A stretch of DNA of 64,000 bases, taken from NCBI GenBank assembly GCA_947500845.1, contig CANMTP010000002.1, positions 62,001 to 126,000 of the forward strand, read 5' to 3'. Origin of the DNA: an uncultured Aquimarina sp. Its GTDB lineage: Bacteria > Bacteroidota > Bacteroidia > Flavobacteriales > Flavobacteriaceae. The notes under the pieces are model-generated. The model searched no databases, had not been told where the DNA came from, and was given only the letters and a program-made list of their open reading frames with translations. How positions within the stretch are numbered: the stretch's first letter is position 1; each line of letters opens with the position of its first letter. Below are positions 1 through 64,000 of this stretch, piece after piece. The translations under genes were made by a program, and so were the position numbers.

Positions 1-729
1 GATATAGGAGACGGTACACCAATCATCATTTTACACGGATTGATGGGTGGCTTGAGCAACTTTGAAGGTGTAAGTTCTTATTTCCCAGAACATGGATACA
101 AAGTATTGATTCCTGAACTTCCTGTCTACACTTTACCATTAATAAAAACTAAGGTTAGTACCTATGCCAAATACCTTAAAGACTTTATTGATCACTTAGG
201 ATATGGAAACAAAGAAGTAATTCTTCTGGGAAATTCACTGGGAGGACATATTGCTCTTTTAAGTACCAAATTGTATCCTGACAAAATAAAAGGACTTGTA
301 ATAACTGGTAGTTCTGGACTTTATGAAAGTGCTATGGGTGAAAGTTATCCCAAACGTGGTGACTATGATTATATCAAAGCCAAGGCAGAGAATGTATTTT
401 ATGACCCGGCAATAGCCACCAAAGAAATTGTGGATGAAGTATATGCCACGGTTAATGATCGCAATAAATTAATAAGAACTTTGGCCATTGCGAAAAGCGC
501 AATACGTCATAATATGGCAAAAGATCTCCCAAAAATGCATACTCCAACATGTATTATATGGGGTAAAAATGACAATGTTACGCCGCCAGAAGTAGCAGAT
601 GATTTTGACCGTTTATTACCAGATTCTGATTTGTATTGGATCGATAAATGTGGCCATGCTGCTATGATGGAACATCCTGAAGAGTTCAATAATTTACTTC
701 ATAACTGGCTACAAGAACGTAATTTCTAA
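1..729 (+). CDS. alpha/beta hydrolase, 5' end cut by the window edge
   Basis: The reading frame is open from base 1, so the gene starts outside the window; the first ATG inside it (base 40) is internal. The visible part shows the alpha/beta-hydrolase fold: an oxyanion-type HGLMGG motif directly at the left edge, the nucleophile elbow GNSLGGH (Ser in the middle), and a C-terminal GHAAMMEHP carrying the likely catalytic His. A late Asp in WGKNDNVTPP fits the third triad member. The substrate cannot be told from the sequence; homologues act on esters, amides or epoxides in the cytoplasm. It lies 12 bases before engB on the same strand, so the two are probably co-transcribed. Confidence 0.85.
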   Translation, partial: DIGDGTPIIILHGLMGGLSNFEGVSSYFPEHGYKVLIPELPVYTLPLIKTKVSTYAKYLKDFIDHLGYGNKEVILLGNSLGGHIALLSTKLYPDKIKGLVITGSSGLYESAMGESYPKRGDYDYIKAKAENVFYDPAIATKEIVDEVYATVNDRNKLIRTLAIAKSAIRHNMAKDLPKMHTPTCIIWGKNDNVTPPEVADDFDRLLPDSDLYWIDKCGHAAMMEHPEEFNNLLHNWLQERNF

Positions 730-741
730 TTATAATTTATC

Positions 742-1350
742 ATGAAAATTAGCAGCGCTGAGTTTGTCATGAGTAACAGCGATGTTACCAAATGTCCTAA
801 GGATAAACTACCTGAATATGCTTTTATAGGAAGATCAAATGTTGGCAAATCTTCATTAATCAATATGCTTACTAGTCGTAAGAGTCTGGCAAAAACCTCT
901 GGACGACCCGGAAAAACACAATTAATCAACCATTTTATCATTAATAAAACGTGGTTTCTGGTCGATTTACCGGGATATGGTTATGCCCGGGTATCGAAAT
1001 CTTCAAAAAAAGTATTTCAGAAATTTATCACTGCTTATTTTTCTAAACGCACGCAATTAGTTTCTGCATTTGTATTGGTAGATTGCCGGCACGAACCTCA
1101 AAAAATAGACCTCGAGTTTATGCAATGGCTTGGCGAAAATCAAATACCTTTTTCTATCATATTTACTAAAGCAGATAAGCTTTCTAAAAACAAGTTACCC
1201 ATCCAAATTAATAGTTACATCGAAGAAATGTTGAAATATTGGGAAGAAATGCCAAATTACTTTATTACTTCATCGTCAACGGGTTTAGGTAAAGACGACG
1301 TTCTTGCATATATTGATGATATTAATTCTCAATTAAAAAATCTTGAGTAA
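742..1350 (+). CDS. engB: ribosome biogenesis GTP-binding protein EngB (YihA/YsxC)
   Basis: A 202-residue TRAFAC-class GTPase of usual EngB length. The P-loop GRSNVGKS lies at residues 30-37, the switch-I region carries GRPGKTQ, the G3 motif DLPGYG is at 75-80, and the G4 motif appears as TKADK near residue 145. EngB binds the large ribosomal subunit late in assembly and is usually essential. The start at 742 places the P-loop at the usual distance from the N terminus. It follows the hydrolase gene by 12 bases. The gene after it, gldC, points the other way. Confidence 0.95.
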   Translation: MKISSAEFVMSNSDVTKCPKDKLPEYAFIGRSNVGKSSLINMLTSRKSLAKTSGRPGKTQLINHFIINKTWFLVDLPGYGYARVSKSSKKVFQKFITAYFSKRTQLVSAFVLVDCRHEPQKIDLEFMQWLGENQIPFSIIFTKADKLSKNKLPIQINSYIEEMLKYWEEMPNYFITSSSTGLGKDDVLAYIDDINSQLKNLE

Positions 1351-1440
1351 TTAGCTTTTCAAACTCTTCAATTAAATCATTTAATGAATGTATATATGCT
1401 AATTTCTAGGCATCAAATAGGATTGTAGTTTTTTTTATTC

Positions 1441-1779
1441 TTACTCTTGCTTCAACTCCAATTTTTCTGCAAAGTAGTCACAAAAATCTTTCATGGTTGC
1501 AGACATTTTTTCGTCTTGTGTAGCGCGATAAAAGGTATCGCTCATAGCCACTAGCGTTTGATGAAAAAAGATCTTCATTTCGTCTACAGGCATATCCTTG
1601 GTCCATAAATCTATACGAAGACTTTCCTTATTTTTACTATCCCAAACAGATAAAAGCATTGCCTTTGTTTCTTCATTTTCAACGCCGCCGTCTTTTGCTG
1701 TCCATTTTAATTGCTCAGGAATACGGTTTTCGTCTAGTGCTATATCTATTTTAATTTCAGATTTATGTTCAATTGCCAT
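1441..1779 (-). CDS. gldC: gliding motility protein GldC
   Basis: This 112-residue cytoplasmic protein matches GldC in length, in the MAIEHKSEI N terminus and in the conserved LWTKDMPVDEMK stretch. There is no signal peptide. GldC is one of the proteins needed for full gliding in Flavobacterium johnsoniae, and its gene typically sits directly behind gldB. Here the gldB stop codon and the gldC start overlap by one base (TAATG on the minus strand), which indicates translational coupling. GldC lacks a catalytic motif, and its biochemical role is unsettled. Confidence 0.9.
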   Translation of the reverse strand: MAIEHKSEIKIDIALDENRIPEQLKWTAKDGGVENEETKAMLLSVWDSKNKESLRIDLWTKDMPVDEMKIFFHQTLVAMSDTFYRATQDEKMSATMKDFCDYFAEKLELKQE

Positions 1780-2750
1780 TATCGAGCGGGTTTATATTTT
1801 GATTTATTAAAAATTGTTTCAGCATCTGCCAATAATAATTGCCGCAAAGATACATTGTTATTTTTCATATAGGAAGCTACAATTTGCCATCCTATAAATT
1901 GGCCTATTCTATCGGGTGCTTCTTTATCAATTTCTTCAAGGTAAAACTTCGAAAAAGGTGCAGGATACAAAAATCTCGGCAAAAGATCGCTATCTGTACT
2001 GTACAATAATTGTCTATCTACAAAATATCTCCAGATTTGTTCTTCGTTGGCTTCGGCCCATGTAAATTGATCCTGTGTGTATCCTATTTTTTGAGCTTTA
2101 CTAAAATTCGGCAAGAATAAATCCTTGAGATATAGCTCTTTTCCAAAAGAAACAAGATTACCCAAAAACGTTCGTTCTCGTATGGGTCCAACTAGGTTCT
2201 TTGCATACATTGAAGCTACATCGGGTAGTATTTGTTCTCTTTTAAAATTTTGTCTCAGATATTTTTGAATGCTCTCATAAAAGTGATGATCCTCGCCCAA
2301 ATACGTATCCAATGAAATTATCAGCAGATCTTTTGCGATTACTACTTTGTTTCTATAATCTACATCAGAAGTAATGGTAACCACCCTTGGCTCTTTAATT
2401 TCAGGGAAATAAAACTTTATATGTTGAAAAAGTGATTCTAATTGTTCTTTTTCTTTAGAAAGATCAGCAAAAGCTTTTCCTACTTCTTCGTTCAATTCAA
2501 CCTGAATAGTGTCTTTGGCTTTTCTAACCCATATACTGTCTGCATATTTCTCTGAAAACAAAAAGGGATACTTGGTTTTTAGATCGGGTAAATTTTCCTG
2601 AGTCAATCTGGCAAATAGTTGATCAAACCGTTCAATTTCTATTTCAACAGGAATGTTAGCTATTTCTTTTTCTACGCTACTTTCATTCTTACAAGAAAAT
2701 AAAAGGCAAAAAATCACTACACATTTTAATAATCTAGCACTATTCATCAT
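1779..2750 (-). CDS. gldB: gliding motility lipoprotein GldB
   Basis: GldB is a lipoprotein required for gliding and tied to the T9SS machinery. I start it at 2750 because MMNSARLLKCVVIFCLLFSC then gives a compact signal peptide ending in a lipobox, with the lipidated Cys about 20 residues in. The frame is open to an upstream ATG at 2798, which would add 16 residues before the signal. The mature protein is largely alpha-helical, with EIERFDQLF and FIGWQIVASYMKNN segments typical of the family. A -7 box TATCTTTG (minus strand, 2830-2823) lies just upstream. gldC follows with a one-base overlap. Confidence 0.9.
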   Translation of the reverse strand: MMNSARLLKCVVIFCLLFSCKNESSVEKEIANIPVEIEIERFDQLFARLTQENLPDLKTKYPFLFSEKYADSIWVRKAKDTIQVELNEEVGKAFADLSKEKEQLESLFQHIKFYFPEIKEPRVVTITSDVDYRNKVVIAKDLLIISLDTYLGEDHHFYESIQKYLRQNFKREQILPDVASMYAKNLVGPIRERTFLGNLVSFGKELYLKDLFLPNFSKAQKIGYTQDQFTWAEANEEQIWRYFVDRQLLYSTDSDLLPRFLYPAPFSKFYLEEIDKEAPDRIGQFIGWQIVASYMKNNNVSLRQLLLADAETIFNKSKYKPAR

Positions 2751-2822
2751 TAAATTACGATATATGTTCAAATAATTTCTATTGCTACAGAACGCCATCT
2801 TTTTTTATTAATTTTATGGTCG

Positions 2823-2830
2823 CAAAGATA
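2823..2830 (-). promoter_or_regulatory. candidate promoter -7 box for gldBC
   Basis: TATCTTTG on the minus strand matches the Bacteroidota primary-sigma -7 consensus TAnnTTTG exactly. It lies upstream of both possible gldB starts. I see no convincing -33 TTTG at the expected distance, so the call rests on the -7 box and its position. Confidence 0.45.
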
Positions 2831-2920
2831 ATGCAACCAATTACGAATCGTGAATTTAAAAATAACATAATCGAAAGAATTAAGGTTATTCTTTTCAATT
2901 GAAATAATAAACACTAGAAT

Positions 2921-3709
2921 ATGCAAACGAAAAAAGTAATAGATCACATTACAAATTGGCTAAAAGATTATGCAATTAAAGCCAATATAGAAGGTTTTGT
3001 GGTGGGGGTAAGTGGAGGAATAGATAGCGCTGTTACTTCATCGTTATGTGCAAATACTGGTTTACGAACTCTTTGTGTAGAAATGCCAATACATCAGGCT
3101 CAAAGTCAAGTCACAAGGGCACAAGAGCATATTGTACAATTAAAAAAACGGTTTGCTAATGTTACTGATGTTCGTGTTAATCTTACTCCGGTTTTTGAAG
3201 AATTCAAATTAGCTGTTCCCAAAACACCATCTAGTGAACAGTTGGATTTGTCTCTGGCAAATACCAGGGCACGATTAAGAATGTCCACACTTTATTATTT
3301 TGCGGGTTTGCACAAATATCTGGTAGTAGGGACTGGAAACAAAGTAGAAGATTTTGGAGTTGGTTTTTATACTAAATATGGAGACGGTGGTGTAGATGTA
3401 AGTCCAATAGCAGATTTAATGAAAAGTGAGGTTTATGCTTTAGGAAAAGCATTTGAAGTACCACATTCTATACTAATTGCAGCACCAACCGATGGATTAT
3501 TTGGAGACAGTAGAAGCGACGAGGATCAAATAGGGGCTAGTTATGATGAATTAGAATGGGCTATGAAAATGAAAGACCAAGGTAAGAATATCGATGATTT
3601 TGTAGGAAGACAACAAAAGGTATTTGAAATTTTTATCCGTCTAAATACCGTAAATCAACATAAAATGAACCCGATTCCGGTGTGTAAAATACCCGTTAAT
3701 CTATTATAA
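2921..3709 (+). CDS. nadE: NAD(+) synthetase, ammonia-dependent
   Basis: This 262-residue enzyme amidates nicotinic acid adenine dinucleotide to NAD+, the last step of NAD synthesis. The ATP-pyrophosphatase P-loop SGGIDSAV lies near residues 31-38. Further family motifs are NTRARLRMSTLYY, VVGTGNKVED and DGLFGDSRSDE. The length is that of the short form without an N-terminal glutaminase domain, so ammonia is expected to be the nitrogen donor. It is transcribed alone: gldBC diverges upstream, and a regulator with its own promoter follows. Confidence 0.95.
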   Translation: MQTKKVIDHITNWLKDYAIKANIEGFVVGVSGGIDSAVTSSLCANTGLRTLCVEMPIHQAQSQVTRAQEHIVQLKKRFANVTDVRVNLTPVFEEFKLAVPKTPSSEQLDLSLANTRARLRMSTLYYFAGLHKYLVVGTGNKVEDFGVGFYTKYGDGGVDVSPIADLMKSEVYALGKAFEVPHSILIAAPTDGLFGDSRSDEDQIGASYDELEWAMKMKDQGKNIDDFVGRQQKVFEIFIRLNTVNQHKMNPIPVCKIPVNLL

Positions 3710-3742
3710 TCAACACTTTATCGATAATCGAATAAAAAAAAG

Positions 3743-3771
3743 TTTACGACGGCCAGTTCTTAGTAATTTTG
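3743..3771 (+). promoter_or_regulatory. promoter of the LuxR-type response regulator
   Basis: TTTA at 3743-3746 and TAATTTTG at 3764-3771 are separated by 17 bases. The -7 box is a perfect match to TAnnTTTG; the -33 box is one base off TTTG. The start codon is 79 bases downstream, leaving a leader of roughly 70 bases. Confidence 0.6.
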
Positions 3772-3850
3772 CATCAAGATAAAAGTTACCCCTAGCCTAA
3801 CAGATGTTAAAATCTAAAATTTAAACTAATATTAACAATCGTAAACAAGA

Positions 3851-4483
3851 ATGACAACCGTATTAATCGCTGATCATCATCCAATTACTAGGAAAGGGAT
3901 CGTTTCTTTATTTCGCCACTCTGAAGATTATGAGATTACAGGCAAAGTGAGTAACGGAAACGAAATGTATGACGTTTTGAAAGCTAACACTCCAGATGTA
4001 CTTATTATGGAGTTGGATCTTCCCCAAATTAACGGGATAATGGCTTTAAGAACCATAAAAAAAGAATTTGCCGGAATAAAAGTAATTATCTTTAGCTCAC
4101 ATCCAGAAGAAATGTATGCCTTAAGCGCTATAAAAGCTGGAGCTTCTGCATATTTATCTAAAACCGTAGCTACCAAAACCTTAAAAAAAGCAATCGAACG
4201 TGTCGCACGGGGAGGAATTTATCTAAACGATAACCTCACACAACAATTAGCAAACGGAAATGCTAGTGAGAATAATATGGTAGTGAAGTATAAAAAACTA
4301 TCGTCGAGAGAAATTGAAGTTCTCAATTTGTTATCATCTGGTAAGCGAAATAAAGACATTGCTACTACACTGTCAATCAACGAAAAGACGGTAAGTACCT
4401 ACAAAACTAGATTGCTTAAGAAATTAAAAGTAGATAACCTGGCTGATCTAATACATCAGTCAAGGCTTTTGCATATTAGCTAA
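3851..4483 (+). CDS. LuxR/NarL-type response regulator with altered receiver site
   Basis: This 210-residue protein has an N-terminal receiver domain (about 1-120) and a C-terminal LuxR-type helix-turn-helix (about 145-205; LSSREIEVLNLLSSGKRNKDIA and NEKTVSTYKTRLLKKL). The normal phospho-acceptor Asp four residues before the conserved Pro is Glu54 (MELDLP), and the second Asp of the acidic pocket is His9 (ADHHP). The conserved Thr/Ser and Lys remain as FSSHPEE and YLSKTV. Asp-to-Glu changes can mimic phosphorylation, so it may act without a kinase; that is inference. No sensor kinase gene is nearby. Its last four bases overlap the end of the convergent dnaG. Confidence 0.9.
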   Translation: MTTVLIADHHPITRKGIVSLFRHSEDYEITGKVSNGNEMYDVLKANTPDVLIMELDLPQINGIMALRTIKKEFAGIKVIIFSSHPEEMYALSAIKAGASAYLSKTVATKTLKKAIERVARGGIYLNDNLTQQLANGNASENNMVVKYKKLSSREIEVLNLLSSGKRNKDIATTLSINEKTVSTYKTRLLKKLKVDNLADLIHQSRLLHIS

Positions 4484-6441
4484 ACAACCCTATTAAGCTT
4501 TTCAGATAAAATTCTTTTTAAAGAAAGGTAATCCATAATATCCTGAATGGATTCTTGGTTATCATCGGTATTTTGAGCTTTCACTTCTTGTGAGAGCTCT
4601 TCTACTTTTTGGGAGATTAAAAACCTTCGTAAATTCAAGATAATATCACTTACATATTGAGAAACTGTATACTCTTTTTGCTTTACGTGAATTTCCATAT
4701 CGTGCCAACGATGTAAAGAATATCGCTCTTCATTCATCATGATTGCAGTAATCTCTGAAGCTATTTCGGGAGGAATATGATTGATGAAACTTTCTATCTT
4801 AAAATCTTCCTCCTGATGCAATCGCTCTATCAAAATAGAATATACCTGCATAAAAACGTTACTGGTAAACTCAATTTCGTCGTCTTGCAAATCAAGATAG
4901 ATTTTCTCAAAAACCTTTGTAGTATAAATCTCTGGTTCTAAAACAAGTTCGCCGTCGTCATTTTCTTTAAGAATTAAATCTTCAAACTCTTCTTCTCGTT
5001 GACCATAAAGCAACAATATCTCTATGATTTTACGCTCCAGCTCATATTGCTCATCAACCTTTGGTGATTTGGCAGCATCTGATGTAACTATCTCAAGAGA
5101 TTTCTTTTCTTGCTTTTGTTGTTTGCGCTGATCTTTTACCTCAATATTTCGTATTTGTGCCAAGGTATCAAAAAGTACATCTTCTGAAATATCCATAATT
5201 CGCGAACACTCTCTTACGTATATTTCACGTTTGATCACATCTGGGATTTTAGAAATACTGGTGACCATATCCCGAATAAGTTCTGCTTTTTTTATGGGAT
5301 CATTCTTAGATTCTTTTTGTAATAGAGAAGCTTTAAAACTAATGAAGTCTTGTATATTTTCTTCGAGATACAAGGCTAACTCTTCGAGCGTATTTTGCTT
5401 TGCAAAGCTATCGGGGTCCTCACCTTCTGGAAAGCTACACACTTTAACATTCATTCCCTGCTCCAGAATCAAATCTATTCCCCTTATTGAGGCTCTCATA
5501 CCTGCCGCATCACTGTCGAAAAGTACCGTGATATTTTTGGTAAGCCTACTTATAAGCCGAATTTGATCTGAGGTTAATGCAGTTCCCGAAGAAGAAACTA
5601 CATTATTCACGCCCGTCTGGTTAAACTGAATAACATCGGTATACCCTTCTACGAGATAACAATTGTCTTCTTTGGCTATGGATTGTTTTGCATGATAGAT
5701 TCCGTATAAGACTTTACTCTTATGATAGATATCGCTTTCTGGAGAATTGAGATACTTTGCCGCTTTTTTCTCATTCGTTAATATTCTTCCGCCAAAACCA
5801 AGTACGCGACCAGACATAGACTGGATGGGAAACATAACTCTGCCCTTGAACCGGTCGAATTGCTTTTCTTCTTTAACGATAGTGAGGCCTGTTTTTTCAA
5901 GATATTCTAATTGGTATCCTTTCTTTATTGCCTCGATTGTAAACGCATCCCAGGAGTCTGGAGAATATCCTAATCCAAATTTTTTGATAGTCTCCTCTGT
6001 AAATCCACGTTCTTTAAAATAAGATAATCCAATGGCTTTGCCTTGCTCTGTTTTGTGTAACGAATTCTGAAAGTATGTATTTGCAAATTCGCTTACCAAA
6101 TACATACTCTCGCGCTCATCTGCTTGTTGTTTTTGTTCGTCTGTTTGTTCGGTTTCCTGAACTTCAATATTATATTTCTTGGCGAGATATTTTATGGCTT
6201 CGGGATATGTAAAATGCTCATGTTCCATTAAAAAAGCAACGACATTACCCCCTTTTCCACTCGAAAAATCTTTCCAGATCTGTTTTACCGGTGAAACCAT
6301 AAATGAAGGTGTCTTCTCGTCGCTAAACGGACTAAGGCCTTTAAAATTACTACCCGCCTTTTTTAACTGTACAAAATCACCAATAACCTCTTCTAATCGA
6401 GCGGCATCAAAAACAGCATCTATGGTGGATTTATGGATCAT
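4480..6441 (-). CDS. dnaG: DNA primase DnaG, zinc ligands absent
   Basis: DnaG makes RNA primers for replication. At 653 residues it has the standard order: N-terminal zinc-binding-type domain (1-100), RNA polymerase core with TOPRIM (about 125-440; VEGYTDVIQF and LFDSDAAG acidic motifs), and a helicase-binding C-terminal region. The N-terminal domain aligns well with other primases (GLSPFSDEKTPSF), but all four zinc ligands are replaced: Cys to Ser37, His to Ser40, Cys to Asp58, Cys to Ser61. The fold is evidently kept without the metal. The gene converges on, and overlaps by four bases, the response regulator gene. Confidence 0.95.
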   Translation of the reverse strand: MIHKSTIDAVFDAARLEEVIGDFVQLKKAGSNFKGLSPFSDEKTPSFMVSPVKQIWKDFSSGKGGNVVAFLMEHEHFTYPEAIKYLAKKYNIEVQETEQTDEQKQQADERESMYLVSEFANTYFQNSLHKTEQGKAIGLSYFKERGFTEETIKKFGLGYSPDSWDAFTIEAIKKGYQLEYLEKTGLTIVKEEKQFDRFKGRVMFPIQSMSGRVLGFGGRILTNEKKAAKYLNSPESDIYHKSKVLYGIYHAKQSIAKEDNCYLVEGYTDVIQFNQTGVNNVVSSSGTALTSDQIRLISRLTKNITVLFDSDAAGMRASIRGIDLILEQGMNVKVCSFPEGEDPDSFAKQNTLEELALYLEENIQDFISFKASLLQKESKNDPIKKAELIRDMVTSISKIPDVIKREIYVRECSRIMDISEDVLFDTLAQIRNIEVKDQRKQQKQEKKSLEIVTSDAAKSPKVDEQYELERKIIEILLLYGQREEEFEDLILKENDDGELVLEPEIYTTKVFEKIYLDLQDDEIEFTSNVFMQVYSILIERLHQEEDFKIESFINHIPPEIASEITAIMMNEERYSLHRWHDMEIHVKQKEYTVSQYVSDIILNLRRFLISQKVEELSQEVKAQNTDDNQESIQDIMDYLSLKRILSEKLNRVV

Positions 6442-6571
6442 TTGTCGTTCTTGGATTGTTGGATTATTAGATTTTTGGATGACTCGATTGCTCGGTTATA
6501 CACTAAAATTTGCTTTAACTTGATTTTTTTATGCTAAAATAAGATATTCTTAAACATTTGATTGGTAAGCG

Positions 6572-6724
6572 ATGTTTTTTGAAGTACAAATTGCGATTTC
6601 TCTTTTATTATTTTCGGTTTTTTTATTGGTCGCTATAACCAAAAACCGAAGCCTCTATAAGTTGTGGTTGATAATGTGTGCAATGGGCGAAACTAAAAGA
6701 CTTCGTGATAAAACAATAAAATAA
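6572..6724 (+). CDS. possible 50-residue single-span membrane protein
   Basis: An ATG at 6572 opens a 50-codon frame to the stop at 6722-6724. The product begins MFFEVQIAISLLLF, continues as one hydrophobic stretch to about residue 22, and then turns basic (TKNRSLYK, then KRLRDKTIK at the end), a positive-inside single-span topology. This composition is unlike a random frame. No family is recognised, and there is no clear promoter or ribosome binding site. It could be chance. Confidence 0.35.
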   Translation: MFFEVQIAISLLLFSVFLLVAITKNRSLYKLWLIMCAMGETKRLRDKTIK

Positions 6725-6891
6725 AGGTTAAAAAATTAGCCCGAAAATTATAAAGAAAAAACACTTACGGAAAAGGCTGTAGTTTAACGTGGCGTTGCTC
6801 ATTGTAAGATGTTTATTTGCTTGATCAATAGGAATATCTCCTACCCTAAATCCTTTCCGGAAGGAAGGACTTTTTGCTATCTTTCCTCTGG

Positions 6892-7078
6892 GCTACCGTG
6901 TGTACACATCCTTTATGAGTTTTATTTTGTATGCTATCCTCCCTCAATCCCTCCTAAGTAGGGAAGTTTAAAGTCCTCTTCCCCGTTGGGGAGACCCTAC
7001 CTTGCCGTCAGACAGGGATTTAGAGAGGAGAAATACAGTTATTACGAAGTATTTAATTTTATGTACACACACGGTAGC
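6892..7078. repeat. 187-base imperfect palindromic element
   Basis: The ends are near-perfect inverted repeats: GCTACCGTGTGTACACA at 6892-6908 against TGTACACACACGGTAGC at 7062-7078, 15 of 17 positions matching. The symmetry continues loosely inward: CCTCCCTCAATCCCTCC (from about 6939) faces GGGATTTAGAGAGGAG (about 7015-7030). It encodes nothing. It looks like a small non-autonomous mobile element, possibly with an older repeat nested inside, but I see no clear target-site duplication. Confidence 0.5.
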
Positions 7079-7145
7079 ACTTTAAGAAGGGATGGGATGA
7101 AAAATGTATTGTTCAAAAATACCAACATTATGGTAAACTAGAACC

Positions 7146-7160
7146 ACGGCAAAACCGTAA
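7146..7160 (+). promoter_or_regulatory. ACGG-CAAAA-CCGTAA dyad, site 1
   Basis: A short dyad with arms ACGG and CCGT and a five-base A-rich spacer. Closely similar dyads occur at 18949-18963 and 59090-59102, each like this one upstream of a gene for a small exported protein. Here that gene is the FKBP-like lipoprotein at 7480. The function is unknown; it may be a protein-binding site. Confidence 0.35.
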
Positions 7161-7172
7161 CTTAATGATTAT

Positions 7173-7196
7173 CAACTGTTAATTAACAGTTTTTTT
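7173..7196 (+). terminator. orphan intrinsic terminator-like hairpin
   Basis: AACTGTTAATTAACAGTT (7173-7190) is a perfect palindrome followed directly by a T run on the plus strand. The nearest plus-strand coding candidate ends about 450 bases upstream, so it does not obviously belong to a gene and may end a short non-coding transcript. Confidence 0.5.
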
Positions 7197-7479
7197 GTGT
7201 GCGACAATTTTTTTTTGGAGAGATACTTGTATTTTTAAACTAAACAAAGATTAATAAATTCTTAAAACCTAACCTATGATTGACATTACTTTTTCTTGTT
7301 TAGCCTCTGTTTTTCTTTTGAATATTCATTTCCTACATAAACGTAGTACTTCTTTACGTTCAACAGTACATTAGTAAAATTTTAACAAAAAAGTGAGCTC
7401 AGTCACGAAAATTGAAACTAATAATCTTTATTATTGTATTGGATTAACCAATAGTAATAAACACAAAAACTATAACAAG

Positions 7480-7995
7480 ATGAAAAACTTATGTTTAGTA
7501 TTCACTTTAATCTTATTTACCTTTTCTTGTAGTTCTGATGATGATTCCCCAGTACCAGAATCAAGGGATTTCTCTTACACTCAGGAAGAAAAAGATGAAG
7601 AGATTGCGCGATTAAAACAATATATCGTAGACAAGGGCTATGAAGATGTTCAAGAGACCACATCTGGATTACATTATATTATTGAAAAAGAAGGGGATGG
7701 ATTGTTTCCAACGTTGGATGATGATATTATATTTCATTCAGAAACTACCAATATGGAAGCAGATACGTTGATATCTCGATCTAACCGAGAACAAAATATA
7801 TATGGTCAACATGCAAGAATGTGGATGCTAATAGAAGGAGTCAAAGAAGGTTTTCAGTTAGTAAACGAGGGGTCTGTTATAAGGATGTTTGTACCAGGTT
7901 ATCTGGCCTTTGGTAAATTTGGCTATTTTGGAGATGTTGACCCCGAAACAAACCTTATGTTTCTAATGGAACTAAATATTGTTTTAAAATCTTAA
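7480..7995 (+). CDS. lipoprotein with FKBP-type peptidyl-prolyl isomerase-like domain
   Basis: I choose the ATG at 7480, 29 codons inside the open frame, because MKNLCLVFTLILFTFSC then forms a clean lipoprotein signal with the lipidated Cys followed by SSDDDS, a common export tail in flavobacteria. The 171-residue product contains an FKBP-like domain from about residue 55: SGLHYIIEKEGDG, the central segment MLIEGVKEGFQLVNEGS, and MFVPGYLAFGKFG near the end. These parallel the FKBP landmarks, but several aromatic pocket residues are not obvious, so isomerase activity is uncertain and a chaperone role is possible. It would sit in the cell envelope. Confidence 0.75.
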   Translation: MKNLCLVFTLILFTFSCSSDDDSPVPESRDFSYTQEEKDEEIARLKQYIVDKGYEDVQETTSGLHYIIEKEGDGLFPTLDDDIIFHSETTNMEADTLISRSNREQNIYGQHARMWMLIEGVKEGFQLVNEGSVIRMFVPGYLAFGKFGYFGDVDPETNLMFLMELNIVLKS

Positions 7996-8243
7996 CCTTA
8001 ACTTACCCGATCGCTCAAATATGATCGCGCTGATTTGCAATCCGAGCTAAGCATGAACTTTTAACTAAACATAAAAAAGAACAAAAGCCAAATACAAGTG
8101 AAAAAGTAGTTTTTCCCTGCCTTACTGCAAAGCATTCAGGCTCTAGTAAATTGGCAAGAGTTTAAGCTATTTTGTTAAATATTCTTATGATTTTATCGTT
8201 TTAAAAGCCAAACCCCACAATGTTTAATTTGAAACAAAACCTC

Positions 8244-9152
8244 ATGAAAAACCTCAAAATCTATTGGCTTATAATGCTGGCAAGCATATTTCTTATTAGT
8301 TGCCAGGAACCTGAAATTCAACCTGAACAATTTTTGCTTGAAACTAATCTCAATGCAAAAATTGTAAGGGCACAACGAACTACAAACAATGTGTCATTTG
8401 ATGTGCCAGACCAGCAAATTTTAGATGAAAACGATGCGGAAGTATTATTTAGAAATCAAATTTCTGGCTGGGATAACGGTTTTGCCTCGGTACAAAGTAA
8501 GAAGCTAAAAGTGACCATGCCCAAAAATCATCATTTGAGCAATACTAATTCTAATCCTTTTGATGATGGGCTGCGATGTCGTATTGATGTGCCAGAGCGA
8601 GATGGATACGAGCTTCAATTTGATGTTATTTTTCAGTCAAACTTCTCGTTTAGTGGTGGTGGCAAAGTAGGATTTGGATTTGTAGTGGGTAAAGGTGTTT
8701 CTGGACTCGACACTACAGCTATTCGAGAGATGCAAGGAGGTAGTTTTAGAGTTGTTTGGGATCTACAAAATGGCAATCACTACCTTTGCCCCTATGTGTA
8801 TTATCAAGATATGGTTAATGAAAACGGAAGGGATTTTATTAATCACAGATTTCCATTAGAAGCTAGAAAAAGATACACTATACGGTTGCGTATCGAATCG
8901 AATACAACAGGAGACAGCGCCGATGGTTACGCTAAAATGGAGATTAGTACAAACTACGGAAATACCTTCCAAACGGTTTGGGAGAAAAGCGATATTCGAT
9001 GGTCTGGAAACGAGGATCCCTTCTTTCGCCATATCCGTCAGTTTTATTTTCAAAATTTCAGAGGCGGGCGCGGAAGTCAGTACGATGGTGATAGAGGCGA
9101 CCAAAGTGTCTATTTTGATCATGTAAAATGGAAGCCTTTTCGTAGGCGTTGA
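8244..9152 (+). CDS. lipoprotein with polysaccharide-lyase-like (PL14-type) fold
   Basis: The ATG at 8244 gives a signal peptide MKNLKIYWLIMLASIFLISC ending in a lipobox; the frame also opens 8 codons earlier. The rest looks like a single beta-jelly-roll: a GGGKVGFGF loop (about residue 135), MQGGSFRVVWDLQNG, a YVYYQDM strand, and a closing FYFQNFRGGRGSQYDG ... YFDHVKW. This order and the FxGG-with-Asp closing strand resemble alginate or glucuronan lyases of family PL14, so it may bind or cleave an acidic polysaccharide at the surface. I cannot identify catalytic residues with confidence. It precedes the convergent T9SS cargo gene. Confidence 0.55.
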   Translation: MKNLKIYWLIMLASIFLISCQEPEIQPEQFLLETNLNAKIVRAQRTTNNVSFDVPDQQILDENDAEVLFRNQISGWDNGFASVQSKKLKVTMPKNHHLSNTNSNPFDDGLRCRIDVPERDGYELQFDVIFQSNFSFSGGGKVGFGFVVGKGVSGLDTTAIREMQGGSFRVVWDLQNGNHYLCPYVYYQDMVNENGRDFINHRFPLEARKRYTIRLRIESNTTGDSADGYAKMEISTNYGNTFQTVWEKSDIRWSGNEDPFFRHIRQFYFQNFRGGRGSQYDGDRGDQSVYFDHVKWKPFRRR

Positions 9153-9250
9153 CCTAAGACTGTCTTAAAAATAAGGAGCATCATAAGGTTAGTTATTTCC
9201 TGAAAGTACCTAGCTACTTGTTGACTGATATCATTTCAAATTTATCCTAA

Positions 9251-9285
9251 AAAAGAGGCTATCTATTCAGATAGCCTCTATAATT
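9251..9285. terminator. bidirectional terminator
   Basis: AGAGGCTATCT (9254-9264), loop ATTC, AGATAGCCTCT (9269-9279): a perfect 11-base stem. An A run on the left gives the U tract for the leftward T9SS gene. It sits between two convergent genes. Confidence 0.8.
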
Positions 9286-9300
9286 TCATAAAACAACTAC

Positions 9301-12300
9301 TTATTTCTTATTAAATGCTCTAGTTATAATGATTTCATCTGCTGTGATTCTTGCAAAATAGGTTCCCGTTGGGAATGCACTTACATCGATTACATTCTCT
9401 ACACCCTGATAAACACGCTGACCATACATAGAGAAAATCTCTACACTTTGTATAGGTGTTTTACCTTCAGAGATGTTAAGTATGTTCTTAGTAGGAACAG
9501 GGTATAACTTAAACTGATTCTCTTGATCCTTAAGATCAGTAAGCTCATAGGTTTCAAGTCTTACTGCGGCTGCACTTTCAACACAAAATGTTGTAGCTTC
9601 AGAATTTGTAAACTCTCCACCAGAAACTATAGTTCCTGCACTACTGGATAAGGTATAGGAACCATTACCAAAGCTACAACAAATACCATCTTCAAATGAA
9701 TCTGAAATAGTAAAGGTATAAGTTCCATTGGCCAAACCGCTAATAGTTTCAGTTACCGTAGAACCATCAGGATTTGCGGTAGAGTAACTCTCGGAAGCTA
9801 CCGTAGTACCTCCTGCATTTACTAAAGTCCAGGAAGTTTCTTGTGGATAATTATCAAAAGTAATGCTTAAGGTTAACTCGCTATCTGCACAGTCTCCTCC
9901 GGGATCTGTACCGCTAGTAAGAGATATTGCATCTATTGCGGCATCAGCTCTCCAGGTATTTCCGGTAACTCGATTAAATCGTAATTGCACCCCAGTTCCC
10001 AAGTAAGCTGCCAGATCTATCGTGGCTGTTTGCCATGCGTTTCCTTGATTTCCGCTTCGATTCCAAATACTTATCCATGTTGCACCTTCATCATTACTAG
10101 CTTCTACATCTAAGGTTCCAAAGTTATTAGCTCCAAACATGTGGTATCTAAAAGAGAATGTAGCTGAAGTTGCAGCTCCCAGATCGAAACATGGAGAAGT
10201 AAGTATCGCCTGCTTATTAGGAAAACCGGTGCCATTTCCTGAAGCTTCTACGTATATGTAAGATGATCCATCGTCGGCTCCAGAAGGGCCAGTACTATTT
10301 GAAGGAGTGCCATTGGAGTTTCTTATCCAATCTAGGTCATCACTCGCACTCTGAGTCCAACCGCCTAAATTCGCTTCAAAACTTTCATTATAAGGAGTGC
10401 CTAAACCTCCTATACATCCTGTAGCCTCTGGTGTAGTAACGCTAAGCGCATTACTTGCTGCAGATGCATTTCCAGCAGCGTCTGTTGCAATTACAGTAAA
10501 TTGATATGTGGTTTGAGGTACTAAGCCTGTGATGGTAGCTGTTGCAACAGAAACAGTATCAACAGCAACTCCGTCTTGTAATACTTCATAAGCAGTTACC
10601 CCAACGTTATCTGTTGATGCATCCCAACTTATAGTAGCTTGATTTGCCGAAACATTGGTCGCTACAAGATTTGCAGGAACTGACGGTGCCTGAGTATCTG
10701 GAGCTGATGTAGTTACATTCAAGGTAGTACTCGCTGCTGATGTATTCCCTGCAGCATCTGTAGCAGCTACTGCAAAATCATACGATGTACTTGGTGTTAA
10801 TCCGGTAATATTTACGGTAGTAGTAGCTACTGTATCGATGACTACTCCGTCCTGTAATACTTCATATCCTGTAACTCCGATATTATCTGTAGAAGCGTCC
10901 CAACTAAGTGCCAAAGAAGATTGTGTTATTTCTGAAGCTGATAAATTTGTGGGTACAGTTGGTGCCTCGGTATCTGGAGTATCTGGTTCTATTTTAAATG
11001 CCACAACATGACTCCTTCTCACATTGGGAGCAGGTCCCTTCATATATTCTGAAATGTGCCAGAAGGTCATATCATCCAATGGGTCGATCGTCATTTGCCC
11101 ATAATCACCATAACGCCCATCACTGCGGTTATTTTGGCTATCTCCATCGGCAGATACTTGCTCTACAGCAGTCATTGTACCTAGCGGATCATTTGCCAAT
11201 CTACCCGTATATCTCAATGAAGTAAATACACTACTACTCACAACTGTATACCCCATCCCTATATTTCCTTGTGCATCTTGAGCTATACTTCCGCAAAATG
11301 CGCTAAGTCCATCTGGTTGCACATAAGTTCCTTCCTGGAAAATTGTCCAGGGCTGTCCATCAGCTGTTTGTCTTAATTCGTACCAGCGAATACCGGCCAG
11401 ACTATCTGTACCATCAAGATCTACTACAAAATTTAAAACTATCGAATTATGTGTTCCAAAACGTCTATAGTTGGTCATATACATCATTGTAGCCTGTAAT
11501 GCATCAATATCAGGACCGTTACCTGGCTCATCTAAGTTTTGAAATGATCCATTATCAAACACACTGTCAAACGGTGTAGTTGTAATTTCTTGAGGTTGAG
11601 AAATGGTCGAATTAGTAGGGGTAGCCCAATCCACATTAGTAGTCCATACTTTTAAGTGGTCAGTAGAAACTCCTGACCACGAATCATCTTGCAAATAAAT
11701 AATAGAGTGCCCTACTCCAACAGGTGGTAAAGTAACCCCGGTGGCATTTGAGCCTCCCGGACTATAGAATCCATTAGTTTCAGCGCCTGGTAATGGAAAA
11801 CCAATAATCTGTGCACTAGCATCTCCCACTAACATTTTATCTCTCTCGACAGCAAATACAACTTCGTTTGACTGTGGTGCATTTTGGTTCTTGTTTGCCG
11901 TAATATAGTAGCCATCCGACCAAACAGAAAACTTTGGATAGTCAGGAAAAGTATCGGTTAAAAATTCATAGGTAAACCAGCCGTCATTGACAGGATCTGG
12001 CCCTTGACTTACCGCAATTAAAAATCCATCTGGATTACTAAAGGCTCCCTTAAACTGTGTTACAAGAAAACGATCGGCAAAATTATCGTAAATAACAATT
12101 GGATCTCCATCGGTTTCGCCTGGAAAAAGAGTAGATAGTGAAGCTTCTGGCAACAACACATTACCATCTCTATCTAAAATACCGAAACCAGAATTAAATG
12201 CATAAACATAATGATTTGGCCCAATAGCACCAGTTGCGTCATTTAAGACTGTTCCAATATGAGCATCAAAAGAAGCAATAGGTGCCGTTGTTGCCATTTT

Positions 12301-12573
12301 CGAAGTATTCTTCTTTTGAGAGGCAACAAGAGGATCTCCATTATTGGGAAAACCCTTTCCGGGTATAAATTGATTAAAACCCTGTCGCTTAGGAGGTGCC
12401 TTGTGTGCCATTCCTGAAGCAGAAACAATGTTTTTCATTTTTGAAAAAGCAGGAATCTCCTTAACGCTTTTAGCGTTTGAAAAGAATGTAGCTTTTGTTG
12501 GAGCTACTTTTTGAGCAAAAAGCCCAAAAGTACAAAATGTAAAAAGTGTTACATAAAAGAATGTTGTTTTCAT
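9301..12573 (-). CDS. large secreted T9SS cargo protein with FN3 and MAM-like domains
   Basis: This 1090-residue protein begins with a signal peptide (MKTTFFYVTLFTFCTFGLFAQ) and ends with a type A T9SS sorting domain: about residue 1011 onward, FKLYPVPTKNILNIS, then GTYFARI and a basic FNKK tail. Between them are an uncharacterised N-terminal region (about 80-530), two tandem fibronectin type III domains (about 534-625 and 625-711) whose DNA is also similar, a MAM-like jelly-roll (about 724-888; YNESFEANLGGW), and a further beta domain. It should cross the outer membrane through the T9SS and be anchored or released. It has no recognisable protease or glycosidase site. A role in adhesion is possible. 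Confidence 0.85.
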   Translation of the reverse strand: MKTTFFYVTLFTFCTFGLFAQKVAPTKATFFSNAKSVKEIPAFSKMKNIVSASGMAHKAPPKRQGFNQFIPGKGFPNNGDPLVASQKKNTSKMATTAPIASFDAHIGTVLNDATGAIGPNHYVYAFNSGFGILDRDGNVLLPEASLSTLFPGETDGDPIVIYDNFADRFLVTQFKGAFSNPDGFLIAVSQGPDPVNDGWFTYEFLTDTFPDYPKFSVWSDGYYITANKNQNAPQSNEVVFAVERDKMLVGDASAQIIGFPLPGAETNGFYSPGGSNATGVTLPPVGVGHSIIYLQDDSWSGVSTDHLKVWTTNVDWATPTNSTISQPQEITTTPFDSVFDNGSFQNLDEPGNGPDIDALQATMMYMTNYRRFGTHNSIVLNFVVDLDGTDSLAGIRWYELRQTADGQPWTIFQEGTYVQPDGLSAFCGSIAQDAQGNIGMGYTVVSSSVFTSLRYTGRLANDPLGTMTAVEQVSADGDSQNNRSDGRYGDYGQMTIDPLDDMTFWHISEYMKGPAPNVRRSHVVAFKIEPDTPDTEAPTVPTNLSASEITQSSLALSWDASTDNIGVTGYEVLQDGVVIDTVATTTVNITGLTPSTSYDFAVAATDAAGNTSAASTTLNVTTSAPDTQAPSVPANLVATNVSANQATISWDASTDNVGVTAYEVLQDGVAVDTVSVATATITGLVPQTTYQFTVIATDAAGNASAASNALSVTTPEATGCIGGLGTPYNESFEANLGGWTQSASDDLDWIRNSNGTPSNSTGPSGADDGSSYIYVEASGNGTGFPNKQAILTSPCFDLGAATSATFSFRYHMFGANNFGTLDVEASNDEGATWISIWNRSGNQGNAWQTATIDLAAYLGTGVQLRFNRVTGNTWRADAAIDAISLTSGTDPGGDCADSELTLSITFDNYPQETSWTLVNAGGTTVASESYSTANPDGSTVTETISGLANGTYTFTISDSFEDGICCSFGNGSYTLSSSAGTIVSGGEFTNSEATTFCVESAAAVRLETYELTDLKDQENQFKLYPVPTKNILNISEGKTPIQSVEIFSMYGQRVYQGVENVIDVSAFPTGTYFARITADEIIITRAFNKK

Positions 12574-13080
12574 TTGTGTGAAATTTGGTTAATGGTTTGT
12601 TTAAAATATAATTAATATTATGACCACATTATTGTGGTGTAAGCATGAGTCTATTTTTGTTTAATGTAAGGAAGAAATAGCTTGATTTTTAGTTTGTTAA
12701 ATATAGAGTATTTAACCAAGAAACAAAAAAATAATATGTCATAAAATACTTACAATCAGTTAGTTACTTTAAAACCATAAAAAAATTGAGGATTTTATCT
12801 CTATTTATATATTTAACAATTTACTTTTTTTAGTGAAATATTTAACATTTTGATTATTAAACGATTAACATATTAGTTTGATAGGGTAGTAGTCGTATTA
12901 AGGTGAACCAACCTTTGTGTACGCAATAATAGCCCCAAAATAAAAAAAGAGCAGTACGTCATTACTACTCTCTTTAAGAGATAAATTATTTACATTTAAT
13001 TAAAATTAATCAGGAGATTTATTTTACTATCTTATCACGTCGCGCTTCATTTTCAACGTTTTAATTGAAAAAGTTATCGA
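12574..13080. other. gene-free, very AT-rich interval
   Basis: This 507-base stretch holds the upstream region of the T9SS cargo gene and the downstream region of the beta-barrel gene. I see a small hairpin ACCACA-TTAT-TGTGGT at 12624-12639 and a terminator at 12941-12971, but no exact TAnnTTTG box and no convincing reading frame. Confidence 0.6.
12941..12971 (-). terminator. terminator of the leftward beta-barrel gene
   Basis: AGAGCAGTA (12948-12956) faces TACTACTCT (12963-12971) with one mismatch, and an A run at 12942-12948 supplies the U tract on the minus strand. It lies about 110 bases beyond the stop of the gene at 13081. Confidence 0.55.
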
Positions 13081-14151
13081 TTAAAGGTCAAAACGTAATC
13101 CTAATGACACATTATTTTGATCGATCTCTGCACTTCTAAAGATAGGAGATAAATCATATTTGGCATATAAGGACATATCCCCAAAACCAACGTAAGTACT
13201 TAAACCATAAACTGAATCACTCGTATTATAATCCCTTTTAATCTTGTCTTTAACACGATCCCCATTTTCTCTATATTTTAACTTTTGACGTGTACTTATA
13301 TTTGCTCCCACGTACCCTCCTAACCCTATTCTAAATTTACGGCCTGTATAGTATCGTATACTCTTCTCAGTCTCTCTCACTTTTGAGGGTCCGAACTCAA
13401 AATGAACAGGAACCACAATATTATCCATTCTAAATTTTGATTTGTTTAGTTCTAGTGGAAATTCTTCTAATTCAGTTTGATTTCCATTTTCGACAAAAAA
13501 TCTGTTATTTGTAGGCTTTAAACCGTTTGAAGTATAGGAGATCCCGTATTTTAATCTTAAAAAATTTGTGTTTCTAAACACCCTGGTTTTCCAAAACCAT
13601 CCAATTTCAAAAAATCTACTACCTGCGATTTTATAATCAGAATCATCTAATGATTGACCATCGACAATTGCATTATTAAGTCCAAATGCAATTACCAAGC
13701 CTGAGGTTGTGCGTCTATCATACTTAATTTTAGGTTCTGCACCAGTATTTACTTTAACCCCAAAAAGCAAATCCCCTTCTTCTCTGTCTTTTGCACCTAT
13801 GCCGATCCATATTTCTGGATCTTTTGTATTCAAATATTCTGAACCATTACGCTCTAACAAAGCAATTTTGTTATCAATAATAGCTATTCGATTTTCGATA
13901 TTTAATGCATGAATTTTGGCTGCCTCCTCTTTTAAATTTTGAGCCTCTTCGATGGTTATTTTATTAGCATCTAATTGCCCATTTATAGCCTCGACTTCTT
14001 TCTTTAATGCATCTTTCTCTGTTGTGATAATATTTTCTTTCTGAGCTTTTAAGTTCTCAATTTTATTGCTCCCTGAGTCTTCTTGAGCATTTGAAAATTG
14101 AACACATAGTGTCATGGCCATCAATGTGGCAATTGTAATTAACGTCTTCAT
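13081..14151 (-). CDS. secreted protein with coiled coil and outer-membrane beta-barrel-like C-terminal part
   Basis: A 356-residue protein with a signal peptide (MKTLITIATLMAMTLCVQFSNAQ). Residues 25-105 are rich in Lys, Glu, Asn and Ala and look like a coiled coil (LKAQKENIITTEKDAL...). From about residue 110 the pattern changes to alternating aromatic and polar residues with many Gly/Tyr (GIGAKDREEGDLLFGV, FRIGLGGYVGANIST), ending LGLRFDL with a terminal hydrophobic residue. That suits an outer-membrane beta-barrel behind a periplasmic coiled coil. I do not recognise a named family. It follows the sigma factor and its partner on the same strand and may belong to their operon. Confidence 0.65.
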   Translation of the reverse strand: MKTLITIATLMAMTLCVQFSNAQEDSGSNKIENLKAQKENIITTEKDALKKEVEAINGQLDANKITIEEAQNLKEEAAKIHALNIENRIAIIDNKIALLERNGSEYLNTKDPEIWIGIGAKDREEGDLLFGVKVNTGAEPKIKYDRRTTSGLVIAFGLNNAIVDGQSLDDSDYKIAGSRFFEIGWFWKTRVFRNTNFLRLKYGISYTSNGLKPTNNRFFVENGNQTELEEFPLELNKSKFRMDNIVVPVHFEFGPSKVRETEKSIRYYTGRKFRIGLGGYVGANISTRQKLKYRENGDRVKDKIKRDYNTSDSVYGLSTYVGFGDMSLYAKYDLSPIFRSAEIDQNNVSLGLRFDL

Positions 14152-14222
14152 TTTTTTGAATTTTGATCCTGTAAGGTCTCCCTCCTTTCAGAGGGAAACC
14201 AAAGGTTGATTGATGAATAAAT

Positions 14223-15041
14223 TTAATTCTCTCTTTCTGCTACCGCAGTTTTAACTTTCTGAAAACCCGACTTAAGTGCTTCAAAAACTCGCTGTTTGAA
14301 GGTTTCATCAATTTCTTCCTCAACGTCTTGAAGAAGAGCCGTTGCACTTACCGTATTAGATTTTATTATTTCTTGGGTTGTAATGTCCCGTTGTGCTTCT
14401 CGCAATAAATTATCTATTTCTTCATCGGTAACCTGGGTATTATTTTTTTGTAATTCTTCAATTTGGGCTACTACACCTTCTATCTTGTCTTTAATCACTT
14501 CAGAAGAAATCGGTAAAATATCTTCCCGAGTTAACGAATTAGAATCCACCTGATCATTCTGTACTACATCTGTAATAGCATTCTTTTCGTTTACATTAGT
14601 ATCTTTTGCAATAAATTTCTGCAAGTTTATCTTGTCTTTTTGCGATAGGATCTTTTCTTCTTCTTTAGAATTAACGACAACTCTATTGTCATTTTTCTCA
14701 TTATTAATAGTCCCATTTATCTTTTCCTCAGAACTCTTTTGTTCTTCATCATTTTTCTGAACAATCTCAATATCATTCTGTTTCACTTCCTCTTTACCTC
14801 TATCCACAAATTGTGGATCCATTTTATTCGAAGCAGGTCTATCATTGAATACCGAAGTAAGTATTAAAACTCCCACAAATACGGCAGCTATGCTATACCA
14901 CCAGATCTTTTTATTTCCTTCTTTATGACCCTCTGTATCCTCTAGTTGTGATGATAATTTTTCCCAAGAGCCTTCGGAAGGATGTATAGCACGCTGCTCC
15001 AGCTTTTCCTTTATTTTATCTTCAAATTTCAATGGTGCCAT
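14223..15041 (-). CDS. probable membrane partner (anti-sigma-like) of the ECF sigma factor
   Basis: A 272-residue protein with a cytoplasmic N-terminal segment (FEDKIKEKLEQRAIHPSEGSWEKLSSQL), one transmembrane span near residues 47-64 (IWWYSIAAVFVGVLILTSVF), and a long charged, Glu/Lys/Asn-rich remainder that would lie outside the inner membrane. The start overlaps the end of the sigma factor gene by 20 bases, which suggests coupling. Proteins of this layout encoded right behind ECF sigma factors in Bacteroidota often act as anti-sigma factors. It lacks the classical zinc-binding anti-sigma motif, so the role is inferred from position. Confidence 0.6.
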   Translation of the reverse strand: MAPLKFEDKIKEKLEQRAIHPSEGSWEKLSSQLEDTEGHKEGNKKIWWYSIAAVFVGVLILTSVFNDRPASNKMDPQFVDRGKEEVKQNDIEIVQKNDEEQKSSEEKINGTINNEKNDNRVVVNSKEEEKILSQKDKINLQKFIAKDTNVNEKNAITDVVQNDQVDSNSLTREDILPISSEVIKDKIEGVVAQIEELQKNNTQVTDEEIDNLLREAQRDITTQEIIKSNTVSATALLQDVEEEIDETFKQRVFEALKSGFQKVKTAVAEREN

Positions 15042-15597
15042 TACTTATTCTATTTTGTTGTTTTAATTTTTGCTGCAACATTTTTCTAGCTTTAAACAGT
15101 TGCGATTTAGAAGTATTTTCTGAAATCTCTAAAGTTTTTGCTATCTCGCTGTGTTTGTATCCTTCAACAGCATATAATACAAACACCATTCTATATCCTT
15201 CTGGCAAACTATCGATTAGTTCCTGAATTTGTTCTACTTCAAGTTCTGTATTGATATTATTCCAGGATTCCTCATTATAGTTTGTTATTTCTTCGGTAAA
15301 GAATATCTGTTTTTGCTTTCTTAAAAAAGAAATAGATTCGTTCACCATAATTCTTCGTATCCATCCTTCAAAACTACCTTCGAATTTAAAGTTTTTTAAG
15401 TTCAAAAACACCTTCAGAAAACCACTTAACATCACTTCTTCAGCAAAATGTATATCTCTTATATACTGTCTGCAAACACTTAACATCTTAGGAGCGTATT
15501 GATCGTACAATTGATGCTGAGCATCTCTATGCTGTTTTGCTGCTTTCTTGACTAGCTGTGTTTCGTTTGTATAAAATTGAATAATTTTCAATACCAA
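15022..15597 (-). CDS. RNA polymerase ECF sigma factor
   Basis: This 191-residue sigma-70 family protein of the extracytoplasmic-function type shows region 2 around residues 25-90 (LYDQYAPKMLSVCRQYI, DIHFAEEVM, FEGWIRRIMVNESISFLRK) and region 4 around 120-180 (IDSLPEGYRMVFVLYAVEGYKHSEIA, ENTSKSQLFKARKMLQQKL). It would direct RNA polymerase to a small regulon, probably in answer to an envelope signal sensed through the overlapping downstream membrane protein. The start at 15597 leaves a normal N terminus before region 2. Confidence 0.9.
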   Translation of the reverse strand: MVLKIIQFYTNETQLVKKAAKQHRDAQHQLYDQYAPKMLSVCRQYIRDIHFAEEVMLSGFLKVFLNLKNFKFEGSFEGWIRRIMVNESISFLRKQKQIFFTEEITNYNEESWNNINTELEVEQIQELIDSLPEGYRMVFVLYAVEGYKHSEIAKTLEISENTSKSQLFKARKMLQQKLKQQNRISNGTIEI

Positions 15598-15671
15598 GAA
15601 TTAATTAATTTGATCCTCTATTTACATAGACGAGATAAAAAACAGAATGGTTGCCTGGGGTATAAAAAATA

Positions 15672-16649
15672 TTATTTTTTTCGATCAATCACATAATCGA
15701 CCATGAGTTCTAAAGAAGATTTATAATCTGAATCAGGATATTCTGATAAAATTGAAAGTGCTTCAGTTTTAAATTGATGCATCACTTTAATTGCATAATC
15801 TAATCCAGAACTTTCTTTTACAAAAGCTATTACTTCTTTAACTCGCTTTTTATCTTTATTATGATTTTTAACCGAGTTAATGAGCCACTTTTTTTTCTCC
15901 TTGGTACAGTTGTTAAGTGTGTAAATCAATGGAAGTGTCATCTTTTGTTCTTTGATATCAATTCCTGTAGGTTTTCCTATGGCAGTATCACCGTAATCAA
16001 AGAGATCATCCTTGATTTGGAATGCCATTCCTATTAACTCACCAAATTTTCTCATTTTGTGAACGTCAGGAGAGTCGGGAGATACAGAACATGATCCCAA
16101 AGCACAGCATGCAGCGATTAACGTTGCTGTTTTCTGACGTATAATTTCAAAATAAATCTCTTCTGTTATGTCTAAATTTCTTGCTTTCTCTATTTGCAGA
16201 AGTTCACCCTCACTCATTTCTCGTACGGCTACTGAAATAATCTTTAAAAGATCAAAATCCCCATGGTCTATTGATAACAAAAGACCTTTGGATAACAAAT
16301 AATCCCCAACTAGAACAGCTATTTTATTTTTCCAGAGCGCATTTATCGAAAAGAAGCCTCTTCTTCTATTTGAATCATCTACCACATCATCATGGACTAA
16401 GGTAGCTGTATGGATTAATTCTATTACTGAAGCTCCCCTATAAGTTCTCTCGTTTACTTCGCCTCCCGAAACCATTTTGGCTACAAGAAAAACAAACATA
16501 GGTCGCATTTGTTTTCCTTTTCTGTTAACGATATAATGGGTGATTCGATTAAGAAGAGCAACTTGAGAGGACATTGACTGTGAAAACTTTTGCTCAAAAA
16601 GTTCCATCTCATCAACAATAGGTAGCTTTATTTCCTCAACAACTTTCAA
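15672..16649 (-). CDS. trans-polyprenyl diphosphate synthase (octaprenyl type)
   Basis: A 325-residue prenyltransferase that condenses isopentenyl diphosphate onto an allylic diphosphate to build the side chain of respiratory quinones (menaquinone in this group). Both Asp-rich motifs are present: HDDVVDDSNRRRG (first, near residues 92-104) and FQIKDDLFDY (second, near 211-220). KGKQMRPMF holds the usual substrate-binding Lys/Arg. The chain length cannot be fixed by eye. The gene lies 88 bases after rlmN on the same strand. Confidence 0.88.
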   Translation of the reverse strand: MKVVEEIKLPIVDEMELFEQKFSQSMSSQVALLNRITHYIVNRKGKQMRPMFVFLVAKMVSGGEVNERTYRGASVIELIHTATLVHDDVVDDSNRRRGFFSINALWKNKIAVLVGDYLLSKGLLLSIDHGDFDLLKIISVAVREMSEGELLQIEKARNLDITEEIYFEIIRQKTATLIAACCALGSCSVSPDSPDVHKMRKFGELIGMAFQIKDDLFDYGDTAIGKPTGIDIKEQKMTLPLIYTLNNCTKEKKKWLINSVKNHNKDKKRVKEVIAFVKESSGLDYAIKVMHQFKTEALSILSEYPDSDYKSSLELMVDYVIDRKK

Positions 16650-16737
16650 TACGAGACGCTAATTCTGATTTCTAACTTCGTACGAAGATAATATAAATTG
16701 TTTTTTGTTTACAGGTAATCATGTTAATAAAGAAAAA

Positions 16738-17778
16738 TCATGATTTATTTGCCAATTGCCCGCAAGCTGCATCGATATCTTTTCCTCTGCTTCGACGAAC
16801 ATTTACCACTATCCCTGTGGATTCTAATGCACTAATATAATTATTGATAGCTTTGCCAGACGCCTGCTGAAATTCGCCATCATCTATAGGATTATATTCT
16901 ATTAAATTGATCTTACAAGGCACATAAGAACAAAACCTAATAAGGGCATCGATATCTTCTTTTCTATCATTAATCCCATCCCAAACGACGTACTCATAGG
17001 TAATTCTACTTTTGGTTTTGGCATACCAATATTCTAAAGCCTCTTTAAGATCTACTAAAGGAAAGGTTTCATTAAATGGCATAATTGAAGTTCGAACTTC
17101 ATCAATTGCAGAATGTAACGATACTGCCAGTTTGAACTTTACCTCATCATCTGCCATTTTTTTAATCATTTTTGGCACTCCTGATGTAGATAATGTGATT
17201 CTTTTGGGAGACATTCCTAATCCTTCTTCAGCAGTAATTTTATCTATCGCTTTAAGCACGTTATTATAATTCATAAGTGGCTCTCCCATTCCCATAAAGA
17301 CGATATTAGATAATGGCCGATTGTGGTACAATCTACTTTCTCGATCTATAGCAACGACTTGATCATAAATCTCATCAGGATTAAGATTACGCATTCTTTT
17401 TAATCGTGCCGTAGCGCAAAATTTGCAATCCAAACTGCATCCCACTTGTGAGGACACACATGCGGTTGTCCTTGTTGCCGTTGGTATTAGCACAGATTCT
17501 ACAATTAATCCGTCATGTAGCCTTACCGCATTTTTTATTGTACCATCGGTACTGCGCTGCATTTGATCAACCCGAATATGATTAATTACAAAATTGTCTT
17601 CAAGTAGTTGTCTGGTGGTTTTAGATATATTAGTCATGTCATCAAAGCTATGGGCACCTTTACTCCATAACCATTCATACACCTGATTCCCTCTAAAGGC
17701 TTTATCTCCGATCTCTTCAAAGAAGAGTCTTAATTGATCTTTTGTTAATGCTCTTATATCTTTTTTCTTTCCAGTCAT
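16738..17778 (-). CDS. rlmN: 23S rRNA (adenine-2503-C2)-methyltransferase RlmN
   Basis: This 346-residue radical-SAM methyltransferase modifies A2503 of 23S rRNA and A37 of some tRNAs. The radical-SAM cluster motif is CSLDCKFCATA (Cys-x3-Cys-x2-Cys) near residue 115, and the SAM-binding GEPLMN stretch follows at about 165. A Cys near the C terminus (DIDAACGQL) and the CVSSQVGC Cys upstream of the cluster fit the catalytic pair of this family. Its -7 box lies so near the start codon that the mRNA may be almost leaderless. Confidence 0.95.
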   Translation of the reverse strand: MTGKKKDIRALTKDQLRLFFEEIGDKAFRGNQVYEWLWSKGAHSFDDMTNISKTTRQLLEDNFVINHIRVDQMQRSTDGTIKNAVRLHDGLIVESVLIPTATRTTACVSSQVGCSLDCKFCATARLKRMRNLNPDEIYDQVVAIDRESRLYHNRPLSNIVFMGMGEPLMNYNNVLKAIDKITAEEGLGMSPKRITLSTSGVPKMIKKMADDEVKFKLAVSLHSAIDEVRTSIMPFNETFPLVDLKEALEYWYAKTKSRITYEYVVWDGINDRKEDIDALIRFCSYVPCKINLIEYNPIDDGEFQQASGKAINNYISALESTGIVVNVRRSRGKDIDAACGQLANKS

Positions 17779-17785
17779 ACTTTTG

Positions 17786-17793
17786 CAAAAATA
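17786..17793 (-). promoter_or_regulatory. -7 box of the rlmN promoter
   Basis: TATTTTTG on the minus strand (17793-17786) is a perfect TAnnTTTG. Its last base is only seven bases before the ATG at 17778, so transcription should begin at or very close to the start codon. Upstream bases of the promoter lie inside the terminator of the preceding gene. Confidence 0.5.
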
Positions 17794-17824
17794 AAAAACT
17801 CTGATATCAATATCAGAGTTTTTC
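17793..17824. terminator. bidirectional terminator after the DUF2147 gene
   Basis: ACTCTGATAT (17798-17807), loop CA, ATATCAGAGT (17810-17819), flanked by A and T runs of five on the two sides. It lies between the stop of the gene at 17857 and the start of rlmN. Confidence 0.85.
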
Positions 17825-17856
17825 TATTATAGTTCTAATGGAAATAAACTTTACTA

Positions 17857-18789
17857 CTATTCTTTTACTCTCTTCCATTGATGAACACCTCCACCACCTT
17901 TATATTTTACGTTGAGTATATTTCTATCATCTTCATCTATCCATATTTGACAGTCTGAAACTCTACCATCTCTAATATTTGTGAATTTACCATCCCCGTA
18001 TTCATTTTCTCCTTTAGACTTTAAATTTTTCAGGATTACCAATCCTTCTACTTTTTGATTTTTATCTTTCCCCTGACATTGAAAGCATACATCATCCTTC
18101 TCAGAAATCCTTAGCATTTCTACTATAGAGCCAAATACTTTATCTTTCAGCATATAAATTTGGACTATATTTATGGCTACACCGGTTTCTTTATCGTAGG
18201 TTTTCCATTTTCCTAGAATCAAGTTTGGATCCAGACTGGCCAATAAATCTTCTTTTAACTCTTGACTTAAAGGGTTGGAACCTAGCCAAATCTTGAATAA
18301 GGCTTGCTTAAATTCTTTATTTGTTAAGGTTCCTAAAATCTCTTTATTCTTAAAAAAAGTGAGCTTACCTCCCTTTTCATATAAAATCTTAAAAATGTCA
18401 TATTTATTTATCTCGTTAGGAAAAAAGCCCAAAAACTGACGAATCTGATCTTCGAACATAAAACTATTTCCATCTGTAGCTCTTTCTAGGCCATTACGCA
18501 TCATTTGATCAAATTCATCCTTAGTCATAGATGAAATCATTTTCATGGTTAATGCCATTGGGCTATCTTTTGCTGCTACTTTGTTGCCGTCTTCAAGATC
18601 TTCAATATCAAAATCAAGTCCAAAATAAGCAGCTAAAGCATATGAGTTTTCATCTTCTCCTGCCCCATTAAGCATCAATTCTTTATCGCCAAAGACATCT
18701 ATATCATTAAAATGAACATCTCCAACCTTAGTCTGGGCTATTATACTACAGGCTGTAAAAAATGCTATGCAATATGTTAGTTTTTTCAT
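17857..18789 (-). CDS. secreted protein with C-terminal DUF2147 domain
   Basis: A 310-residue exported protein with a signal peptide (MKKLTYCIAFFTACSIIAQ). The C-terminal third, from about residue 190 (ILGKWKTYDKETGVAINIVQIY), matches DUF2147, a small beta-barrel domain with the usual GKW opening, a CFQCQGK segment and an ending WKRVKE. The N-terminal two thirds is unrecognised and largely helical. The function of the family is unknown. A dyad motif shared with two other exported-protein genes lies about 150 bases upstream. Confidence 0.75.
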   Translation of the reverse strand: MKKLTYCIAFFTACSIIAQTKVGDVHFNDIDVFGDKELMLNGAGEDENSYALAAYFGLDFDIEDLEDGNKVAAKDSPMALTMKMISSMTKDEFDQMMRNGLERATDGNSFMFEDQIRQFLGFFPNEINKYDIFKILYEKGGKLTFFKNKEILGTLTNKEFKQALFKIWLGSNPLSQELKEDLLASLDPNLILGKWKTYDKETGVAINIVQIYMLKDKVFGSIVEMLRISEKDDVCFQCQGKDKNQKVEGLVILKNLKSKGENEYGDGKFTNIRDGRVSDCQIWIDEDDRNILNVKYKGGGGVHQWKRVKE

Positions 18790-18940
18790 TGTACCAAGTA
18801 ATTATATTTAGGTTTAGTTCTTAACATTGATTTGGAATTAAGCAAAAAACGAACCAATTTTAGAAAAAGTACATTTACCACGAACGAATAATGTATATTT
18901 TCGATGAAATCCAATATTTTACGTTTTAATGCCTAATGAC

Positions 18941-18967
18941 CTAAATTATGGTAAAACCGTAATTTAG
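18941..18967. promoter_or_regulatory. ATGG-TAAAA-CCGTAA dyad, site 2
   Basis: CTAAATTATGGT (18941-18952) and ACCGTAATTTAG (18956-18967) are inverted copies with one mismatch around AAA. The core resembles the dyads at 7146 and 59090. It lies about 150 bases upstream of the DUF2147 gene. Confidence 0.4.
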
Positions 18968-19035
18968 TGCTCGCGAAAATACTATTTTTTTACAAAAAAA
19001 CAATTTAATCGCCTAATTTTAAGAAATATATAAAA

Positions 19036-19061
19036 CCCTGTTTAAAACATTTCAAACAGGG
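19036..19061 (-). terminator. terminator after queA
   Basis: CCCTGTTT (19036-19043) faces AAACAGGG (19054-19061), an eight-base perfect stem with a ten-base loop. It lies 30 bases beyond the queA stop; the U tract on the minus strand is short and broken. Confidence 0.6.
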
Positions 19062-19091
19062 CATATAAAATAACTAGCATTCTTACAGTAA

Positions 19092-20141
19092 TTAAATAAT
19101 TAGCATTGCATCACCATACGAATAAAACTTATATTTTTCTTTTACAGCCTCTTCATAAGCCTCTTTTATAAAATCATGTCCTGCAAATGCTGAAACCATC
19201 ATTAATAAAGTAGATTTTGGTGTATGGAAATTAGTAATCATGCAATTGGCAATACTAAAATCATAAGGTGGAAAAATGAACTTATTGGTCCATCCTCTGA
19301 ATTCGTTTAAGGTTCTTTCTGAAGAGACAGCACTTTCTAATGCTCTCATCACTGTTGTACCCACAGCACAGATTTTCTTTTTATTTTCGATCCCTGTATT
19401 AATAATATTAGTTGCGTGGGCGGTAATATAGGCCTCCTCACTATCCATTTTGTGTTTAGATAGATCTTCGACCTCTACGGGATTAAATGTTCCTAGGCCT
19501 ACATGTAATGTTATCTCTGCAAAATCAACCCCTTTAATTTCTAAACGCTTCATTAGATGCTTTGAAAAATGAAGTCCTGCAGTTGGTGCTGCCACCGCAC
19601 CTTCATTTTTAGCATAAATTGTTTGGTATCTTTCTTCATCTTCTGGCTCTGTATCCCTTTTAATATACTTAGGCAATGGAGTTTCTCCCAGATCAGTAAG
19701 TTTTTGTCTAAACTCGTCATAAGAACCGTCATAAAGAAAACGTAAAGTACGACCTCTGGAAGTTGTATTATCAATAACTTCTGCTACCAAACTTTCATCA
19801 TCTCCAAAATAAAGTTTGTTCCCGATACGTATTTTTCTTGCGGGATCAACAAGTACATCCCATAGGCGTGTTTCTGAATTTAATTCGCGTAATAAAAACA
19901 CTTCAATTCTTGCTCCGGTTTTCTCTTTGTTTCCATACAATCTTGCCGGAAAAACCTTAGTATTATTAACAACCATTACATCATTTGGTTCAAAATAATC
20001 AATAAGATCTTTAAACTGTTTATGCTCTATAGTTTGATCCTTCCTGTTAAGAACCATTAGACGAGATTCGTCTCTATTTTCTGCCGGATACTCTGCCAAT
20101 AATTCCTGCGGAAGGTTAAAATTGAAATGTGATAACTTCAT
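19092..20141 (-). CDS. queA: S-adenosylmethionine:tRNA ribosyltransferase-isomerase
   Basis: QueA transfers and isomerises the ribosyl part of SAM onto 7-aminomethyl-deazaguanine in tRNA to form epoxyqueuosine. The 349-residue product has the family hallmarks: N-terminal [17 protein letters not shown], the [13 protein letters not shown] stretch, [19 protein letters not shown], and [19 protein letters not shown] near the end. The start at 20141 fits the family exactly. It is the last gene of the leftward run that begins at rsgA, 78 bases after aroA. Confidence 0.95.
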
Positions 20142-20219
20142 TCTTGTCTATTTTTTTGAAGGTGCAAATATACGATCTCACTATAGGGGTTGTCAAGTAA
20201 AATAGGATATATTTATTCT

Positions 20220-21440
20220 TTATAGAATCTTAAACCCTAATTTCTTAAGGTCTAACCAAAAATCGGGGTATGATTTTGAAACCACATCAGCATTTTCGAT
20301 ATATAAAGAATTTCTAAGTGCAAGCGGAGCAAAAGCCATGGCCATTCGATGATCGTTATAGGTAGCTATAGAAACGTCTGCTTTAATCGATTTCGAGGGT
20401 TCTAAACGCAAAGTATCTTGCGTAATTGTGACACTTCCACCTAACTTTTCGATTTCTGTTTTTAATGCTTCCAGCCTGTCTGTTTCCTTTATCTTAAGCG
20501 TGTGAAGTCCTGTTAGATAACATCTTAATCCTAATCCAAAACATGTAACGGCAATAGTTTGAGCGATATCAGGAGAATTAGATAAGTCTAACCCTTCTGG
20601 TAATCTGATTTCGTTTGAAACCTTCGTTAAAGTAATGGTATTATCATCAAATGAAGTTTCTACTCCTAAATCTCTGTATATTTCTATTAATGCCGAGTCG
20701 CCCTGATAACTCTCTTTTTTATAACTTCCAATAGTTACTGAATCATTAATATTTGCTAATGCTACAATACTATAAAAGTAGGAAGCAGAACTCCAATCTG
20801 ATTCTACCCTAACTTTTTGAGAAAGATCATCATTATTTGATAAAATGGTGATTATATTATTTTCAAAGGTTCCTTTAATACCAACGTCTTTTAAAAGACT
20901 TAAGGTCATATTTATGTAAGGAATTGAGGTAACTTTTCCATTTAATGTGATTACCAAACCATTAGGTAAAGAAGCTGCGACTAACATTAAAGCTGATATA
21001 TACTGGCTGCTTACATTGGCTTTAAGCGCTACTTGATTAGATATTGGTTGTTTACCCAGAATCTTTATTGGCGGATATCCTTCTTTGCTTTCGTAACTAA
21101 TAGTACACCCTAATTGTCTCAACGCATCTACCAGTATTTTTATTGGTCTTTCCTGCATCCTCTTACTTCCGGTAAGTATTGTTTCTCTGCCCTGCTTAAC
21201 CGCAAAATACGCCGTGAGAAAACGCATTGCTGTACCTGCATGATGAATATCAATAATGACTTCATTGCTTCGCAAAGCTCTTTGCATTAATTTTGAGTCA
21301 TCGCTATTAGATACATTTTCTATTTCTATATTTGGATATAATGCTTGTAGAATCAGTAATCTATTAGTTTCACTCTTTGATCCTGTAATTTGTAAGGTAT
21401 TATTTTCTATACTTGAAATGTTTTCTAATTTCAAATTCAT
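20220..21440 (-). CDS. aroA: 3-phosphoshikimate 1-carboxyvinyltransferase (EPSP synthase)
   Basis: AroA joins phosphoenolpyruvate to shikimate-3-phosphate in the shikimate pathway. The 406-residue sequence has an N-terminal GSKSETNRLLIL (substrate-binding Lys/Ser), HHAGTAMRFLTAYFA (the usual NAGTAMR loop with the first residue changed), MQERPI, SSQYISALMLVA, and near the C terminus IKETDRLEAL and YNDHRMAMAFAPLAL with the catalytic Asp/Glu and Arg residues. It is slightly shorter than the common 425-430 residues. The upstream membrane-protein gene ends one base before it starts. With the attenuated pheA operon 3 kb away, it serves aromatic amino acid synthesis. Confidence 0.93.
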   Translation of the reverse strand: MNLKLENISSIENNTLQITGSKSETNRLLILQALYPNIEIENVSNSDDSKLMQRALRSNEVIIDIHHAGTAMRFLTAYFAVKQGRETILTGSKRMQERPIKILVDALRQLGCTISYESKEGYPPIKILGKQPISNQVALKANVSSQYISALMLVAASLPNGLVITLNGKVTSIPYINMTLSLLKDVGIKGTFENNIITILSNNDDLSQKVRVESDWSSASYFYSIVALANINDSVTIGSYKKESYQGDSALIEIYRDLGVETSFDDNTITLTKVSNEIRLPEGLDLSNSPDIAQTIAVTCFGLGLRCYLTGLHTLKIKETDRLEALKTEIEKLGGSVTITQDTLRLEPSKSIKADVSIATYNDHRMAMAFAPLALRNSLYIENADVVSKSYPDFWLDLKKLGFKIL

Positions 21441-21441
21441 A

Positions 21442-21696
21442 TTATAGATTTGATTTTCGTTTTCTTAATTCAAAATAGTATGCCATAATCATCCCATACA
21501 CTAATCCTCCTACGACTCTAGAAATAAAATACCGTACCCAGTTTCCGTTAGCGATTTTATCTTTGATAAAAGAATCTATAGCCAAGCCACTATATTGCAT
21601 TATATGCTCTATGAGGCTAAATAGTACTATAAAACCCAAACCAATAAAACTCACAGAAATCCAATATTTTTTAGAAGAAATAATTTCTTTGAACAT
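21442..21696 (-). CDS. small two-span membrane protein of unknown function
   Basis: An 84-residue protein with two predicted membrane spans (about 12-33 and 58-76; VSFIGLGFIVLFSLIEHI and VVGGLVYGMIMAYYFEL) and a basic C terminus ELRKRKSNL. No family is recognised. It is wedged between the mazG-like gene (one-base overlap) and aroA (one base apart), so it is translated as part of the rsgA-queA run. The tight coupling on both sides supports a real gene. Confidence 0.7.
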   Translation of the reverse strand: MFKEIISSKKYWISVSFIGLGFIVLFSLIEHIMQYSGLAIDSFIKDKIANGNWVRYFISRVVGGLVYGMIMAYYFELRKRKSNL

Positions 21697-22022
21697 TATT
21701 TTAGCTTTTCATTGTTATGGTGTCGATTATGATCTCGTTTCGTTTTAATATCTAACTTCTTATCAAAAGCTTCTTGAAGATTTACACCTGTTTGATTAGC
21801 CAAACATAACACGACAAACAAAACATCAGCCAATTCTTCGCCAAGATCCTTATTTTTATCACTTTCTTTTTCGCTTTGCTCGCCATAGCGACGCACAATA
21901 ATTCTGGCAACTTCTCCTACCTCTTCGGTAAGCTGTGCCATATTGGTAAGTTCATTAAAATATCGTACTCCGTGATTTTTAATCCACTCATCTACTGCTT
22001 GTTGTGCATTTTCGATATTCAT
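21696..22022 (-). CDS. MazG-like nucleotide pyrophosphohydrolase
   Basis: I start at 22022 (MNIENAQQAVDEW), one base after the dtd stop, rather than eight codons earlier inside dtd. The 108-residue product has the all-alpha NTP-PPase signature: two helices with acidic metal ligands, LTEEVGEVARII (ExxE type) and LGEELADVLFVVLCLA (ExxD). The C terminus is rich in His, Lys and Arg (DHNRHHNN). Single-domain members hydrolyse non-canonical or modified nucleoside triphosphates to monophosphates, which fits the neighbouring quality-control gene dtd. Confidence 0.85.
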   Translation of the reverse strand: MNIENAQQAVDEWIKNHGVRYFNELTNMAQLTEEVGEVARIIVRRYGEQSEKESDKNKDLGEELADVLFVVLCLANQTGVNLQEAFDKKLDIKTKRDHNRHHNNEKLK

Positions 22023-22023
22023 G

Positions 22024-22476
22024 TTATTCTTTGTTTTTTGTATCAATTGTTATCGTTACCGGTCCATCGTTTAATAATCTTATTTTCATATCGGCTCCAA
22101 AAATTCCAGTCCCAACGTTCTTTCCTAAATCCTTTTCAAATTGTTCGACAAAATACTCATATAATGGTACTGCAATATCCGGTTTGGCCGCCTTAAGATA
22201 GCTTGGCCTGTTTCCTTTCTTCGTACTTGCGTGAAGGGTAAATTGACTAACGACAATAGCTTTACCATCCACATCTAAAATACTTTTATTCATTACTCCA
22301 TTTTCATCATCAAAAATACGTAAACGGGCTATTTTACCAGACAACCAATCAACATCCTCTTGATTATCTTCACTTTCTATCCCAAGCAAAATCAATAATC
22401 CTTGATCAATACTAGAAATAACTTTTTTTTCTACAGTTACGGAAGCTTCAGAAACTCTTTGAATCACTGCTCTCAT
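22024..22476 (-). CDS. dtd: D-aminoacyl-tRNA deacylase
   Basis: Dtd frees tRNAs that were mischarged with D-amino acids or glycine. The 150-residue protein starts with the invariant MRAVIQRVSEASV and has both active-site motifs: SQFTLHAS (SQFT, near residue 77) and NDGPVTITID (the cross-subunit Gly-cisPro motif, near 136). It lies 18 bases after rsgA and one base before the mazG-like gene. Confidence 0.96.
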   Translation of the reverse strand: MRAVIQRVSEASVTVEKKVISSIDQGLLILLGIESEDNQEDVDWLSGKIARLRIFDDENGVMNKSILDVDGKAIVVSQFTLHASTKKGNRPSYLKAAKPDIAVPLYEYFVEQFEKDLGKNVGTGIFGADMKIRLLNDGPVTITIDTKNKE

Positions 22477-22494
22477 ATAAGACGTAGCGTATTA

Positions 22495-23445
22495 TTATTC
22501 CACATCATAATTATTCTTTCTATAATGCTCTTCTTCTCCTTCCAGAATTTGCAGATAACTTTTATATCTTGACCAAGCAATTTCTTCATTATCCAGAGCC
22601 TCTTTAACGGCACATTTGGGTTCGTTGATATGAAGGCAATTATTAAACTTACATTCTGATTTAAGTTTAAAAAATTCAGGAAAATAGTCCCCCAATTCTT
22701 CTTTATTTATATCTACAATTCCAAAACCTTTAATCCCTGGTGTATCAATGATCTTAGCTCCAAAACTTAAATCAAACATTTCTGCAAAAGTGGTGGTATG
22801 CTGACCTTGCTGATGCTGATCACTAATCTCTGCTGTTTTTAGAGACAAGTTAGGCTCTATCAAGTTAACTAACGTTGATTTACCCACACCGCTATGGCCC
22901 GAAAACATGCTTACTTGACCTTTCATTAATGCTTTTACTTTATCTACATTTTTACCTGTTTTGGCAGAAATTCCTATACATTCATACCCGATTTTCCTGT
23001 ATAAGGCCGCCAGGTATTTGATCTCTAAAAGTTCATCTTCATTATACGTATCAATTTTGTTAAAAAGTAATATTGTCTTAATTCTATAAGCCTCTGCAGT
23101 AACCAAAAAACGATCTATAAATGTCGTAAAAGTTGGAGGGTTATTAAGCGTAACCAATAAAAAAACTACATCAATATTCGAAGCAATGATGTGAGTTTGC
23201 TTTGAAAGCTTTACTGATTTTCTAACGATATAATTACGTCGTTCATGAATGTTTTCTATAACACCCGTTTCCTGATCGTTGTTGGTTTCAAGTTTAAAAT
23301 CTACTCGGTCACCAACTGAAACCGGGTTCGTACTTTTAATACCTACTAATCTAAACTTACCTTTGATGCGGCATTCGTATATCTTACCGTTTTCTGTTTT
23401 AACGGTATACCAACTTCCGGTAGATTTATATACTGTACCTGTCAT
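22495..23445 (-). CDS. rsgA: ribosome small subunit GTPase RsgA
   Basis: I choose the ATG at 23445 (MTGTVYKSTGSWYTV), the family's usual beginning; the frame is open 24 codons further. RsgA is a circularly permuted GTPase that matures the 30S subunit. Its parts are an N-terminal OB-fold (about 1-70), the permuted G motifs with NKID (G4) before the P-loop GHSGVGKSTL (G1), DTPGIKGFG (G3), and a C-terminal zinc finger with FKLKSECKFNNCLHINEPKCAVK (Cys/Cys/His/Cys). It heads the run rsgA-dtd-mazG-membrane protein-aroA-queA. Confidence 0.94.
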   Translation of the reverse strand: MTGTVYKSTGSWYTVKTENGKIYECRIKGKFRLVGIKSTNPVSVGDRVDFKLETNNDQETGVIENIHERRNYIVRKSVKLSKQTHIIASNIDVVFLLVTLNNPPTFTTFIDRFLVTAEAYRIKTILLFNKIDTYNEDELLEIKYLAALYRKIGYECIGISAKTGKNVDKVKALMKGQVSMFSGHSGVGKSTLVNLIEPNLSLKTAEISDQHQQGQHTTTFAEMFDLSFGAKIIDTPGIKGFGIVDINKEELGDYFPEFFKLKSECKFNNCLHINEPKCAVKEALDNEEIAWSRYKSYLQILEGEEEHYRKNNYDVE

Positions 23446-23563
23446 AATCACAAAGATGCAAATATTAATATTTTTAAAGGCTCTATTTTTTTCTTTATTC
23501 GAAAAAATTAATGGCATAACTATTGGTATATTGGATGATATTAAATATTAAATACAAATCATT

Positions 23564-24019
23564 ATGAAAAAAAATTTAGTCTTAATTGCTCTATTAGTTC
23601 TTGGCTTGAACACTACTTTTTCGCAAGAAGTGTATGAATTCCAAATCGTTACTGTTATCGAATCTATCGTTCCCAGTGGTCTGGGAAGATCAAGAATGCT
23701 TACCACCAATGATGTTCGCGATTATAAGGAATTTACATCTACTCGCACTGGTGAAGATGACAAAAGAAATAAATCAAATCGTAGTGAGATTCGAGTAAAG
23801 GGTTTCGATGAAACTAAACTTTTAAACTTCTTCAATCTTGGTGGAATTCGTTTTCAAAACATTGCAGCAAATGATGCTTTAGTCACTTCAAAAATTAATG
23901 AAATGTCTACTCAAGGATGGGAACTAGCTTTTATTAATAGTGGTGTTGAAAGTTTTGGTGGAAAAGGCGATGGTAATGGAATCTACGTAACCCGTTATAC
24001 TTTCAAAAGAAAAAAATAA
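23564..24019 (+). CDS. secreted protein of unknown function
   Basis: A 151-residue exported protein with a signal peptide (MKKNLVLIALLVLGLNTTFSQ). The mature part is mostly beta/alpha, with a conserved-looking C-terminal block INEMSTQGWELAFINSG then YVTRYTFKRKK, which resembles the small DUF4177-like domains in which a GWEL motif precedes a final strand of Phe/Arg/Lys. No function can be named. It stands alone between divergent rsgA and a long palindromic repeat that can also serve as its terminator. Confidence 0.65.
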   Translation: MKKNLVLIALLVLGLNTTFSQEVYEFQIVTVIESIVPSGLGRSRMLTTNDVRDYKEFTSTRTGEDDKRNKSNRSEIRVKGFDETKLLNFFNLGGIRFQNIAANDALVTSKINEMSTQGWELAFINSGVESFGGKGDGNGIYVTRYTFKRKK

Positions 24020-24028
24020 ATTACCATT

Positions 24029-24150
24029 AGGTCTAAAAAGACTCGAAAAACGTCATTACGCAAAATTTTAATTTTGAAGTAATCTGTTTTTCAGTAACTT
24101 AAATTTGACAGATTCCTTGGCTATGCTCGGAATGACGCCTTTTTAGACCT
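24029..24150. repeat. family A palindromic repeat, copy 1 (also terminator)
   Basis: Outer arms AGGTCTAAAAAG (24029-24040) and CTTTTTAGACCT (24139-24150) are perfect inverted copies. Inside, CGTCATTACG...GGAATGACG forms a second dyad. A T run follows on the plus strand, so the element can end transcription of the gene at 23564. Related copies lie at 35562-35687 and 44082-44180. Confidence 0.75.
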
Positions 24151-24158
24151 TTTTTTTA

Positions 24159-25241
24159 TTACCCTCTGGCAACTTTTTTCTGATGATTAATAGATTCCTG
24201 GTGAATTGCTTTATAAATTCTTAACATAAATTCTTCACTTAGTCCTTTTTCTTCACCTTCAAGAATCATTTTACCCAAAATCTCATTCCAACGTTTTGAT
24301 TGAAGAATAGCGACATTTTGTTTAGCTTTCACTTTACCAATTTCGTCAGATATTTTCATTCTTCTTGATAAGATTTCCAATAATTGATTATCTGCTATAT
24401 CGATTTTAGCCCGAAGTTCACTAAGTGCTTTTTGATACGCTTCATCATCACCGATTTCTTTTCTTATTCTTAAATCTTTCATGTACTGAATTAATGTTTC
24501 TGGCGTAATCTGCTGTTTTGCATCGCTCCATGCGTTATCGGGATCATAGTGCGTCTCTACAATCAATCCATCAAAATTAAGATCTAAGGCTGTTTGGGAA
24601 AGATCAAAAATTAAATCCCTATTCCCAGCTATATGGGATGGATCTAAAATCAATGGGAGATCTGGGAAGCGATTTTGTAAATCAATAGGAATTTGCCATT
24701 CTGGAATATTACGATATTTTGTTTTTTCGTAGGTTGAAAACCCTCTGTGAATAACCCCTAGATTTTTTACATCTGCCGTATAAAAACGTTCTACAGCTCC
24801 TAACCACAAAGACAAGTCTGGGTTTATAGGATTTTTAATCAGAACCGGATTATCAATCCCTTGACAAGCATCTGCTATATCCTGAACGATAAATGGAGAC
24901 ACGGTACTTCTAGCACCAACCCATAATACGTCTATATCATGCTTTAAAGCCAACTCTACATGATGTGGATTAGCCACCTCGGTAGCAATCTTAAGACCCG
25001 TTTCTTCTTTTGCCCTCTGAAGCCATTTTAACCCCAGAGCACCAACTCCTTCAAAATTCCCGGGCCTGGTTCTTGGTTTCCAGATACCGGCTCTTAATAC
25101 AGTAGCATCAGAATCCTTAAGCTGATGTGCAATTTTTAGTACTTGTTCTTCGGTCTCTGCACTACATGGTCCGCCAATCACTAGTGGATGATCTAAATTA
25201 TAAGCATCTAACCAGTTTCTAAGTTCTTTTTTATTTTCCAT
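24159..25241 (-). CDS. bifunctional DAHP synthase / chorismate mutase
   Basis: A 360-residue fusion. Residues 1-265 are a type I-beta (KDO8P-synthase-like) 3-deoxy-7-phosphoheptulonate synthase: VIGGPCSAETEEQ, VLRAGIWKPRTRPGNFEG, VLIKNPINPDL and LILDPSHIAGN. Residues about 270-355 are an AroQ-type chorismate mutase helix bundle (LRAKIDIADNQLLEILSRRM, IGKVKAKQN, SKRWNEIL). It thus makes the first shikimate-pathway intermediate and also converts chorismate to prephenate for pheA and tyrA. It is the last gene of the attenuated pheA operon, which would let phenylalanine supply set the entry flux. Confidence 0.93.
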   Translation of the reverse strand: MENKKELRNWLDAYNLDHPLVIGGPCSAETEEQVLKIAHQLKDSDATVLRAGIWKPRTRPGNFEGVGALGLKWLQRAKEETGLKIATEVANPHHVELALKHDIDVLWVGARSTVSPFIVQDIADACQGIDNPVLIKNPINPDLSLWLGAVERFYTADVKNLGVIHRGFSTYEKTKYRNIPEWQIPIDLQNRFPDLPLILDPSHIAGNRDLIFDLSQTALDLNFDGLIVETHYDPDNAWSDAKQQITPETLIQYMKDLRIRKEIGDDEAYQKALSELRAKIDIADNQLLEILSRRMKISDEIGKVKAKQNVAILQSKRWNEILGKMILEGEEKGLSEEFMLRIYKAIHQESINHQKKVARG

Positions 25242-25298
25242 TTCTATCTTTTATTCTTTAAATTAAGTTTTTTTGTGTAAGGCTAACTATTTTATTAG

Positions 25299-25318
25299 AT
25301 TCCAGCCTACGCCGGAAT
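25299..25318. repeat. short inverted repeat (ATTCCAGC type)
   Basis: ATTCCAGC-CTAC-GCCGGAAT with one mismatch in the stem, in the 151-base gap between the DAHP synthase gene and tyrA. It belongs to the same family of short hairpins as 57117-57164. Confidence 0.5.
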
Positions 25319-25340
25319 GATACCTAATTCATTTTTTAAT

Positions 25341-26189
25341 TCAGCTTATTCCTTTTAAAATTGATTTAATGTGGTTTGTGTTTTCCATCTCTTTATAAAT
25401 TTCATCAAAATCATCTTTCTCCATTAATTCTTTAAACTGAGTGAGATTTGTAATATACTCTTGTAGCGTTTCGATTACATTCTTTTTATTCTGTTTAAAA
25501 ATTGGTGCCCACATAGCAGGAGAACTTTTTGCTAATCTTACTGTTGATGCGAAACCACTTCCTGCCATGTCAAAAATATCACGTTCGTTCTTTTCCTTTT
25601 CGATTACCGTCTTGCCTAACATAAATGAGCTAATATGAGATAAATGAGAAACATAGGCGATATGTTTATCATGCGAAACAGGATCCATATAACGAATCCG
25701 CATTCCTAATCTCGAAAAAATCTCCATTCCTTTTTCCTGTAATTTGAAGGCCGTTTTTTCTACCTCGCAAACAATATTGGTTTTCCCTCTGTATAAATTA
25801 GCAACAGCTGCTTCAGGCCCAGAAAATTCAGTACCCGCAATAGGATGTGCAGCCAAATAATTTCTTCTTTTATGGTGATTTGACACTACTTCACATAACT
25901 TTTGTTTGGTAGATCCAACATCAAAAACCAAACAGTCATCAGACACTACATCTAAAACCTCAGAAATTATATTTACTGTAGCATCTACGGGTATCGCTAT
26001 GATTACAATAGTCGCATCTTTAATATCTTTTAAAGACGCTTTGTTATCTATAACCCCTAGCGCTAAAGCTTTATTAAGATTTTCTTCATTTTGATCGACG
26101 CCATAAATTAAGGCTTCGTTAAAAGCTGCTTTAATGTCTATGGCAAACGAGCCACCTATTAGTCCTGTTCCTATTATGAATACATTCAT
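25341..26189 (-). CDS. tyrA: prephenate dehydrogenase
   Basis: TyrA oxidatively decarboxylates prephenate to 4-hydroxyphenylpyruvate for tyrosine. I start at 26189 (MNVFIIGTGLIGGSF), which overlaps the aminotransferase stop by four bases (ATGA); the frame is open 18 codons further. The NAD-binding GTGLIGGS lies at residues 7-14, and DVGSTKQKLCEVV, HPIAGTEFSGPEAA and YVSHLSHISSFML carry the substrate-binding and catalytic His residues. At 282 residues it is the single-domain form with no mutase or ACT domain; the mutase is supplied by the next gene. Confidence 0.93.
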   Translation of the reverse strand: MNVFIIGTGLIGGSFAIDIKAAFNEALIYGVDQNEENLNKALALGVIDNKASLKDIKDATIVIIAIPVDATVNIISEVLDVVSDDCLVFDVGSTKQKLCEVVSNHHKRRNYLAAHPIAGTEFSGPEAAVANLYRGKTNIVCEVEKTAFKLQEKGMEIFSRLGMRIRYMDPVSHDKHIAYVSHLSHISSFMLGKTVIEKEKNERDIFDMAGSGFASTVRLAKSSPAMWAPIFKQNKKNVIETLQEYITNLTQFKELMEKDDFDEIYKEMENTNHIKSILKGIS

Positions 26190-27343
26190 GCTGTTACTTG
26201 TAGCCTTTTTATTGCTTCTTTTATGTTCTCTTGTGTAACGCAAAGCGAAAAACGAATATATCCTTTACCATTACTCCCAAAGATATCTCCCGGAGCTATG
26301 AAAATATCATTCTTATACAAAATAGTATCGATAAAATCTACCGCATTTGTTCCTTCTGGCAGTTTTGCCCATACAAACATACCCTTGGCAGTTTTATCAT
26401 AGCTACAGCCCAAAAGAGATGCCAACTCCCAAATCAATTCTCTTCTGTTTTCATAAATAGCATTCATCTTATCATACCAACCATTTGATATTCTTAAAGC
26501 TGCAATAGCACCTCTTTGTATTCCTTGAAACATCCCACTATCCATATTACTTTTTACTTTAAGTATCGCCTCTATTTTATCTGAACTTCCGCTAACCATA
26601 CCCACTCTCCATCCTGCCATATTGAAGGTTTTGCTTAATGAGTTTAACTCTAATGCTACTTCTTTTGCTCCTTCAATGGATAAAATACTTACCGGACTGT
26701 CATTTAAAATAAAACTATATGGATTATCCTTTACCAATAGAATGCTATGTTTTTTGGCAAAATCAATAATTTCCTTAAACATGCTTATATTTCCTGAAGC
26801 TCCTGTTGGCATATTAGGATAATTAATCCACATAATTTTCACCTTACTCAAATCCATTTTTGAAAGGCTATGAAAATCAGGCGCCCAGTCATTTTCTTCA
26901 ACCAAATCATAAAATATTGGTTTTGCCCCAACAAGATTAGTGACTGATGCATATGTAGGATACCCCGGATTTGGAATCAATACTTCATCCCCTTCATTAA
27001 GGTAGGCTAATGATATATGCATGATACCTTCTTTAGATCCCATTAACGGTAAAATTTCGTTTTCAGGATTTAAGTTCACAACATATTTATCTGCATAAAA
27101 ATCTGCGATTGCCTGTCGTAATTCTGGTAACCCCTGATAACTTTGATATTTATGGGCACCATCTACTACTACTGCTTCTTGAATAGCTTTGACGACTTCT
27201 TCAGGAGGATCTAAATCTGGACTTCCGATAGCCATATTCAATACCGGTTTCCCTGAAGCCGCGAGCTCTCTGACTTCTCTTAATTTTTTTGAGAAATAGT
27301 ATTCTTCTACTGTTTCTAATCTTTTTGCGGTTTGAATACTCAT
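26186..27343 (-). CDS. pyridoxal-phosphate aminotransferase, class I (aromatic operon)
   Basis: A 385-residue fold-type I aminotransferase. The PLP Schiff-base Lys is in SLSKTFNMAGWRVGM near residue 230; WINYPNMPTGA and the C-terminal GKGYIRFSLCV with the carboxylate-binding Arg are also visible. Its four-base overlaps with pheA upstream and tyrA downstream place it in the Phe/Tyr operon. It most likely transaminates phenylpyruvate and 4-hydroxyphenylpyruvate, although the sequence alone would also suit aspartate or diaminopimelate substrates. Confidence 0.88.
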   Translation of the reverse strand: MSIQTAKRLETVEEYYFSKKLREVRELAASGKPVLNMAIGSPDLDPPEEVVKAIQEAVVVDGAHKYQSYQGLPELRQAIADFYADKYVVNLNPENEILPLMGSKEGIMHISLAYLNEGDEVLIPNPGYPTYASVTNLVGAKPIFYDLVEENDWAPDFHSLSKMDLSKVKIMWINYPNMPTGASGNISMFKEIIDFAKKHSILLVKDNPYSFILNDSPVSILSIEGAKEVALELNSLSKTFNMAGWRVGMVSGSSDKIEAILKVKSNMDSGMFQGIQRGAIAALRISNGWYDKMNAIYENRRELIWELASLLGCSYDKTAKGMFVWAKLPEGTNAVDFIDTILYKNDIFIAPGDIFGSNGKGYIRFSLCVTQENIKEAIKRLQVTA

Positions 27344-28170
27344 CCGTTTTGATTTTTATATTCGCCTAATACTTTTAATTCTAAGGCCATAATCTTTAAA
27401 ATAGACATTGCCTTTTCATAATTTTGGTAATCCTTAAAAGTCACATCTACAAAGAAGGAGTACTTCCAAGGCATCTTGATTACAGGTAATGATTGTATCT
27501 TGGTCAAGTTTAGATTACAATCACTCATTACATTAAGGACAGTAGCTAAACTTCCTCTTTTATGATCTGTAAGAAACTTTAATGATGCTTTGTTAATTTC
27601 CTTCTTCTCTACGCCTGAGTTCTCTCTCGTGTTTAAAATAAAGAATCGAGTACTATTTGATTTTATGGTTTGAATTTCTCTTGCTAAAATATTTAAGTCA
27701 TAGATATTAGCTGCTGTTTCGCCTGCTACCGCTGCAATTCCTTTGAGTCGTTTTTCATGGATTCTCTTAGCTACATCTGCAGTATCGGCATCCTCCACTA
27801 ATTTAATATGAGGTAAAGCCCTAAAAAACTCTTTGCATTGTAACAATGCCATTGGATGGGAATACACCTCTTGAATATCCGAAATTTCTTGACCCTCGAG
27901 CGCCATTAAACAATGATGTATCGGCAAAAAATACTCGCCACTAATTGTGAGATTATGCTCATCGATATAAGCATAATTAGGAATAATAGAGCCTGCAATA
28001 CTATTTTCTATAGCCATTACAGCATCTGTACTTTTATGACTTTCAAGACTATTTACCAATTCCCGAAACGACATGCATTCATCGACTGCTACATCTGCAC
28101 CAAAATATGCTTGTGCTACTCCGTGGTGATAAGATCCTTTTATTCCTTGTATGGCAACTTTTTTACTCAA
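27340..28170 (-). CDS. pheA: prephenate dehydratase
   Basis: PheA converts prephenate to phenylpyruvate, committing it to phenylalanine. The 276-residue protein has the N-terminal VAIQGIKGSYHHGVAQAYF, IENSIAGSI, the catalytic NSTRFFIL (Thr-Arg-Phe) near residue 170, and a C-terminal ACT domain beginning GSLATVLNVM that normally binds phenylalanine for feedback inhibition. There is no fused mutase. It is the first structural gene of the operon, 28 bases after a terminator hairpin that forms part of a leader-peptide attenuator. Confidence 0.95.
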   Translation of the reverse strand: MSKKVAIQGIKGSYHHGVAQAYFGADVAVDECMSFRELVNSLESHKSTDAVMAIENSIAGSIIPNYAYIDEHNLTISGEYFLPIHHCLMALEGQEISDIQEVYSHPMALLQCKEFFRALPHIKLVEDADTADVAKRIHEKRLKGIAAVAGETAANIYDLNILAREIQTIKSNSTRFFILNTRENSGVEKKEINKASLKFLTDHKRGSLATVLNVMSDCNLNLTKIQSLPVIKMPWKYSFFVDVTFKDYQNYEKAMSILKIMALELKVLGEYKNQNG

Positions 28171-28190
28171 ACGTTTTAAATTTTCTTGTC

Positions 28191-28259
28191 AAAAAAAAAT
28201 CCCGACTTTTCAGCGGGATTCTAACTATATTTTAAACTATTATTTACATAGCAATCCCG
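28191..28259 (-). promoter_or_regulatory. phenylalanine transcription attenuator of the pheA operon
   Basis: Three elements alternate on the transcript: CGGGATT (region 2, 28259-28253), AATCCCG (region 3, 28220-28214) and CGGGATT again (region 4, 28204-28198), the last running directly into a nine-U tract (28199-28191). Regions 3 and 4 form a seven-base terminator stem. Regions 2 and 3 form an equally long antiterminator. Region 2 overlaps the last codons of the leader peptide, so a ribosome at the leader stop covers it and termination follows; stalling on the Phe/Tyr codons frees it. Pairing is read from the sequence, and the mechanism is that known for E. coli pheL-pheA. Confidence 0.85.
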
Positions 28260-28321
28260 ATCTTACTTTTAAAATAAAAGAAGAAAAAATAAAATCGGTT
28301 CCAAGTAAATGCGTTGTTCAC
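28244..28321 (-). CDS. pheL: phenylalanine operon leader peptide
   Basis: A 25-codon frame on the minus strand from GTG (28321-28319) to TAA (28246-28244). Codons 10-17 read Phe-Tyr-Phe-Phe-Phe-Phe-Tyr-Phe (28294-28271); one further Phe is at codon 5. No ATG lies in frame upstream before a stop, so GTG is the likely start. The peptide ends in KIGIAM. Its last codons overlap region 2 of the attenuator, as required for control by ribosome position. A weak -7-like TAATTTAG lies at 28348-28341. The symbol is by analogy with the E. coli leader; there is no sequence homology beyond the Phe run. Confidence 0.8.
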   Translation of the reverse strand: MNNAFTWNRFYFFFFYFKSKIGIAM

Positions 28322-28512
28322 TATTTTATGTTTTATAGTGCTAAATTAGGTAAAACTATTACTATTAAAAATGTTTTTTTATTTTTTTCACTCCTGAACA
28401 AGTATTATCATCATATTTTGAATTATTTTCTAATATCAATGAAATATTTCAAATAAAACATAAAGAATACTGCTAATCTTTTATGTTTTAAATTACTAAC
28501 AAACGTTTGTAA

Positions 28513-29700
28513 TTAAATAACTCCTAACTCTTTACCAACTTTTGTAAAGGCTTTAACCGCTTTTTCCAGGTGATTATGATCATGGGCTGCAGATAATTGA
28601 ACTCTAATTCTCGCTTTTCCTTTGGGTACCACCGGGTAAAAGAATCCTATAACATAGATCCCTTCGTCTAATAGCTTAGCAGCGAATTCTTGTGCTAACT
28701 TTGCTTCATATAACATAACTGGTACTATTGGATGATCCCCAGGGATAATATCAAATCCTGCTTTGGTCATTTCTGATCTGAAATACTTTGTATTTTCTTC
28801 TAATTTATCCCGAAACTCTGTTGACGAACTAAGTAAGTCCAGAACTTTTATGGAAGCCCCCACAATTGAGGGTGCTACGGTATTTGAAAACAAATAGGGT
28901 CTTGAACGCTGTCGTAACATCTCTACAATTTCCTTTCGGGCTGCGGTAAATCCTCCTGAAGCGCCACCAAGTGCTTTCCCATAGGTTCCGGTAATAATAT
29001 CTACGCGACCCATTACATTTTTGTATTCGTGCGTACCACGACCCGTTTCACCTAAAAAACCGGTAGAATGGCATTCATCTATCATAACCATAGCCTCATA
29101 TTGATCTGCCAAATCACAAATTTTATCTAATTGAGCAATAGTCCCGTCCATAGAAAAAGATCCATCGGTGACAATTAATATTCTTCTGGCATCCTTAGCC
29201 TGCACTAGTTGTTTTTCTAAATCGACCATGTTATTATGCTCGTACCTAAAACGCTTGGCTTTACACAAACGAATTCCGTCGATAATAGAGGCATGATTTA
29301 AAGCATCAGAAATTATGGCATCCTCTGGCCCCAAAATAGGTTCAAATAATCCTCCGTTAGCATCAAAAGCAGCAGCGTACAGGATACAATCCTCCATTCC
29401 GAGGAATTCTGCTGTTTTTTTTTCTAATTCTTTATGTATGTCCTGAGTACCACAAATGAATCTTACCGATGACAACCCATAACCATGGGAATCAATTGCT
29501 GCCTTACCTGCTTTTATAACTTCGGGATGCGATGAAAGTCCCAAATAGTTATTGGCACAAAAATTTAACACATGACTATTTTTGGTGGTGTCTATTTCAG
29601 CGCCTTGAGGAGTGACAATGATACGCTCAGATTTGTATAGTCCTGCCTCTCTAATTTCGTCTAATTCCTTTTGTATATCGTCTTTTATATTTGAAAACAT
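28513..29700 (-). CDS. kbl: glycine C-acetyltransferase (2-amino-3-ketobutyrate CoA ligase)
   Basis: Kbl splits 2-amino-3-ketobutyrate with CoA into glycine and acetyl-CoA, the second step of threonine breakdown. The 395-residue PLP enzyme belongs to the alpha-oxoamine synthases: [23 protein letters not shown], and [13 protein letters not shown] with the PLP Lys near residue 240. [12 protein letters not shown] is also characteristic. It lies 55 bases after the threonine dehydrogenase gene on the same strand, so the two form an operon. Confidence 0.94.
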
Positions 29701-29755
29701 AAGCTGTTATATTTTATTCTTAATTGTTAATTGAGTTCTTTTTAAAGTATTTGAA

Positions 29756-30736
29756 TCAAAAAAGTAAGGTCTCCAAATTTTTTGATCCCGTTTTATACTT
29801 TTCTTTTAGCTTTTGGATCATTGTTTGAGTAATCATTTCTAGATTATATTCTGGTTTCCAACCCCAATCCTTAGCCGCAGCAGCATCATCTATTGTTTTT
29901 GGCCAACTCGCTGCAATATCCTGTCGGAAATCCGGTTCGTACTTCACTTTAAAATCAGGATATAATTTACGAATTTCTGCAACCACTTCGGCAGGAGAAA
30001 AGCTAATTCCTGCTATATTATAAGAAGTACGGATTTTAATGTCCTCTCTAGGAGCATCCATTAGTTCAAGTGTAGCTCTTATAGTATCATCCATAAATAT
30101 CATGGGCAACGTTGTATCTTCTTTTAAGAAACAGGTAAATTCTTCACGAAGTACTGCCTTATGATAAATATCTACAGCGTAATCTGTTGTACCACCTCCC
30201 GGCAGGGATTGATATCCGATCACACCAGGGTATCTAATTGATCGTACATCCAATCCATATTTTAAAAAATAATACTGTGCCCAATTTTCTCCAGCCGCTT
30301 TACTCATGCCATAAACAGTTGCTGGATCTAAATATGCATTATTGGGGGTATTTTTTAAGGGAGCTCCTGTCCCAAAAACAGCAATCGAACTAGGAAAAAA
30401 CACTCTATCAATAGTATTCAATCTCGAAACTTCTAGCACCGTAAACAATGTTTTCATGTTGATGTCCCAAGTCTGTAGCGGATTTTCTTCTCCTCTGGCA
30501 GAAAGTATGGCTGCCAGGTGGTAAATCTGTGTAATATTATATTTGGAAACCAACTCCTGAATCCTTTCTTGATTCGTTGCATCGGCAATTTCGAATATTC
30601 CATGAAAATCCTCTTTTTTCTTTAAGTCAGAGCCAACAACATTCTCTATTCCAAATTTTTTCTGAAGAGCGCCGATCAAAACAGAACCTAATTGCCCGTT
30701 AGCTCCAATAACTAAAACTTTTGTTTTTGTATTCAT
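29756..30736 (-). CDS. L-threonine 3-dehydrogenase, epimerase-like (SDR) type
   Basis: A 326-residue NAD-dependent enzyme of the extended short-chain dehydrogenase family. It has the Rossmann GANGQLGSVL at residues 10-19, a Ser-Tyr-Lys active site (FFPSSIAVFG and YGMSKAAGENWAQYY), and RYPGVIGY after it. This SDR form oxidises threonine to 2-amino-3-ketobutyrate, and the neighbouring kbl gene supports that substrate over the sugar-nucleotide epimerases it resembles. An Lrp/AsnC-type regulator gene diverges from it. Confidence 0.88.
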   Translation of the reverse strand: MNTKTKVLVIGANGQLGSVLIGALQKKFGIENVVGSDLKKKEDFHGIFEIADATNQERIQELVSKYNITQIYHLAAILSARGEENPLQTWDINMKTLFTVLEVSRLNTIDRVFFPSSIAVFGTGAPLKNTPNNAYLDPATVYGMSKAAGENWAQYYFLKYGLDVRSIRYPGVIGYQSLPGGGTTDYAVDIYHKAVLREEFTCFLKEDTTLPMIFMDDTIRATLELMDAPREDIKIRTSYNIAGISFSPAEVVAEIRKLYPDFKVKYEPDFRQDIAASWPKTIDDAAAAKDWGWKPEYNLEMITQTMIQKLKEKYKTGSKNLETLLF

Positions 30737-30897
30737 AAATAAAAGTATTATTCACTTAGCAAAGTACAAAATGTAGATTTTAAAACCTTATTCTTAATAA
30801 AAATAAGTGAATTTTACTGTGAAATTAATAATATAAAATTATATTTACTATTCCTGTACATTGAATAACACTTTTAAAGTAATTTTTTTGAATTGAA

Positions 30898-31359
30898 ATG
30901 GAACATCTAGATCCAACAGATATTACGATACTAAGAATTCTACAAGAAGACTCTAAAAAAACAGCAAAGGAGATTGCAAATATCCTTAACTTAACCTCAT
31001 CACCCGTCTATGAACGAATACGAAGGCTAGAGAAACAAGGGTTCATAAAAAAGTATGTAGCAATTCTTGATAAGAAACTTATTGATAGATCTGTAACGAC
31101 CATTTGCCAAGTCTCAATGCGCTACCATAACGAAGCTTTTATTGAAAAATTTGAAGAACAAATTCAGAACCTAAAAGAGGTACAAGAATGTTATCATATG
31201 GCGGGTCAGGTAGATTTTATTCTAAAAATACATACCAAAAGTCTTGAAGATTACCATGACTTTGTAAAGACCAAGCTTTCAAAGATTGAGAACATTGGGG
31301 TTTTAAACAGTACTTTTGTATTAAAAGAAATCAAACACACATCTGAGTTTTTTATTTAA
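30898..31359 (+). CDS. Lrp/AsnC-family transcriptional regulator
   Basis: A 153-residue regulator with an N-terminal winged helix-turn-helix (about 5-60; ILRILQEDSKKTAKEIANIL, SSPVYERIRRLEKQGFIKKY) and a C-terminal RAM/ACT-like ligand-binding domain (about 68-145; VQECYHMAGQVDFILKI). The family senses amino acids as octamers. The gene is divergent from tdh-kbl across 161 bases, so it may control threonine breakdown; that is inferred from position. No operator was identified. Confidence 0.88.
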   Translation: MEHLDPTDITILRILQEDSKKTAKEIANILNLTSSPVYERIRRLEKQGFIKKYVAILDKKLIDRSVTTICQVSMRYHNEAFIEKFEEQIQNLKEVQECYHMAGQVDFILKIHTKSLEDYHDFVKTKLSKIENIGVLNSTFVLKEIKHTSEFFI

Positions 31360-31411
31360 CCCAGAAATCATAATATTTCCAGATACTCGTTACATTAGGA
31401 AATCTATTTTT

Positions 31412-31419
31412 TATTTTTG
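31412..31419 (+). promoter_or_regulatory. -7 box of the gldA promoter
   Basis: TATTTTTG is a perfect TAnnTTTG, 16 bases before the gldA ATG. No TTTG is seen at -33; TTAC at 31390-31393 is the nearest candidate. Confidence 0.4.
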
Positions 31420-31435
31420 ATAAAAATAACTATGC

Positions 31436-32335
31436 ATGTCCATATCGGTATCAAACATTTCAAAATCTTACGGAGAACAAAAAGCATTAAATAATATCTC
31501 TTTTGAAGTAACAGAAGGAGAAATTGTTGGTTTTTTAGGACCTAACGGAGCGGGAAAATCAACCATGATGAAAATTTTAACCACGTATATAAACCCCGAT
31601 GATGGTACAGCTTTTGTAAATGGTTTTGAAATTGATGAGCAAGCCATAGACGTCAAAAAAAGTGTAGGCTATTTACCAGAACATAATCCTCTATATCTCG
31701 AAATGTATGTACGAGAGTATTTGCAATTTAATGCGCAAATATACCAAGTCCCAAAATCGAAAATAGAAGAGGTAATTGAATTAACGGGATTAACCCCAGA
31801 AGCCAACAAAAAGATCGATCAACTTTCTAAAGGATACAGACAGCGTGTAGGATTAGCTTGTGCCTTACTTCATAATCCACAAGTTTTGATTTTGGACGAA
31901 CCAACTACTGGTCTGGATCCTAATCAACTTGTAGAAATTAGAGAATTAATTAAATCAATCGGCAAGAAGAAAACCGTTTTCCTTTCTACACATATCATGC
32001 AAGAAGTAGAAGCCATGTGTGATCGAGTACTCATTATTGATAAAGGAACCATTGTTGCTGATAAGAATTTAAAAGATTTAATTGATGACAAAAATCAAAT
32101 TATAAATGTTGAATTTGATTACCGAGTTGAAGAAGCGTTTTTACAAAAACTACCTTATGTTTCTGAAGTAAGAAATATCAATGGATTTATATATGAAATT
32201 ACTTTTGAAACTTCTACTGATATGCGCCCAAAAGTATTTGACTTCGCACATGATAATGAATTGAAGATACTTCAATTATCAAGAAAAAATAAAAATCTGG
32301 AAAGCCTTTTTAGAGAATTAACTGGTAAAGCTTAG
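31436..32335 (+). CDS. gldA: gliding-associated ABC transporter ATP-binding protein GldA
   Basis: A 299-residue ABC ATPase with Walker A GPNGAGKST (about 36-44), Q-loop region VGYLPEHNPLY, signature LSKGYRQRVGLACALL, Walker B VLILDEPTTGLDP, and H-loop STHIM. The C-terminal 80 residues (VEFDYRVEEAFLQKLPYVSEV...) match the extension of GldA, which works with the GldF/GldG membrane proteins in gliding. gldF and gldG are not in the window; the next gene is on the other strand. Another DrrA-like exporter ATPase cannot be excluded, but the length and the N-terminal MSISVSNISKSYG favour GldA. Confidence 0.82.
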   Translation: MSISVSNISKSYGEQKALNNISFEVTEGEIVGFLGPNGAGKSTMMKILTTYINPDDGTAFVNGFEIDEQAIDVKKSVGYLPEHNPLYLEMYVREYLQFNAQIYQVPKSKIEEVIELTGLTPEANKKIDQLSKGYRQRVGLACALLHNPQVLILDEPTTGLDPNQLVEIRELIKSIGKKKTVFLSTHIMQEVEAMCDRVLIIDKGTIVADKNLKDLIDDKNQIINVEFDYRVEEAFLQKLPYVSEVRNINGFIYEITFETSTDMRPKVFDFAHDNELKILQLSRKNKNLESLFRELTGKA

Positions 32336-32374
32336 TAGTTTTATTTTTGTGTCTTACTAATTAGACTTCGGTCT

Positions 32375-33127
32375 TTATTGAAATATAAGCGTGCCCGTAA
32401 AGAACTCTTCAATCTCTACTACCGGAGGTCTATTTAAAGAAACTAAATCTCCCGTGCTTCGTAGTTCACCTCGCAGAGAATTTACAGGATTCACGATAAT
32501 TTTGTTGGTCCCCCTATGGTAGATATTTACGTTTTGTGCTACCAAATCACCTCCTTCAAACCTTCCTATCCCAGAAAAGAATCTGACACTTAAATCAGTA
32601 GTTCTTCCTGAAATGAAAAAAGAAGTAATATTATTTGAAACAACAGCTATATTTTGAGAATCTACAGTTAGATGAAAAGTTCCGGTTGTAGTTCCTGTGT
32701 CCTCGTTAAAATCTTCAGATAATAAACTCAAGTTAGGATAGCTTAGTAAACCATCAGACGAAATAGCAAATTGTGTTGCGCTTCTAATTTCGGTAATATT
32801 TGGTGCCGTTACAAAAATTTTGGTTTGATTAAAGTCCCTGAAAAAAGCACAATCATTAGTATCGCTTAGAATAAGACGATTGTCTTCAACTGTTGCAGAC
32901 ACTTCATTTAACAAATTATCTCCTGTCTCAATAATTACTGAAGTGATTTCTCCTTCCTTGAGTATCAACTCTACATTTGGATTTACTAAAATCCTGGTAA
33001 AATTTGCAACCGCTACTTGCTGTCTAATACCATTGCCTGTTCTTTGAAAGCAATCTGATGCATTTTCAGAATCACATCCTATTACCAACAAAACACTCAA
33101 TATTAAAATAATTCTTACCACTTGCAT
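32375..33127 (-). CDS. lipoprotein with head GIN (DUF2807) domain
   Basis: A 250-residue lipoprotein: signal peptide with lipobox LLVIGC, then a right-handed beta-helix-like region typical of DUF2807 (from about residue 36: VAVANFTRILVNPNVELILKEG, then repeats of short strands such as IFVTAPNITEIRS and LTVDSQNIAVVSNN). The family is found on the envelope of Bacteroidota; its role is unknown, possibly adhesion. It converges on gldA across 39 bases, with a small TTCG-loop hairpin between them, and follows the PagL-like gene by 85 bases. Confidence 0.8.
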   Translation of the reverse strand: MQVVRIILILSVLLVIGCDSENASDCFQRTGNGIRQQVAVANFTRILVNPNVELILKEGEITSVIIETGDNLLNEVSATVEDNRLILSDTNDCAFFRDFNQTKIFVTAPNITEIRSATQFAISSDGLLSYPNLSLLSEDFNEDTGTTTGTFHLTVDSQNIAVVSNNITSFFISGRTTDLSVRFFSGIGRFEGGDLVAQNVNIYHRGTNKIIVNPVNSLRGELRSTGDLVSLNRPPVVEIEEFFTGTLIFQ

Positions 33128-33212
33128 ATCTATAAGAAAGACTTTGACAAGCTCAGTCTAACATTTAAATTTTTATCAACATTGTACTTCTAAAATAGTA
33201 CATCCTAATTTA

Positions 33213-34310
33213 CTACAACCTATATCCAATGGTAAATTCCATGGCTTCTGCCTTAGCAGCATGTGATCTCACTGTAAATTCTCCTAATATATTCTTAGTA
33301 AAATAATACCGCAGTCCAGCTCTAAGATAGGTTTGCCCTTCAAAATCAAAAGGATAATATACATAATATCCATATTGGGTTAAGACCGATATCTTATTTA
33401 CTCGTAACTCGTGACCAAGATATACTCCTAGTCGCTTCGCATCTTCATCACCTGTGATACCATCATTAAAACCTCCAGTAGCTCTGAAATCAATAAATCG
33501 TTCTAATGCCTTAGAAAAAAATAGCTCGGTACCTAACTGAAATGCACTTTTTTTGTTTATTCGCTTATCGATAAAAGCACCTAGAGTGTAAAAGGGAAAC
33601 CTTCCAGATCCTACCACATCACTTTCATTAACGCCACTTCTAAACAAAAAGCCATAACCAAATGGTTCTGAACCTTTAACCAATCCTTTTTCTTTTTTGG
33701 CATATTCTGGAAATTTTTCATCTAAAGAATAGGTTACTCCTGCGTTTAAAAATAAAGTATTAGTGCTTTTATTGGGTGCTTTGGCATTTCCATTAGAATA
33801 ATGCACAATACCTAATCCCGCTTGAAGCCCCAATCCTTTTAAAAGATTTTCTTTTTTAAAATTCAAAAGAAAATACGTAGCACTAGTTAAATGTGATCCA
33901 TGTGCAACATTTCTAAAATTATCATCTTCGTCATAAGGATTCGTGCTGTAAGCCATTCCTTGTCCTAGTCTAAGCATTAAATTTCGCTTTAAAAAGTAAA
34001 AATTATAATGGGCATAGATACTAAAATGTTCACCAAGATAACGGTTATCTAAGTCATGGTAAATAAAAGAAACTCCGTATTCTGGATTATTATATAATCG
34101 TTGCCACACTTCATCGCCAAATGTTTTACGTTGAAAAGAAAAAATAACTCCAGAAGGATGCCCCGTGATTAAATGAGAGATATCAGGGTTATGTTTAAGG
34201 ATAGTACCATAAAAATTATTGACATCGAAGGTATAATATGCTTTTGATTCGTCTTGAGCATGGCTTTGAAAATACACAACAAATAATAACAGGTATATCC
34301 GTTTTATCAT
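33213..34310 (-). CDS. PagL-like acyloxyacyl hydrolase, outer-membrane barrel
   Basis: I start at 34310 (MIKRIYLLLFVVYFQSHAQ, a clean signal peptide) and not at the ATG ten codons earlier, because a perfect -7 box (34322-34315) lies between the two. The 365-residue product is an outer-membrane beta-barrel, ending FTIGYRL. HYSNGNAKAPNKSTN near residue 175 matches the His-Ser catalytic region of lipid A 3-O-deacylases of the PagL type. It is longer than the classic ~170-residue PagL, as is usual in flavobacteria. It would remodel lipid A at the surface; activity is inferred. Confidence 0.75.
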   Translation of the reverse strand: MIKRIYLLLFVVYFQSHAQDESKAYYTFDVNNFYGTILKHNPDISHLITGHPSGVIFSFQRKTFGDEVWQRLYNNPEYGVSFIYHDLDNRYLGEHFSIYAHYNFYFLKRNLMLRLGQGMAYSTNPYDEDDNFRNVAHGSHLTSATYFLLNFKKENLLKGLGLQAGLGIVHYSNGNAKAPNKSTNTLFLNAGVTYSLDEKFPEYAKKEKGLVKGSEPFGYGFLFRSGVNESDVVGSGRFPFYTLGAFIDKRINKKSAFQLGTELFFSKALERFIDFRATGGFNDGITGDEDAKRLGVYLGHELRVNKISVLTQYGYYVYYPFDFEGQTYLRAGLRYYFTKNILGEFTVRSHAAKAEAMEFTIGYRL

Positions 34311-34314
34311 CAGG

Positions 34315-34340
34315 CAAAAGTAGCAATTATAGTAAAACAA
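34315..34340 (-). promoter_or_regulatory. promoter of the PagL-like gene
   Basis: -7 box TACTTTTG at 34322-34315 (perfect TAnnTTTG) and TTG at 34340-34338, 15 bases apart on the minus strand. The -7 box ends five bases before the ATG at 34310, implying a leaderless or nearly leaderless mRNA. Confidence 0.45.
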
Positions 34341-34382
34341 TCAACTCTCTCTTAAAACATAAAAAAATAACGCCTTTTACCT

Positions 34383-35336
34383 TTAGAAAATTGCCGAAGC
34401 GATCTTTTTAATGTTATCGGATTTCCCCATTGAATAGTAATGCAAGACCGGCACCCCATAGTCCATTAACTCCTTAGATTGCTGAATTGCAAATTCGACC
34501 CCAACCTCTCTCACTTCCTTATTATTCTTGCATTTCTCTATCGCTCTTACCAATTCATCTGGCATATCTAACTTAAAAACTTGCGGTAATAACTGAAGAT
34601 GTCTTTTTACGGCTACTGGTTTGATACCAGGGATTATTGGTACATTGATCCCTGCATCTTTGGCTCTTTCAACAAAATTAAAATACCGCTTATTATCAAA
34701 AAACATCTGGGTAACCACATAATTTGCTCCTGCATCTACCTTATTTTTTAACCTTCGAATATCAGAGTCCATCGAAGGAGCTTCCATATGCTTTTCAGGA
34801 TATCCTGCTACTCCAACACAAAAATCAGACTTATTATCGGTTTCAATTACTTCATGTAAAAATTGTCCTTTATTCATGTTCACAATTTGTTCGACTAGCT
34901 CATTCGCGTAACAATGACCCCCTTCTGTTGGAGTAAAGTATTTTTCTTCTTTCATTGCGTCTCCACGTAAAGCCATAATATTATCAATACCCAAATAATG
35001 ACAGTCTACCAGTAAATATTCTGTTTCTTCTTTTGTGAATCCCCCACAAAGTACATGCGGAATAGTATCTACATTGTATTTATGTTTTATCGAAGCACAG
35101 ATCCCCACCGTACCGGGACGCATACGGGTTAATTTTTTATCTAAAAGACCATCTTTGTCAATATAAATGAACTCCTCTCTAGAAGTGGTTACATCTATAA
35201 AAGGAGGGTCGAATTCCATCAAAGGATCAATATTATTATATAATTCCTGGATACTTCTTCCTTTTTGTGGTGGTATTAATTCAAATGAGAATAAAGTTTT
35301 GCCTTTTGCATTTTTTATATGATCTGTAACTTTCAT
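34383..35336 (-). CDS. metF: methylenetetrahydrofolate reductase
   Basis: MetF reduces 5,10-methylene-THF to 5-methyl-THF, the methyl donor for MetH. The 317-residue single-domain TIM-barrel shows FSFELIPPQKG near the N terminus (with the catalytic Glu), MALRGD for FAD binding, VGVAGYPEKH, and FVTQMFFD-type YVVTQMFFDN. It is the third gene of the riboswitch-controlled metH operon, separated from the second by 370 bases that hold two dispersed repeats. Confidence 0.95.
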   Translation of the reverse strand: MKVTDHIKNAKGKTLFSFELIPPQKGRSIQELYNNIDPLMEFDPPFIDVTTSREEFIYIDKDGLLDKKLTRMRPGTVGICASIKHKYNVDTIPHVLCGGFTKEETEYLLVDCHYLGIDNIMALRGDAMKEEKYFTPTEGGHCYANELVEQIVNMNKGQFLHEVIETDNKSDFCVGVAGYPEKHMEAPSMDSDIRRLKNKVDAGANYVVTQMFFDNKRYFNFVERAKDAGINVPIIPGIKPVAVKRHLQLLPQVFKLDMPDELVRAIEKCKNNKEVREVGVEFAIQQSKELMDYGVPVLHYYSMGKSDNIKKIASAIF

Positions 35337-35368
35337 TTTTAAGTTTATGGTTCTAATCTTTTTTAATG

Positions 35369-35470
35369 GCGTTCGAGCGGGCTTTCAGCTATATCTTTTA
35401 CATTTATTGTACCCTTCGAGAGCCTCAGGGTATAATAAATGTAAAAGGATGTCGCTTCAATCCCTAACGC
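35369..35470. repeat. family B palindromic repeat, copy 1
   Basis: Ends GCGTT...AACGC. The inner arms CATTTATTGTACCCT (35401-35415) and AGGGTATAATAAATG (35427-35441) are inverted with one mismatch. A segment TTTCAGCTATATCTTTTA is mirrored by TAAAAGGATGTCGCTTCAA. Copy 2 is at 52260-52386. I recognise the pattern as a common flavobacterial intergenic repeat of unknown function. Confidence 0.7.
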
Positions 35471-35561
35471 AATTGTTTTTTATAATCATTCTCGCTGAGC
35501 CTTCGCCCCATGTCATAAGATTATTATGTATTAATTTTACTTCTTCTGATCGGTTTTGCGG

Positions 35562-35687
35562 GCTGTCTAAAAAGGATCAGAAAACGTCATTACGATCTGC
35601 CTTTTGGCGGATAAGTAATCTGTTTATCAGTAACTTAAATTTAACAGTTTCCTTCGCTTCTCTCGAAATGACGACTTTCTAGACAGC
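35562..35687. repeat. family A palindromic repeat, copy 2
   Basis: Outer arms GCTGTCTA (35562-35569) and TAGACAGC (35680-35687), with an inner GTCATTACG...AAATGACG dyad and shared interior AAGTAATCTGTTTATCAGTAAC. It is within the metH-metF gap and could cause polarity between those genes. Confidence 0.7.
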
Positions 35688-35706
35688 TACATTTAGTTTT
35701 TAATCC

Positions 35707-38397
35707 TTACTCTTGCAAATTTGGATTCAACCATTTCTTGGCATATTCAAAATCTATATTTTTTCGCCCGGCAAAGTCCTTGACCTGATCTTCTTTTATT
35801 TTTCCTAACCCAAAATATCTAGCCTCAGGATTTCCAAAATAATATCCCGATACCGATGCAGCGGGCCACATCGCTAAGCTCTCAGTTAATTCAACTCCAA
35901 TCTTTTCCTTTACTTGCAATAATTCCCAGATTGTTAATTTTTCAAGATGGTCCGGACAAGCAGGATATCCCGGCGCTGGCCGAATCCCTTTATACGACTC
36001 TTTTATTAAATCTTCATTAGACAGTGCTTCGTCACTTGCGTATCCCCAGTCTTCTTTACGAACTTTTTCATGAAGATATTCTGCAAAAGCTTCAGCCAAA
36101 CGATCTGCAAGCGCTTTGATCATTATTGAATTATAATCATCATGATCGGCCTCAAAAGCTGCTGCCAATTCCGCGGTTCCAAAACCTGTGGTAACACAAA
36201 AACAGCCTATATAATCCTGTACTCCACTCTCTTTTGGAGCTATAAAATCTGATAGCGCAAAATTAGGTTTACTAGCATGTTTTTTAAGTTGTTGACGTAG
36301 CGTACGAAATTTAAACTCGCCATGCTCTGTTCTTACTTCAATATCATCATCATGTAGGGTATTTGCCTCAAATAAACCAAAAATCCCTTTGCCCTCTAGC
36401 AATTTCTCATCAAAAACTCTTTGCAAAAGCTCCTGAGCATCATCAAATAAAGAGGTTGCCTGTTCTCCTACTACCTGATCTGATAAAATACTAGGATACT
36501 TCCCATGTAAATCCCAAGACCTGAAAAAAGGAGTCCAATCTATGTAAGGTTTCAATTTTGAAATATCAAAATCATCAATTACCTGTATCCCCAGGTGATT
36601 AGGTCGTACTACTTCAGAAGTGGCCCAATCTATACTGTACTTGTTCTTCCGAGCTTCTTCAATAGACAAATATTCTTTTTTCTTTGTTCTTTTCAGGAAT
36701 CCCTCTCTAAATTTCTCATAGTCTTCTTTTAAATCACCTGCATATTTTTGATTACTCCTTTTATTTAATAAATCACCCACTACAGTTACTGCTCTGGATG
36801 CATCATTAACATGAACAACGGCATTTTTGTAATGTGGATCTATTTTGACAGCTGTATGCGCTTTTGAGGTGGTTGCTCCACCTATCAAGAGTGGAACTTT
36901 GAAATTTTTACGTTCCATTTCCTTCGCCAGATATACCATCTCATCTAGCGACGGAGTGATCAATCCGCTTAACCCTATGATGTCAACTTGTTGATCAATT
37001 GCAGTTTGAATAATCTTTTCTGGTGGTACCATCACACCCAAATCTACTATCTCATAGTTATTGCAACCCAACACTACTGAAACTATATTTTTTCCGATAT
37101 CATGAACATCCCCTTTTACAGTTGCCATCAATACTTTTCCTGCAGAGCCATTACCCTGAACAGTTTTTGGGTTTTTCTTTTTTTCTTCTTCAATAAACGG
37201 AAGTAGATGAGCTACTGCTTTTTTCATTACTCTTGCAGATTTTACGACTTGCGGTAAAAACATTTTACCAGATCCAAATAGATCACCCACGACATTCATG
37301 CCTGTCATTAAGTTACCTTCTATAACTTCGATAGGCTTGTCTGCTTTTTGCCGCGCTTCCTCTACATCTTCAACAATATATTGGTCTATTCCTTTTACAA
37401 GGGCTCTGGTAATTCTATTTTGTAGCGGTTCTTCTCTCCAGGAAAGGTCTACGGTTTTCTCTTTATTTGTTCCTACAACTGTTTCTGCAAAATCTAATAA
37501 TCGTTCTGTAGCATCATCTCTTCTATCCAAAATCACATCTTCTACATGATCCAGGAGGTCTTTAGGGATATCGTCATACACTTCCAGCATGGTAGGGTTA
37601 ACAATTCCTATATTCATTCCAGCTTTGATAGCATGATATAGGAATACAGAATGCATGGCCTCCCGTACCGGATTGTTTCCTCTAAAAGAAAAGGAAACGT
37701 TACTTACCCCACCACTTACACTACAGTGTGGTAAGTTTTCTCTTACCCATCTTGTTGCTTCGATAAAATCAATAGCATTTTTGCGATGTTCCTCCATCCC
37801 CGTAGCAACAGGAAAAATATTAAGATCAAATATGATATCCTCTGGCGGAAATTTTACTTGATTCACCAAAATATCATAAGAGCGTTTAGAAATTTCTATG
37901 CGTCGTTCGTAATTATCTGCTTGTCCAACTTCATCAAACGCCATTACGATCACCGCAGCACCGTATCTCTTTATAGCTTTGGCATGTTTTATAAACTCTT
38001 CTTCACCTTCTTTAAGACTGATAGAATTCACAACACATTTTCCTTGAACTACCTGCAATCCCGCCTCTATAATTTCCCATTTTGAACTATCAATCATGAT
38101 AGGCACTCTGGCAATATCTGGTTCTGCCATAATAAGATTCAAAAATTTGACCATAGCTTCTTTACCATCGATTAGACCATCATCCATATTAATGTCTATG
38201 ACCTGTGCACCTCCTTCTACCTGATGTCTGGCAATGTCTAAAGCTTCATCAAACTTTTCTTCTTTGACCAAACGTAAAAATTTTCGTGAGCCAGCAACAT
38301 TAGTTCGCTCTCCTACATTTACAAAATTGGATTCGGGCGTAATTATTAATGGCTCGAGTCCAGAGAGTTGTAAGTATTTTCGTTTTTCTTTATTCAT
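35707..38397 (-). CDS. metH: methionine synthase, folate/cobalamin/activation module
   Basis: This 896-residue protein is the C-terminal three quarters of MetH as a separate gene: the pterin-binding TIM barrel (about 20-290; [25 protein letters not shown]), the cobalamin cap and B12-binding domains (about 330-560; [11 protein letters not shown] with the lower-ligand His, then [15 protein letters not shown]), and the AdoMet-dependent reactivation domain (about 580-896; [12 protein letters not shown]). It transfers methyl from methyl-THF through cobalamin to homocysteine bound by the partner gene's product. That partner lies 86 bases upstream. Confidence 0.95.
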
Positions 38398-38404
38398 AAT
38401 CAGT

Positions 38405-38474
38405 TGTCAAGCTGAGCTTGTCGAAGCCTATTTAAAATTGTAAGATTGTAGCATTTCGACAGGCTCAATGTGAC
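38405..38474. repeat. family C inverted repeat (GACAGGCTCA type)
   Basis: GTCAAGCTGAGCTTGTCGAAGC (shown as 38405-38426) is mirrored by GCATTTCGACAGGCTCAATG (to 38470), followed by TGAC. Half-units of the same word occur at 33146, 40393, 49448 and 57127. It sits in the 86-base gap between the two metH genes. Confidence 0.55.
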
Positions 38475-38483
38475 ATTTCTTTT

Positions 38484-39488
38484 TCAATTTGTTAAAACCG
38501 CTATGTTTCTAGGTTTATAATTTTTGGCCAACTCGGCAATAGCTTTAATATGTTCTGGAGTAGTACCACAACATCCACCTACAATATTGATTAAACTTTT
38601 ATCAAGATATTCTTTGATCTGAGAAGCCATTTGCTCTGGAGTTTCATCATACTCTCCAAATGCATTTGGTAATCCTGCATTTGGATGAGCTGATACTGCG
38701 AAAGGTGCTTTTTGAGAAAGTACTTCTAAATGAGGAGTTAATTGGTTCGCTCCCAAAGCACAATTAAAACCTACAGAAAGCATAGTAATATGGGATATCG
38801 ATATCAAAAAAGCTTCAGCTGTTTGCCCCGATAATGTTCTCCCACTTGCATCAGTTATTGTACCGCTTACCATTACAGGAACTTTTATATCTCTTTCTTC
38901 TTTTATTTCTTCAATAGCAAAAAGTGCTGCTTTGGCATTTAATGTGTCAAAAACAGTCTCCACCAGCAAAATATCTGCTCCACCATCCAACAGTGCTTCG
39001 ACTTGTTGTTTATACGCAATTTTAAGCTCATCGAAACTTACTGCTCTGTACCCGGGATCGTTTACATCTGGAGACATACTTGCTGTCTTATTGGTGGGCC
39101 CTATAGACCCCGCCACAAATCTTGGTTTATGTGGCTCTTTGGCGCTAAACTCATCTGCTATTTCTTTGGCGATCTTTGCTGACTGGTAATTTAACTCATA
39201 CACCAGATCTTCCATTTGGTAATCGGCCATGGCAATTGTTGTACCTGAAAATGTATTTGTTTCTACAATATCTGCTCCAGCGTCAAAATACAATCGATGT
39301 ACTTGTTTTATAGCTTCAGGTTGTGTTATACTTAATATATCATTATTACCCTGAATGGGAACCGGCCAATCTTTAAACCGTTCTCCTCTAAAATCCTCTT
39401 CTGTGAATTTGTGTCGCTGTAACATGGTACCCATAGCTCCATCAAGCACGAGAATTCTTTTATCTAATATTGCTTGTATGTCTTTCAT
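38484..39488 (-). CDS. metH: methionine synthase, homocysteine-binding module
   Basis: I start at 39488 (MKDIQAILDKRILVLDGAMGTML); the frame is open 25 codons further but without homology. The 334-residue protein is the N-terminal homocysteine S-methyltransferase barrel of MetH. Its zinc ligands are the Cys in VGFNCALGAN (near residue 230) and the Cys pair in VGGCCGTTPEHI (near 295). It must work with the downstream gene's cobalamin domains. A SAM-I riboswitch ends 127 bases before the start codon. Confidence 0.92.
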   Translation of the reverse strand: MKDIQAILDKRILVLDGAMGTMLQRHKFTEEDFRGERFKDWPVPIQGNNDILSITQPEAIKQVHRLYFDAGADIVETNTFSGTTIAMADYQMEDLVYELNYQSAKIAKEIADEFSAKEPHKPRFVAGSIGPTNKTASMSPDVNDPGYRAVSFDELKIAYKQQVEALLDGGADILLVETVFDTLNAKAALFAIEEIKEERDIKVPVMVSGTITDASGRTLSGQTAEAFLISISHITMLSVGFNCALGANQLTPHLEVLSQKAPFAVSAHPNAGLPNAFGEYDETPEQMASQIKEYLDKSLINIVGGCCGTTPEHIKAIAELAKNYKPRNIAVLTN

Positions 39489-39615
39489 TATATATATTGG
39501 TATTAATTTGGGTTCCAGCCCATACTGAAACGACAAATTCTTTTCTTTAAAAGAAAAAATCAAATTTTATTGTATCAAGAAAATAATGGAAAATATAGCA
39601 GCGCTATGAATCTTC

Positions 39616-39718
39616 GTTATCTACCCCGCTTGTTGCGGATAGAATGTAGCACCTTCTTTAAAGGCTAAAGGGTTGCTAAGGTTTCATAGGGTCTATTCCC
39701 TCCACCTTTCTTGATAAC
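39616..39718 (-). promoter_or_regulatory. SAM-I (S-box) riboswitch upstream of metH-metF
   Basis: On the minus strand the 103-base element begins GTTATCAAGAAAGGTGGAGG and contains GAAACCTTAGCAACCC and AAGGTGCTA, the invariant S-box core. Helix P1 closes perfectly: GTTATC (39718-39713) with GATAAC (39621-39616). Binding of SAM should lower expression of metH and metF. I could not identify an unambiguous terminator in the 127 bases before the start codon, so whether control is on transcription or translation is open. Confidence 0.92.
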
Positions 39719-39960
39719 AGTGTAAATAATTTTATGAACTCAACAGTTAATACTGTTAATTTGATTACAAATAAACAGTATAGCCCTGTGTTTTGCAAGT
39801 TTATTTAATGATTTTACTGATTTATAAAAATTCTTAAGTATTTTATGAATAAAATAAAGGTTTCCAAAGGTTACTATATTAATTATCTAATTTTACAGTG
39901 CAACTTTCGTATTTAAAAAATGTCATTAATAAAATCTCAAGAATACAATAGTCTAAAACA

Positions 39961-40390
39961 ATGAATGAAATTACAGAGAGAAAAAGCTGGTGGCACCGAA
40001 ATCGGAAATGGATTTCTTTGTTAATCATTATATCAATTCCAATCGTAACGTTTTTTTCGCTTACAGGTGATGCTACGTTTAGATATGGTTCGGCTCACAT
40101 GCAACCTGGGCTCATAAAAAATGCTTATGAAATGGCTAATAAAAATGAAATAGTGATTCAAAAATTAGGCCAGCTATCTGAATATAACTTTTTACGATTA
40201 ATTGAAGGGGATGTTCTATATGATAATAATGGGAATACAGTATATATTACTGTAAATCTCTTAGGTACTAAAAAGAAAAGGCAAGCTTGATATTTATGCT
40301 CATCAAAACGGTGAAAAATGGGAATACCAAAAGGTCACTGTTAGAATTAAAAAACCTCGAAAGGAAACGATTAAAATCTTTGAAAAATAA
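39961..40390 (+). pseudogene. Coa1-like membrane protein gene with a frameshift
   Basis: The ATG at 39961 opens a frame that stops at 40290 after 109 codons (…TKKKRQA). Skipping one base in the A-rich stretch near 40270-40277 restores a frame that continues GKLDIYAHQNGEKWEYQ and VTVRIKKP to a stop at 40390. The joined product of about 142 residues has a basic N terminus, one transmembrane span (about 15-32) and a C-terminal domain like the cytochrome oxidase assembly factor Coa1 group, where the restored GKLDIYA...EKWEY part is the conserved end. Either a pseudogene, a sequencing error in an A run, or +1 frameshifting. Confidence 0.7.
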
Positions 40391-40465
40391 ATTTCATATT
40401 GAGCCTGTCGAAATGCTTTAATCAAACGACAATTAAGCTATTCACTCAATTGAATATGCAATAAG

Positions 40466-41080
40466 TTATAATTTATTCAACTTAAATAAGTAATAATTAC
40501 AAAGCAAAAACCATCCCATTAGAATTATTGCCAGTAAACGTTCGTAGGCTCCTTCATAAGCTTCAGGAACGAACTTAAACATTGCAAGCAAAATGACTAT
40601 AGATGTTCCAATGGTAACATGCCGTTGATACCACTTTTGAGATACTTGTCTAAATTTTGACATCCAAAGAATCATTGAAACGAAATAACAAATTGCAATG
40701 AATCCAACAGCGATTAAATGAATTGTAGTACCAGGCTCACCGATAAGATCATTCAGCTCTGCCAATGAAATGACACCAATAGCCATTAAAATTAGAAACG
40801 AAGCACCTAGTTTTAGTCTGACTTTAGTGTGATCAAATATAAAAAGGGCGACTGAAGTCGCAATAACTCCAACTCCAAATAGGCTTAATCCAATATCTTG
40901 AATATACGCATATTTACCATGAGCAAGTTGACTTATAGTATCTCTTAAAGGATTGTGTTTCTCGACAATTACAATTCCAATGATATCAGAAATAAGAGCC
41001 GCAAAGCATCCTAAGACTCCTGTAACTGACAAAAATCGAATGTATTTTTTATGTTGACTTTTGTTGAGGTTACCTCCCAT
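40466..41080 (-). CDS. DUF998 family membrane protein
   Basis: A 204-residue integral membrane protein with six likely spans. Near the N terminus KHNPLRDTISQLAHG followed by a second-span Asp (YIQDIGLSLFG) is the hallmark of DUF998, whose function is not known. The rest is hydrophobic with short loops, ending in a basic LFKLNKL. It stands alone between the frameshifted Coa1-like gene and the ferredoxin gene. A start a few codons later (near KKYIRFLSV) cannot be excluded. Confidence 0.75.
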   Translation of the reverse strand: MGGNLNKSQHKKYIRFLSVTGVLGCFAALISDIIGIVIVEKHNPLRDTISQLAHGKYAYIQDIGLSLFGVGVIATSVALFIFDHTKVRLKLGASFLILMAIGVISLAELNDLIGEPGTTIHLIAVGFIAICYFVSMILWMSKFRQVSQKWYQRHVTIGTSIVILLAMFKFVPEAYEGAYERLLAIILMGWFLLCNYYLFKLNKL

Positions 41081-41125
41081 TCTTAATCCTATATAATATA
41101 TAGTAAGGTACTTTAATCGATTCTT

Positions 41126-41443
41126 CTAAGATTCGGGCGCTAATTGAACCTCTAGACCATCTAACTCTGGAGTGATTGGGATCTGGCAGCCTAATCTGCT
41201 ATTATCCTCTACATAAAAAGCCTCGGCAAGCATCATATCTTCGTCATAGCTCATCTCAGGAAGTTCATGATCCGATAAAATATAGCACTGACAAGAAGCG
41301 CACATCGCCATACCCCCACAAGTTCCTTCTACAGGTAACTCGTAAGCTTTACAAACTTCCATCAGATTCATTGCCATATCTGTAGGTGCTTGTACCTCGT
41401 GTATTTCTCCTTCCCTATCTTTAATTTTTATAGTAATGTCCAT
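41126..41443 (-). CDS. 2Fe-2S ferredoxin, adrenodoxin type
   Basis: A 105-residue ferredoxin with four cluster Cys in EGTCGGMAMCASCQCYI (Cys-x5-Cys-x2-Cys) and SRLGCQIP near residue 86, and an acidic surface (DHELPEMSYDEDMML) suited to partner docking. It ends the sulfate-assimilation gene row behind a ferredoxin-NADP reductase gene, so its probable job is to pass electrons to the sulfite reductase in the same row. This pairing is inferred from gene order. A terminator-like palindrome separates it from the reductase gene. Confidence 0.88.
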   Translation of the reverse strand: MDITIKIKDREGEIHEVQAPTDMAMNLMEVCKAYELPVEGTCGGMAMCASCQCYILSDHELPEMSYDEDMMLAEAFYVEDNSRLGCQIPITPELDGLEVQLAPES

Positions 41444-41528
41444 ATCTCACCCCAAACCTCGCTTTCCAAGGCGAGAAAAGCGTTTTATAGGTAATTTTAT
41501 AGTTAATATTCTTCAAATTTTATAACAA

Positions 41529-41568
41529 AAGAATGATTCGCTAAGCGAATCATTCTTCTCTTTTTTTG
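41529..41568. terminator. terminator-like palindrome between reductase and ferredoxin genes
   Basis: AAGAATGATTCGC (41529-41541), loop TAA, GCGAATCATTCTT (41545-41557): a perfect 13-base stem. A T run follows on the plus strand, and a weaker TTTTGTTAT follows on the minus strand. On the minus strand it could attenuate read-through into the ferredoxin gene. Confidence 0.6.
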
Positions 41569-41608
41569 ATTTCCCTCTCAGCATCCCCCTTTTGGGGGGA
41601 AGGGGGAT

Positions 41609-42670
41609 TTAAATAATCGCTTTTACTACTTCTTTTTTTGCTTCTTTTTTAGTTCCATCGAATCCTTCTACACCTCCAACTGTGGTGTACTTCATTACAT
41701 ACTTTTTATCTGGGAAAATTCTTTGATATGCGCTTTGACACATAACTGCCGCTTCATGGAAACCAGAAAGGATCAATTTGAGCTTTCCTTTATACGTGTT
41801 TACATCTCCAATGGCGTAAATCCCAGGTATATTAGTTTGATAATCGTATGAATTATCTACCTTAATTGCATTCTTTTCGATCTCTAATCCCCAATTGGCA
41901 ATAGGCCCTAATTTTGGAGATAGACCGAATAAAGGTATGAAATAATCTGTATCTAAATGAATATCGCCCTTGCTTTTATGTTTAATTCCAACAGCACTTA
42001 CGTGATCATCGCCCTTTAGTTCTTTTACTTCTGCTTCTGTAATGAGATTTACTTTACCAAGTTTTGATAATTCTGCCACTCTTTCTACAGAATCTAAAGC
42101 ACCACGAAATTCATTTCTCCTGTGCACCAAAGTAACCTCACTGGCAACATCTGCTAAGAAAATTGTCCAGTCCAAAGCAGAATCTCCTCCTCCGGCAATT
42201 ACCACTCTTTTATCTCTATATACTTCTGGATCACGAATGATATAGGCCACACCTTTATCTTCAAAATCTGTAATATTGGGAATTGGTGGTTTTCTTGGCT
42301 CAAAAGAACCTAGGCCACCTGCTATTGCAACTACTGGTGCATTATGTTGGGTTCCTTTATTAGTAGTTACCAAAAAGGTGTCATCTTCTAATTTTTCTAT
42401 CGTTTCTGCTCTTTCTCCTAAAGTAAAACCAGGATTGAAAGGTTTTATTTGCTCCATTAGGTTATCTACTAACTGCCCAGCAAGAATCTCTGGGAATCCT
42501 GGAATATCATAGATTGGTTTTTTAGGATATATCTCTGAACATTGCCCTCCTGGTTGTGGTAAGGCATCGATAAGATGTGTTTTTAACTTCAACAATCCTG
42601 CTTCAAAAACAGTAAACAACCCTGTTGGTCCCGCTCCGATGATTAAAATATCAGTCTTGATCATTTGCAA
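41609..42670 (-). CDS. ferredoxin--NADP(+) reductase, thioredoxin-reductase-like
   Basis: A 353-residue flavoprotein with two dinucleotide-binding domains: FAD-binding IIGAGPTGLFTVF at about 9-21, NADPH-binding VIAGGGDSALDWTIF near 160, and the FAD-binding GIYAIGDVN near 290. It lacks the CxxC redox pair of thioredoxin reductase, as expected for the type 2 ferredoxin-NADP reductases. The start overlaps the end of the siroheme gene by 20 bases; a second ATG two codons in is equally possible. With the ferredoxin it probably supplies electrons to sulfite reductase. Confidence 0.88.
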   Translation of the reverse strand: MQMIKTDILIIGAGPTGLFTVFEAGLLKLKTHLIDALPQPGGQCSEIYPKKPIYDIPGFPEILAGQLVDNLMEQIKPFNPGFTLGERAETIEKLEDDTFLVTTNKGTQHNAPVVAIAGGLGSFEPRKPPIPNITDFEDKGVAYIIRDPEVYRDKRVVIAGGGDSALDWTIFLADVASEVTLVHRRNEFRGALDSVERVAELSKLGKVNLITEAEVKELKGDDHVSAVGIKHKSKGDIHLDTDYFIPLFGLSPKLGPIANWGLEIEKNAIKVDNSYDYQTNIPGIYAIGDVNTYKGKLKLILSGFHEAAVMCQSAYQRIFPDKKYVMKYTTVGGVEGFDGTKKEAKKEVVKAII

Positions 42671-43268
42671 CTTCTTTTTTTCCTATTAATCCTTTGGTAA
42701 ATTCATTTAGTGTTTCCACTTTTTCTTCGAAATCACCTTTAATTGTTTTTCTATATTCGTTTAAATTTTTTACGAGGTCATCAATATTTTCAGGAATTAC
42801 TTCCTCAAAAAACTGACGTAATCGTTTGGCTGTTGTCGGTGACTTTCCGTTAGTTGAAATAGCGACTTTCACATTACCCTTGGTCACAATACCTCCCATA
42901 TAAAAATCACAATATGGTGGATTGTCTGCGACATTAACCAATATACTTTTTTTCCTACAATCTTTATACACTTGTATATTAACCTCTGGAACGTCTGTTG
43001 TAACAATTACCATATGTTTTCTCTTCAAAAAACGTCTATGATACTTCCTTGTTATCATTTCTACTCCAAACTTATTTGCTAAGGATCTGGTGGCTTCTCT
43101 AAACATTGGTGATACCATCGTGACTTTAGCATCTGGACTAGATTTTAATAAGAACGTCAGTTTTTCTTCGGCTACATTTCCTCCTCCTACAATTAGAATT
43201 TCAAGGTTCTTAACCTTCAAAAAAACCGGATATAAATTATTTCTTTCTTCCATCTTTAGAGCCATCAC
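42651..43268 (-). CDS. siroheme synthase NAD-binding protein (precorrin-2 dehydrogenase/ferrochelatase)
   Basis: A 205-residue protein like the N-terminal half of CysG and like Met8: the Rossmann motif LIVGGGNVAEEKL at about 20-32, VNVADNPPYCDFYMG, and VAISTNGKSPTTAKRLR. It oxidises precorrin-2 to sirohydrochlorin and likely inserts iron, giving siroheme for the sulfite reductase encoded upstream. It lies six bases behind the uroporphyrinogen methyltransferase gene, so the two halves of CysG are separate genes here. Confidence 0.9.
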   Translation of the reverse strand: MMALKMEERNNLYPVFLKVKNLEILIVGGGNVAEEKLTFLLKSSPDAKVTMVSPMFREATRSLANKFGVEMITRKYHRRFLKRKHMVIVTTDVPEVNIQVYKDCRKKSILVNVADNPPYCDFYMGGIVTKGNVKVAISTNGKSPTTAKRLRQFFEEVIPENIDDLVKNLNEYRKTIKGDFEEKVETLNEFTKGLIGKKEVANDQD

Positions 43269-43274
43269 AAACTA

Positions 43275-44045
43275 TTAAGATACGATTTCTTCTTGAACTT
43301 CTCTAAAAATCGAAGCCAGTTTAGCTCTTTGTCTCACTACTTCGCCTATTACAATAATCGCCGGAGAAGATAGTTTTTTCTTAGAAACTACTACTTCAAT
43401 GGTTCTTATTGTTCCGAATCCGAACTGCTCATTTTTGGTGGTTCCATTTTGAATTATCGCCACTGGAATATCACCTTTATTTTCGGCTGCAAAGATACTA
43501 ACTATTTCATTTAACTTACTCATTCCCATCAAAATTACCACAGTTGCATTTGATTTTGCTGCCAGGCATACGTCCTGTGATAATTTATGGGATTTTGTGG
43601 TTCCTGTGATCACCCAAAAGCTTTCTGCAGCACCTCTTTTTGTTAAAGGTATACCTTGATAAGCAGGTACTGCTAAGGAAGACGATATCCCAGGTACCAT
43701 ATATGTTTCTATTCCAAATTGCTGAACATAGTCAATCTCTTCTGCTCCACGACCAAAAATGAAGGGATCTCCTCCTTTTAATCTCACTACATGACCATGG
43801 CTTTTGGCACGACTTACTATCAATTCGTTGATTTGTTCTTGTTGATAGGCATAACATCCTTTTCGTTTACCAACAAAAATTTTTTCTGCATTAGGTGAAT
43901 ACTCCAACAACGCTTCGTTAATAAGTGCATCATATAACACCACGCTGGCAGACTCTAGCGCTTTTATTGCTTTTAGAGTAATCAAATCAGGATCTCCCGG
44001 TCCTGCTCCTACTACAGTTAATTTTGGTGTTTTGCTATTCATCAT
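43275..44045 (-). CDS. cobA: uroporphyrinogen-III C-methyltransferase
   Basis: A 256-residue SAM-dependent methyltransferase that turns uroporphyrinogen III into precorrin-2 for siroheme. It has the tetrapyrrole methylase motifs: VGAGPGDPDLITLKA near the N terminus, VRLKGGDPFIFGRGAEE near residue 82, PGISSSLAVPAYQGIPLTKRG, and the later ILMGMSKL. Its place between sulfite reductase and the siroheme dehydrogenase gene fixes the pathway as siroheme and not B12. A family A repeat lies in the 168-base gap upstream. Confidence 0.93.
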   Translation of the reverse strand: MMNSKTPKLTVVGAGPGDPDLITLKAIKALESASVVLYDALINEALLEYSPNAEKIFVGKRKGCYAYQQEQINELIVSRAKSHGHVVRLKGGDPFIFGRGAEEIDYVQQFGIETYMVPGISSSLAVPAYQGIPLTKRGAAESFWVITGTTKSHKLSQDVCLAAKSNATVVILMGMSKLNEIVSIFAAENKGDIPVAIIQNGTTKNEQFGFGTIRTIEVVVSKKKLSSPAIIVIGEVVRQRAKLASIFREVQEEIVS

Positions 44046-44081
44046 TTAATCTTTTGGTACTCTTCACCCAAAGGAATTGAA

Positions 44082-44180
44082 GTCATTACGAAAAATTTTA
44101 ATTTTGAAGTAATCTGTTGATTCGTAGCCCAAATCTTACAGATTCCTTCGCTTCCCTCGGAATGACGACTTTTCAGACAG
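44082..44180. repeat. family A palindromic repeat, copy 3
   Basis: AGTCATTACG at the left faces GGAATGACGACTTTTCAGACAG at the right, with the shared interior GAAGTAATCTGTTGATTCGTA. The outer TCTAAAAAG arm of copies 1 and 2 is missing on the left. It lies between sulfite reductase and cobA. Confidence 0.65.
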
Positions 44181-44212
44181 TGTTAATAACATTATTATTT
44201 CGAATTGTTGAT

Positions 44213-46303
44213 TTAAACATTTTCTACTTCAACAGCCCTAAACTCTTGCACTTTTTGTAAAAATTGACCTGCTTTTTTAATATACTCTAAAGCAAAATCT
44301 TTGCTAGGTGCATTCTTTTGAAGCTGATATATCAAATCGGCAAATGATCCCTCCAGATTTATCTTTCCGCTTGCAACGAATTCTTCATCAAACTGTTGAA
44401 TAATTCCTGCATGGGAATTGGTCTTTTTATTCTCGGCCAATAATAAAGCCTTGGCTGAATTTATTAAAGAACTATATGCATGATATACTGCATCAGAATA
44501 CACTTCGTTATCAAAAGAAATCTTTGCATTAGTGATTTTTTCTTCGCTTTCTAAAAACAAGGTTGCAATCAAATCAATCACTACTCCGGCGCACTCTCCA
44601 ACACCAATTGCTTTTACATAGGCTGCATCATTACCCCAATCAATAAAATCTTCTTGAGTAAGATTATCCACATTTGATAAATCGGTAAGAAAATCATAGA
44701 AATATTTTTCTCCTTTTTCTGCATAGTAATCAACAAATAATTTACCCCCCGCATTGGCTTCATAATCATCTAAAATTCTACGTAATGCTTCCGGGCCTCT
44801 TCTACTGGGTATTTTTACCACTTTATCAGCAAAACGACCTTTCCCGTTACCAAGGTTTCCTCCTCCTAGTAATACCTGAAGTGCAGGCGCCACTAATTTA
44901 TCTTTGGTGCGCACAGACATCCCTTGAAAACCAATATTGGCCATATTGTGTTGTCCACAGGCATTCATACATCCACTAATTTTGATCACAAGATCTTCTT
45001 CATTCAGATATTGAGGATATTCGGTTTTGATTACTCGTTCTAATTCTTCGGCAATACCAGTACTACTTGCTATACCAAGATTGCACGTATCAGTTCCTGG
45101 ACAAGCAGTAATATCAACGGCTTTGTTATACCCTGCTTCAGTAAAGCCTAATTCCCCTAATTCCTGATAGAAAAATGGTAATACATCTTCTTTCACAAAC
45201 GGGATCAAAATGTTTTGACGTAGGGATAATCTAATTTCTCCAGCTGCATATTTTTCAACCAAATCAGCTAGTAACCTAGCTTTATCGGTATAAAAATCCC
45301 CAAGCAGTACTTTAATACCAATGGCCACGTATCCTTTTTGTTTTTGAGAAATTACATTGGTCGACTTCCATAAATCGTAGGCGTTTTGATCTTTTATTTC
45401 AACTTCGGGAGCCTCTATCGCAACAGGAATCGAAACTATATAAGTGGCTGCGTCAATTGGAACTGATTTTTGGGCAATGGCAGTCTGTTCTGCTTCTACA
45501 AGTTCTTTAAAAGCTTCTAAACCAATATCCTTGATTAAGAATTTCATTCTTGCTTTGGCCCTACTTTTTCGTTCTCCATGACGATCAAAAACCCTCAATA
45601 CTCCTTCCATTAACGGAATAATTTGATCAGAAGGTAAAAAACTATATAACTCATCGGCATGTCTGGGCTGCGAACCTAATCCACCTCCTAACATTACTTT
45701 AAATCCGCGAACCCCATTTTCTATTTTTGCGATAAATCCAAGATCATGCATATACGATAATCCTGTATCATCGTCAGAACCAGAAAATGACACCTTAAAC
45801 TTCCGCCCCATTTCCTGACAAATAGGATTTCTTAAAAAGAAACGGAACAATGCATCTGCATACGGAGAAACATCAAAAGGTTCTTTTGGGTCAATTCCAG
45901 CTGTTTCTGAAGCGGTGACATTACGCACCGTGTTACCACAAGCCTCCCTAAGTGTTACATCATCTTTCTCTAATTCTGCCCAAAGCTCTGGTGTCCTATT
46001 TAAATCAACATAATGAATTTGAATATCCTGACGTGTGGTTATGTGAAGGCGCCCCCTAGAATATTCATCAGACACGTCACAAATACGTCTTAGCTGATTG
46101 CTTAATACCTTACCGTAAGGAAGTTTAATACGAATCATTTGCACACCTTCCTGTCGTTGGCCATATACCCCACGTGCCAAACGAAGGCTACGAAACTTCT
46201 CCTCGTCAATCTTCCCCTTATGAAATTGCTCAATTTTATTGGCCAATTCTATAATGTCTTTTTCAACAACCGGGTTTTCTATTTCAGTTCTAAAACTTTG
46301 CAT
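44213..46303 (-). CDS. sulfite (or nitrite) reductase with C-terminal HEPN-like domain
   Basis: A 696-residue siroheme enzyme, longer than the usual 550-570 residues. Two ferredoxin-like/catalytic repeats are visible (LPYGKVLSNQLRRICDVS; RLSLRQNILIPFV). The Cys that bind the 4Fe-4S cluster and siroheme are CPGTDTC near residue 400 and CMNAC near 446. From about residue 570 a helical extension follows (YSDAVYHAYSSLINSAKALLL), like a HEPN domain. The neighbours (cysDNH, siroheme genes, ferredoxin and its reductase) point to ferredoxin-dependent reduction of sulfite to sulfide. Nitrite cannot be excluded from sequence alone. Confidence 0.88.
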   Translation of the reverse strand: MQSFRTEIENPVVEKDIIELANKIEQFHKGKIDEEKFRSLRLARGVYGQRQEGVQMIRIKLPYGKVLSNQLRRICDVSDEYSRGRLHITTRQDIQIHYVDLNRTPELWAELEKDDVTLREACGNTVRNVTASETAGIDPKEPFDVSPYADALFRFFLRNPICQEMGRKFKVSFSGSDDDTGLSYMHDLGFIAKIENGVRGFKVMLGGGLGSQPRHADELYSFLPSDQIIPLMEGVLRVFDRHGERKSRAKARMKFLIKDIGLEAFKELVEAEQTAIAQKSVPIDAATYIVSIPVAIEAPEVEIKDQNAYDLWKSTNVISQKQKGYVAIGIKVLLGDFYTDKARLLADLVEKYAAGEIRLSLRQNILIPFVKEDVLPFFYQELGELGFTEAGYNKAVDITACPGTDTCNLGIASSTGIAEELERVIKTEYPQYLNEEDLVIKISGCMNACGQHNMANIGFQGMSVRTKDKLVAPALQVLLGGGNLGNGKGRFADKVVKIPSRRGPEALRRILDDYEANAGGKLFVDYYAEKGEKYFYDFLTDLSNVDNLTQEDFIDWGNDAAYVKAIGVGECAGVVIDLIATLFLESEEKITNAKISFDNEVYSDAVYHAYSSLINSAKALLLAENKKTNSHAGIIQQFDEEFVASGKINLEGSFADLIYQLQKNAPSKDFALEYIKKAGQFLQKVQEFRAVEVENV

Positions 46304-46412
46304 CTTTTTTCGTATTTCAGCCCTTCAAGAAAGGACGTAGTTATGACTTTTGTATACTGGCTTTTTGATTTAAAAATTCTTGTTTTTTTCTTCCTTTTTG
46401 AACAGGTTTTAT

Positions 46413-47660
46413 CTACTCTATAAAACCCACTCCAGAAGTATTATTGGTTTGTGAATCGATCAATATGAAAGATCCCGAAGCTTTATTCTTGCTATATGCA
46501 TCAAAAGCTAAAGGTTTACTTAATTGAATTTGTACTTTTCCTACTTCGTTTAATTGTAATGAATTTTTGGAAGTATCTTCTCCAGAAAAATCAGTAGCTA
46601 TTGTGCCGTTTATACTTTTAACTTTAGCCAGAATTCTAGTACTCCCACTTTGTACAAAATAGTTTGTCCCCGTATTTAAATCCTTACTATCCATCCAACA
46701 AACCGTTGCCGTAAGTTGTTTTTCTACTGTTGGTTTTTCTGAAGATTTTACAATCATATCTCCTCTACTCACATTGACATCATCTTCTAGAGTAATAGTA
46801 CATGAACTCCCCCTGCCGGCCTTATCAAATTTCTGATCAAAAAAATAGATCTCTTTTACTTTTGAAGTCGTTAATGAAGGTAAAATAGTAACTTCATCTC
46901 CAACAGAAAGATCTCCACCATAAAGCTTACCTGCGTATCCTCTGAAATCATGAAACTCGTCTTTTTTAGGTCGAATTACAGTTTGTATTGGGAAACGTAC
47001 TTGTGATTTTTCATACACATCTTGCGCATCCAACTCTTCTAAATGTTCTAATAAAGTTTGACCAGAGTACCAGGGTGTATTTTCTGATCTGCCAACTACG
47101 TTATCTCCTTGTAATGCACTTACCGGGATGAAGGTTATATTTTGTTCTTTGTAATCGCTTTTTTCAATTAGTTTTTCAAAATCTGCTTTGATAGTCTCGA
47201 ATTTCTCTTGAGAAAAATCTACGAGATCCATTTTATTAATTGCAACAATTACATCTTTAACTCTTAAAAGATTATTGATAAAAAAGTGGCGATAGGTTTG
47301 TTCAATCACTCCTTTACGAGCATCTACCAAAATTATAGAAGCCTGAGATGTTGATGCTCCTGTAACCATATTTCTTGTATACTCGATGTGACCCGGTGTA
47401 TCTGCTATGATATAACTTTTGGATTTTGTTGAAAAATAAATATGTGCTACATCTATAGTGATTCCTTGTTCTCGTTCTGCCACCAAACCATCGGTTGCCA
47501 ATGAAAAATCAAGATAATCGAAGCCATTTGCTTTGCTTCTGGCCTCAATAGCTTCTAATTTATCTACGGTTAATGACTTTGTATCATATAGGATTCGACC
47601 AATTAAGGTGCTTTTTCCATCATCTACACTTCCTGCTGTTGCTATTTTTAGTACATCCAT
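46413..47660 (-). CDS. cysN: sulfate adenylyltransferase subunit 1 (CysN)
   Basis: A 415-residue elongation-factor-like GTPase: P-loop AGSVDDGKSTLIG at residues 8-20, switch REQGITIDVAHIYF, DTPGH, and NKMD near residue 141, then two beta-barrel domains. It couples GTP hydrolysis to the CysD-catalysed activation of sulfate to APS. It ends without the APS kinase (CysC) domain that is fused in some bacteria. A short CCTCTCC/GGAGAGG hairpin lies just before the start. cysD is 121 bases upstream. Confidence 0.94.
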   Translation of the reverse strand: MDVLKIATAGSVDDGKSTLIGRILYDTKSLTVDKLEAIEARSKANGFDYLDFSLATDGLVAEREQGITIDVAHIYFSTKSKSYIIADTPGHIEYTRNMVTGASTSQASIILVDARKGVIEQTYRHFFINNLLRVKDVIVAINKMDLVDFSQEKFETIKADFEKLIEKSDYKEQNITFIPVSALQGDNVVGRSENTPWYSGQTLLEHLEELDAQDVYEKSQVRFPIQTVIRPKKDEFHDFRGYAGKLYGGDLSVGDEVTILPSLTTSKVKEIYFFDQKFDKAGRGSSCTITLEDDVNVSRGDMIVKSSEKPTVEKQLTATVCWMDSKDLNTGTNYFVQSGSTRILAKVKSINGTIATDFSGEDTSKNSLQLNEVGKVQIQLSKPLAFDAYSKNKASGSFILIDSQTNNTSGVGFIE

Positions 47661-47662
47661 AA

Positions 47663-47697
47663 CCTCACCCCCAGCCCCTCTCCCAAAAGGAGAGGGT
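47663..47697. repeat. small C/G-rich hairpin repeat (CCCTCTCC type)
   Basis: CCCTCTCC (47676-47683) faces GGAGAGGG (47689-47696), preceded by CCTCACCCCCAGC. This is a common junk-like repeat of Bacteroidota; a relative with TCCCCC/GGGGGA arms is at 41584-41600. It ends three bases before the cysN start codon. Confidence 0.55.
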
Positions 47698-47781
47698 ATC
47701 TATTTTACGGGTTTCTTTTAAAAATTAATACTTTTTATATATTCTTTCAAACTTTTAACCTTGTACTTCAAACTTCTTACT

Positions 47782-48741
47782 TTAAAAATATCCTTGTTGT
47801 TTACGTTTTTCCATGGCTGCCTCGGATCGTTTATCATCGATACGCGCTCCTCTTTCTGAAATTGTTGATTCTCTGATTTCTTCAACTACTTTATCAATAG
47901 TAACAGCATCAGAAAGTACCGCTGCGGTACATGACATATCGCCTACAGTTCGGAAACGCACCATTCTTTCTTGTACCACCTCATCATCTTCTCGGTATAC
48001 CACACCATCTTCTGCTGACCAGATCATCCCATCTCTAACAAATGTTTTACGCTTGTGAGCAAAATAGATCGATGGGATTTCAATTCCTTCTTTTTCGATA
48101 TAACTCCAAACATCTAGTTCTGTCCAGTTACTGATTGGAAACACTCTTACATTTTGTCCTAGATCGATGTTACCATTAAGGTGATTAAACAACTCTGGAC
48201 GTTGGTTCTTTTCATCCCACTGTCCAAAATCATCTCTAACCGAAAAAATACGTTCTTTTGCTCTTGCTTTCTCTTCATCTCTTCGAGCACCGCCAATCGC
48301 GGCATCAAACTTAAATTCTTCCAGAGCATCCAAAAGTGTAGTGGTTTGCAAACTATTACGGCTTGCATACTTTCCTTTCTCTTCCACCACTTTTCCTTGA
48401 TCAATAGAATCTTGAACATTACGTACGATCAATTCTACTCCTAATTCTTCAACTAATCTATCCCTAAATTCTATGGTTTCAGGAAAATTATGTCCTGTAT
48501 CAATATGCAATAATGGAAAAGGAATTCTACTCGGATAAAATGCTTTTTGTGCTAATCTTACCATCGTGATAGAATCTTTTCCTCCTGAAAAAAGAAGTAC
48601 AGGCTTTTCGAACTGAGCTGCTACCTCTCTAAAAATATAAATAGCTTCACTTTCTAGTGGATTTACAGTAAGAACAGATGTTCGCCCAAGATTACCTGCA
48701 GATCCATTTAATTGTTCAACTTTCTTTTCTAATATTTCCAT
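47782..48741 (-). CDS. cysD: sulfate adenylyltransferase subunit 2 (CysD)
   Basis: CysD is the catalytic subunit that makes APS from ATP and sulfate. I start at 48741 (MEILEKKVEQLNG) because the longer frame from 48780 would run back into cysH; this start lies 19 bases after the cysH stop. The 319-residue product has the PP-loop LFSGGKDSITM near residue 44, HIDTGHNFPETIEFRD, IGGARRDEEKARAKERIFS and the typical C-terminal RGARIDDKRSEAAMEKRKQQGYF. Confidence 0.95.
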   Translation of the reverse strand: MEILEKKVEQLNGSAGNLGRTSVLTVNPLESEAIYIFREVAAQFEKPVLLFSGGKDSITMVRLAQKAFYPSRIPFPLLHIDTGHNFPETIEFRDRLVEELGVELIVRNVQDSIDQGKVVEEKGKYASRNSLQTTTLLDALEEFKFDAAIGGARRDEEKARAKERIFSVRDDFGQWDEKNQRPELFNHLNGNIDLGQNVRVFPISNWTELDVWSYIEKEGIEIPSIYFAHKRKTFVRDGMIWSAEDGVVYREDDEVVQERMVRFRTVGDMSCTAAVLSDAVTIDKVVEEIRESTISERGARIDDKRSEAAMEKRKQQGYF

Positions 48742-48760
48742 AGTAACAATTTGTCGTTTA

Positions 48761-49387
48761 TTAGTTAGTGTGCAATCCACATTCTCTATTTTCTAACACT
48801 TTGGTTGGGTCAAAATATTTGAACTCGTTAGGCAACTTATTTTCCTTTAAGTATATATCCAGTTCTGCATCTGAGTAATAATAAAACGGACTTACTTTTA
48901 AAACACCGTCTTTACCCATACTCAAAATGTCTAAAGAATCTCTTAAGGCTGTTTGTCCTTTTCTAAGATTCGTAAACCAAACATCTGGAGTAAAATCGGT
49001 CATCGCCCTTTGGAATGGTTCTAATTTTACCTGATCTGTAAATATTTTATGCATGGGATCGTTTATATCCGGAATACCCATGATCACATCTCTATGAGCT
49101 GTGGTTTGCTTGGGTACATACAATTTGACATTTAAACCTAATTGTTCAATAAGCTCTTCTGCGTGTTTGTAAGTATTTGGTGTGTTATATCCAGAATCAC
49201 ACCATATTACCGGTATATCGGCTAACGCCTTTGAACATGCATGCAGTATTGCCGCTTCATAAGGCCTGAAATTTGTAGTAATTAAAGGTTTTTTAGCATT
49301 TAGAATCGCCCATTGTGCAATTTCTAATGGCGTTTTATCCTTTAGCGATTTGTTTAAACTTTCTATTTCTTTTTCTGTAAAACTCAT
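48761..49387 (-). CDS. cysH: phosphoadenylyl- or adenylyl-sulfate reductase (CysH)
   Basis: A 208-residue reductase that reduces activated sulfate to sulfite with thioredoxin. ITTNFRPYEAAIL at residues 36-48 is the PP-loop-like substrate site, WFTNLRKGQTALRDS follows, and the catalytic Cys is in RECGLH at the extreme C terminus. The two Cys pairs that hold the 4Fe-4S cluster in ordinary APS reductases are absent, which by rule predicts the PAPS-using type. Yet no APS kinase gene is in the cluster, so substrate choice is open. Confidence 0.88.
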   Translation of the reverse strand: MSFTEKEIESLNKSLKDKTPLEIAQWAILNAKKPLITTNFRPYEAAILHACSKALADIPVIWCDSGYNTPNTYKHAEELIEQLGLNVKLYVPKQTTAHRDVIMGIPDINDPMHKIFTDQVKLEPFQRAMTDFTPDVWFTNLRKGQTALRDSLDILSMGKDGVLKVSPFYYYSDAELDIYLKENKLPNEFKYFDPTKVLENRECGLHTN

Positions 49388-49472
49388 ACTTTATTAGTAA
49401 TTATTTCTACTCTTGAAAAAATGTGACAGTATCCTGAATCCGCAATTTGACAAGCTCAGTAAAACATAAATG

Positions 49473-49739
49473 TCATTTTCCCCATTTAACACGATTCCAA
49501 ATTCTTTCGTGAAAGAAATATAGAATCATCTTAGTCACAAAATCAACTGATGCAATTGATGTAGCCAACACTATTTCGCCTGTTAAGAAATAGGAAACTA
49601 TTAGCGTATCTAAGGTTCCTATCACTCTCCAGCTCACTGCCTTTGCAATACTGCGCAAAGGTTTTTCAGAGGATTTATCGTTATGATACGTCGTCTTTTG
49701 TGTAGCTACTTTATCTAATATCATCTGATCTATAATCAT
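49473..49739 (-). CDS. DUF2061 small membrane protein, first gene of the cys row
   Basis: An 88-residue protein with the DUF2061 pattern: RSIAKAVSWRVIGTLDTLIVSYF, TGEIVLATSIASVDFVTKM, and LYFFHERIWNRVKWG at the end. One or two membrane segments are likely (about 42-56 and 60-76). Function unknown; members recur beside sulfate-assimilation genes, so it may act in sulfate or sulfite transport, but this is association only. It heads the row, 85 bases before cysH, right behind the promoter and operator-like sequences at 49768-49896. Confidence 0.82.
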   Translation of the reverse strand: MIIDQMILDKVATQKTTYHNDKSSEKPLRSIAKAVSWRVIGTLDTLIVSYFLTGEIVLATSIASVDFVTKMILYFFHERIWNRVKWGK

Positions 49740-49767
49740 TTTTTGTAAATTCTATTACCCTATCGGA

Positions 49768-49791
49768 TTAGTAGATTATTAAACAAATATA
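49768..49791 (-). promoter_or_regulatory. cys promoter -7 box with overlapping operator-like repeat
   Basis: TATATTTG on the minus strand (49791-49784) is a perfect -7 box. TTTTG at 49821-49817 is a possible -33, though 25 bases away. The 14-base word TTAGTAGATTATTA (49768-49781, plus strand) begins directly at the expected transcription start and recurs exactly at 49883-49896, so a bound protein here could block initiation. Confidence 0.5.
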
Positions 49792-49874
49792 TACTATTTA
49801 AATTTATTTATCCGCCCAAAATACCAGAAATTGTTAAGGCAATATCAAGAATTATGATATTATCAGTAAAAAGC

Positions 49875-49896
49875 CTACTAATTTAGTAGATTATTA
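49875..49896. promoter_or_regulatory. upstream copy of the operator-like repeat, with a palindrome
   Basis: CTACTAA-T-TTAGTAG (49875-49889) is a perfect 15-base palindrome, overlapping the second exact copy of TTAGTAGATTATTA (49883-49896). It lies between the cys row and the divergent lipoprotein gene. Dyads of this size and A/T-rich spacing suit a dimeric helix-turn-helix regulator; which one is unknown. Confidence 0.45.
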
Positions 49897-50024
49897 GAAC
49901 TCTAAAAAAATGATAGTAAATTTTGCACAACTTTTTCTGTTGGTGCTTTTATCACCACTGTGCGAGAAGCAATAAGCAATAGCGTTTTACGTTATTTAGC
50001 TACACAATATCAAATCAAAACATT

Positions 50025-50582
50025 ATGAAAAAATTAGCCTTATTGTTGTTCTTAATTACAACAACTTTAATTGTTTCCTGTAGTAGCGATGATGATGCTC
50101 CCTTCGTAGCAGATGAGACCTTAATCCCCGGCGAGTGGAGTTTAACCGATATACGATCTGAAAACGGAAGAGCTTCTGCCACTATTGGCGGACTTCCTGT
50201 AAATGGCGATTATAGCGTAACTGGTAGAGACTACACAGCAACTGCTACATTTACTGAATCTACCTCAGAAAATGAACCCAATAGGGTAACTGGTTCTGGT
50301 GGTTTTATTCTAGTTGCAAGTATTACAGTGCCTTTACAAGATCCTATTGAAGTTGAGCAAAATGTTCCTGAACTTATTGGTACAGGTGAATGGACAGTAA
50401 ACGGGAATACACTTTCGGTTACTGTTCAGCAAGAAACTACCTTGTATGAAATTACTTCTCTAACCGAACAATCTATGACCTTAAAAATTGCTATAGATGA
50501 AGAGGTTACTGTAGAAATTGGAGCCGAGACAGTTACTGCATCTGTAACTGGTGATCAGTTCATAGAACTCACCAAGCAATAA
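50025..50582 (+). CDS. lipocalin-like lipoprotein of unknown function
   Basis: A 185-residue lipoprotein: MKKLALLLFLITTTLIVSC signal with SSDDDAP directly after the Cys. The mature part is rich in Thr, Glu and Val with alternating polar and non-polar residues and a GEWSLTDIRSENG opening near residue 38, like the GxW start of lipocalin-like domains, closing in QFIELTK. It is probably a small beta-barrel on the cell envelope. No ligand can be named. It is divergent from the cys row and convergent with metZ, with a shared terminator. Confidence 0.7.
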   Translation: MKKLALLLFLITTTLIVSCSSDDDAPFVADETLIPGEWSLTDIRSENGRASATIGGLPVNGDYSVTGRDYTATATFTESTSENEPNRVTGSGGFILVASITVPLQDPIEVEQNVPELIGTGEWTVNGNTLSVTVQQETTLYEITSLTEQSMTLKIAIDEEVTVEIGAETVTASVTGDQFIELTKQ

Positions 50583-50605
50583 ATTATATATTCAATTTTG
50601 AAACT

Positions 50606-50640
50606 AATGGCAGTGAGAAAGTTTCGCTGCCATTTTCTAT
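50606..50640. terminator. bidirectional terminator between lipoprotein gene and metZ
   Basis: AATGGCAG (50606-50613) and CTGCCATT (50627-50634) form a perfect stem that extends inward with two wobble pairs to 13 base pairs. T-rich sequence follows on the plus strand. Confidence 0.8.
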
Positions 50641-50641
50641 T

Positions 50642-51823
50642 TTATCTGATATTTTCTAAAGCCTGATGAATATCTTTAATAATATCATCTATATACTCCA
50701 AGCCTACGGAGCATCGCACCATACCGTCTGTAATACCCACAACCAGCTTATCCTCTTTTGCCAATTTACTATGTGTCGTAGAAGCAGGATGGGTAACAAT
50801 AGTTCTGGTATCCCCAAGATTAGCAGATAATGAACACATTTTTATACTATCAAAAAAAGTCTTTCCGCCCGTAACACCTCCTTTTATTTCAAAAGCTACA
50901 ATATTTCCTCCTAATTTCATTTGTTTTTTGGCTATGTCGTATTGTGGATGCGATTTCAGAAATGGATATTTTACCCAATTCACTTTTGGATGTGCTTCGA
51001 GAAATTCTGCTAATTTGAGTGTATTTTCACAATGACGATCCACTCTTACCGCCAAAGTTTCTAGACTTTTGGATAACGTCCATGCATTAAAAGGCGATAA
51101 AGCCGGACCGGTATTTCGAGAAAATAAATAAATCTCTCTTATCAATTCTTTTTTCCCAACGGTAACACCACCTAGTACTCTTCCTTGACCATCAATTAAT
51201 TTTGTAGCCGAATGGATTACCAAATCCGCACCAAATTTTATGGGATTCTGAAGATACGGAGTCGCAAAACAATTATCAATAATCAAAAGTAAATTGTGCT
51301 TTTTGGCAATCTTGCCTAACAGTTCTAAATCTAAAATATCGACACCAGGGTTCGTTGGTGATTCTGCATAAATAATTTTGGTGTTGGGCTGAATTAAGCT
51401 TTCTATCTTCTCTACCTCATCTATTCTAAAATAACTAGTTTCTATGTTCCATTTTGGAAAATACTTGGTAAATAAAGTATGTGTAGATCCAAATACAGAT
51501 CGTGCAGAAACTATATGATCGCCAGAATCCAGAAGTGCAGCAAACGTAGAAAAAACTGCTGCCATACCCGTTGCAAAAGCATAACCCTCTTCTGCGCCTT
51601 CAAGTTTACAAATCTTATCTACAAATTCTGTCGTATTAGGATTACTAAATCTGCTGTAAAGATTTCTTTCTTTTTCTTCGGCAAACGCCGCTCGCATTTC
51701 TTCAGAATCTTCAAAAACAAAGCCAGAGGTAAGATACATCGGTGTAGAATGCTCCAGAAATTGTGTTTTCTCTGTTTGCGTTCTTACCGCTTGTGTTTCG
51801 AAATGTTTACTTTCTGTACTCAT
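50642..51823 (-). CDS. metZ: O-succinyl/acetylhomoserine sulfhydrylase-type Cys/Met metabolism enzyme
   Basis: A 393-residue PLP enzyme of the gamma family. The PLP Lys is in IHSATKLIDGQGR near residue 205, and YSRFSNPNT, IYAESPTNPG and VTHPASTTHSKL are family landmarks. The LIDGQGRVLGG context after the Lys is typical of MetZ, which joins sulfide to activated homoserine to give homocysteine; cystathionine gamma-synthase activity is the main alternative. Its start overlaps the OsmC-like gene's stop by four bases. It is the last gene behind the SAM riboswitch at 57301. Confidence 0.82.
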   Translation of the reverse strand: MSTESKHFETQAVRTQTEKTQFLEHSTPMYLTSGFVFEDSEEMRAAFAEEKERNLYSRFSNPNTTEFVDKICKLEGAEEGYAFATGMAAVFSTFAALLDSGDHIVSARSVFGSTHTLFTKYFPKWNIETSYFRIDEVEKIESLIQPNTKIIYAESPTNPGVDILDLELLGKIAKKHNLLLIIDNCFATPYLQNPIKFGADLVIHSATKLIDGQGRVLGGVTVGKKELIREIYLFSRNTGPALSPFNAWTLSKSLETLAVRVDRHCENTLKLAEFLEAHPKVNWVKYPFLKSHPQYDIAKKQMKLGGNIVAFEIKGGVTGGKTFFDSIKMCSLSANLGDTRTIVTHPASTTHSKLAKEDKLVVGITDGMVRCSVGLEYIDDIIKDIHQALENIR

Positions 51824-52245
51824 ACTTCTTTATTATTGACCACAACCTTATATTTTATTTCTGCGGTAGGTTCTAACGTTTTGGAGACCGAACAATACTT
51901 TTCAAAAGATAATTGTGCGGCTCTTTTGGCTTTTTCAGGAGCAATATCTCCTTCTAGATATACCGTAACATCAATTTCTTTAAAAGGTTTTGCCCCATCA
52001 ATTTCAACTCGAGTACCATCCACCTCAGCTCTGTAGTCTGTTATTTCTTGTTTCTGTTTTTTAAGAATTGAAATTACATCGATCGCACTACAACCCGCTA
52101 CTCCCATCAACACATATTCCATAGGACTTGGCGCAAGATCATGCCCTCCTACCAAAGCTTTACTATCAATATAAGTGATATGGCCTCTTTCATTTTTTAA
52201 TTCGAAATGATAATCGTTATTTATTCTTTTGAGTTGTATTTTCAT
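51820..52245 (-). CDS. OsmC family protein
   Basis: A 141-residue OsmC/Ohr-fold protein: DLAPSPMEYVLMGVAGCSAIDVISILKKQ carries the conserved Cys near residue 52, and a second Cys in FEKYCSVSKTLEPTAEI near residue 121 fits the redox pair of the family. Members reduce organic or lipid hydroperoxides with thiols. It sits between thrA and metZ in the methionine row and overlaps metZ by four bases, so it may act on sulfur species there; that is speculation. A family B repeat lies directly upstream. Confidence 0.85.
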   Translation of the reverse strand: MKIQLKRINNDYHFELKNERGHITYIDSKALVGGHDLAPSPMEYVLMGVAGCSAIDVISILKKQKQEITDYRAEVDGTRVEIDGAKPFKEIDVTVYLEGDIAPEKAKRAAQLSFEKYCSVSKTLEPTAEIKYKVVVNNKEV

Positions 52246-52259
52246 TATTGTTTATTTGG

Positions 52260-52386
52260 GCGTTCCCTATTTTACTAAAGTTTCATAGGATCAGGCTTTC
52301 CACTATATCTTTTAACTTCTGTCTTCACCCTTCGACTCCGCTCAGGGAGACAGAAGATAAAAGGATGCCGCTTCAATCCTTAACGC
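52260..52386. repeat. family B palindromic repeat, copy 2
   Basis: GCGTT...AACGC ends, with CAGGCTTTCCACTATATCTTTTA mirrored (loosely) by AAAAGGATGCCGCTTCAA, and inner arms ACTTCTGTCTTCACCCT / AGGGAGACAGAAG. It fills the gap between thrA and the OsmC-like gene and ends two bases before the thrA stop codon. Copy 1 is at 35369-35470. Confidence 0.7.
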
Positions 52387-52388
52387 AA

Positions 52389-54809
52389 TTAATTATTTCC
52401 TTTTTCTGTTAATCTCAATATATCTCCAAAAACTCCTCTTGCGGTAACTGCTGCACCAGCACCCGCACCTTGTATTACAATGGGTTGATCTCCATAGGAC
52501 TCAGTGTAAATCTCGAAGATGGAGTCGGATCCTTTTACTTGTCCTAACGCACTACTTCGAGGAACTGAAACCAATTTTACATCCAGATTTCCTTTTTCTT
52601 GCGATAAATCGCCCCAAAGATCACCAATATATCTTAATACATGATCTGGTTCTTGGTTTTCTTTAACTTTCTGATATACTAGATCCAATTCTTGTATTCT
52701 TTCCAAAAATGAAACAACTTCTCCTTCTCTTAGGTTTTCAGGGATCAGATTGTCTATATTAATATCTTCAAATTCATTACTTAAGTCCAGCTCCCTGGCC
52801 AGAATTAATAATTTTCTCCCTACATCATTACCACAAAGATCCTCTCGGGGATCAGGTTCGGTAAATCCCTTGTCGATAGCCTCTTGTAGTACCTCACTAA
52901 ATAGTCTTCCTTCAGAAGAAAATGTATTAAATAAATAGCTTAACGATCCTGAGAAAACCCCTTTAATCCTTGTGATATTTTCTCCTGATAAGTGCAGTAG
53001 CTTGATCGTATCAATCAAAGGTAGTCCGGCTCCAACATTCGTTTCATATAAATATTGCTTTTGATTATTTTCGAGCGTTGTGCGCAACTTTTTATAGAAA
53101 TCAAAACTTAGGGTATTGGCTATTTTATTAGACGATACCAAATCAAAACCATTTTCTACCAAGCCGAGATAGTTGCTTGTAAATTCTTTACTGGCCGTAT
53201 TATCAATAGCAATAAGATTTTCAAGATGGCACTTGTTGGCGAATTTGATAACGTCATTAACCGTATAAACATTACCCTCTTTTTCGAGTTCTGCTTTCCA
53301 ATTTAAATCAATTCCGTTTTTATGTAACAAAACTTTTCTGGAGTTTGCCACAGCAAAAATATTCAGTTTTATCTTCTTTCTTTTTTCTATTTCTTCTGTC
53401 GATTGTAGTATTTGATCAATCAAAGTGCTTCCTACCAATCCATGCCCAAATATTGCGATGTTTATTTTCTTGGAAATCTCAAAGATTTCACCATGAATAA
53501 CATTTAAAGCTTTGTGTAATTGTATTTTTCTTACCACCAAACTCACGCTTTTTCCAGAAACAGTGTTGTTGAATAATAACGGTATTACCTGATTTTTGAT
53601 TAAAGCATTATATGGTTTGTGAAAAGTACTCAAGTCTTGCCCTATAATCGAAATTACAGAAACTTCATTTTCTATAGATATTGCGCTTACGTCTTGTTGA
53701 TAAAAATCGGCTTCAAATTCTAGTTCTAATATAGATTTTGCCTCATTTGCTTTATCGGCTTGAACGATAAATCCTATTCCTCTCTCTGATGAACCTTGCG
53801 AAATAATACTTACGCTAATATTCTTATGCGCCAGTGCTCTAAAAATTCTGGCATCTACTCCTACTTTTCCTAAAAGTCCTCTTCCTTCAAGATTTATTAA
53901 TGCTACATCTTCTAATACCGAAAGTGATTTTATACCTTTTTCACTTGTTTCAGAAGTAATTAAAGTTCCGTTATCATTTTGGTTAAATGTATTAAGAATT
54001 CTCAATGGGATATTCTTCTCGATAAGAGGAATGATAGTTTTTGCATGCAAAATATTTGTTCCAAAATAGGCCAACTCGTTGGCTTCTTTAAACGATAGCT
54101 TTTCAATTTTTTTAGCCTCTGGTACTAAATCGGGATTAGCCGTATAAATGCCATTGACGTGAGTAAAATTTTGAAGTTCTTCTGCCTCCAAATAATTAGC
54201 GAGTAATGAGGCTGTATAATTACTGCCATTTCTACCTAAAGTAGTTGTTTCGTCTTTGGTATTTGAAGCAATAAAACCAGTTATCACATTAACTGTGGCT
54301 CCATTATATCTCTCAAAATGTTTAATTACGTTCTCTTTTGACAGTTTATCTAATGGTTGAGCATTACCAAATTCACCATCAGTTTTGATGAGTGTTCTGC
54401 TATCGGTAAAATGAGCTTTGATATTCTTCTCTTGCAGGAGCTGTGTTAACAATTTAGCTGAAATCACCTCTCCTTGAGACAACACTTGATCTTTTATCCT
54501 TTTGCTATAATCACCCAATAGTGACACTCCTTCAAAAAGTTTGTCTAAGGTTTCATACTCTTTATCAAAGTTAATCCCCTTAAAATCTTCTAGTTGATAT
54601 CTTTTAAAAGCTGCGAATTGTTCTTTATAGTCTTCATTCTTGCTTGCTTTTTCAAGAATCTCTTCGAGCTCATTGGTTGTGTTTCCTCGAGCAGAAAGTA
54701 CTACAGCGATTTTTTCTCCGCGTTTGATATTATCATCAATAATATCTACTACTGTACCTATGGCTTTTCCATTAGCTAATGACTTTCCACCGAATTTTAA
54801 AATTTTCAT
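52389..54809 (-). CDS. thrA: bifunctional aspartokinase / homoserine dehydrogenase
   Basis: An 806-residue fusion. Residues 1-290 are aspartokinase (KILKFGGKSLANG, FIASNTKDETTTLGRNGSNYTASLL), 300-450 hold tandem ACT domains (VALINLEGRGLLGKVGVDARIF), and 455-806 are homoserine dehydrogenase (IFGHGLVGSTLIDQIL NAD-binding motif; GAGLPLIDTIKLL; YLFNTFSSEGR; GFTEPDPREDLCGNDVGRK). It makes homoserine for methionine and threonine. The ACT domains normally bind threonine or methionine. It lies 22 bases after metX in the riboswitch-controlled row, so SAM should repress it; threonine control is not visible. Confidence 0.95.
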   Translation of the reverse strand: MKILKFGGKSLANGKAIGTVVDIIDDNIKRGEKIAVVLSARGNTTNELEEILEKASKNEDYKEQFAAFKRYQLEDFKGINFDKEYETLDKLFEGVSLLGDYSKRIKDQVLSQGEVISAKLLTQLLQEKNIKAHFTDSRTLIKTDGEFGNAQPLDKLSKENVIKHFERYNGATVNVITGFIASNTKDETTTLGRNGSNYTASLLANYLEAEELQNFTHVNGIYTANPDLVPEAKKIEKLSFKEANELAYFGTNILHAKTIIPLIEKNIPLRILNTFNQNDNGTLITSETSEKGIKSLSVLEDVALINLEGRGLLGKVGVDARIFRALAHKNISVSIISQGSSERGIGFIVQADKANEAKSILELEFEADFYQQDVSAISIENEVSVISIIGQDLSTFHKPYNALIKNQVIPLLFNNTVSGKSVSLVVRKIQLHKALNVIHGEIFEISKKINIAIFGHGLVGSTLIDQILQSTEEIEKRKKIKLNIFAVANSRKVLLHKNGIDLNWKAELEKEGNVYTVNDVIKFANKCHLENLIAIDNTASKEFTSNYLGLVENGFDLVSSNKIANTLSFDFYKKLRTTLENNQKQYLYETNVGAGLPLIDTIKLLHLSGENITRIKGVFSGSLSYLFNTFSSEGRLFSEVLQEAIDKGFTEPDPREDLCGNDVGRKLLILARELDLSNEFEDINIDNLIPENLREGEVVSFLERIQELDLVYQKVKENQEPDHVLRYIGDLWGDLSQEKGNLDVKLVSVPRSSALGQVKGSDSIFEIYTESYGDQPIVIQGAGAGAAVTARGVFGDILRLTEKGNN

Positions 54810-54831
54810 TTTTTTGAAATTTTATTTTCTT

Positions 54832-55794
54832 TTAAAAAACATCTTTTAGTAACTCACTTAATTGCCCGAACTCAATTAAAAAAGCATCATGCCCATGGAC
54901 AGAATTAATAATTCTGTGAGTAACATTTTGTTTCACTTTTTGTAATTCCTGGTAGGTGATCCTATCTTCTGCTTCGGTAAAGAAGACATCAGAATTAACA
55001 CTTATGATATGGATACTCGATGATATATCATTTGCTACCTCTAAAAACTTTCCTCTTCCTGCGGTTATGTCAATATTTGCAAGTATGTAATTAAGTTCTT
55101 TATATGCCGATAGCGTGAATCGCCTGTTTAATTTTTCCCCATGATGCAAAAGCCAACTTTCGATATTAAACATATCCTTATCCTCATTATAAGTTCGATT
55201 AAATTTTTGCTTAAATGATTCTGGAGACCTATACATTAGCATCGCATGTAACCTGGCGTCATGTATTGGGTTATTAGAATTTAATAAAATTTGTTCCTGA
55301 ACCAGACAATTTGCTTTCAGCCAATCCGTTGATTTCCAATCACAAGCTACTGGTATCAGGTGCTCAATAAGATGTGGTTTTAGTGCCGCCAGTTCCCAGG
55401 CAATACCTCCTCCAACAGATCCTCCTATAGTGGCAAACAGCTTTTCTATCTTTAATGCTTCTAAACCTTTTAAAAAAATACGAGCGATATCTCTTGCATT
55501 AAAAGTTTTATAATCATCAATTAAGTTTTCTTCTACTCTGTCATATCCGTTTCCGGGAATATTAAAAGAAAGTACCGTATATCGATTAGTATCGATACAT
55601 TTTCCTTGCCCGATGAGGCCATTCCACCATCCATTTTCTCCACAAACCCTTGAATTACCTGTTAAAGCATGATTAACCAAAACTACAGGTGCCTGAAATA
55701 AAGGTCTGCCAAAGGTTTCATACGTTAAAGGAATATTGTTGATGTACTTCCCTTTTACCGTTGTAAAATTTGAAATGTCTATTTTTTGCAGCAT
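54832..55794 (-). CDS. metX: homoserine O-acetyltransferase-like alpha/beta hydrolase
   Basis: A 320-residue alpha/beta-hydrolase-fold acyltransferase. The N-terminal LVNHALTGNSRV oxyanion region, the nucleophile elbow TIGGSVGGGIAWE (Ser near residue 143; most MetX have GGSMGG) and the C-terminal HGHDAFLIEFGQL with the catalytic His are present. It acylates homoserine so that MetY/MetZ can add sulfide. It is about 30-50 residues shorter than typical MetX. Acetyl versus succinyl use cannot be told by eye. It sits 16 bases after metY. Confidence 0.88.
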   Translation of the reverse strand: MLQKIDISNFTTVKGKYINNIPLTYETFGRPLFQAPVVLVNHALTGNSRVCGENGWWNGLIGQGKCIDTNRYTVLSFNIPGNGYDRVEENLIDDYKTFNARDIARIFLKGLEALKIEKLFATIGGSVGGGIAWELAALKPHLIEHLIPVACDWKSTDWLKANCLVQEQILLNSNNPIHDARLHAMLMYRSPESFKQKFNRTYNEDKDMFNIESWLLHHGEKLNRRFTLSAYKELNYILANIDITAGRGKFLEVANDISSSIHIISVNSDVFFTEAEDRITYQELQKVKQNVTHRIINSVHGHDAFLIEFGQLSELLKDVF

Positions 55795-55810
55795 AAGAGG
55801 TTAATCCGAA

Positions 55811-57100
55811 TTATTTTACTGTTTCTCTTATTTTTGAAAAAGCGACTTCTAAATCTTTCTTAAGATCTTCAATATTTTCGAGACCAACAGACAATCTAAT
55901 TAAATCCTGAGTTACACCCGTAGATTCTTGCTGTTCCTCTGTAAGCTGTTGATGGGTTGTACTGGCAGGATGAATGATCAAAGATTTTGAATCTCCAATA
56001 TTGGCTAACAAAGAAAATATATTAGTTTCGTTGGCTACAGTTTTTGCCGAATCAAATCCTCCTTTTACTCCAAAAGTTACAATACCGCTTTGTCCTTTAG
56101 GAAGATATTCTTTGGCCAAACTATAATATGAATCGTTTTCAAGTCCGGGATATTTCACCCAGGTCACTTCGTTTTGTTTTTCTAACCATTTTGCAAGCTC
56201 TAATGCATTTTCGCTATGTTTCTTGATCCGTATTTCTAACGTTTCCAGTCCCTGCAAAATCTGAAATGCATTAAAAGGGCTTAAAGCTGCCCCATGATCT
56301 CTTAATCCTTCGATTCGTACTTTTGCAATAAATGCAGCGGGTCCCAATGCATCATGATATACTAATCCATGGTATCCGGGAGAAGGTTCGGTAAACTCAG
56401 GAAACTTACCGCTCGACCAATCAAAAGTTCCAGCATCGATAATTACTCCCCCCAGAGAGGTTCCATTACCACTAATATATTTGGTTAGAGAATGTATTAC
56501 AATATTGGCACCGTGTTCTACAGGATTTAACAAGGCCGGCGTAGCCACCGTATTATCTACAATTAAGGGTATTTTGTAAGTTTTAGCTTCAGTCGAAATA
56601 GCTTTAAGGTCCAATACATCGAGTTTAGGATTTCCGAGAGATTCGACAAAAAATACACGCGTATTTTCCTGTACTGCATCTTTAAAATTTTTGGCATCAG
56701 ATGGATCTACAAAAGTTGTTGTAATCCCGAATCTTGGTAATGTAACATTCAAAAGATTATACGTTCCGCCATATAGACTACTTGAAGCAACAATATGATC
56801 TCCGGCCTTTAATAGTGTTAACAATGTGGTGTTGATTGCAGCTGTACCTGAAGCAGTAACTACAGCAGCGATACCACCTTCTAATGCAGCCAAACGTTGC
56901 TCTAATATATCATTTGTAGGGTTGTTTAGCCTTGTATAAATAAAGCCTGTTTCTGATAAGTTAAATAAGTTAGCCGCATGATCTGCGTCTTTAAAAACAT
57001 ATGATGTGGTTTGATAAATAGGAACTGCTCTTGTTCCACCGTTCAAAACCACATCATGTCCAGCATGTAAAGCTTTTGTTGCAAATTTTTGAGTACTCAT
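55811..57100 (-). CDS. metY: O-acetylhomoserine aminocarboxypropyltransferase (sulfhydrylase)
   Basis: A 429-residue PLP enzyme, the long form of the gamma family that makes homocysteine from O-acetylhomoserine and sulfide. FATKALHAGHD opens the protein; VIHSLTKYISGNGTSLGGVIID carries the PLP Lys near residue 208; and LANIGDSKSLIIHPASTTHQQL closes the active site. The insert around 225-270 (EFTEPSPGYHGLVYHD) separates MetY from MetB/MetZ. It is the first gene behind the SAM riboswitch. Confidence 0.94.
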   Translation of the reverse strand: MSTQKFATKALHAGHDVVLNGGTRAVPIYQTTSYVFKDADHAANLFNLSETGFIYTRLNNPTNDILEQRLAALEGGIAAVVTASGTAAINTTLLTLLKAGDHIVASSSLYGGTYNLLNVTLPRFGITTTFVDPSDAKNFKDAVQENTRVFFVESLGNPKLDVLDLKAISTEAKTYKIPLIVDNTVATPALLNPVEHGANIVIHSLTKYISGNGTSLGGVIIDAGTFDWSSGKFPEFTEPSPGYHGLVYHDALGPAAFIAKVRIEGLRDHGAALSPFNAFQILQGLETLEIRIKKHSENALELAKWLEKQNEVTWVKYPGLENDSYYSLAKEYLPKGQSGIVTFGVKGGFDSAKTVANETNIFSLLANIGDSKSLIIHPASTTHQQLTEEQQESTGVTQDLIRLSVGLENIEDLKKDLEVAFSKIRETVK

Positions 57101-57116
57101 AATTTTCTTTTTTTAG

Positions 57117-57164
57117 ATTCCAGCCTACATTTCGACAGGCTCAATGTATCATGCTGGAATGACA
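57117..57164. repeat. family C hairpin in the metY leader
   Basis: ATTCCAGC (57117-57124) and GCTGGAAT (57153-57160) enclose TTTCGACAGGCTCAATG, the family C word. It lies between the riboswitch and the metY start codon, so it becomes a stem-loop in the metY leader transcript. Confidence 0.6.
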
Positions 57165-57300
57165 ATTGATTTGAAATTTTAAGACTACGTCTTAGAAAAT
57201 GTTTTTAAAATCAAATACATCAAACACTACTTTATTAGTGCCAGTACATAGAAAATTAAAAAGAAAGGAAACTACAATCACAGAAAAGCAATTGCGTCAA

Positions 57301-57403
57301 GTCATCTTTTCCCAATCAATCGGGATAGAATTTAGCACCTTCTTTAGTAATAAAGGGTTGCTAAGGTTTCACAGGGTCTATTCCCTCCACCTTTCTTAAT
57401 AAC
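57301..57403 (-). promoter_or_regulatory. SAM-I (S-box) riboswitch upstream of metY-metX-thrA-osmC-metZ
   Basis: On the minus strand: GTTATTAAGAAAGGTGGAGG, then GAAACCTTAGCAACCC, then AAGGTGCTAAATTC and a GGGAAAAGATGAC end. P1 pairs GTTATT (57403-57398) with GATGAC (57306-57301), including one wobble. It is 103 bases long, the same as the copy at 39616, and closely similar to it. A strong promoter lies just upstream and about 200 bases of leader follow. I see no certain terminator; a TAAGAC-GTA-GTCTTA hairpin near 57180-57195 lacks a clean U tract. Confidence 0.93.
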
Positions 57404-57431
57404 TATCTAAAAATGTATAAGAAACTTGGGA

Positions 57432-57460
57432 CAAAGCTAGCAATTATTTTTAAACAACAA
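57432..57460 (-). promoter_or_regulatory. promoter driving the metY riboswitch operon
   Basis: -7 box TAGCTTTG (57439-57432, perfect TAnnTTTG) and -33 TTG (57460-57458) with an 18-base spacer. The predicted start lies some 20 bases before the riboswitch P1 helix. Confidence 0.65.
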
Positions 57461-57548
57461 CATGTTTGCGCATAAAATTATCTTTTCAAAAAAATATCAG
57501 GTAATATGCCGCCTATTATTTAAAGAAAATTAATCATACGTTAAATCC

Positions 57549-57578
57549 TTTTGAGTATTATCATTTTTTTTACCTTTG
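57549..57578 (+). promoter_or_regulatory. metK promoter
   Basis: TTTTG (57549-57553) and TACCTTTG (57571-57578) are separated by 17 bases, an excellent match to the Bacteroidota primary-sigma promoter. Transcription should begin near 57585, giving a leader of about 160 bases before metK. Confidence 0.7.
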
Positions 57579-57605
57579 CCGAAATATTATTAGGGATAGA
57601 TTTGA

Positions 57606-57697
57606 CTGATTGCAACCCTGCTGTACTGTTTATATTTGGTAATGTTACCAAAACAACAAAAATGCTAAAGCAGTTCGATATAAGTTACTTTATCGAA
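57606..57697 (+). promoter_or_regulatory. structured 5' leader of metK, possible riboswitch
   Basis: The leader folds by inspection into CTGCT (57618-57622) / AGCAG (57669-57673) enclosing a hairpin TTTGGTA-ATGT-TACCAAA (57635-57652 region), followed by a second hairpin TTCGATA (57674-57680) / TATCGAA (57691-57697). Words CTGATTGCAACC (57606-57617) and AATGCTAAAGCAG (57661-57673) recall conserved parts of SAM-sensing RNAs, but the order and spacing fit none that I know. Call is tentative. Confidence 0.4.
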
Positions 57698-57746
57698 AAC
57701 CTGATGTTGTATCGTCGTTTCCTACCCTTTCACAAAACAATTAAGA

Positions 57747-59003
57747 ATGGCATATTTATTTACTTCAGAAAGTGTATCTGAAGGACACCCGGATAAAGTG
57801 GCTGACCAAATCAGTGATGCTTTATTAGACAATTTTCTAGCTTTTGATCCAAATTCGAAAGTTGCTTGTGAAACATTAGTGACTACCGGTCAAGTAGTAT
57901 TAGCAGGCGAGGTAAAATCACAAACGTATCTTGATGTTCAATATATAGCAAGAGAAGTCATTAATAAAATCGGTTATACTGAAGGCGCTTATCAGTTTAG
58001 TGGTGACTCTTGTGGGGTTATCTCTTTGATTCATGAACAATCACAAGATATCAACCAAGGTGTAGATCGCGAAACAAAAGAAGAACAAGGTGCAGGAGAC
58101 CAGGGTATGATGTTTGGTTATGCAACCAAGGAAACTGCAAACTATATGCCGTTGGCTTTAGATATATCACATAAAATACTTATTGAACTTGCAAAATTAA
58201 GACGTGAAGGTATAGAAATTCCTTACTTACGTCCTGATTCTAAAAGCCAGGTTACTATAGAATATAGTGATGATAACATCCCTCAACGAATTGTTGCCAT
58301 TGTAGTTTCTACACAACATGATGATTTTGATAGTAATGATGAAGAAATGCTAGCAAAAATCAAAGATGATATCATCTCTGTATTAATGCCGAGAGTTATC
58401 GCTCAATTGCCAGAGTACGTTCAGGAATTATTCAACGATAAAATAACATATCATATTAATCCAACCGGAAAATTTGTTATTGGTGGACCTCATGGTGATA
58501 CTGGCCTAACAGGAAGAAAAATTATAGTTGATACTTATGGAGGAAAAGGAGCACATGGTGGTGGGGCGTTTTCTGGAAAAGATCCTAGTAAAGTTGATAG
58601 ATCTGCCGCTTATGCCTCTAGACATATCGCTAAAAATCTTGTGGCTGCCGGTGTAGCAAATGAAGTGTTAGTGCAAGTGTCTTACGCAATTGGTGTAGTA
58701 GAACCTACTTCGATTTTTGTAGATACTTATGGCAGTAGTTCCTTAGGTTTAACTGATGGTGAAATTGCGGAAAAAGTAGGCGAGATTTTTGATATGCGTC
58801 CTGCCGCTATAGAAGAGAGGCTCAAATTACGTAATCCTATTTATCTCGAAACAGCGGCCTACGGGCATATGGGAAAAGAACCCAGAACAATAACCAAAGT
58901 TTTTGAGAGTCCATATTCAGGAAGAATAGAAAAAGAGGTAGAGCTTTTTACATGGGAAAAACTCGATTATGTAGATAAAGTGAAAAAAGCTTTTAATCTA
59001 TAA
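57747..59003 (+). CDS. metK: S-adenosylmethionine synthetase
   Basis: MetK makes SAM from methionine and ATP. The 418-residue protein begins [21 protein letters not shown] (metal and substrate site), and has the loop [36 protein letters not shown] and [19 protein letters not shown]. It is a little longer than the common ~385-400 residues, as in other Bacteroidota. The gene stands alone and is divergent from the metY row, so the SAM producer and a SAM-repressed supply operon share one intergenic region. Its leader is structured. Confidence 0.97.
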
Positions 59004-59089
59004 CATAATTGGGATATAGGTGTTTTAATTACCGTTTCATCTGATTTTATAAACCTTATATCGATTTTCACGTAATACCTTGAAAAAAT

Positions 59090-59103
59090 GCGGTTTTTCC
59101 GTA
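59090..59103. promoter_or_regulatory. GCGG-TTTTT-CCGTA dyad, site 3
   Basis: GCGGTTTTTCCGTA; on the minus strand it reads ACGG-AAAAA-CCGC, matching the dyads at 7146 and 18949. It lies about 185 bases before the small exported protein gene at 59287. Confidence 0.35.
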
Positions 59104-59286
59104 TCTCTAAATCAAGTATTATTGTTACTTTTACTCTATTAATATTCAGACACATAATGTGTCATTTTTGGGGAAAGAATACCAATTTTTTGAGAATTTG
59201 ATGTATGCTGTATTGGGAAATAGCAGTGATATTATTCTTAAAAAGAAGAATGAAAAAAAATTGTACACGTATCAAAATTTAGGGAA

Positions 59287-59652
59287 ATGAAATTAAAAAT
59301 TTTACTCACCATCTCACTTCTATGTATTTGTAGTATTTCGTTTGGTCAAGATTTTAAAAATGACCTCACTTCGGTAAAAACAATAGACAACAAAATACAG
59401 GAGAAAAAATATAGTTCTGATGATGTCGTGACTACAGATAGATTACTATTAAAAACTTCTTTAGATAATATCTCTAAAAAAGACAAACGTTTTTTTAGTA
59501 AAAAGGAATGGAGAAAGATCAAAAAACAACTTTTGAAGAATAAAAGAAGACTTTCTAAATTAGAAGATGGTATCCATACTTACAGGGCCATAGATACAAT
59601 TTATCTTAACGCTCCATCAAACTCTGCAAAATCCAGTTTATCAGGATGGTAG
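59287..59652 (+). CDS. small secreted basic protein of unknown function
   Basis: A 121-residue protein with a signal peptide (MKLKILLTISLLCICSISFGQ). The mature part is very rich in Lys, Asp and Ser (FFSKKEWRKIKKQLLKNKRR), without recognisable domain. It would lie in the periplasm or be released. It has no operon partner: metK is upstream with a 283-base gap and a strong terminator follows. The call as a real gene rests on the signal peptide and the terminator. Confidence 0.65.
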   Translation: MKLKILLTISLLCICSISFGQDFKNDLTSVKTIDNKIQEKKYSSDDVVTTDRLLLKTSLDNISKKDKRFFSKKEWRKIKKQLLKNKRRLSKLEDGIHTYRAIDTIYLNAPSNSAKSSLSGW

Positions 59653-59685
59653 GGTAGGATTATCTAATCGAACCGTATTAAAAAT

Positions 59686-59711
59686 AAAAAACCGCTTTGA
59701 AGCGGTTTTTT
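59686..59711. terminator. bidirectional terminator
   Basis: AAAAACCGCT (to 59696), loop TTGA, AGCGGTTTTT (from 59701), with A and T runs on both sides. It lies between the gene at 59287 and the convergent DoxX-like gene. Confidence 0.9.
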
Positions 59712-59737
59712 ATTTTGATTAAACAAATATTTATCGC

Positions 59738-60160
59738 TTATTGTTGCATTTTCAAGTAGTAATCCACGGAATGCTTACCTGATCCGTATAATAAAAAGAA
59801 AATACATAAAAGAAAAATAACACTGGCTATAACAAGGTTTGCAGTATTCATCTCACCGATAAAATTAATTAATATAGCTCCTATCAACAATGGAAGTTGT
59901 GCCAGAACAGACCATCTGGTGAGTAATCCAAAAGCTATTAATATTCCTCCTATTAAATGAGCAGGCGCTACATAATGAATTATGATCATAGCACCTGCCA
60001 AATTCTGAACAGGTTTAATAAGGTCAACAAGAATCTGACTATTACTGATAAAGTTTATCCCTTTTATAAATAGAAATACACCTAAAGCGATTCTTAACAA
60101 ATCCAACGGGTAATACGTATGCGCATTCGCCCATTTATTCAATGATTTTATAGTTGGCAT
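59738..60160 (-). CDS. DoxX-like membrane protein
   Basis: A 140-residue protein with four membrane spans and the DoxX pattern: LLRIALGVFLFIKGINFI in the first span, HLIGGILIAFGLLTRWSVLAQLPLL in the middle, and a final span before YYLKMQQ. DoxX-like proteins are small integral membrane proteins of poorly known role, some linked to oxidative stress or quinone-dependent reactions. A second, different DoxX-like gene lies at 61735. Confidence 0.82.
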   Translation of the reverse strand: MPTIKSLNKWANAHTYYPLDLLRIALGVFLFIKGINFISNSQILVDLIKPVQNLAGAMIIIHYVAPAHLIGGILIAFGLLTRWSVLAQLPLLIGAILINFIGEMNTANLVIASVIFLLCIFFLLYGSGKHSVDYYLKMQQ

Positions 60161-60266
60161 GACAAACGAGTATTGATTAGACCACTATAAGATACTGATT
60201 TTTAAATCTATAAAAAATAAGGATTATAAAGAAAGGGGTGTTGAAAGTCTAATGTTACCGTTCTGC

Positions 60267-61439
60267 CTATCTAATGTTTCTATATTTTCTAACGATTTGA
60301 TTTTTAATACTTAAAAACACCTCTGGTATATTAATCTGAATGATTTTATAAAAAGTTTCTAATCCACAGTGCAACTGAAGTTGCATTTTATCTTCATACC
60401 TATAATAATATAATACCAAAGCACAAATGCTCATTACAAATAAGAAAGCACCAATTGTTACTTCGAGGGGTGATAAATCATGATAGAAAAAACGATTAAG
60501 TCCGAGTCCAAACCAGCTCCCATACAGTACAAAAAAATGAATAATATAAATTGAAAGTGTTCTCCTCCCTATCTTAGTTATTATAGGATGTGACATATAG
60601 TTTTTAGCTAAAATAAACAAGGTAAAAAGTATACATACATTTCCCAGTCTAATAAACAAGAAGTTGTTATATGCCACTGATTTAAAAATCACAATATCTG
60701 TAATACTGTGTAATGACATTAATATACTTGATGAGTAGAAGATCAGTGCCAATCCGACGAATAACAATATTAAAGCAGCGTAAAAATAAAATTTCTGATA
60801 CTTTGCATATTTCAAAAATAAAGTCCCCATAAAACTTCCAAAACACACATAACCAAACCAAGGAAACAAGGTAAAAATAGATCCATTTACATTGGTAAAA
60901 TAATTAGCAATCGTCTGTGGCAAAAACTCAAGCATACATCTACTATATATAGGCTGTAACATAAAAATTGCGACACCTAAACCTAGCATTATATTCTGAA
61001 ACAATTTCTGATTGGAGCGATACGATATCAAATATACCCCTATTAACAATAATAACGACGTACCAATACATTGTAATACATCTACATAAAAAAATGAAGG
61101 GTTTAAGGTGCCTGTAAAAACGGCATAAAAGCTTAAACGAAGTAAATATCCCCAAAAAATAATCTTAACTGCTCTTTTTACACCTTTTAAAACCCTTGGA
61201 TTATCTAAACCAGAGGTTTCCTGTTTTAATAATAAGTATGTAAAAATAAAACCAGTAATCGTAAAGAAAGTGGGAGCCGTCATTCCCCTGAAGTATTCCC
61301 ATATATTATAAATAATATTGCTATTATCTCGATAAGTATCACCCAACAGAGCATGTACAAAATGTCCCTGTAGCATCATTACAATAGCAAATGCACGTAT
61401 CGCATCTAAAAAATACAATCTATTGGCCGGTTTGGTCAT
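60267..61439 (-). CDS. membrane acyltransferase, heparan-alpha-glucosaminide N-acetyltransferase-like
   Basis: A 390-residue polytopic protein with about ten spans. The N terminus RLYFLDAIRAFAIVMMLQGHFVHAL matches the DUF1624/HGSNAT group, where an Asp in the first span and a His in MLQGHF are conserved; TAPTFFTITGFIFTYLL is also typical. Such proteins move an acetyl group across the membrane onto a glycan or other acceptor; the acceptor here is unknown. It follows a DoxX-like gene in the opposite sense of transcription order and has no clear operon partner. Confidence 0.78.
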   Translation of the reverse strand: MTKPANRLYFLDAIRAFAIVMMLQGHFVHALLGDTYRDNSNIIYNIWEYFRGMTAPTFFTITGFIFTYLLLKQETSGLDNPRVLKGVKRAVKIIFWGYLLRLSFYAVFTGTLNPSFFYVDVLQCIGTSLLLLIGVYLISYRSNQKLFQNIMLGLGVAIFMLQPIYSRCMLEFLPQTIANYFTNVNGSIFTLFPWFGYVCFGSFMGTLFLKYAKYQKFYFYAALILLFVGLALIFYSSSILMSLHSITDIVIFKSVAYNNFLFIRLGNVCILFTLFILAKNYMSHPIITKIGRRTLSIYIIHFFVLYGSWFGLGLNRFFYHDLSPLEVTIGAFLFVMSICALVLYYYRYEDKMQLQLHCGLETFYKIIQINIPEVFLSIKNQIVRKYRNIR

Positions 61440-61734
61440 GATCGCGGTCTTTGGTTAGTTATTGCCCCCAAAACGTCTAATGAGATACAATATTGCTTAA
61501 AAAAAGTGCAATATTACTCTTTTTTATTTGTTTTTAAGCTGATTATAAATCATTTAAAAAGAATTCAAATTAATTTTGTAGGATTTTACGTTAAAAATAA
61601 CTGCCAAAATACCCATTATCACTGTTTTCTACGGTTTTCTTCTATGAAAACTGGAGGATAATCATTTAGACTCCGGCAATTTAAGAAAAATTAACACGTT
61701 ACCTATTAGTATTAACAACCAAAAAATTCAATCT
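61440..61734. other. divergent intergenic region with a perfect inverted repeat
   Basis: Between two divergent membrane-protein genes. AATATTGC (61489-61496) and GCAATATT (61508-61515) are exact inverted copies 11 bases apart, followed by T-rich sequence. It could be an operator or a stray terminator. No exact TAnnTTTG box was found. Confidence 0.4.
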
Positions 61735-62115
61735 ATGAATCCAAAAGTAATCTTGGGAATCAGAATAGTTTTTGGCCTGGCCATTCTATTCTTTGGGTGC
61801 AACAAATTGTTTTATTTTATGGACCCACCTGCACCATCAACAAAAATTGCAGGAAGCTTTTTAAGAGTTCTGGTATCTTCCAAAACTATGATGCTGGTGG
61901 CAATTGTTGAAATTTGTGCTGGAATTGCATTATTAGCCAACAGATTTGCCCCTTTAATGATGGTAATTCTAATGAGCATATCGGTTAATGCCTTTTTATA
62001 TCATATCAAATTAGATATAAAACACTGGTATGTTGGTGTAGTATTTTTAGCGCTTAATATTCTTATGTTGTATATTTATAAAGATCGCTACAAAGAATTA
62101 CTCAAACCACAGTAG
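61735..62115 (+). CDS. DoxX-like membrane protein, second copy
   Basis: A 126-residue protein with four spans. The first (VILGIRIVFGLAILFFGCNKLFYFM) and the middle part (VAIVEICAGIALLANRFAPLMMVILM) fit DoxX/SURF4-like small membrane proteins. It is clearly different in sequence from the copy at 59738. A strong terminator follows at once, so it is a single-gene unit. Role unknown. Confidence 0.78.
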   Translation: MNPKVILGIRIVFGLAILFFGCNKLFYFMDPPAPSTKIAGSFLRVLVSSKTMMLVAIVEICAGIALLANRFAPLMMVILMSISVNAFLYHIKLDIKHWYVGVVFLALNILMLYIYKDRYKELLKPQ

Positions 62116-62130
62116 TACATAATTTTATAT

Positions 62131-62159
62131 AAAAAAGATGCTTAACAGCATCTTTTTTT
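62131..62159 (+). terminator. terminator of the DoxX-like gene
   Basis: GATGCT (62137-62142), loop TAAC, AGCATC (62147-62152), flanked by six A and seven T. It lies 16 bases after the stop codon. Confidence 0.9.
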
Positions 62160-62333
62160 AGTTTTACCTATTTAGATTCAAGATTTTCGAGAACACTCGT
62201 TATGTTTGGCAGATTACAATTTATGAAACTTCTCTTCTCTATAAATTCTTTCCAATCCCTTTTATGTTACTCATAAAATCCATTATATTTACCGCCGAAC
62301 TCATATACTCAACCCCAAGAAAAATAATCAATT

Positions 62334-62948
62334 ATGCATATAGCTATAGCTGGAAATATCGGTGCAGGAAAAACTACATTGACCCGATTGCTTGCTAAAC
62401 ATTATAAATGGGAAGCTCATTTTGAAGATGTACTAGAGAATCCGTATTTAGAAGATTTCTATAATAAAATGGAACGCTGGTCTTTTAATCTTCAGATTTA
62501 TTTCTTGAATAGTCGCTTTAGACAAATCCTGGATATTCGCCAAAGCGGAAAAGATATCATCCAAGATCGAACCATTTATGAAGATGCTTATATTTTTGCA
62601 CCAAACCTTCATGCCATGGGACTAATGACCAATCGTGATTTTGAAAACTATAGATCACTTTTTGATCTTATGGAGGATGTAGTAGAAGGGCCAGATCTTT
62701 TAATTTATCTTAGAAGTAGTATTCCTAATCTAGTGGCCCAAATCCATAAACGAGGGCGGGAATATGAGAATACCATAAGTATCGACTACCTTAGCAGACT
62801 TAATGAGCGTTATGAGGCCTGGGCTCATGATTATGACAAAGGTAATCTTCTTATTGTTGATGTAGACAATGTTAATTTTGTTGATAATCCTGAAGATCTT
62901 GGTAATATCATAAGCCGTATTGATGCCGAGTTGCATGGCTTATTTTAA
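62334..62948 (+). CDS. deoxynucleoside kinase
   Basis: A 204-residue kinase of the dCK/dGK family that phosphorylates deoxynucleosides in salvage. The P-loop IAGNIGAGKTTL is at residues 4-15, the substrate-binding ENPYLEDFY and WSFNLQIYFL follow, the DRTIYED (DRS-type) motif is near residue 83, and RGREYE provides the lid Arg residues near 139. Deoxyadenosine or deoxyguanosine is a likely substrate by family. A weak TATATTTA -7-like box lies at 62284-62291. The DUF2461 gene follows 16 bases later. Confidence 0.9.
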   Translation: MHIAIAGNIGAGKTTLTRLLAKHYKWEAHFEDVLENPYLEDFYNKMERWSFNLQIYFLNSRFRQILDIRQSGKDIIQDRTIYEDAYIFAPNLHAMGLMTNRDFENYRSLFDLMEDVVEGPDLLIYLRSSIPNLVAQIHKRGREYENTISIDYLSRLNERYEAWAHDYDKGNLLIVDVDNVNFVDNPEDLGNIISRIDAELHGLF

Positions 62949-62964
62949 AGGATTTTGAATAGTT

Positions 62965-63621
62965 ATGGATTTTGCTTCACTATTTCAGTTTCTTGAAGAT
63001 TTACAAAAGAACAATCATAAGGAATGGATGGATGTAAACCGAAAGCGCTATCACGCGGTTAGAAATTCATTTGTACAATGGCTCGATGCACTGGACGCAA
63101 AACTGGCAACCATAGACCCAGAATACTATCCTACCCCAGGTAAAAAGGGAATTAATCGTATTAACAACAACCTTCTTTTTCATCCAAATAAACCTGTATA
63201 TAAGGATCATTTTGGTGCGGGATTGGATCAAAAAACCAAACAAGGGGATTTTTATATTGAAATCGGTATCTCTAAAAGTCTATTGGCCGGAGGATATTGG
63301 CGACCCGAAAGCAAAATACTGAATAGCATTAGAGAAGCCATTGATTATAATGGCGAGGAACTGGTTAAAATTTTAAATAAAAAAAGCTTTAAAGCCACCT
63401 TCAGAAATTTATATCCTGATAACGGTATGCTAAAATCTGCTCCAAAAGGATATCCCGCAAACCACGAATATATTGATTTATTAAAACATAGAACATTTGC
63501 TGTAATTCACGAATTAAACAGAGAAGATGTTCTTAAGGACGATTTTACAGAGAAAGTCATTGAGGTTTACAAAGAAATGCTTCCTTTTAGAAGATATTTG
63601 CGACAAGCGGTTACTGTTTAG
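62965..63621 (+). CDS. DUF2461 family protein
   Basis: A 218-residue cytoplasmic protein of DUF2461. Landmarks are the opening LFQFLEDLQKNNHKEWMD, the INRINNNLLFHPNKPVYKDHFGAGL segment where DxRF-like residues are usual, IEIGISKSLLAGGYWRP, and the end FRRYLRQAV. The function of the family is unknown. It is 16 bases behind the deoxynucleoside kinase gene and probably co-transcribed. It converges on the KDO transferase gene with a 15-base gap and no terminator. Confidence 0.85.
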   Translation: MDFASLFQFLEDLQKNNHKEWMDVNRKRYHAVRNSFVQWLDALDAKLATIDPEYYPTPGKKGINRINNNLLFHPNKPVYKDHFGAGLDQKTKQGDFYIEIGISKSLLAGGYWRPESKILNSIREAIDYNGEELVKILNKKSFKATFRNLYPDNGMLKSAPKGYPANHEYIDLLKHRTFAVIHELNREDVLKDDFTEKVIEVYKEMLPFRRYLRQAVTV

Positions 63622-63636
63622 TTTGTACTTTGGAGA

Positions 63637-64000
63637 TCATTTTGAGACTTTTTCGATTTTCTTATCCAAATATTCGGTAATTATTGCTGTAGCCCCGGTA
63701 TTACTATTTATAAAGTGCCCTGCGATCATACCTGTTTTTTCTCTAAACTTTTTGTCTTCTACGAGCTTATTTATGACCTGTGAAAATTCTTCAGAACTTG
63801 ATACCGAAAACAATCCGGCTAATTTCTGAAGTTGCTTAGCTTCTCTAAATTTTTCAAAATTCTTACCAATGATAATTGGAATCCCAAAAGTTGCCGGCTC
63901 TAAAATATTATGTAGACCTCCTGCCCCCATAGCACCTCCAACATAAGCAATATCACCATAACTATATACACGTGATAAATATCCAATGGTATTCATAATG
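63637..64000 (-). CDS. waaA: 3-deoxy-D-manno-octulosonic acid (KDO) transferase, C-terminal end
   Basis: The frame is open through the right edge, so only the last 121 codons or so are seen and the start is outside the window. YGDIAYVGGAMGAGG followed by GLHNILEPATFGIPIIIG is the nucleotide-sugar-binding end of the WaaA/KdtA glycosyltransferases, which add KDO to lipid A precursors at the inner membrane. The KNFEKFREAKQL and FINSNTGAT segments fit the same family. The symbol assumes the unseen N-terminal part matches. Confidence 0.85.
   Translation of the reverse strand, partial: IMNTIGYLSRVYSYGDIAYVGGAMGAGGLHNILEPATFGIPIIIGKNFEKFREAKQLQKLAGLFSVSSSEEFSQVINKLVEDKKFREKTGMIAGHFINSNTGATAIITEYLDKKIEKVSK

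Follow-up and report, generated by a model that had tools for sequence, protein, structure and literature searches.

A likely Phe/Tyr leader-peptide attenuator of the pheA operon in Aquimarina and similar predicted switches in other Bacteroidota

The operon pheA-aminotransferase-tyrA-aroG/CM of an uncultured Aquimarina sp., which according to Pfam assignments encodes both the Phe and the Tyr branches, is very likely controlled by a ribosome-mediated transcription attenuator. The operon is located in a 64,000-nucleotide stretch of contig CANMTP010000002.1 (hereafter the window; positions are counted from its first letter). Upstream of pheA, we identified a leader ORF containing eight consecutive codons for Phe and Tyr, the product amino acids of the downstream operon, and a predicted intrinsic terminator, recognized from sequence and fold, that lies between this ORF and the first structural gene. 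An earlier note on this DNA had described a complete attenuator at this position. The 25-codon frame with a GTG start, the eight-codon Phe/Tyr run, the three complementary words and the U run were all found by direct reading to be exactly where that note had placed them, and the claim as a whole is supported by conservation, complementarity, constrained folds and operon content. Comparison of the corresponding regions in other genomes indicates that similar switches are very probably present in many Bacteroidota.

Organization of the pheA leader region

The features of the region are listed below.

28341..28348, minus strand: promoter -7-like box TAATTTAG, resembling the Bacteroidota consensus TAnnTTTG
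28244..28321, minus strand: leader ORF of 25 codons plus TAA, with a GTG start, reading VNNAFTWNRFYFFFFYFKSKIGIAM
28271..28294, minus strand: putative regulatory codons F Y F F F F Y F (leader codons 10-17)
28285..28298, minus strand: region 1, the 5' arm of the predicted 1:2 hairpin, CCGATTTTATTTTT, inside the leader frame (minimum free energy and centroid folds of the full leader)
28257..28270, minus strand: 3' arm of the 1:2 hairpin, AAAAGTAAGATCGG, from the same full-leader fold, with three bases in common with word 2
28253..28259, minus strand: word 2, CGGGATT, within the last leader codons (direct reading)
28214..28220, minus strand: word 3, AATCCCG, common to the antiterminator (with word 2) and the terminator (with word 4)
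28198..28204, minus strand: word 4, CGGGATT (direct reading)
28191..28199, minus strand: run of nine T, U in the RNA (direct reading)
28214..28259, minus strand: predicted antiterminator hairpin 2:3, lengthened by GCTATGT/ATATAGT, -13.0 kcal/mol in the stalled-ribosome transcript ending after word 3
28191..28222, minus strand: predicted intrinsic terminator 3:4 plus nine U, -12.5 kcal/mol
27340..28170, minus strand: pheA, prephenate dehydratase (Pfam PF00800, 3.2e-55), for which the ORF tool gives a TTG start
26186..27343, minus strand: class I/II aminotransferase (Pfam PF00155)
25341..26243, minus strand: tyrA, prephenate dehydrogenase (Pfam PF02153 and PF20463), with a TTG start listed although the true start may lie further in
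24159..25241, minus strand: aroG/CM, DAHP synthase-chorismate mutase fusion (Pfam PF00793 and PF01817)
29700-28513: aminotransferase-family gene (Pfam) on the other side of the leader from pheA

The leader frame extends on the minus strand from the GTG codon that begins at 28321 (28319-28321) to the TAA stop codon at 28246-28244. As the earlier note had recognized, word 2 overlaps the last leader codons, and word 3 can pair alternatively with word 2 or with word 4. The switch would be expected to work as follows. Transcription would start just upstream of the leader frame. When charged tRNA-Phe and tRNA-Tyr are ample, the ribosome would reach the stop codon and cover word 2, leaving word 3 to pair with word 4, and RNA polymerase would terminate at the U run. 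Under a shortage of Phe or Tyr, the ribosome would stall within FYFFFFYF and leave word 2, which lies further downstream, free to pair with word 3 ahead of the synthesis of word 4, in which case no terminator would form and the operon would be transcribed.

The putative promoter box is a recurrent feature of these loci. The -7 consensus reported for flavobacteria is TAnnTTTG (PMC9723704), and the motif TAnnTT[T/A]G is found no more than 60 nt from the leader start in all 30 loci of the genus sample (compared to 91 of 600 shuffles) and in 84 of 88 family loci (compared to 213 of 1760 shuffles), with 62 of the 84 family boxes sitting 23-31 nt before the leader start codon. The gene order pheA-aminotransferase-tyrA-aroG/CM was detected by tblastn in all 18 Flavobacteriales loci sampled and also in L270; in L269, pheA directly precedes aroG/CM.

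The exact aromatic codon string occurs once, with no mismatches, in the 4.7 Mb source genome. When up to three mismatches are allowed, a search of the entire genome yields 99 matches compared to 98 for the reversed control, and a second genomic copy was accordingly rejected. The leader of the window starts with GTG, compared to ATG in the 88 family leaders, which were picked with ATG preferred; the GTG start might reduce leader translation in the window species.

Conservation of the leader and terminator among Bacteroidota

The layout was searched for in stretches of no more than 561 nt that end just within pheA, using a detector that requires an ORF of 8-60 codons with at least five Phe, Tyr or Trp codons in ten and, 10-110 nt downstream of its stop codon, a hairpin with a U run. 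The detector is positive for 151 of 164 Bacteroidota regions upstream of pheA, compared to 4 of the 164 reverse complements and none of 820 dinucleotide shuffles, and therefore the presence of this layout before pheA is not due to chance. A stricter rule, which asks for six or more aromatic codons in ten together with a word-2 run of six or more pairs, retains 143 of the 164 real regions and none of the 164 reverse complements.

The earlier note had made its reading depend on the conservation of the leader frame and the paired words in close relatives, and both are indeed kept, in 30 of 30 genus loci and 88 of 89 family loci, with the 89th leader located further upstream. The genus search covered 56 genomes including that of the window itself, 43 of which gave a pheA match; the genus sample consists of the best 30 loci (that of the window and 29 others), and G021, G026 and G028 were matched but left out. 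The most divergent of the 30 leaders is L030, which has the leader and terminator without a long word-2 run. The PheA protein of the window is at most 91% identical to those of its named near relatives, which are Aquimarina species. The family search covered 199 genomes, approximately one per genus, with pheA found in 186. The family sample comprises 89 loci besides the window, namely the 29 best, one of which (L031) belongs to the genus itself, and 60 of the next 100 listed; lower-scoring loci were left out, so that the sample leans to closer PheA sequences. In 88 of these 89 loci, the layout lies within 500 nt of pheA. The upstream sequence of the exception, L065, is shared with Gelidibacter salicanalis (L177), where the leader MNTTVYTYQTWNYFFFSKRNETSYV is found 646 nt upstream of pheA, displaced by repeats. 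Repeats of about 110 nt with a CCCGCC hairpin are present between the attenuator and pheA in four Gelidibacter loci (L065, L177, L176 and L185), and by eye their number varies between these records.

The order and phylum searches contributed 40 further loci, picked by hand, and the layout was detected in 28 of them, namely 22 of 34 outside the family and 6 of 6 within it; L218 and L224, both outside the family, have by eye a leader and an interrupted U run and are negative by the detector. The class search yielded a pheA match in 45 of 148 genomes, 17 of which had been read before and 24 of which were newly read; G170 and the partial matches in G493, G551 and G567 were left out. Using the detector with a looser U-run rule and no shuffle control, we found the layout in 15 of these 24 loci; L281 shows it by eye, and L279 and L280 are weak pheA matches. 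Altogether, the detector did not find the layout in 12 of the 40 and 9 of the 24 loci, mainly outside the family, 3 of these 21 loci being positive by eye. The layout was not found in any locus read in the families coded f5 (4 loci), f16 (1) and f57 (5), nor in L214 and L215, where pheA directly follows an aroA-like frame.

Three loci from genomes coded outside the class (L230, L231 and L234) contain a pheA that is 44-46% identical to that of the window, compared to 32-37% for other pheA genes of the same family codes, and have Phe/Tyr-rich ORFs and terminators upstream of it. Transfer of pheA together with its leader is possible in these cases. In L230 and L231, the pairing of word 2 is no better than in shuffles.

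Amino acids sensed

The composition of the leaders suggests that both Phe and Tyr are sensed, which appears probable and is the simplest reading of a leader that lists both products of the operon. Every one of the 88 family leaders contains Phe as well as Tyr, and the 2102 residues of these leaders include 503 Phe, 304 Tyr and 66 Trp. Dual sensing, which the earlier note had suggested, is favoured because Tyr is part of the longest aromatic run in all 88 family leaders and because the operon makes both amino acids. In the run columns of the peptide alignment (89 rows), one column is Tyr in 78 rows, one is Phe in all 89, and one is Phe in 58 and Tyr in 31.

The remaining probability falls mostly on sensing of Phe alone, with an input from Trp possible on top. 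That the attenuator senses only Phe, the Tyr codons being neutral fillers one base away from Phe codons, is unlikely. Leader pheL of E. coli is taken to sense Phe alone, Phe is the commonest aromatic residue in the 88 leaders (503 compared to 304 Tyr), and one run column is invariably Phe (89 of 89 rows); against this stand the Tyr in the longest run of each of the 88 leaders, the column with Tyr in 78 of 89 rows and the production of Tyr by the same operon. Sensing of all three aromatic amino acids, with the single Trp codon near the run as a third input to an operon that holds a DAHP synthase, is about equally doubtful. Trp is present in 66 of the 88 family leaders and in most leaders of the genus of the window, but there is usually one Trp codon, it is absent from 22 of the 88 and common to homologous leaders by descent, and trpE has a separate leader with a WWW motif in the same genome.

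With respect to how the ribosome would be halted, a leader peptide can act through contacts with the exit tunnel, as in tnaC and the erm leaders, rather than through empty A-site codons. The strong conservation within the genus of the peptide around the run (WNRFYFFFFYF, then KSKIGIAM) would fit such a peptide, but beyond the genus the residues outside the run vary widely whereas the aromatic content is kept, which is the pattern expected of codon-based sensing, and we consider stalling through the exit tunnel to be quite improbable.

Predicted switch states

Three states of the switch were modelled by folding with a ribosome that covers 13 nt from the first base of the A-site codon, an assumed value. 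When the ribosome sits in the middle of the aromatic run and the RNA ends directly behind word 3, half or more of word 3 pairs with upstream sequence in all 88 family loci, in 29 of 30 genus loci and in all 28 farther loci. Moving the ribosome to the stop codon lowers these counts to 2 of 88, 0 of 30 and 1 of 28, respectively, and the terminator fold is obtained in every locus of the three sets (88/88, 30/30 and 28/28). The predicted masking geometry is that of attenuators: in the model, a ribosome at the stop codon covers word 2 and a ribosome on the aromatic codons does not. Compared to loci with shuffled linkers, at least 70% of word 3 is paired upstream in 62 of 88 real cases versus 161 of 880, and the mean fold energy is -14.6 versus -6.9 kcal/mol. 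The complementarity of the words, their co-change and the shuffles all point to an antiterminator that is mutually exclusive with the terminator and has an arm in common with it.

At equilibrium, the terminator is the preferred fold of the full stalled transcript in the window, as it is in all 30 genus loci and in 70 of the 88 family loci. Since the terminator is favoured once word 4 exists, antitermination would have to be a kinetic trap; the classical model of attenuation treats the antiterminator in the same way.

The fold of the full leader (161 nt) consists of the 1:2 hairpin and the 3:4 terminator, with an energy of -36.2 kcal/mol compared to a mean of -22.8 kcal/mol for dinucleotide shuffles (z -3.6; 1 of 200 shuffles at least as stable). 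When the window transcript is cut after word 3 and folded with no ribosome, the partner of word 2 is word 3, not region 1. Half or more of word 2 pairs into the leader in 19 of the 30 genus loci, 36 of the 88 family loci and 7 of the 28 farther loci; the 1:2 hairpin is not general among the relatives. This hairpin, the promoter-like box and the His and Trp leaders of the same genome described below are additions to the earlier note, from which they were absent.

Co-variation of the complementary words

The words were compared in 89 rows, the locus of the window and 88 family loci; they were counted by script because the MAFFT alignment of the family gave word 2 two registers. Words 3 and 4 pair at seven of seven positions in all rows but one, which has six of seven. 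Word 2 pairs with word 3 at all seven positions in 37 rows, at six in 49 and at five in 3, counts that lean upward since word 2 was chosen as the best-pairing stretch near the leader end. At position 5 of word 3, C is opposite G in 47 of 47 rows and T is opposite A in 38 of 42; position 2 occurs as C-G-C, T-A-T and A-T-A, and double changes are also seen at positions 4 and 6. As a control, word 2 was combined with a different word 3 from another row: seven of seven pairs were obtained in 31% of 5530 combinations compared to 42% (37 of 89) with its own word 3, and at least six Watson-Crick pairs in 33% compared to 72%. The contrast between own and foreign words is clear but not absolute.

When position 5 is mapped on a PheA tree of 80 loci (L177, L188, L189, L191, L192, L194 and L199, named or odd, were left out), there are four changes in word 3, two in its partner and two to four independent pairs, which are too few for a sign test; the tree shows 16 changes of the entire word. 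The change at position 5 is mostly inherited by clades. When one locus per family was compared with shuffled leader ends in 13 families, the pairing of word 2 with word 3 gave a joint Fisher p of 3.6e-9; in the single loci of f3, f22 (L221), f23, f28 and f31 it was not above the shuffles. In the genus alignment, which is too uniform and in which rows L027 and L028 are misaligned at the terminator, RNAalifold predicts the terminator stem along with a weak, extended stem that runs through the leader; of the 33 pairs, 8 have both partners replaced in at least one row. With regard to the covarying stems that the earlier note had proposed to look for, complementarity is kept as the letters change, as the p of 3.6e-9 across 13 families attests, but much of the change is inherited by clades.

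A reading in which the hairpin simply ends transcription of the upstream gene or terminates constitutively in the leader, with the aromatic ORF an artefact of a region that is indeed T-rich, is hardly credible given the co-changing words and the detector results (positive for 151 of 164 real regions, 4 of 164 reverse complements and none of 820 shuffles).

Relationship to known attenuators

Attenuation of E. coli pheA is textbook knowledge, and to our knowledge its leader contains no Tyr. The E. coli pheL-pheA system (Rfam RF01859, Phe_leader) and the region analysed here have in common a Phe-rich leader peptide, overlapping alternative hairpins, a U-run terminator and pheA downstream; the window differs in having Tyr besides Phe in the leader and in the operon pheA-aminotransferase-tyrA-aroG/CM. 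E. coli pheA is also listed as attenuated in PMC1183508. The Phe_leader model aligns end to end at 28191-28307 with 25 bits (E 0.051), below the threshold given by its gathering score of 55, and judged by its sequence the pheA leader of the window is not a member of this Rfam family. Bacteroid-trp (RF01692), listed in PMC2864571, is likewise a peptide-leader RNA and comes from the same phylum, with Trp codons and trp genes in place of those seen here; the genome of the window carries one before trpE, and Rfam scans at gathering and permissive scores gave no Bacteroid-trp match at the pheA leader.

A known riboswitch at this locus was rejected: there is no Rfam match at gathering scores, and a permissive scan of 28100-28520 returned only sub-threshold matches, the best by bits being the Phe_leader match of 25. 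A T-box was rejected as well, there being no T-box model among the Rfam matches upstream of pheA.

Leaders that report on two or more amino acids made by one branched pathway have precedents in the ilvGMEDA and thr leaders, which contain mixed codons. These leaders sense branched-chain amino acids or Thr/Ile, whereas that of the window would sense Phe/Tyr. Both ilvGMEDA and thr are named as attenuated operons in PMC1183508. A survey of 2005 reported that pheA is linked to tyrA and aroF in Cytophaga and Bacteroides; for Enterococcus and Streptococcus, it noted attenuators upstream of gene clusters shared by Phe and Tyr (PMC1173090). According to a survey of 2010, leader-peptide systems were then known only in Proteobacteria and Actinobacteria, before its own case in Firmicutes (PMC2965389).

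For Bacteroidota, short ORFs in long 5' UTRs of the Bacteroides thetaiotaomicron transcriptome have been found reminiscent of attenuation leaders (PMC7366714). In Flavobacterium psychrophilum, pheA is preceded by a structured 5' element that is conserved across further genera of Flavobacteriaceae and has no Rfam match; it was reported in 2021 together with clues for leader-peptide attenuation before amino acid operons (PMC9723704). This element is probably the same as the attenuator of the window; in section 19 of PMC9723704, it is described without a leader sequence or a Phe/Tyr argument. Apart from that paper, the titles and abstract beginnings of the literature matches listed contain no Phe/Tyr leader before pheA of Bacteroidota and no account of its spread. 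The earlier note had pointed to the pheL-pheA layout in a distant phylum, a surprise that turns out to be overstated since a trp peptide leader of Bacteroidota is in Rfam and a pheA element had been hinted at in print. Phe_leader, Bacteroid-trp and the flavobacterial pheA element were known already; the explicit Phe and Tyr leader, its breadth and the anatomy of the switch are new here.

Other RNA elements in the genome and the window

The pheA element appears, on sequence grounds, to be one of a set of Phe/Tyr, Trp and His leaders in this genome. The Trp leader MKLILTNNWWWSSQNVNVVR, followed by a terminator, precedes trpE (L249:1276-1398, G000:C4) and corresponds to Rfam Bacteroid-trp with 59.4 bits compared to a cut-off of 49. 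The His leader MRTLFIHHHHSYIFAQAW, followed by a hairpin and a T run, lies about 320 nt upstream of the HisG match (L248, G000:C1), and an Rfam search up to an E value of 0.5 gave no match to this leader before hisG.

Several other structured RNAs are found in the window. Rfam identifies two SAM riboswitches (S box) and one SAM-II riboswitch at 57299-57405 (minus strand), 39614-39720 (minus strand) and 57586-57678 (plus strand), the SAM-II riboswitch and one S box being about 180 bases apart on opposite strands. There are also two matches to the Flavo-1 RNA, at 52285-52394 and 35371-35475 (both minus strand), for which PMC9723704 offers no real clue to function.

Implications

The analysis points to a textbook switch that very probably extends across much of a phylum in which little of this kind has been described, with a mixed Phe/Tyr leader before genes that make both amino acids. 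We tentatively suggest that it functions as an OR gate, in which a single leader, inherited from an ancestor common to most families of the class, monitors whether tRNA-Phe and tRNA-Tyr (perhaps also tRNA-Trp) are charged and governs a joint Phe and Tyr operon. The layout of the attenuator also makes it easier to annotate a leader gene that is readily missed. Ribosome-mediated attenuation requires a ribosome close behind RNA polymerase. Given the conserved set of Phe/Tyr, Trp and His leaders in one genome, coupling of transcription and translation in Bacteroidota becomes testable by simple reporters, and if the OR-gate reading is true, the two processes would be closely coupled throughout the group.
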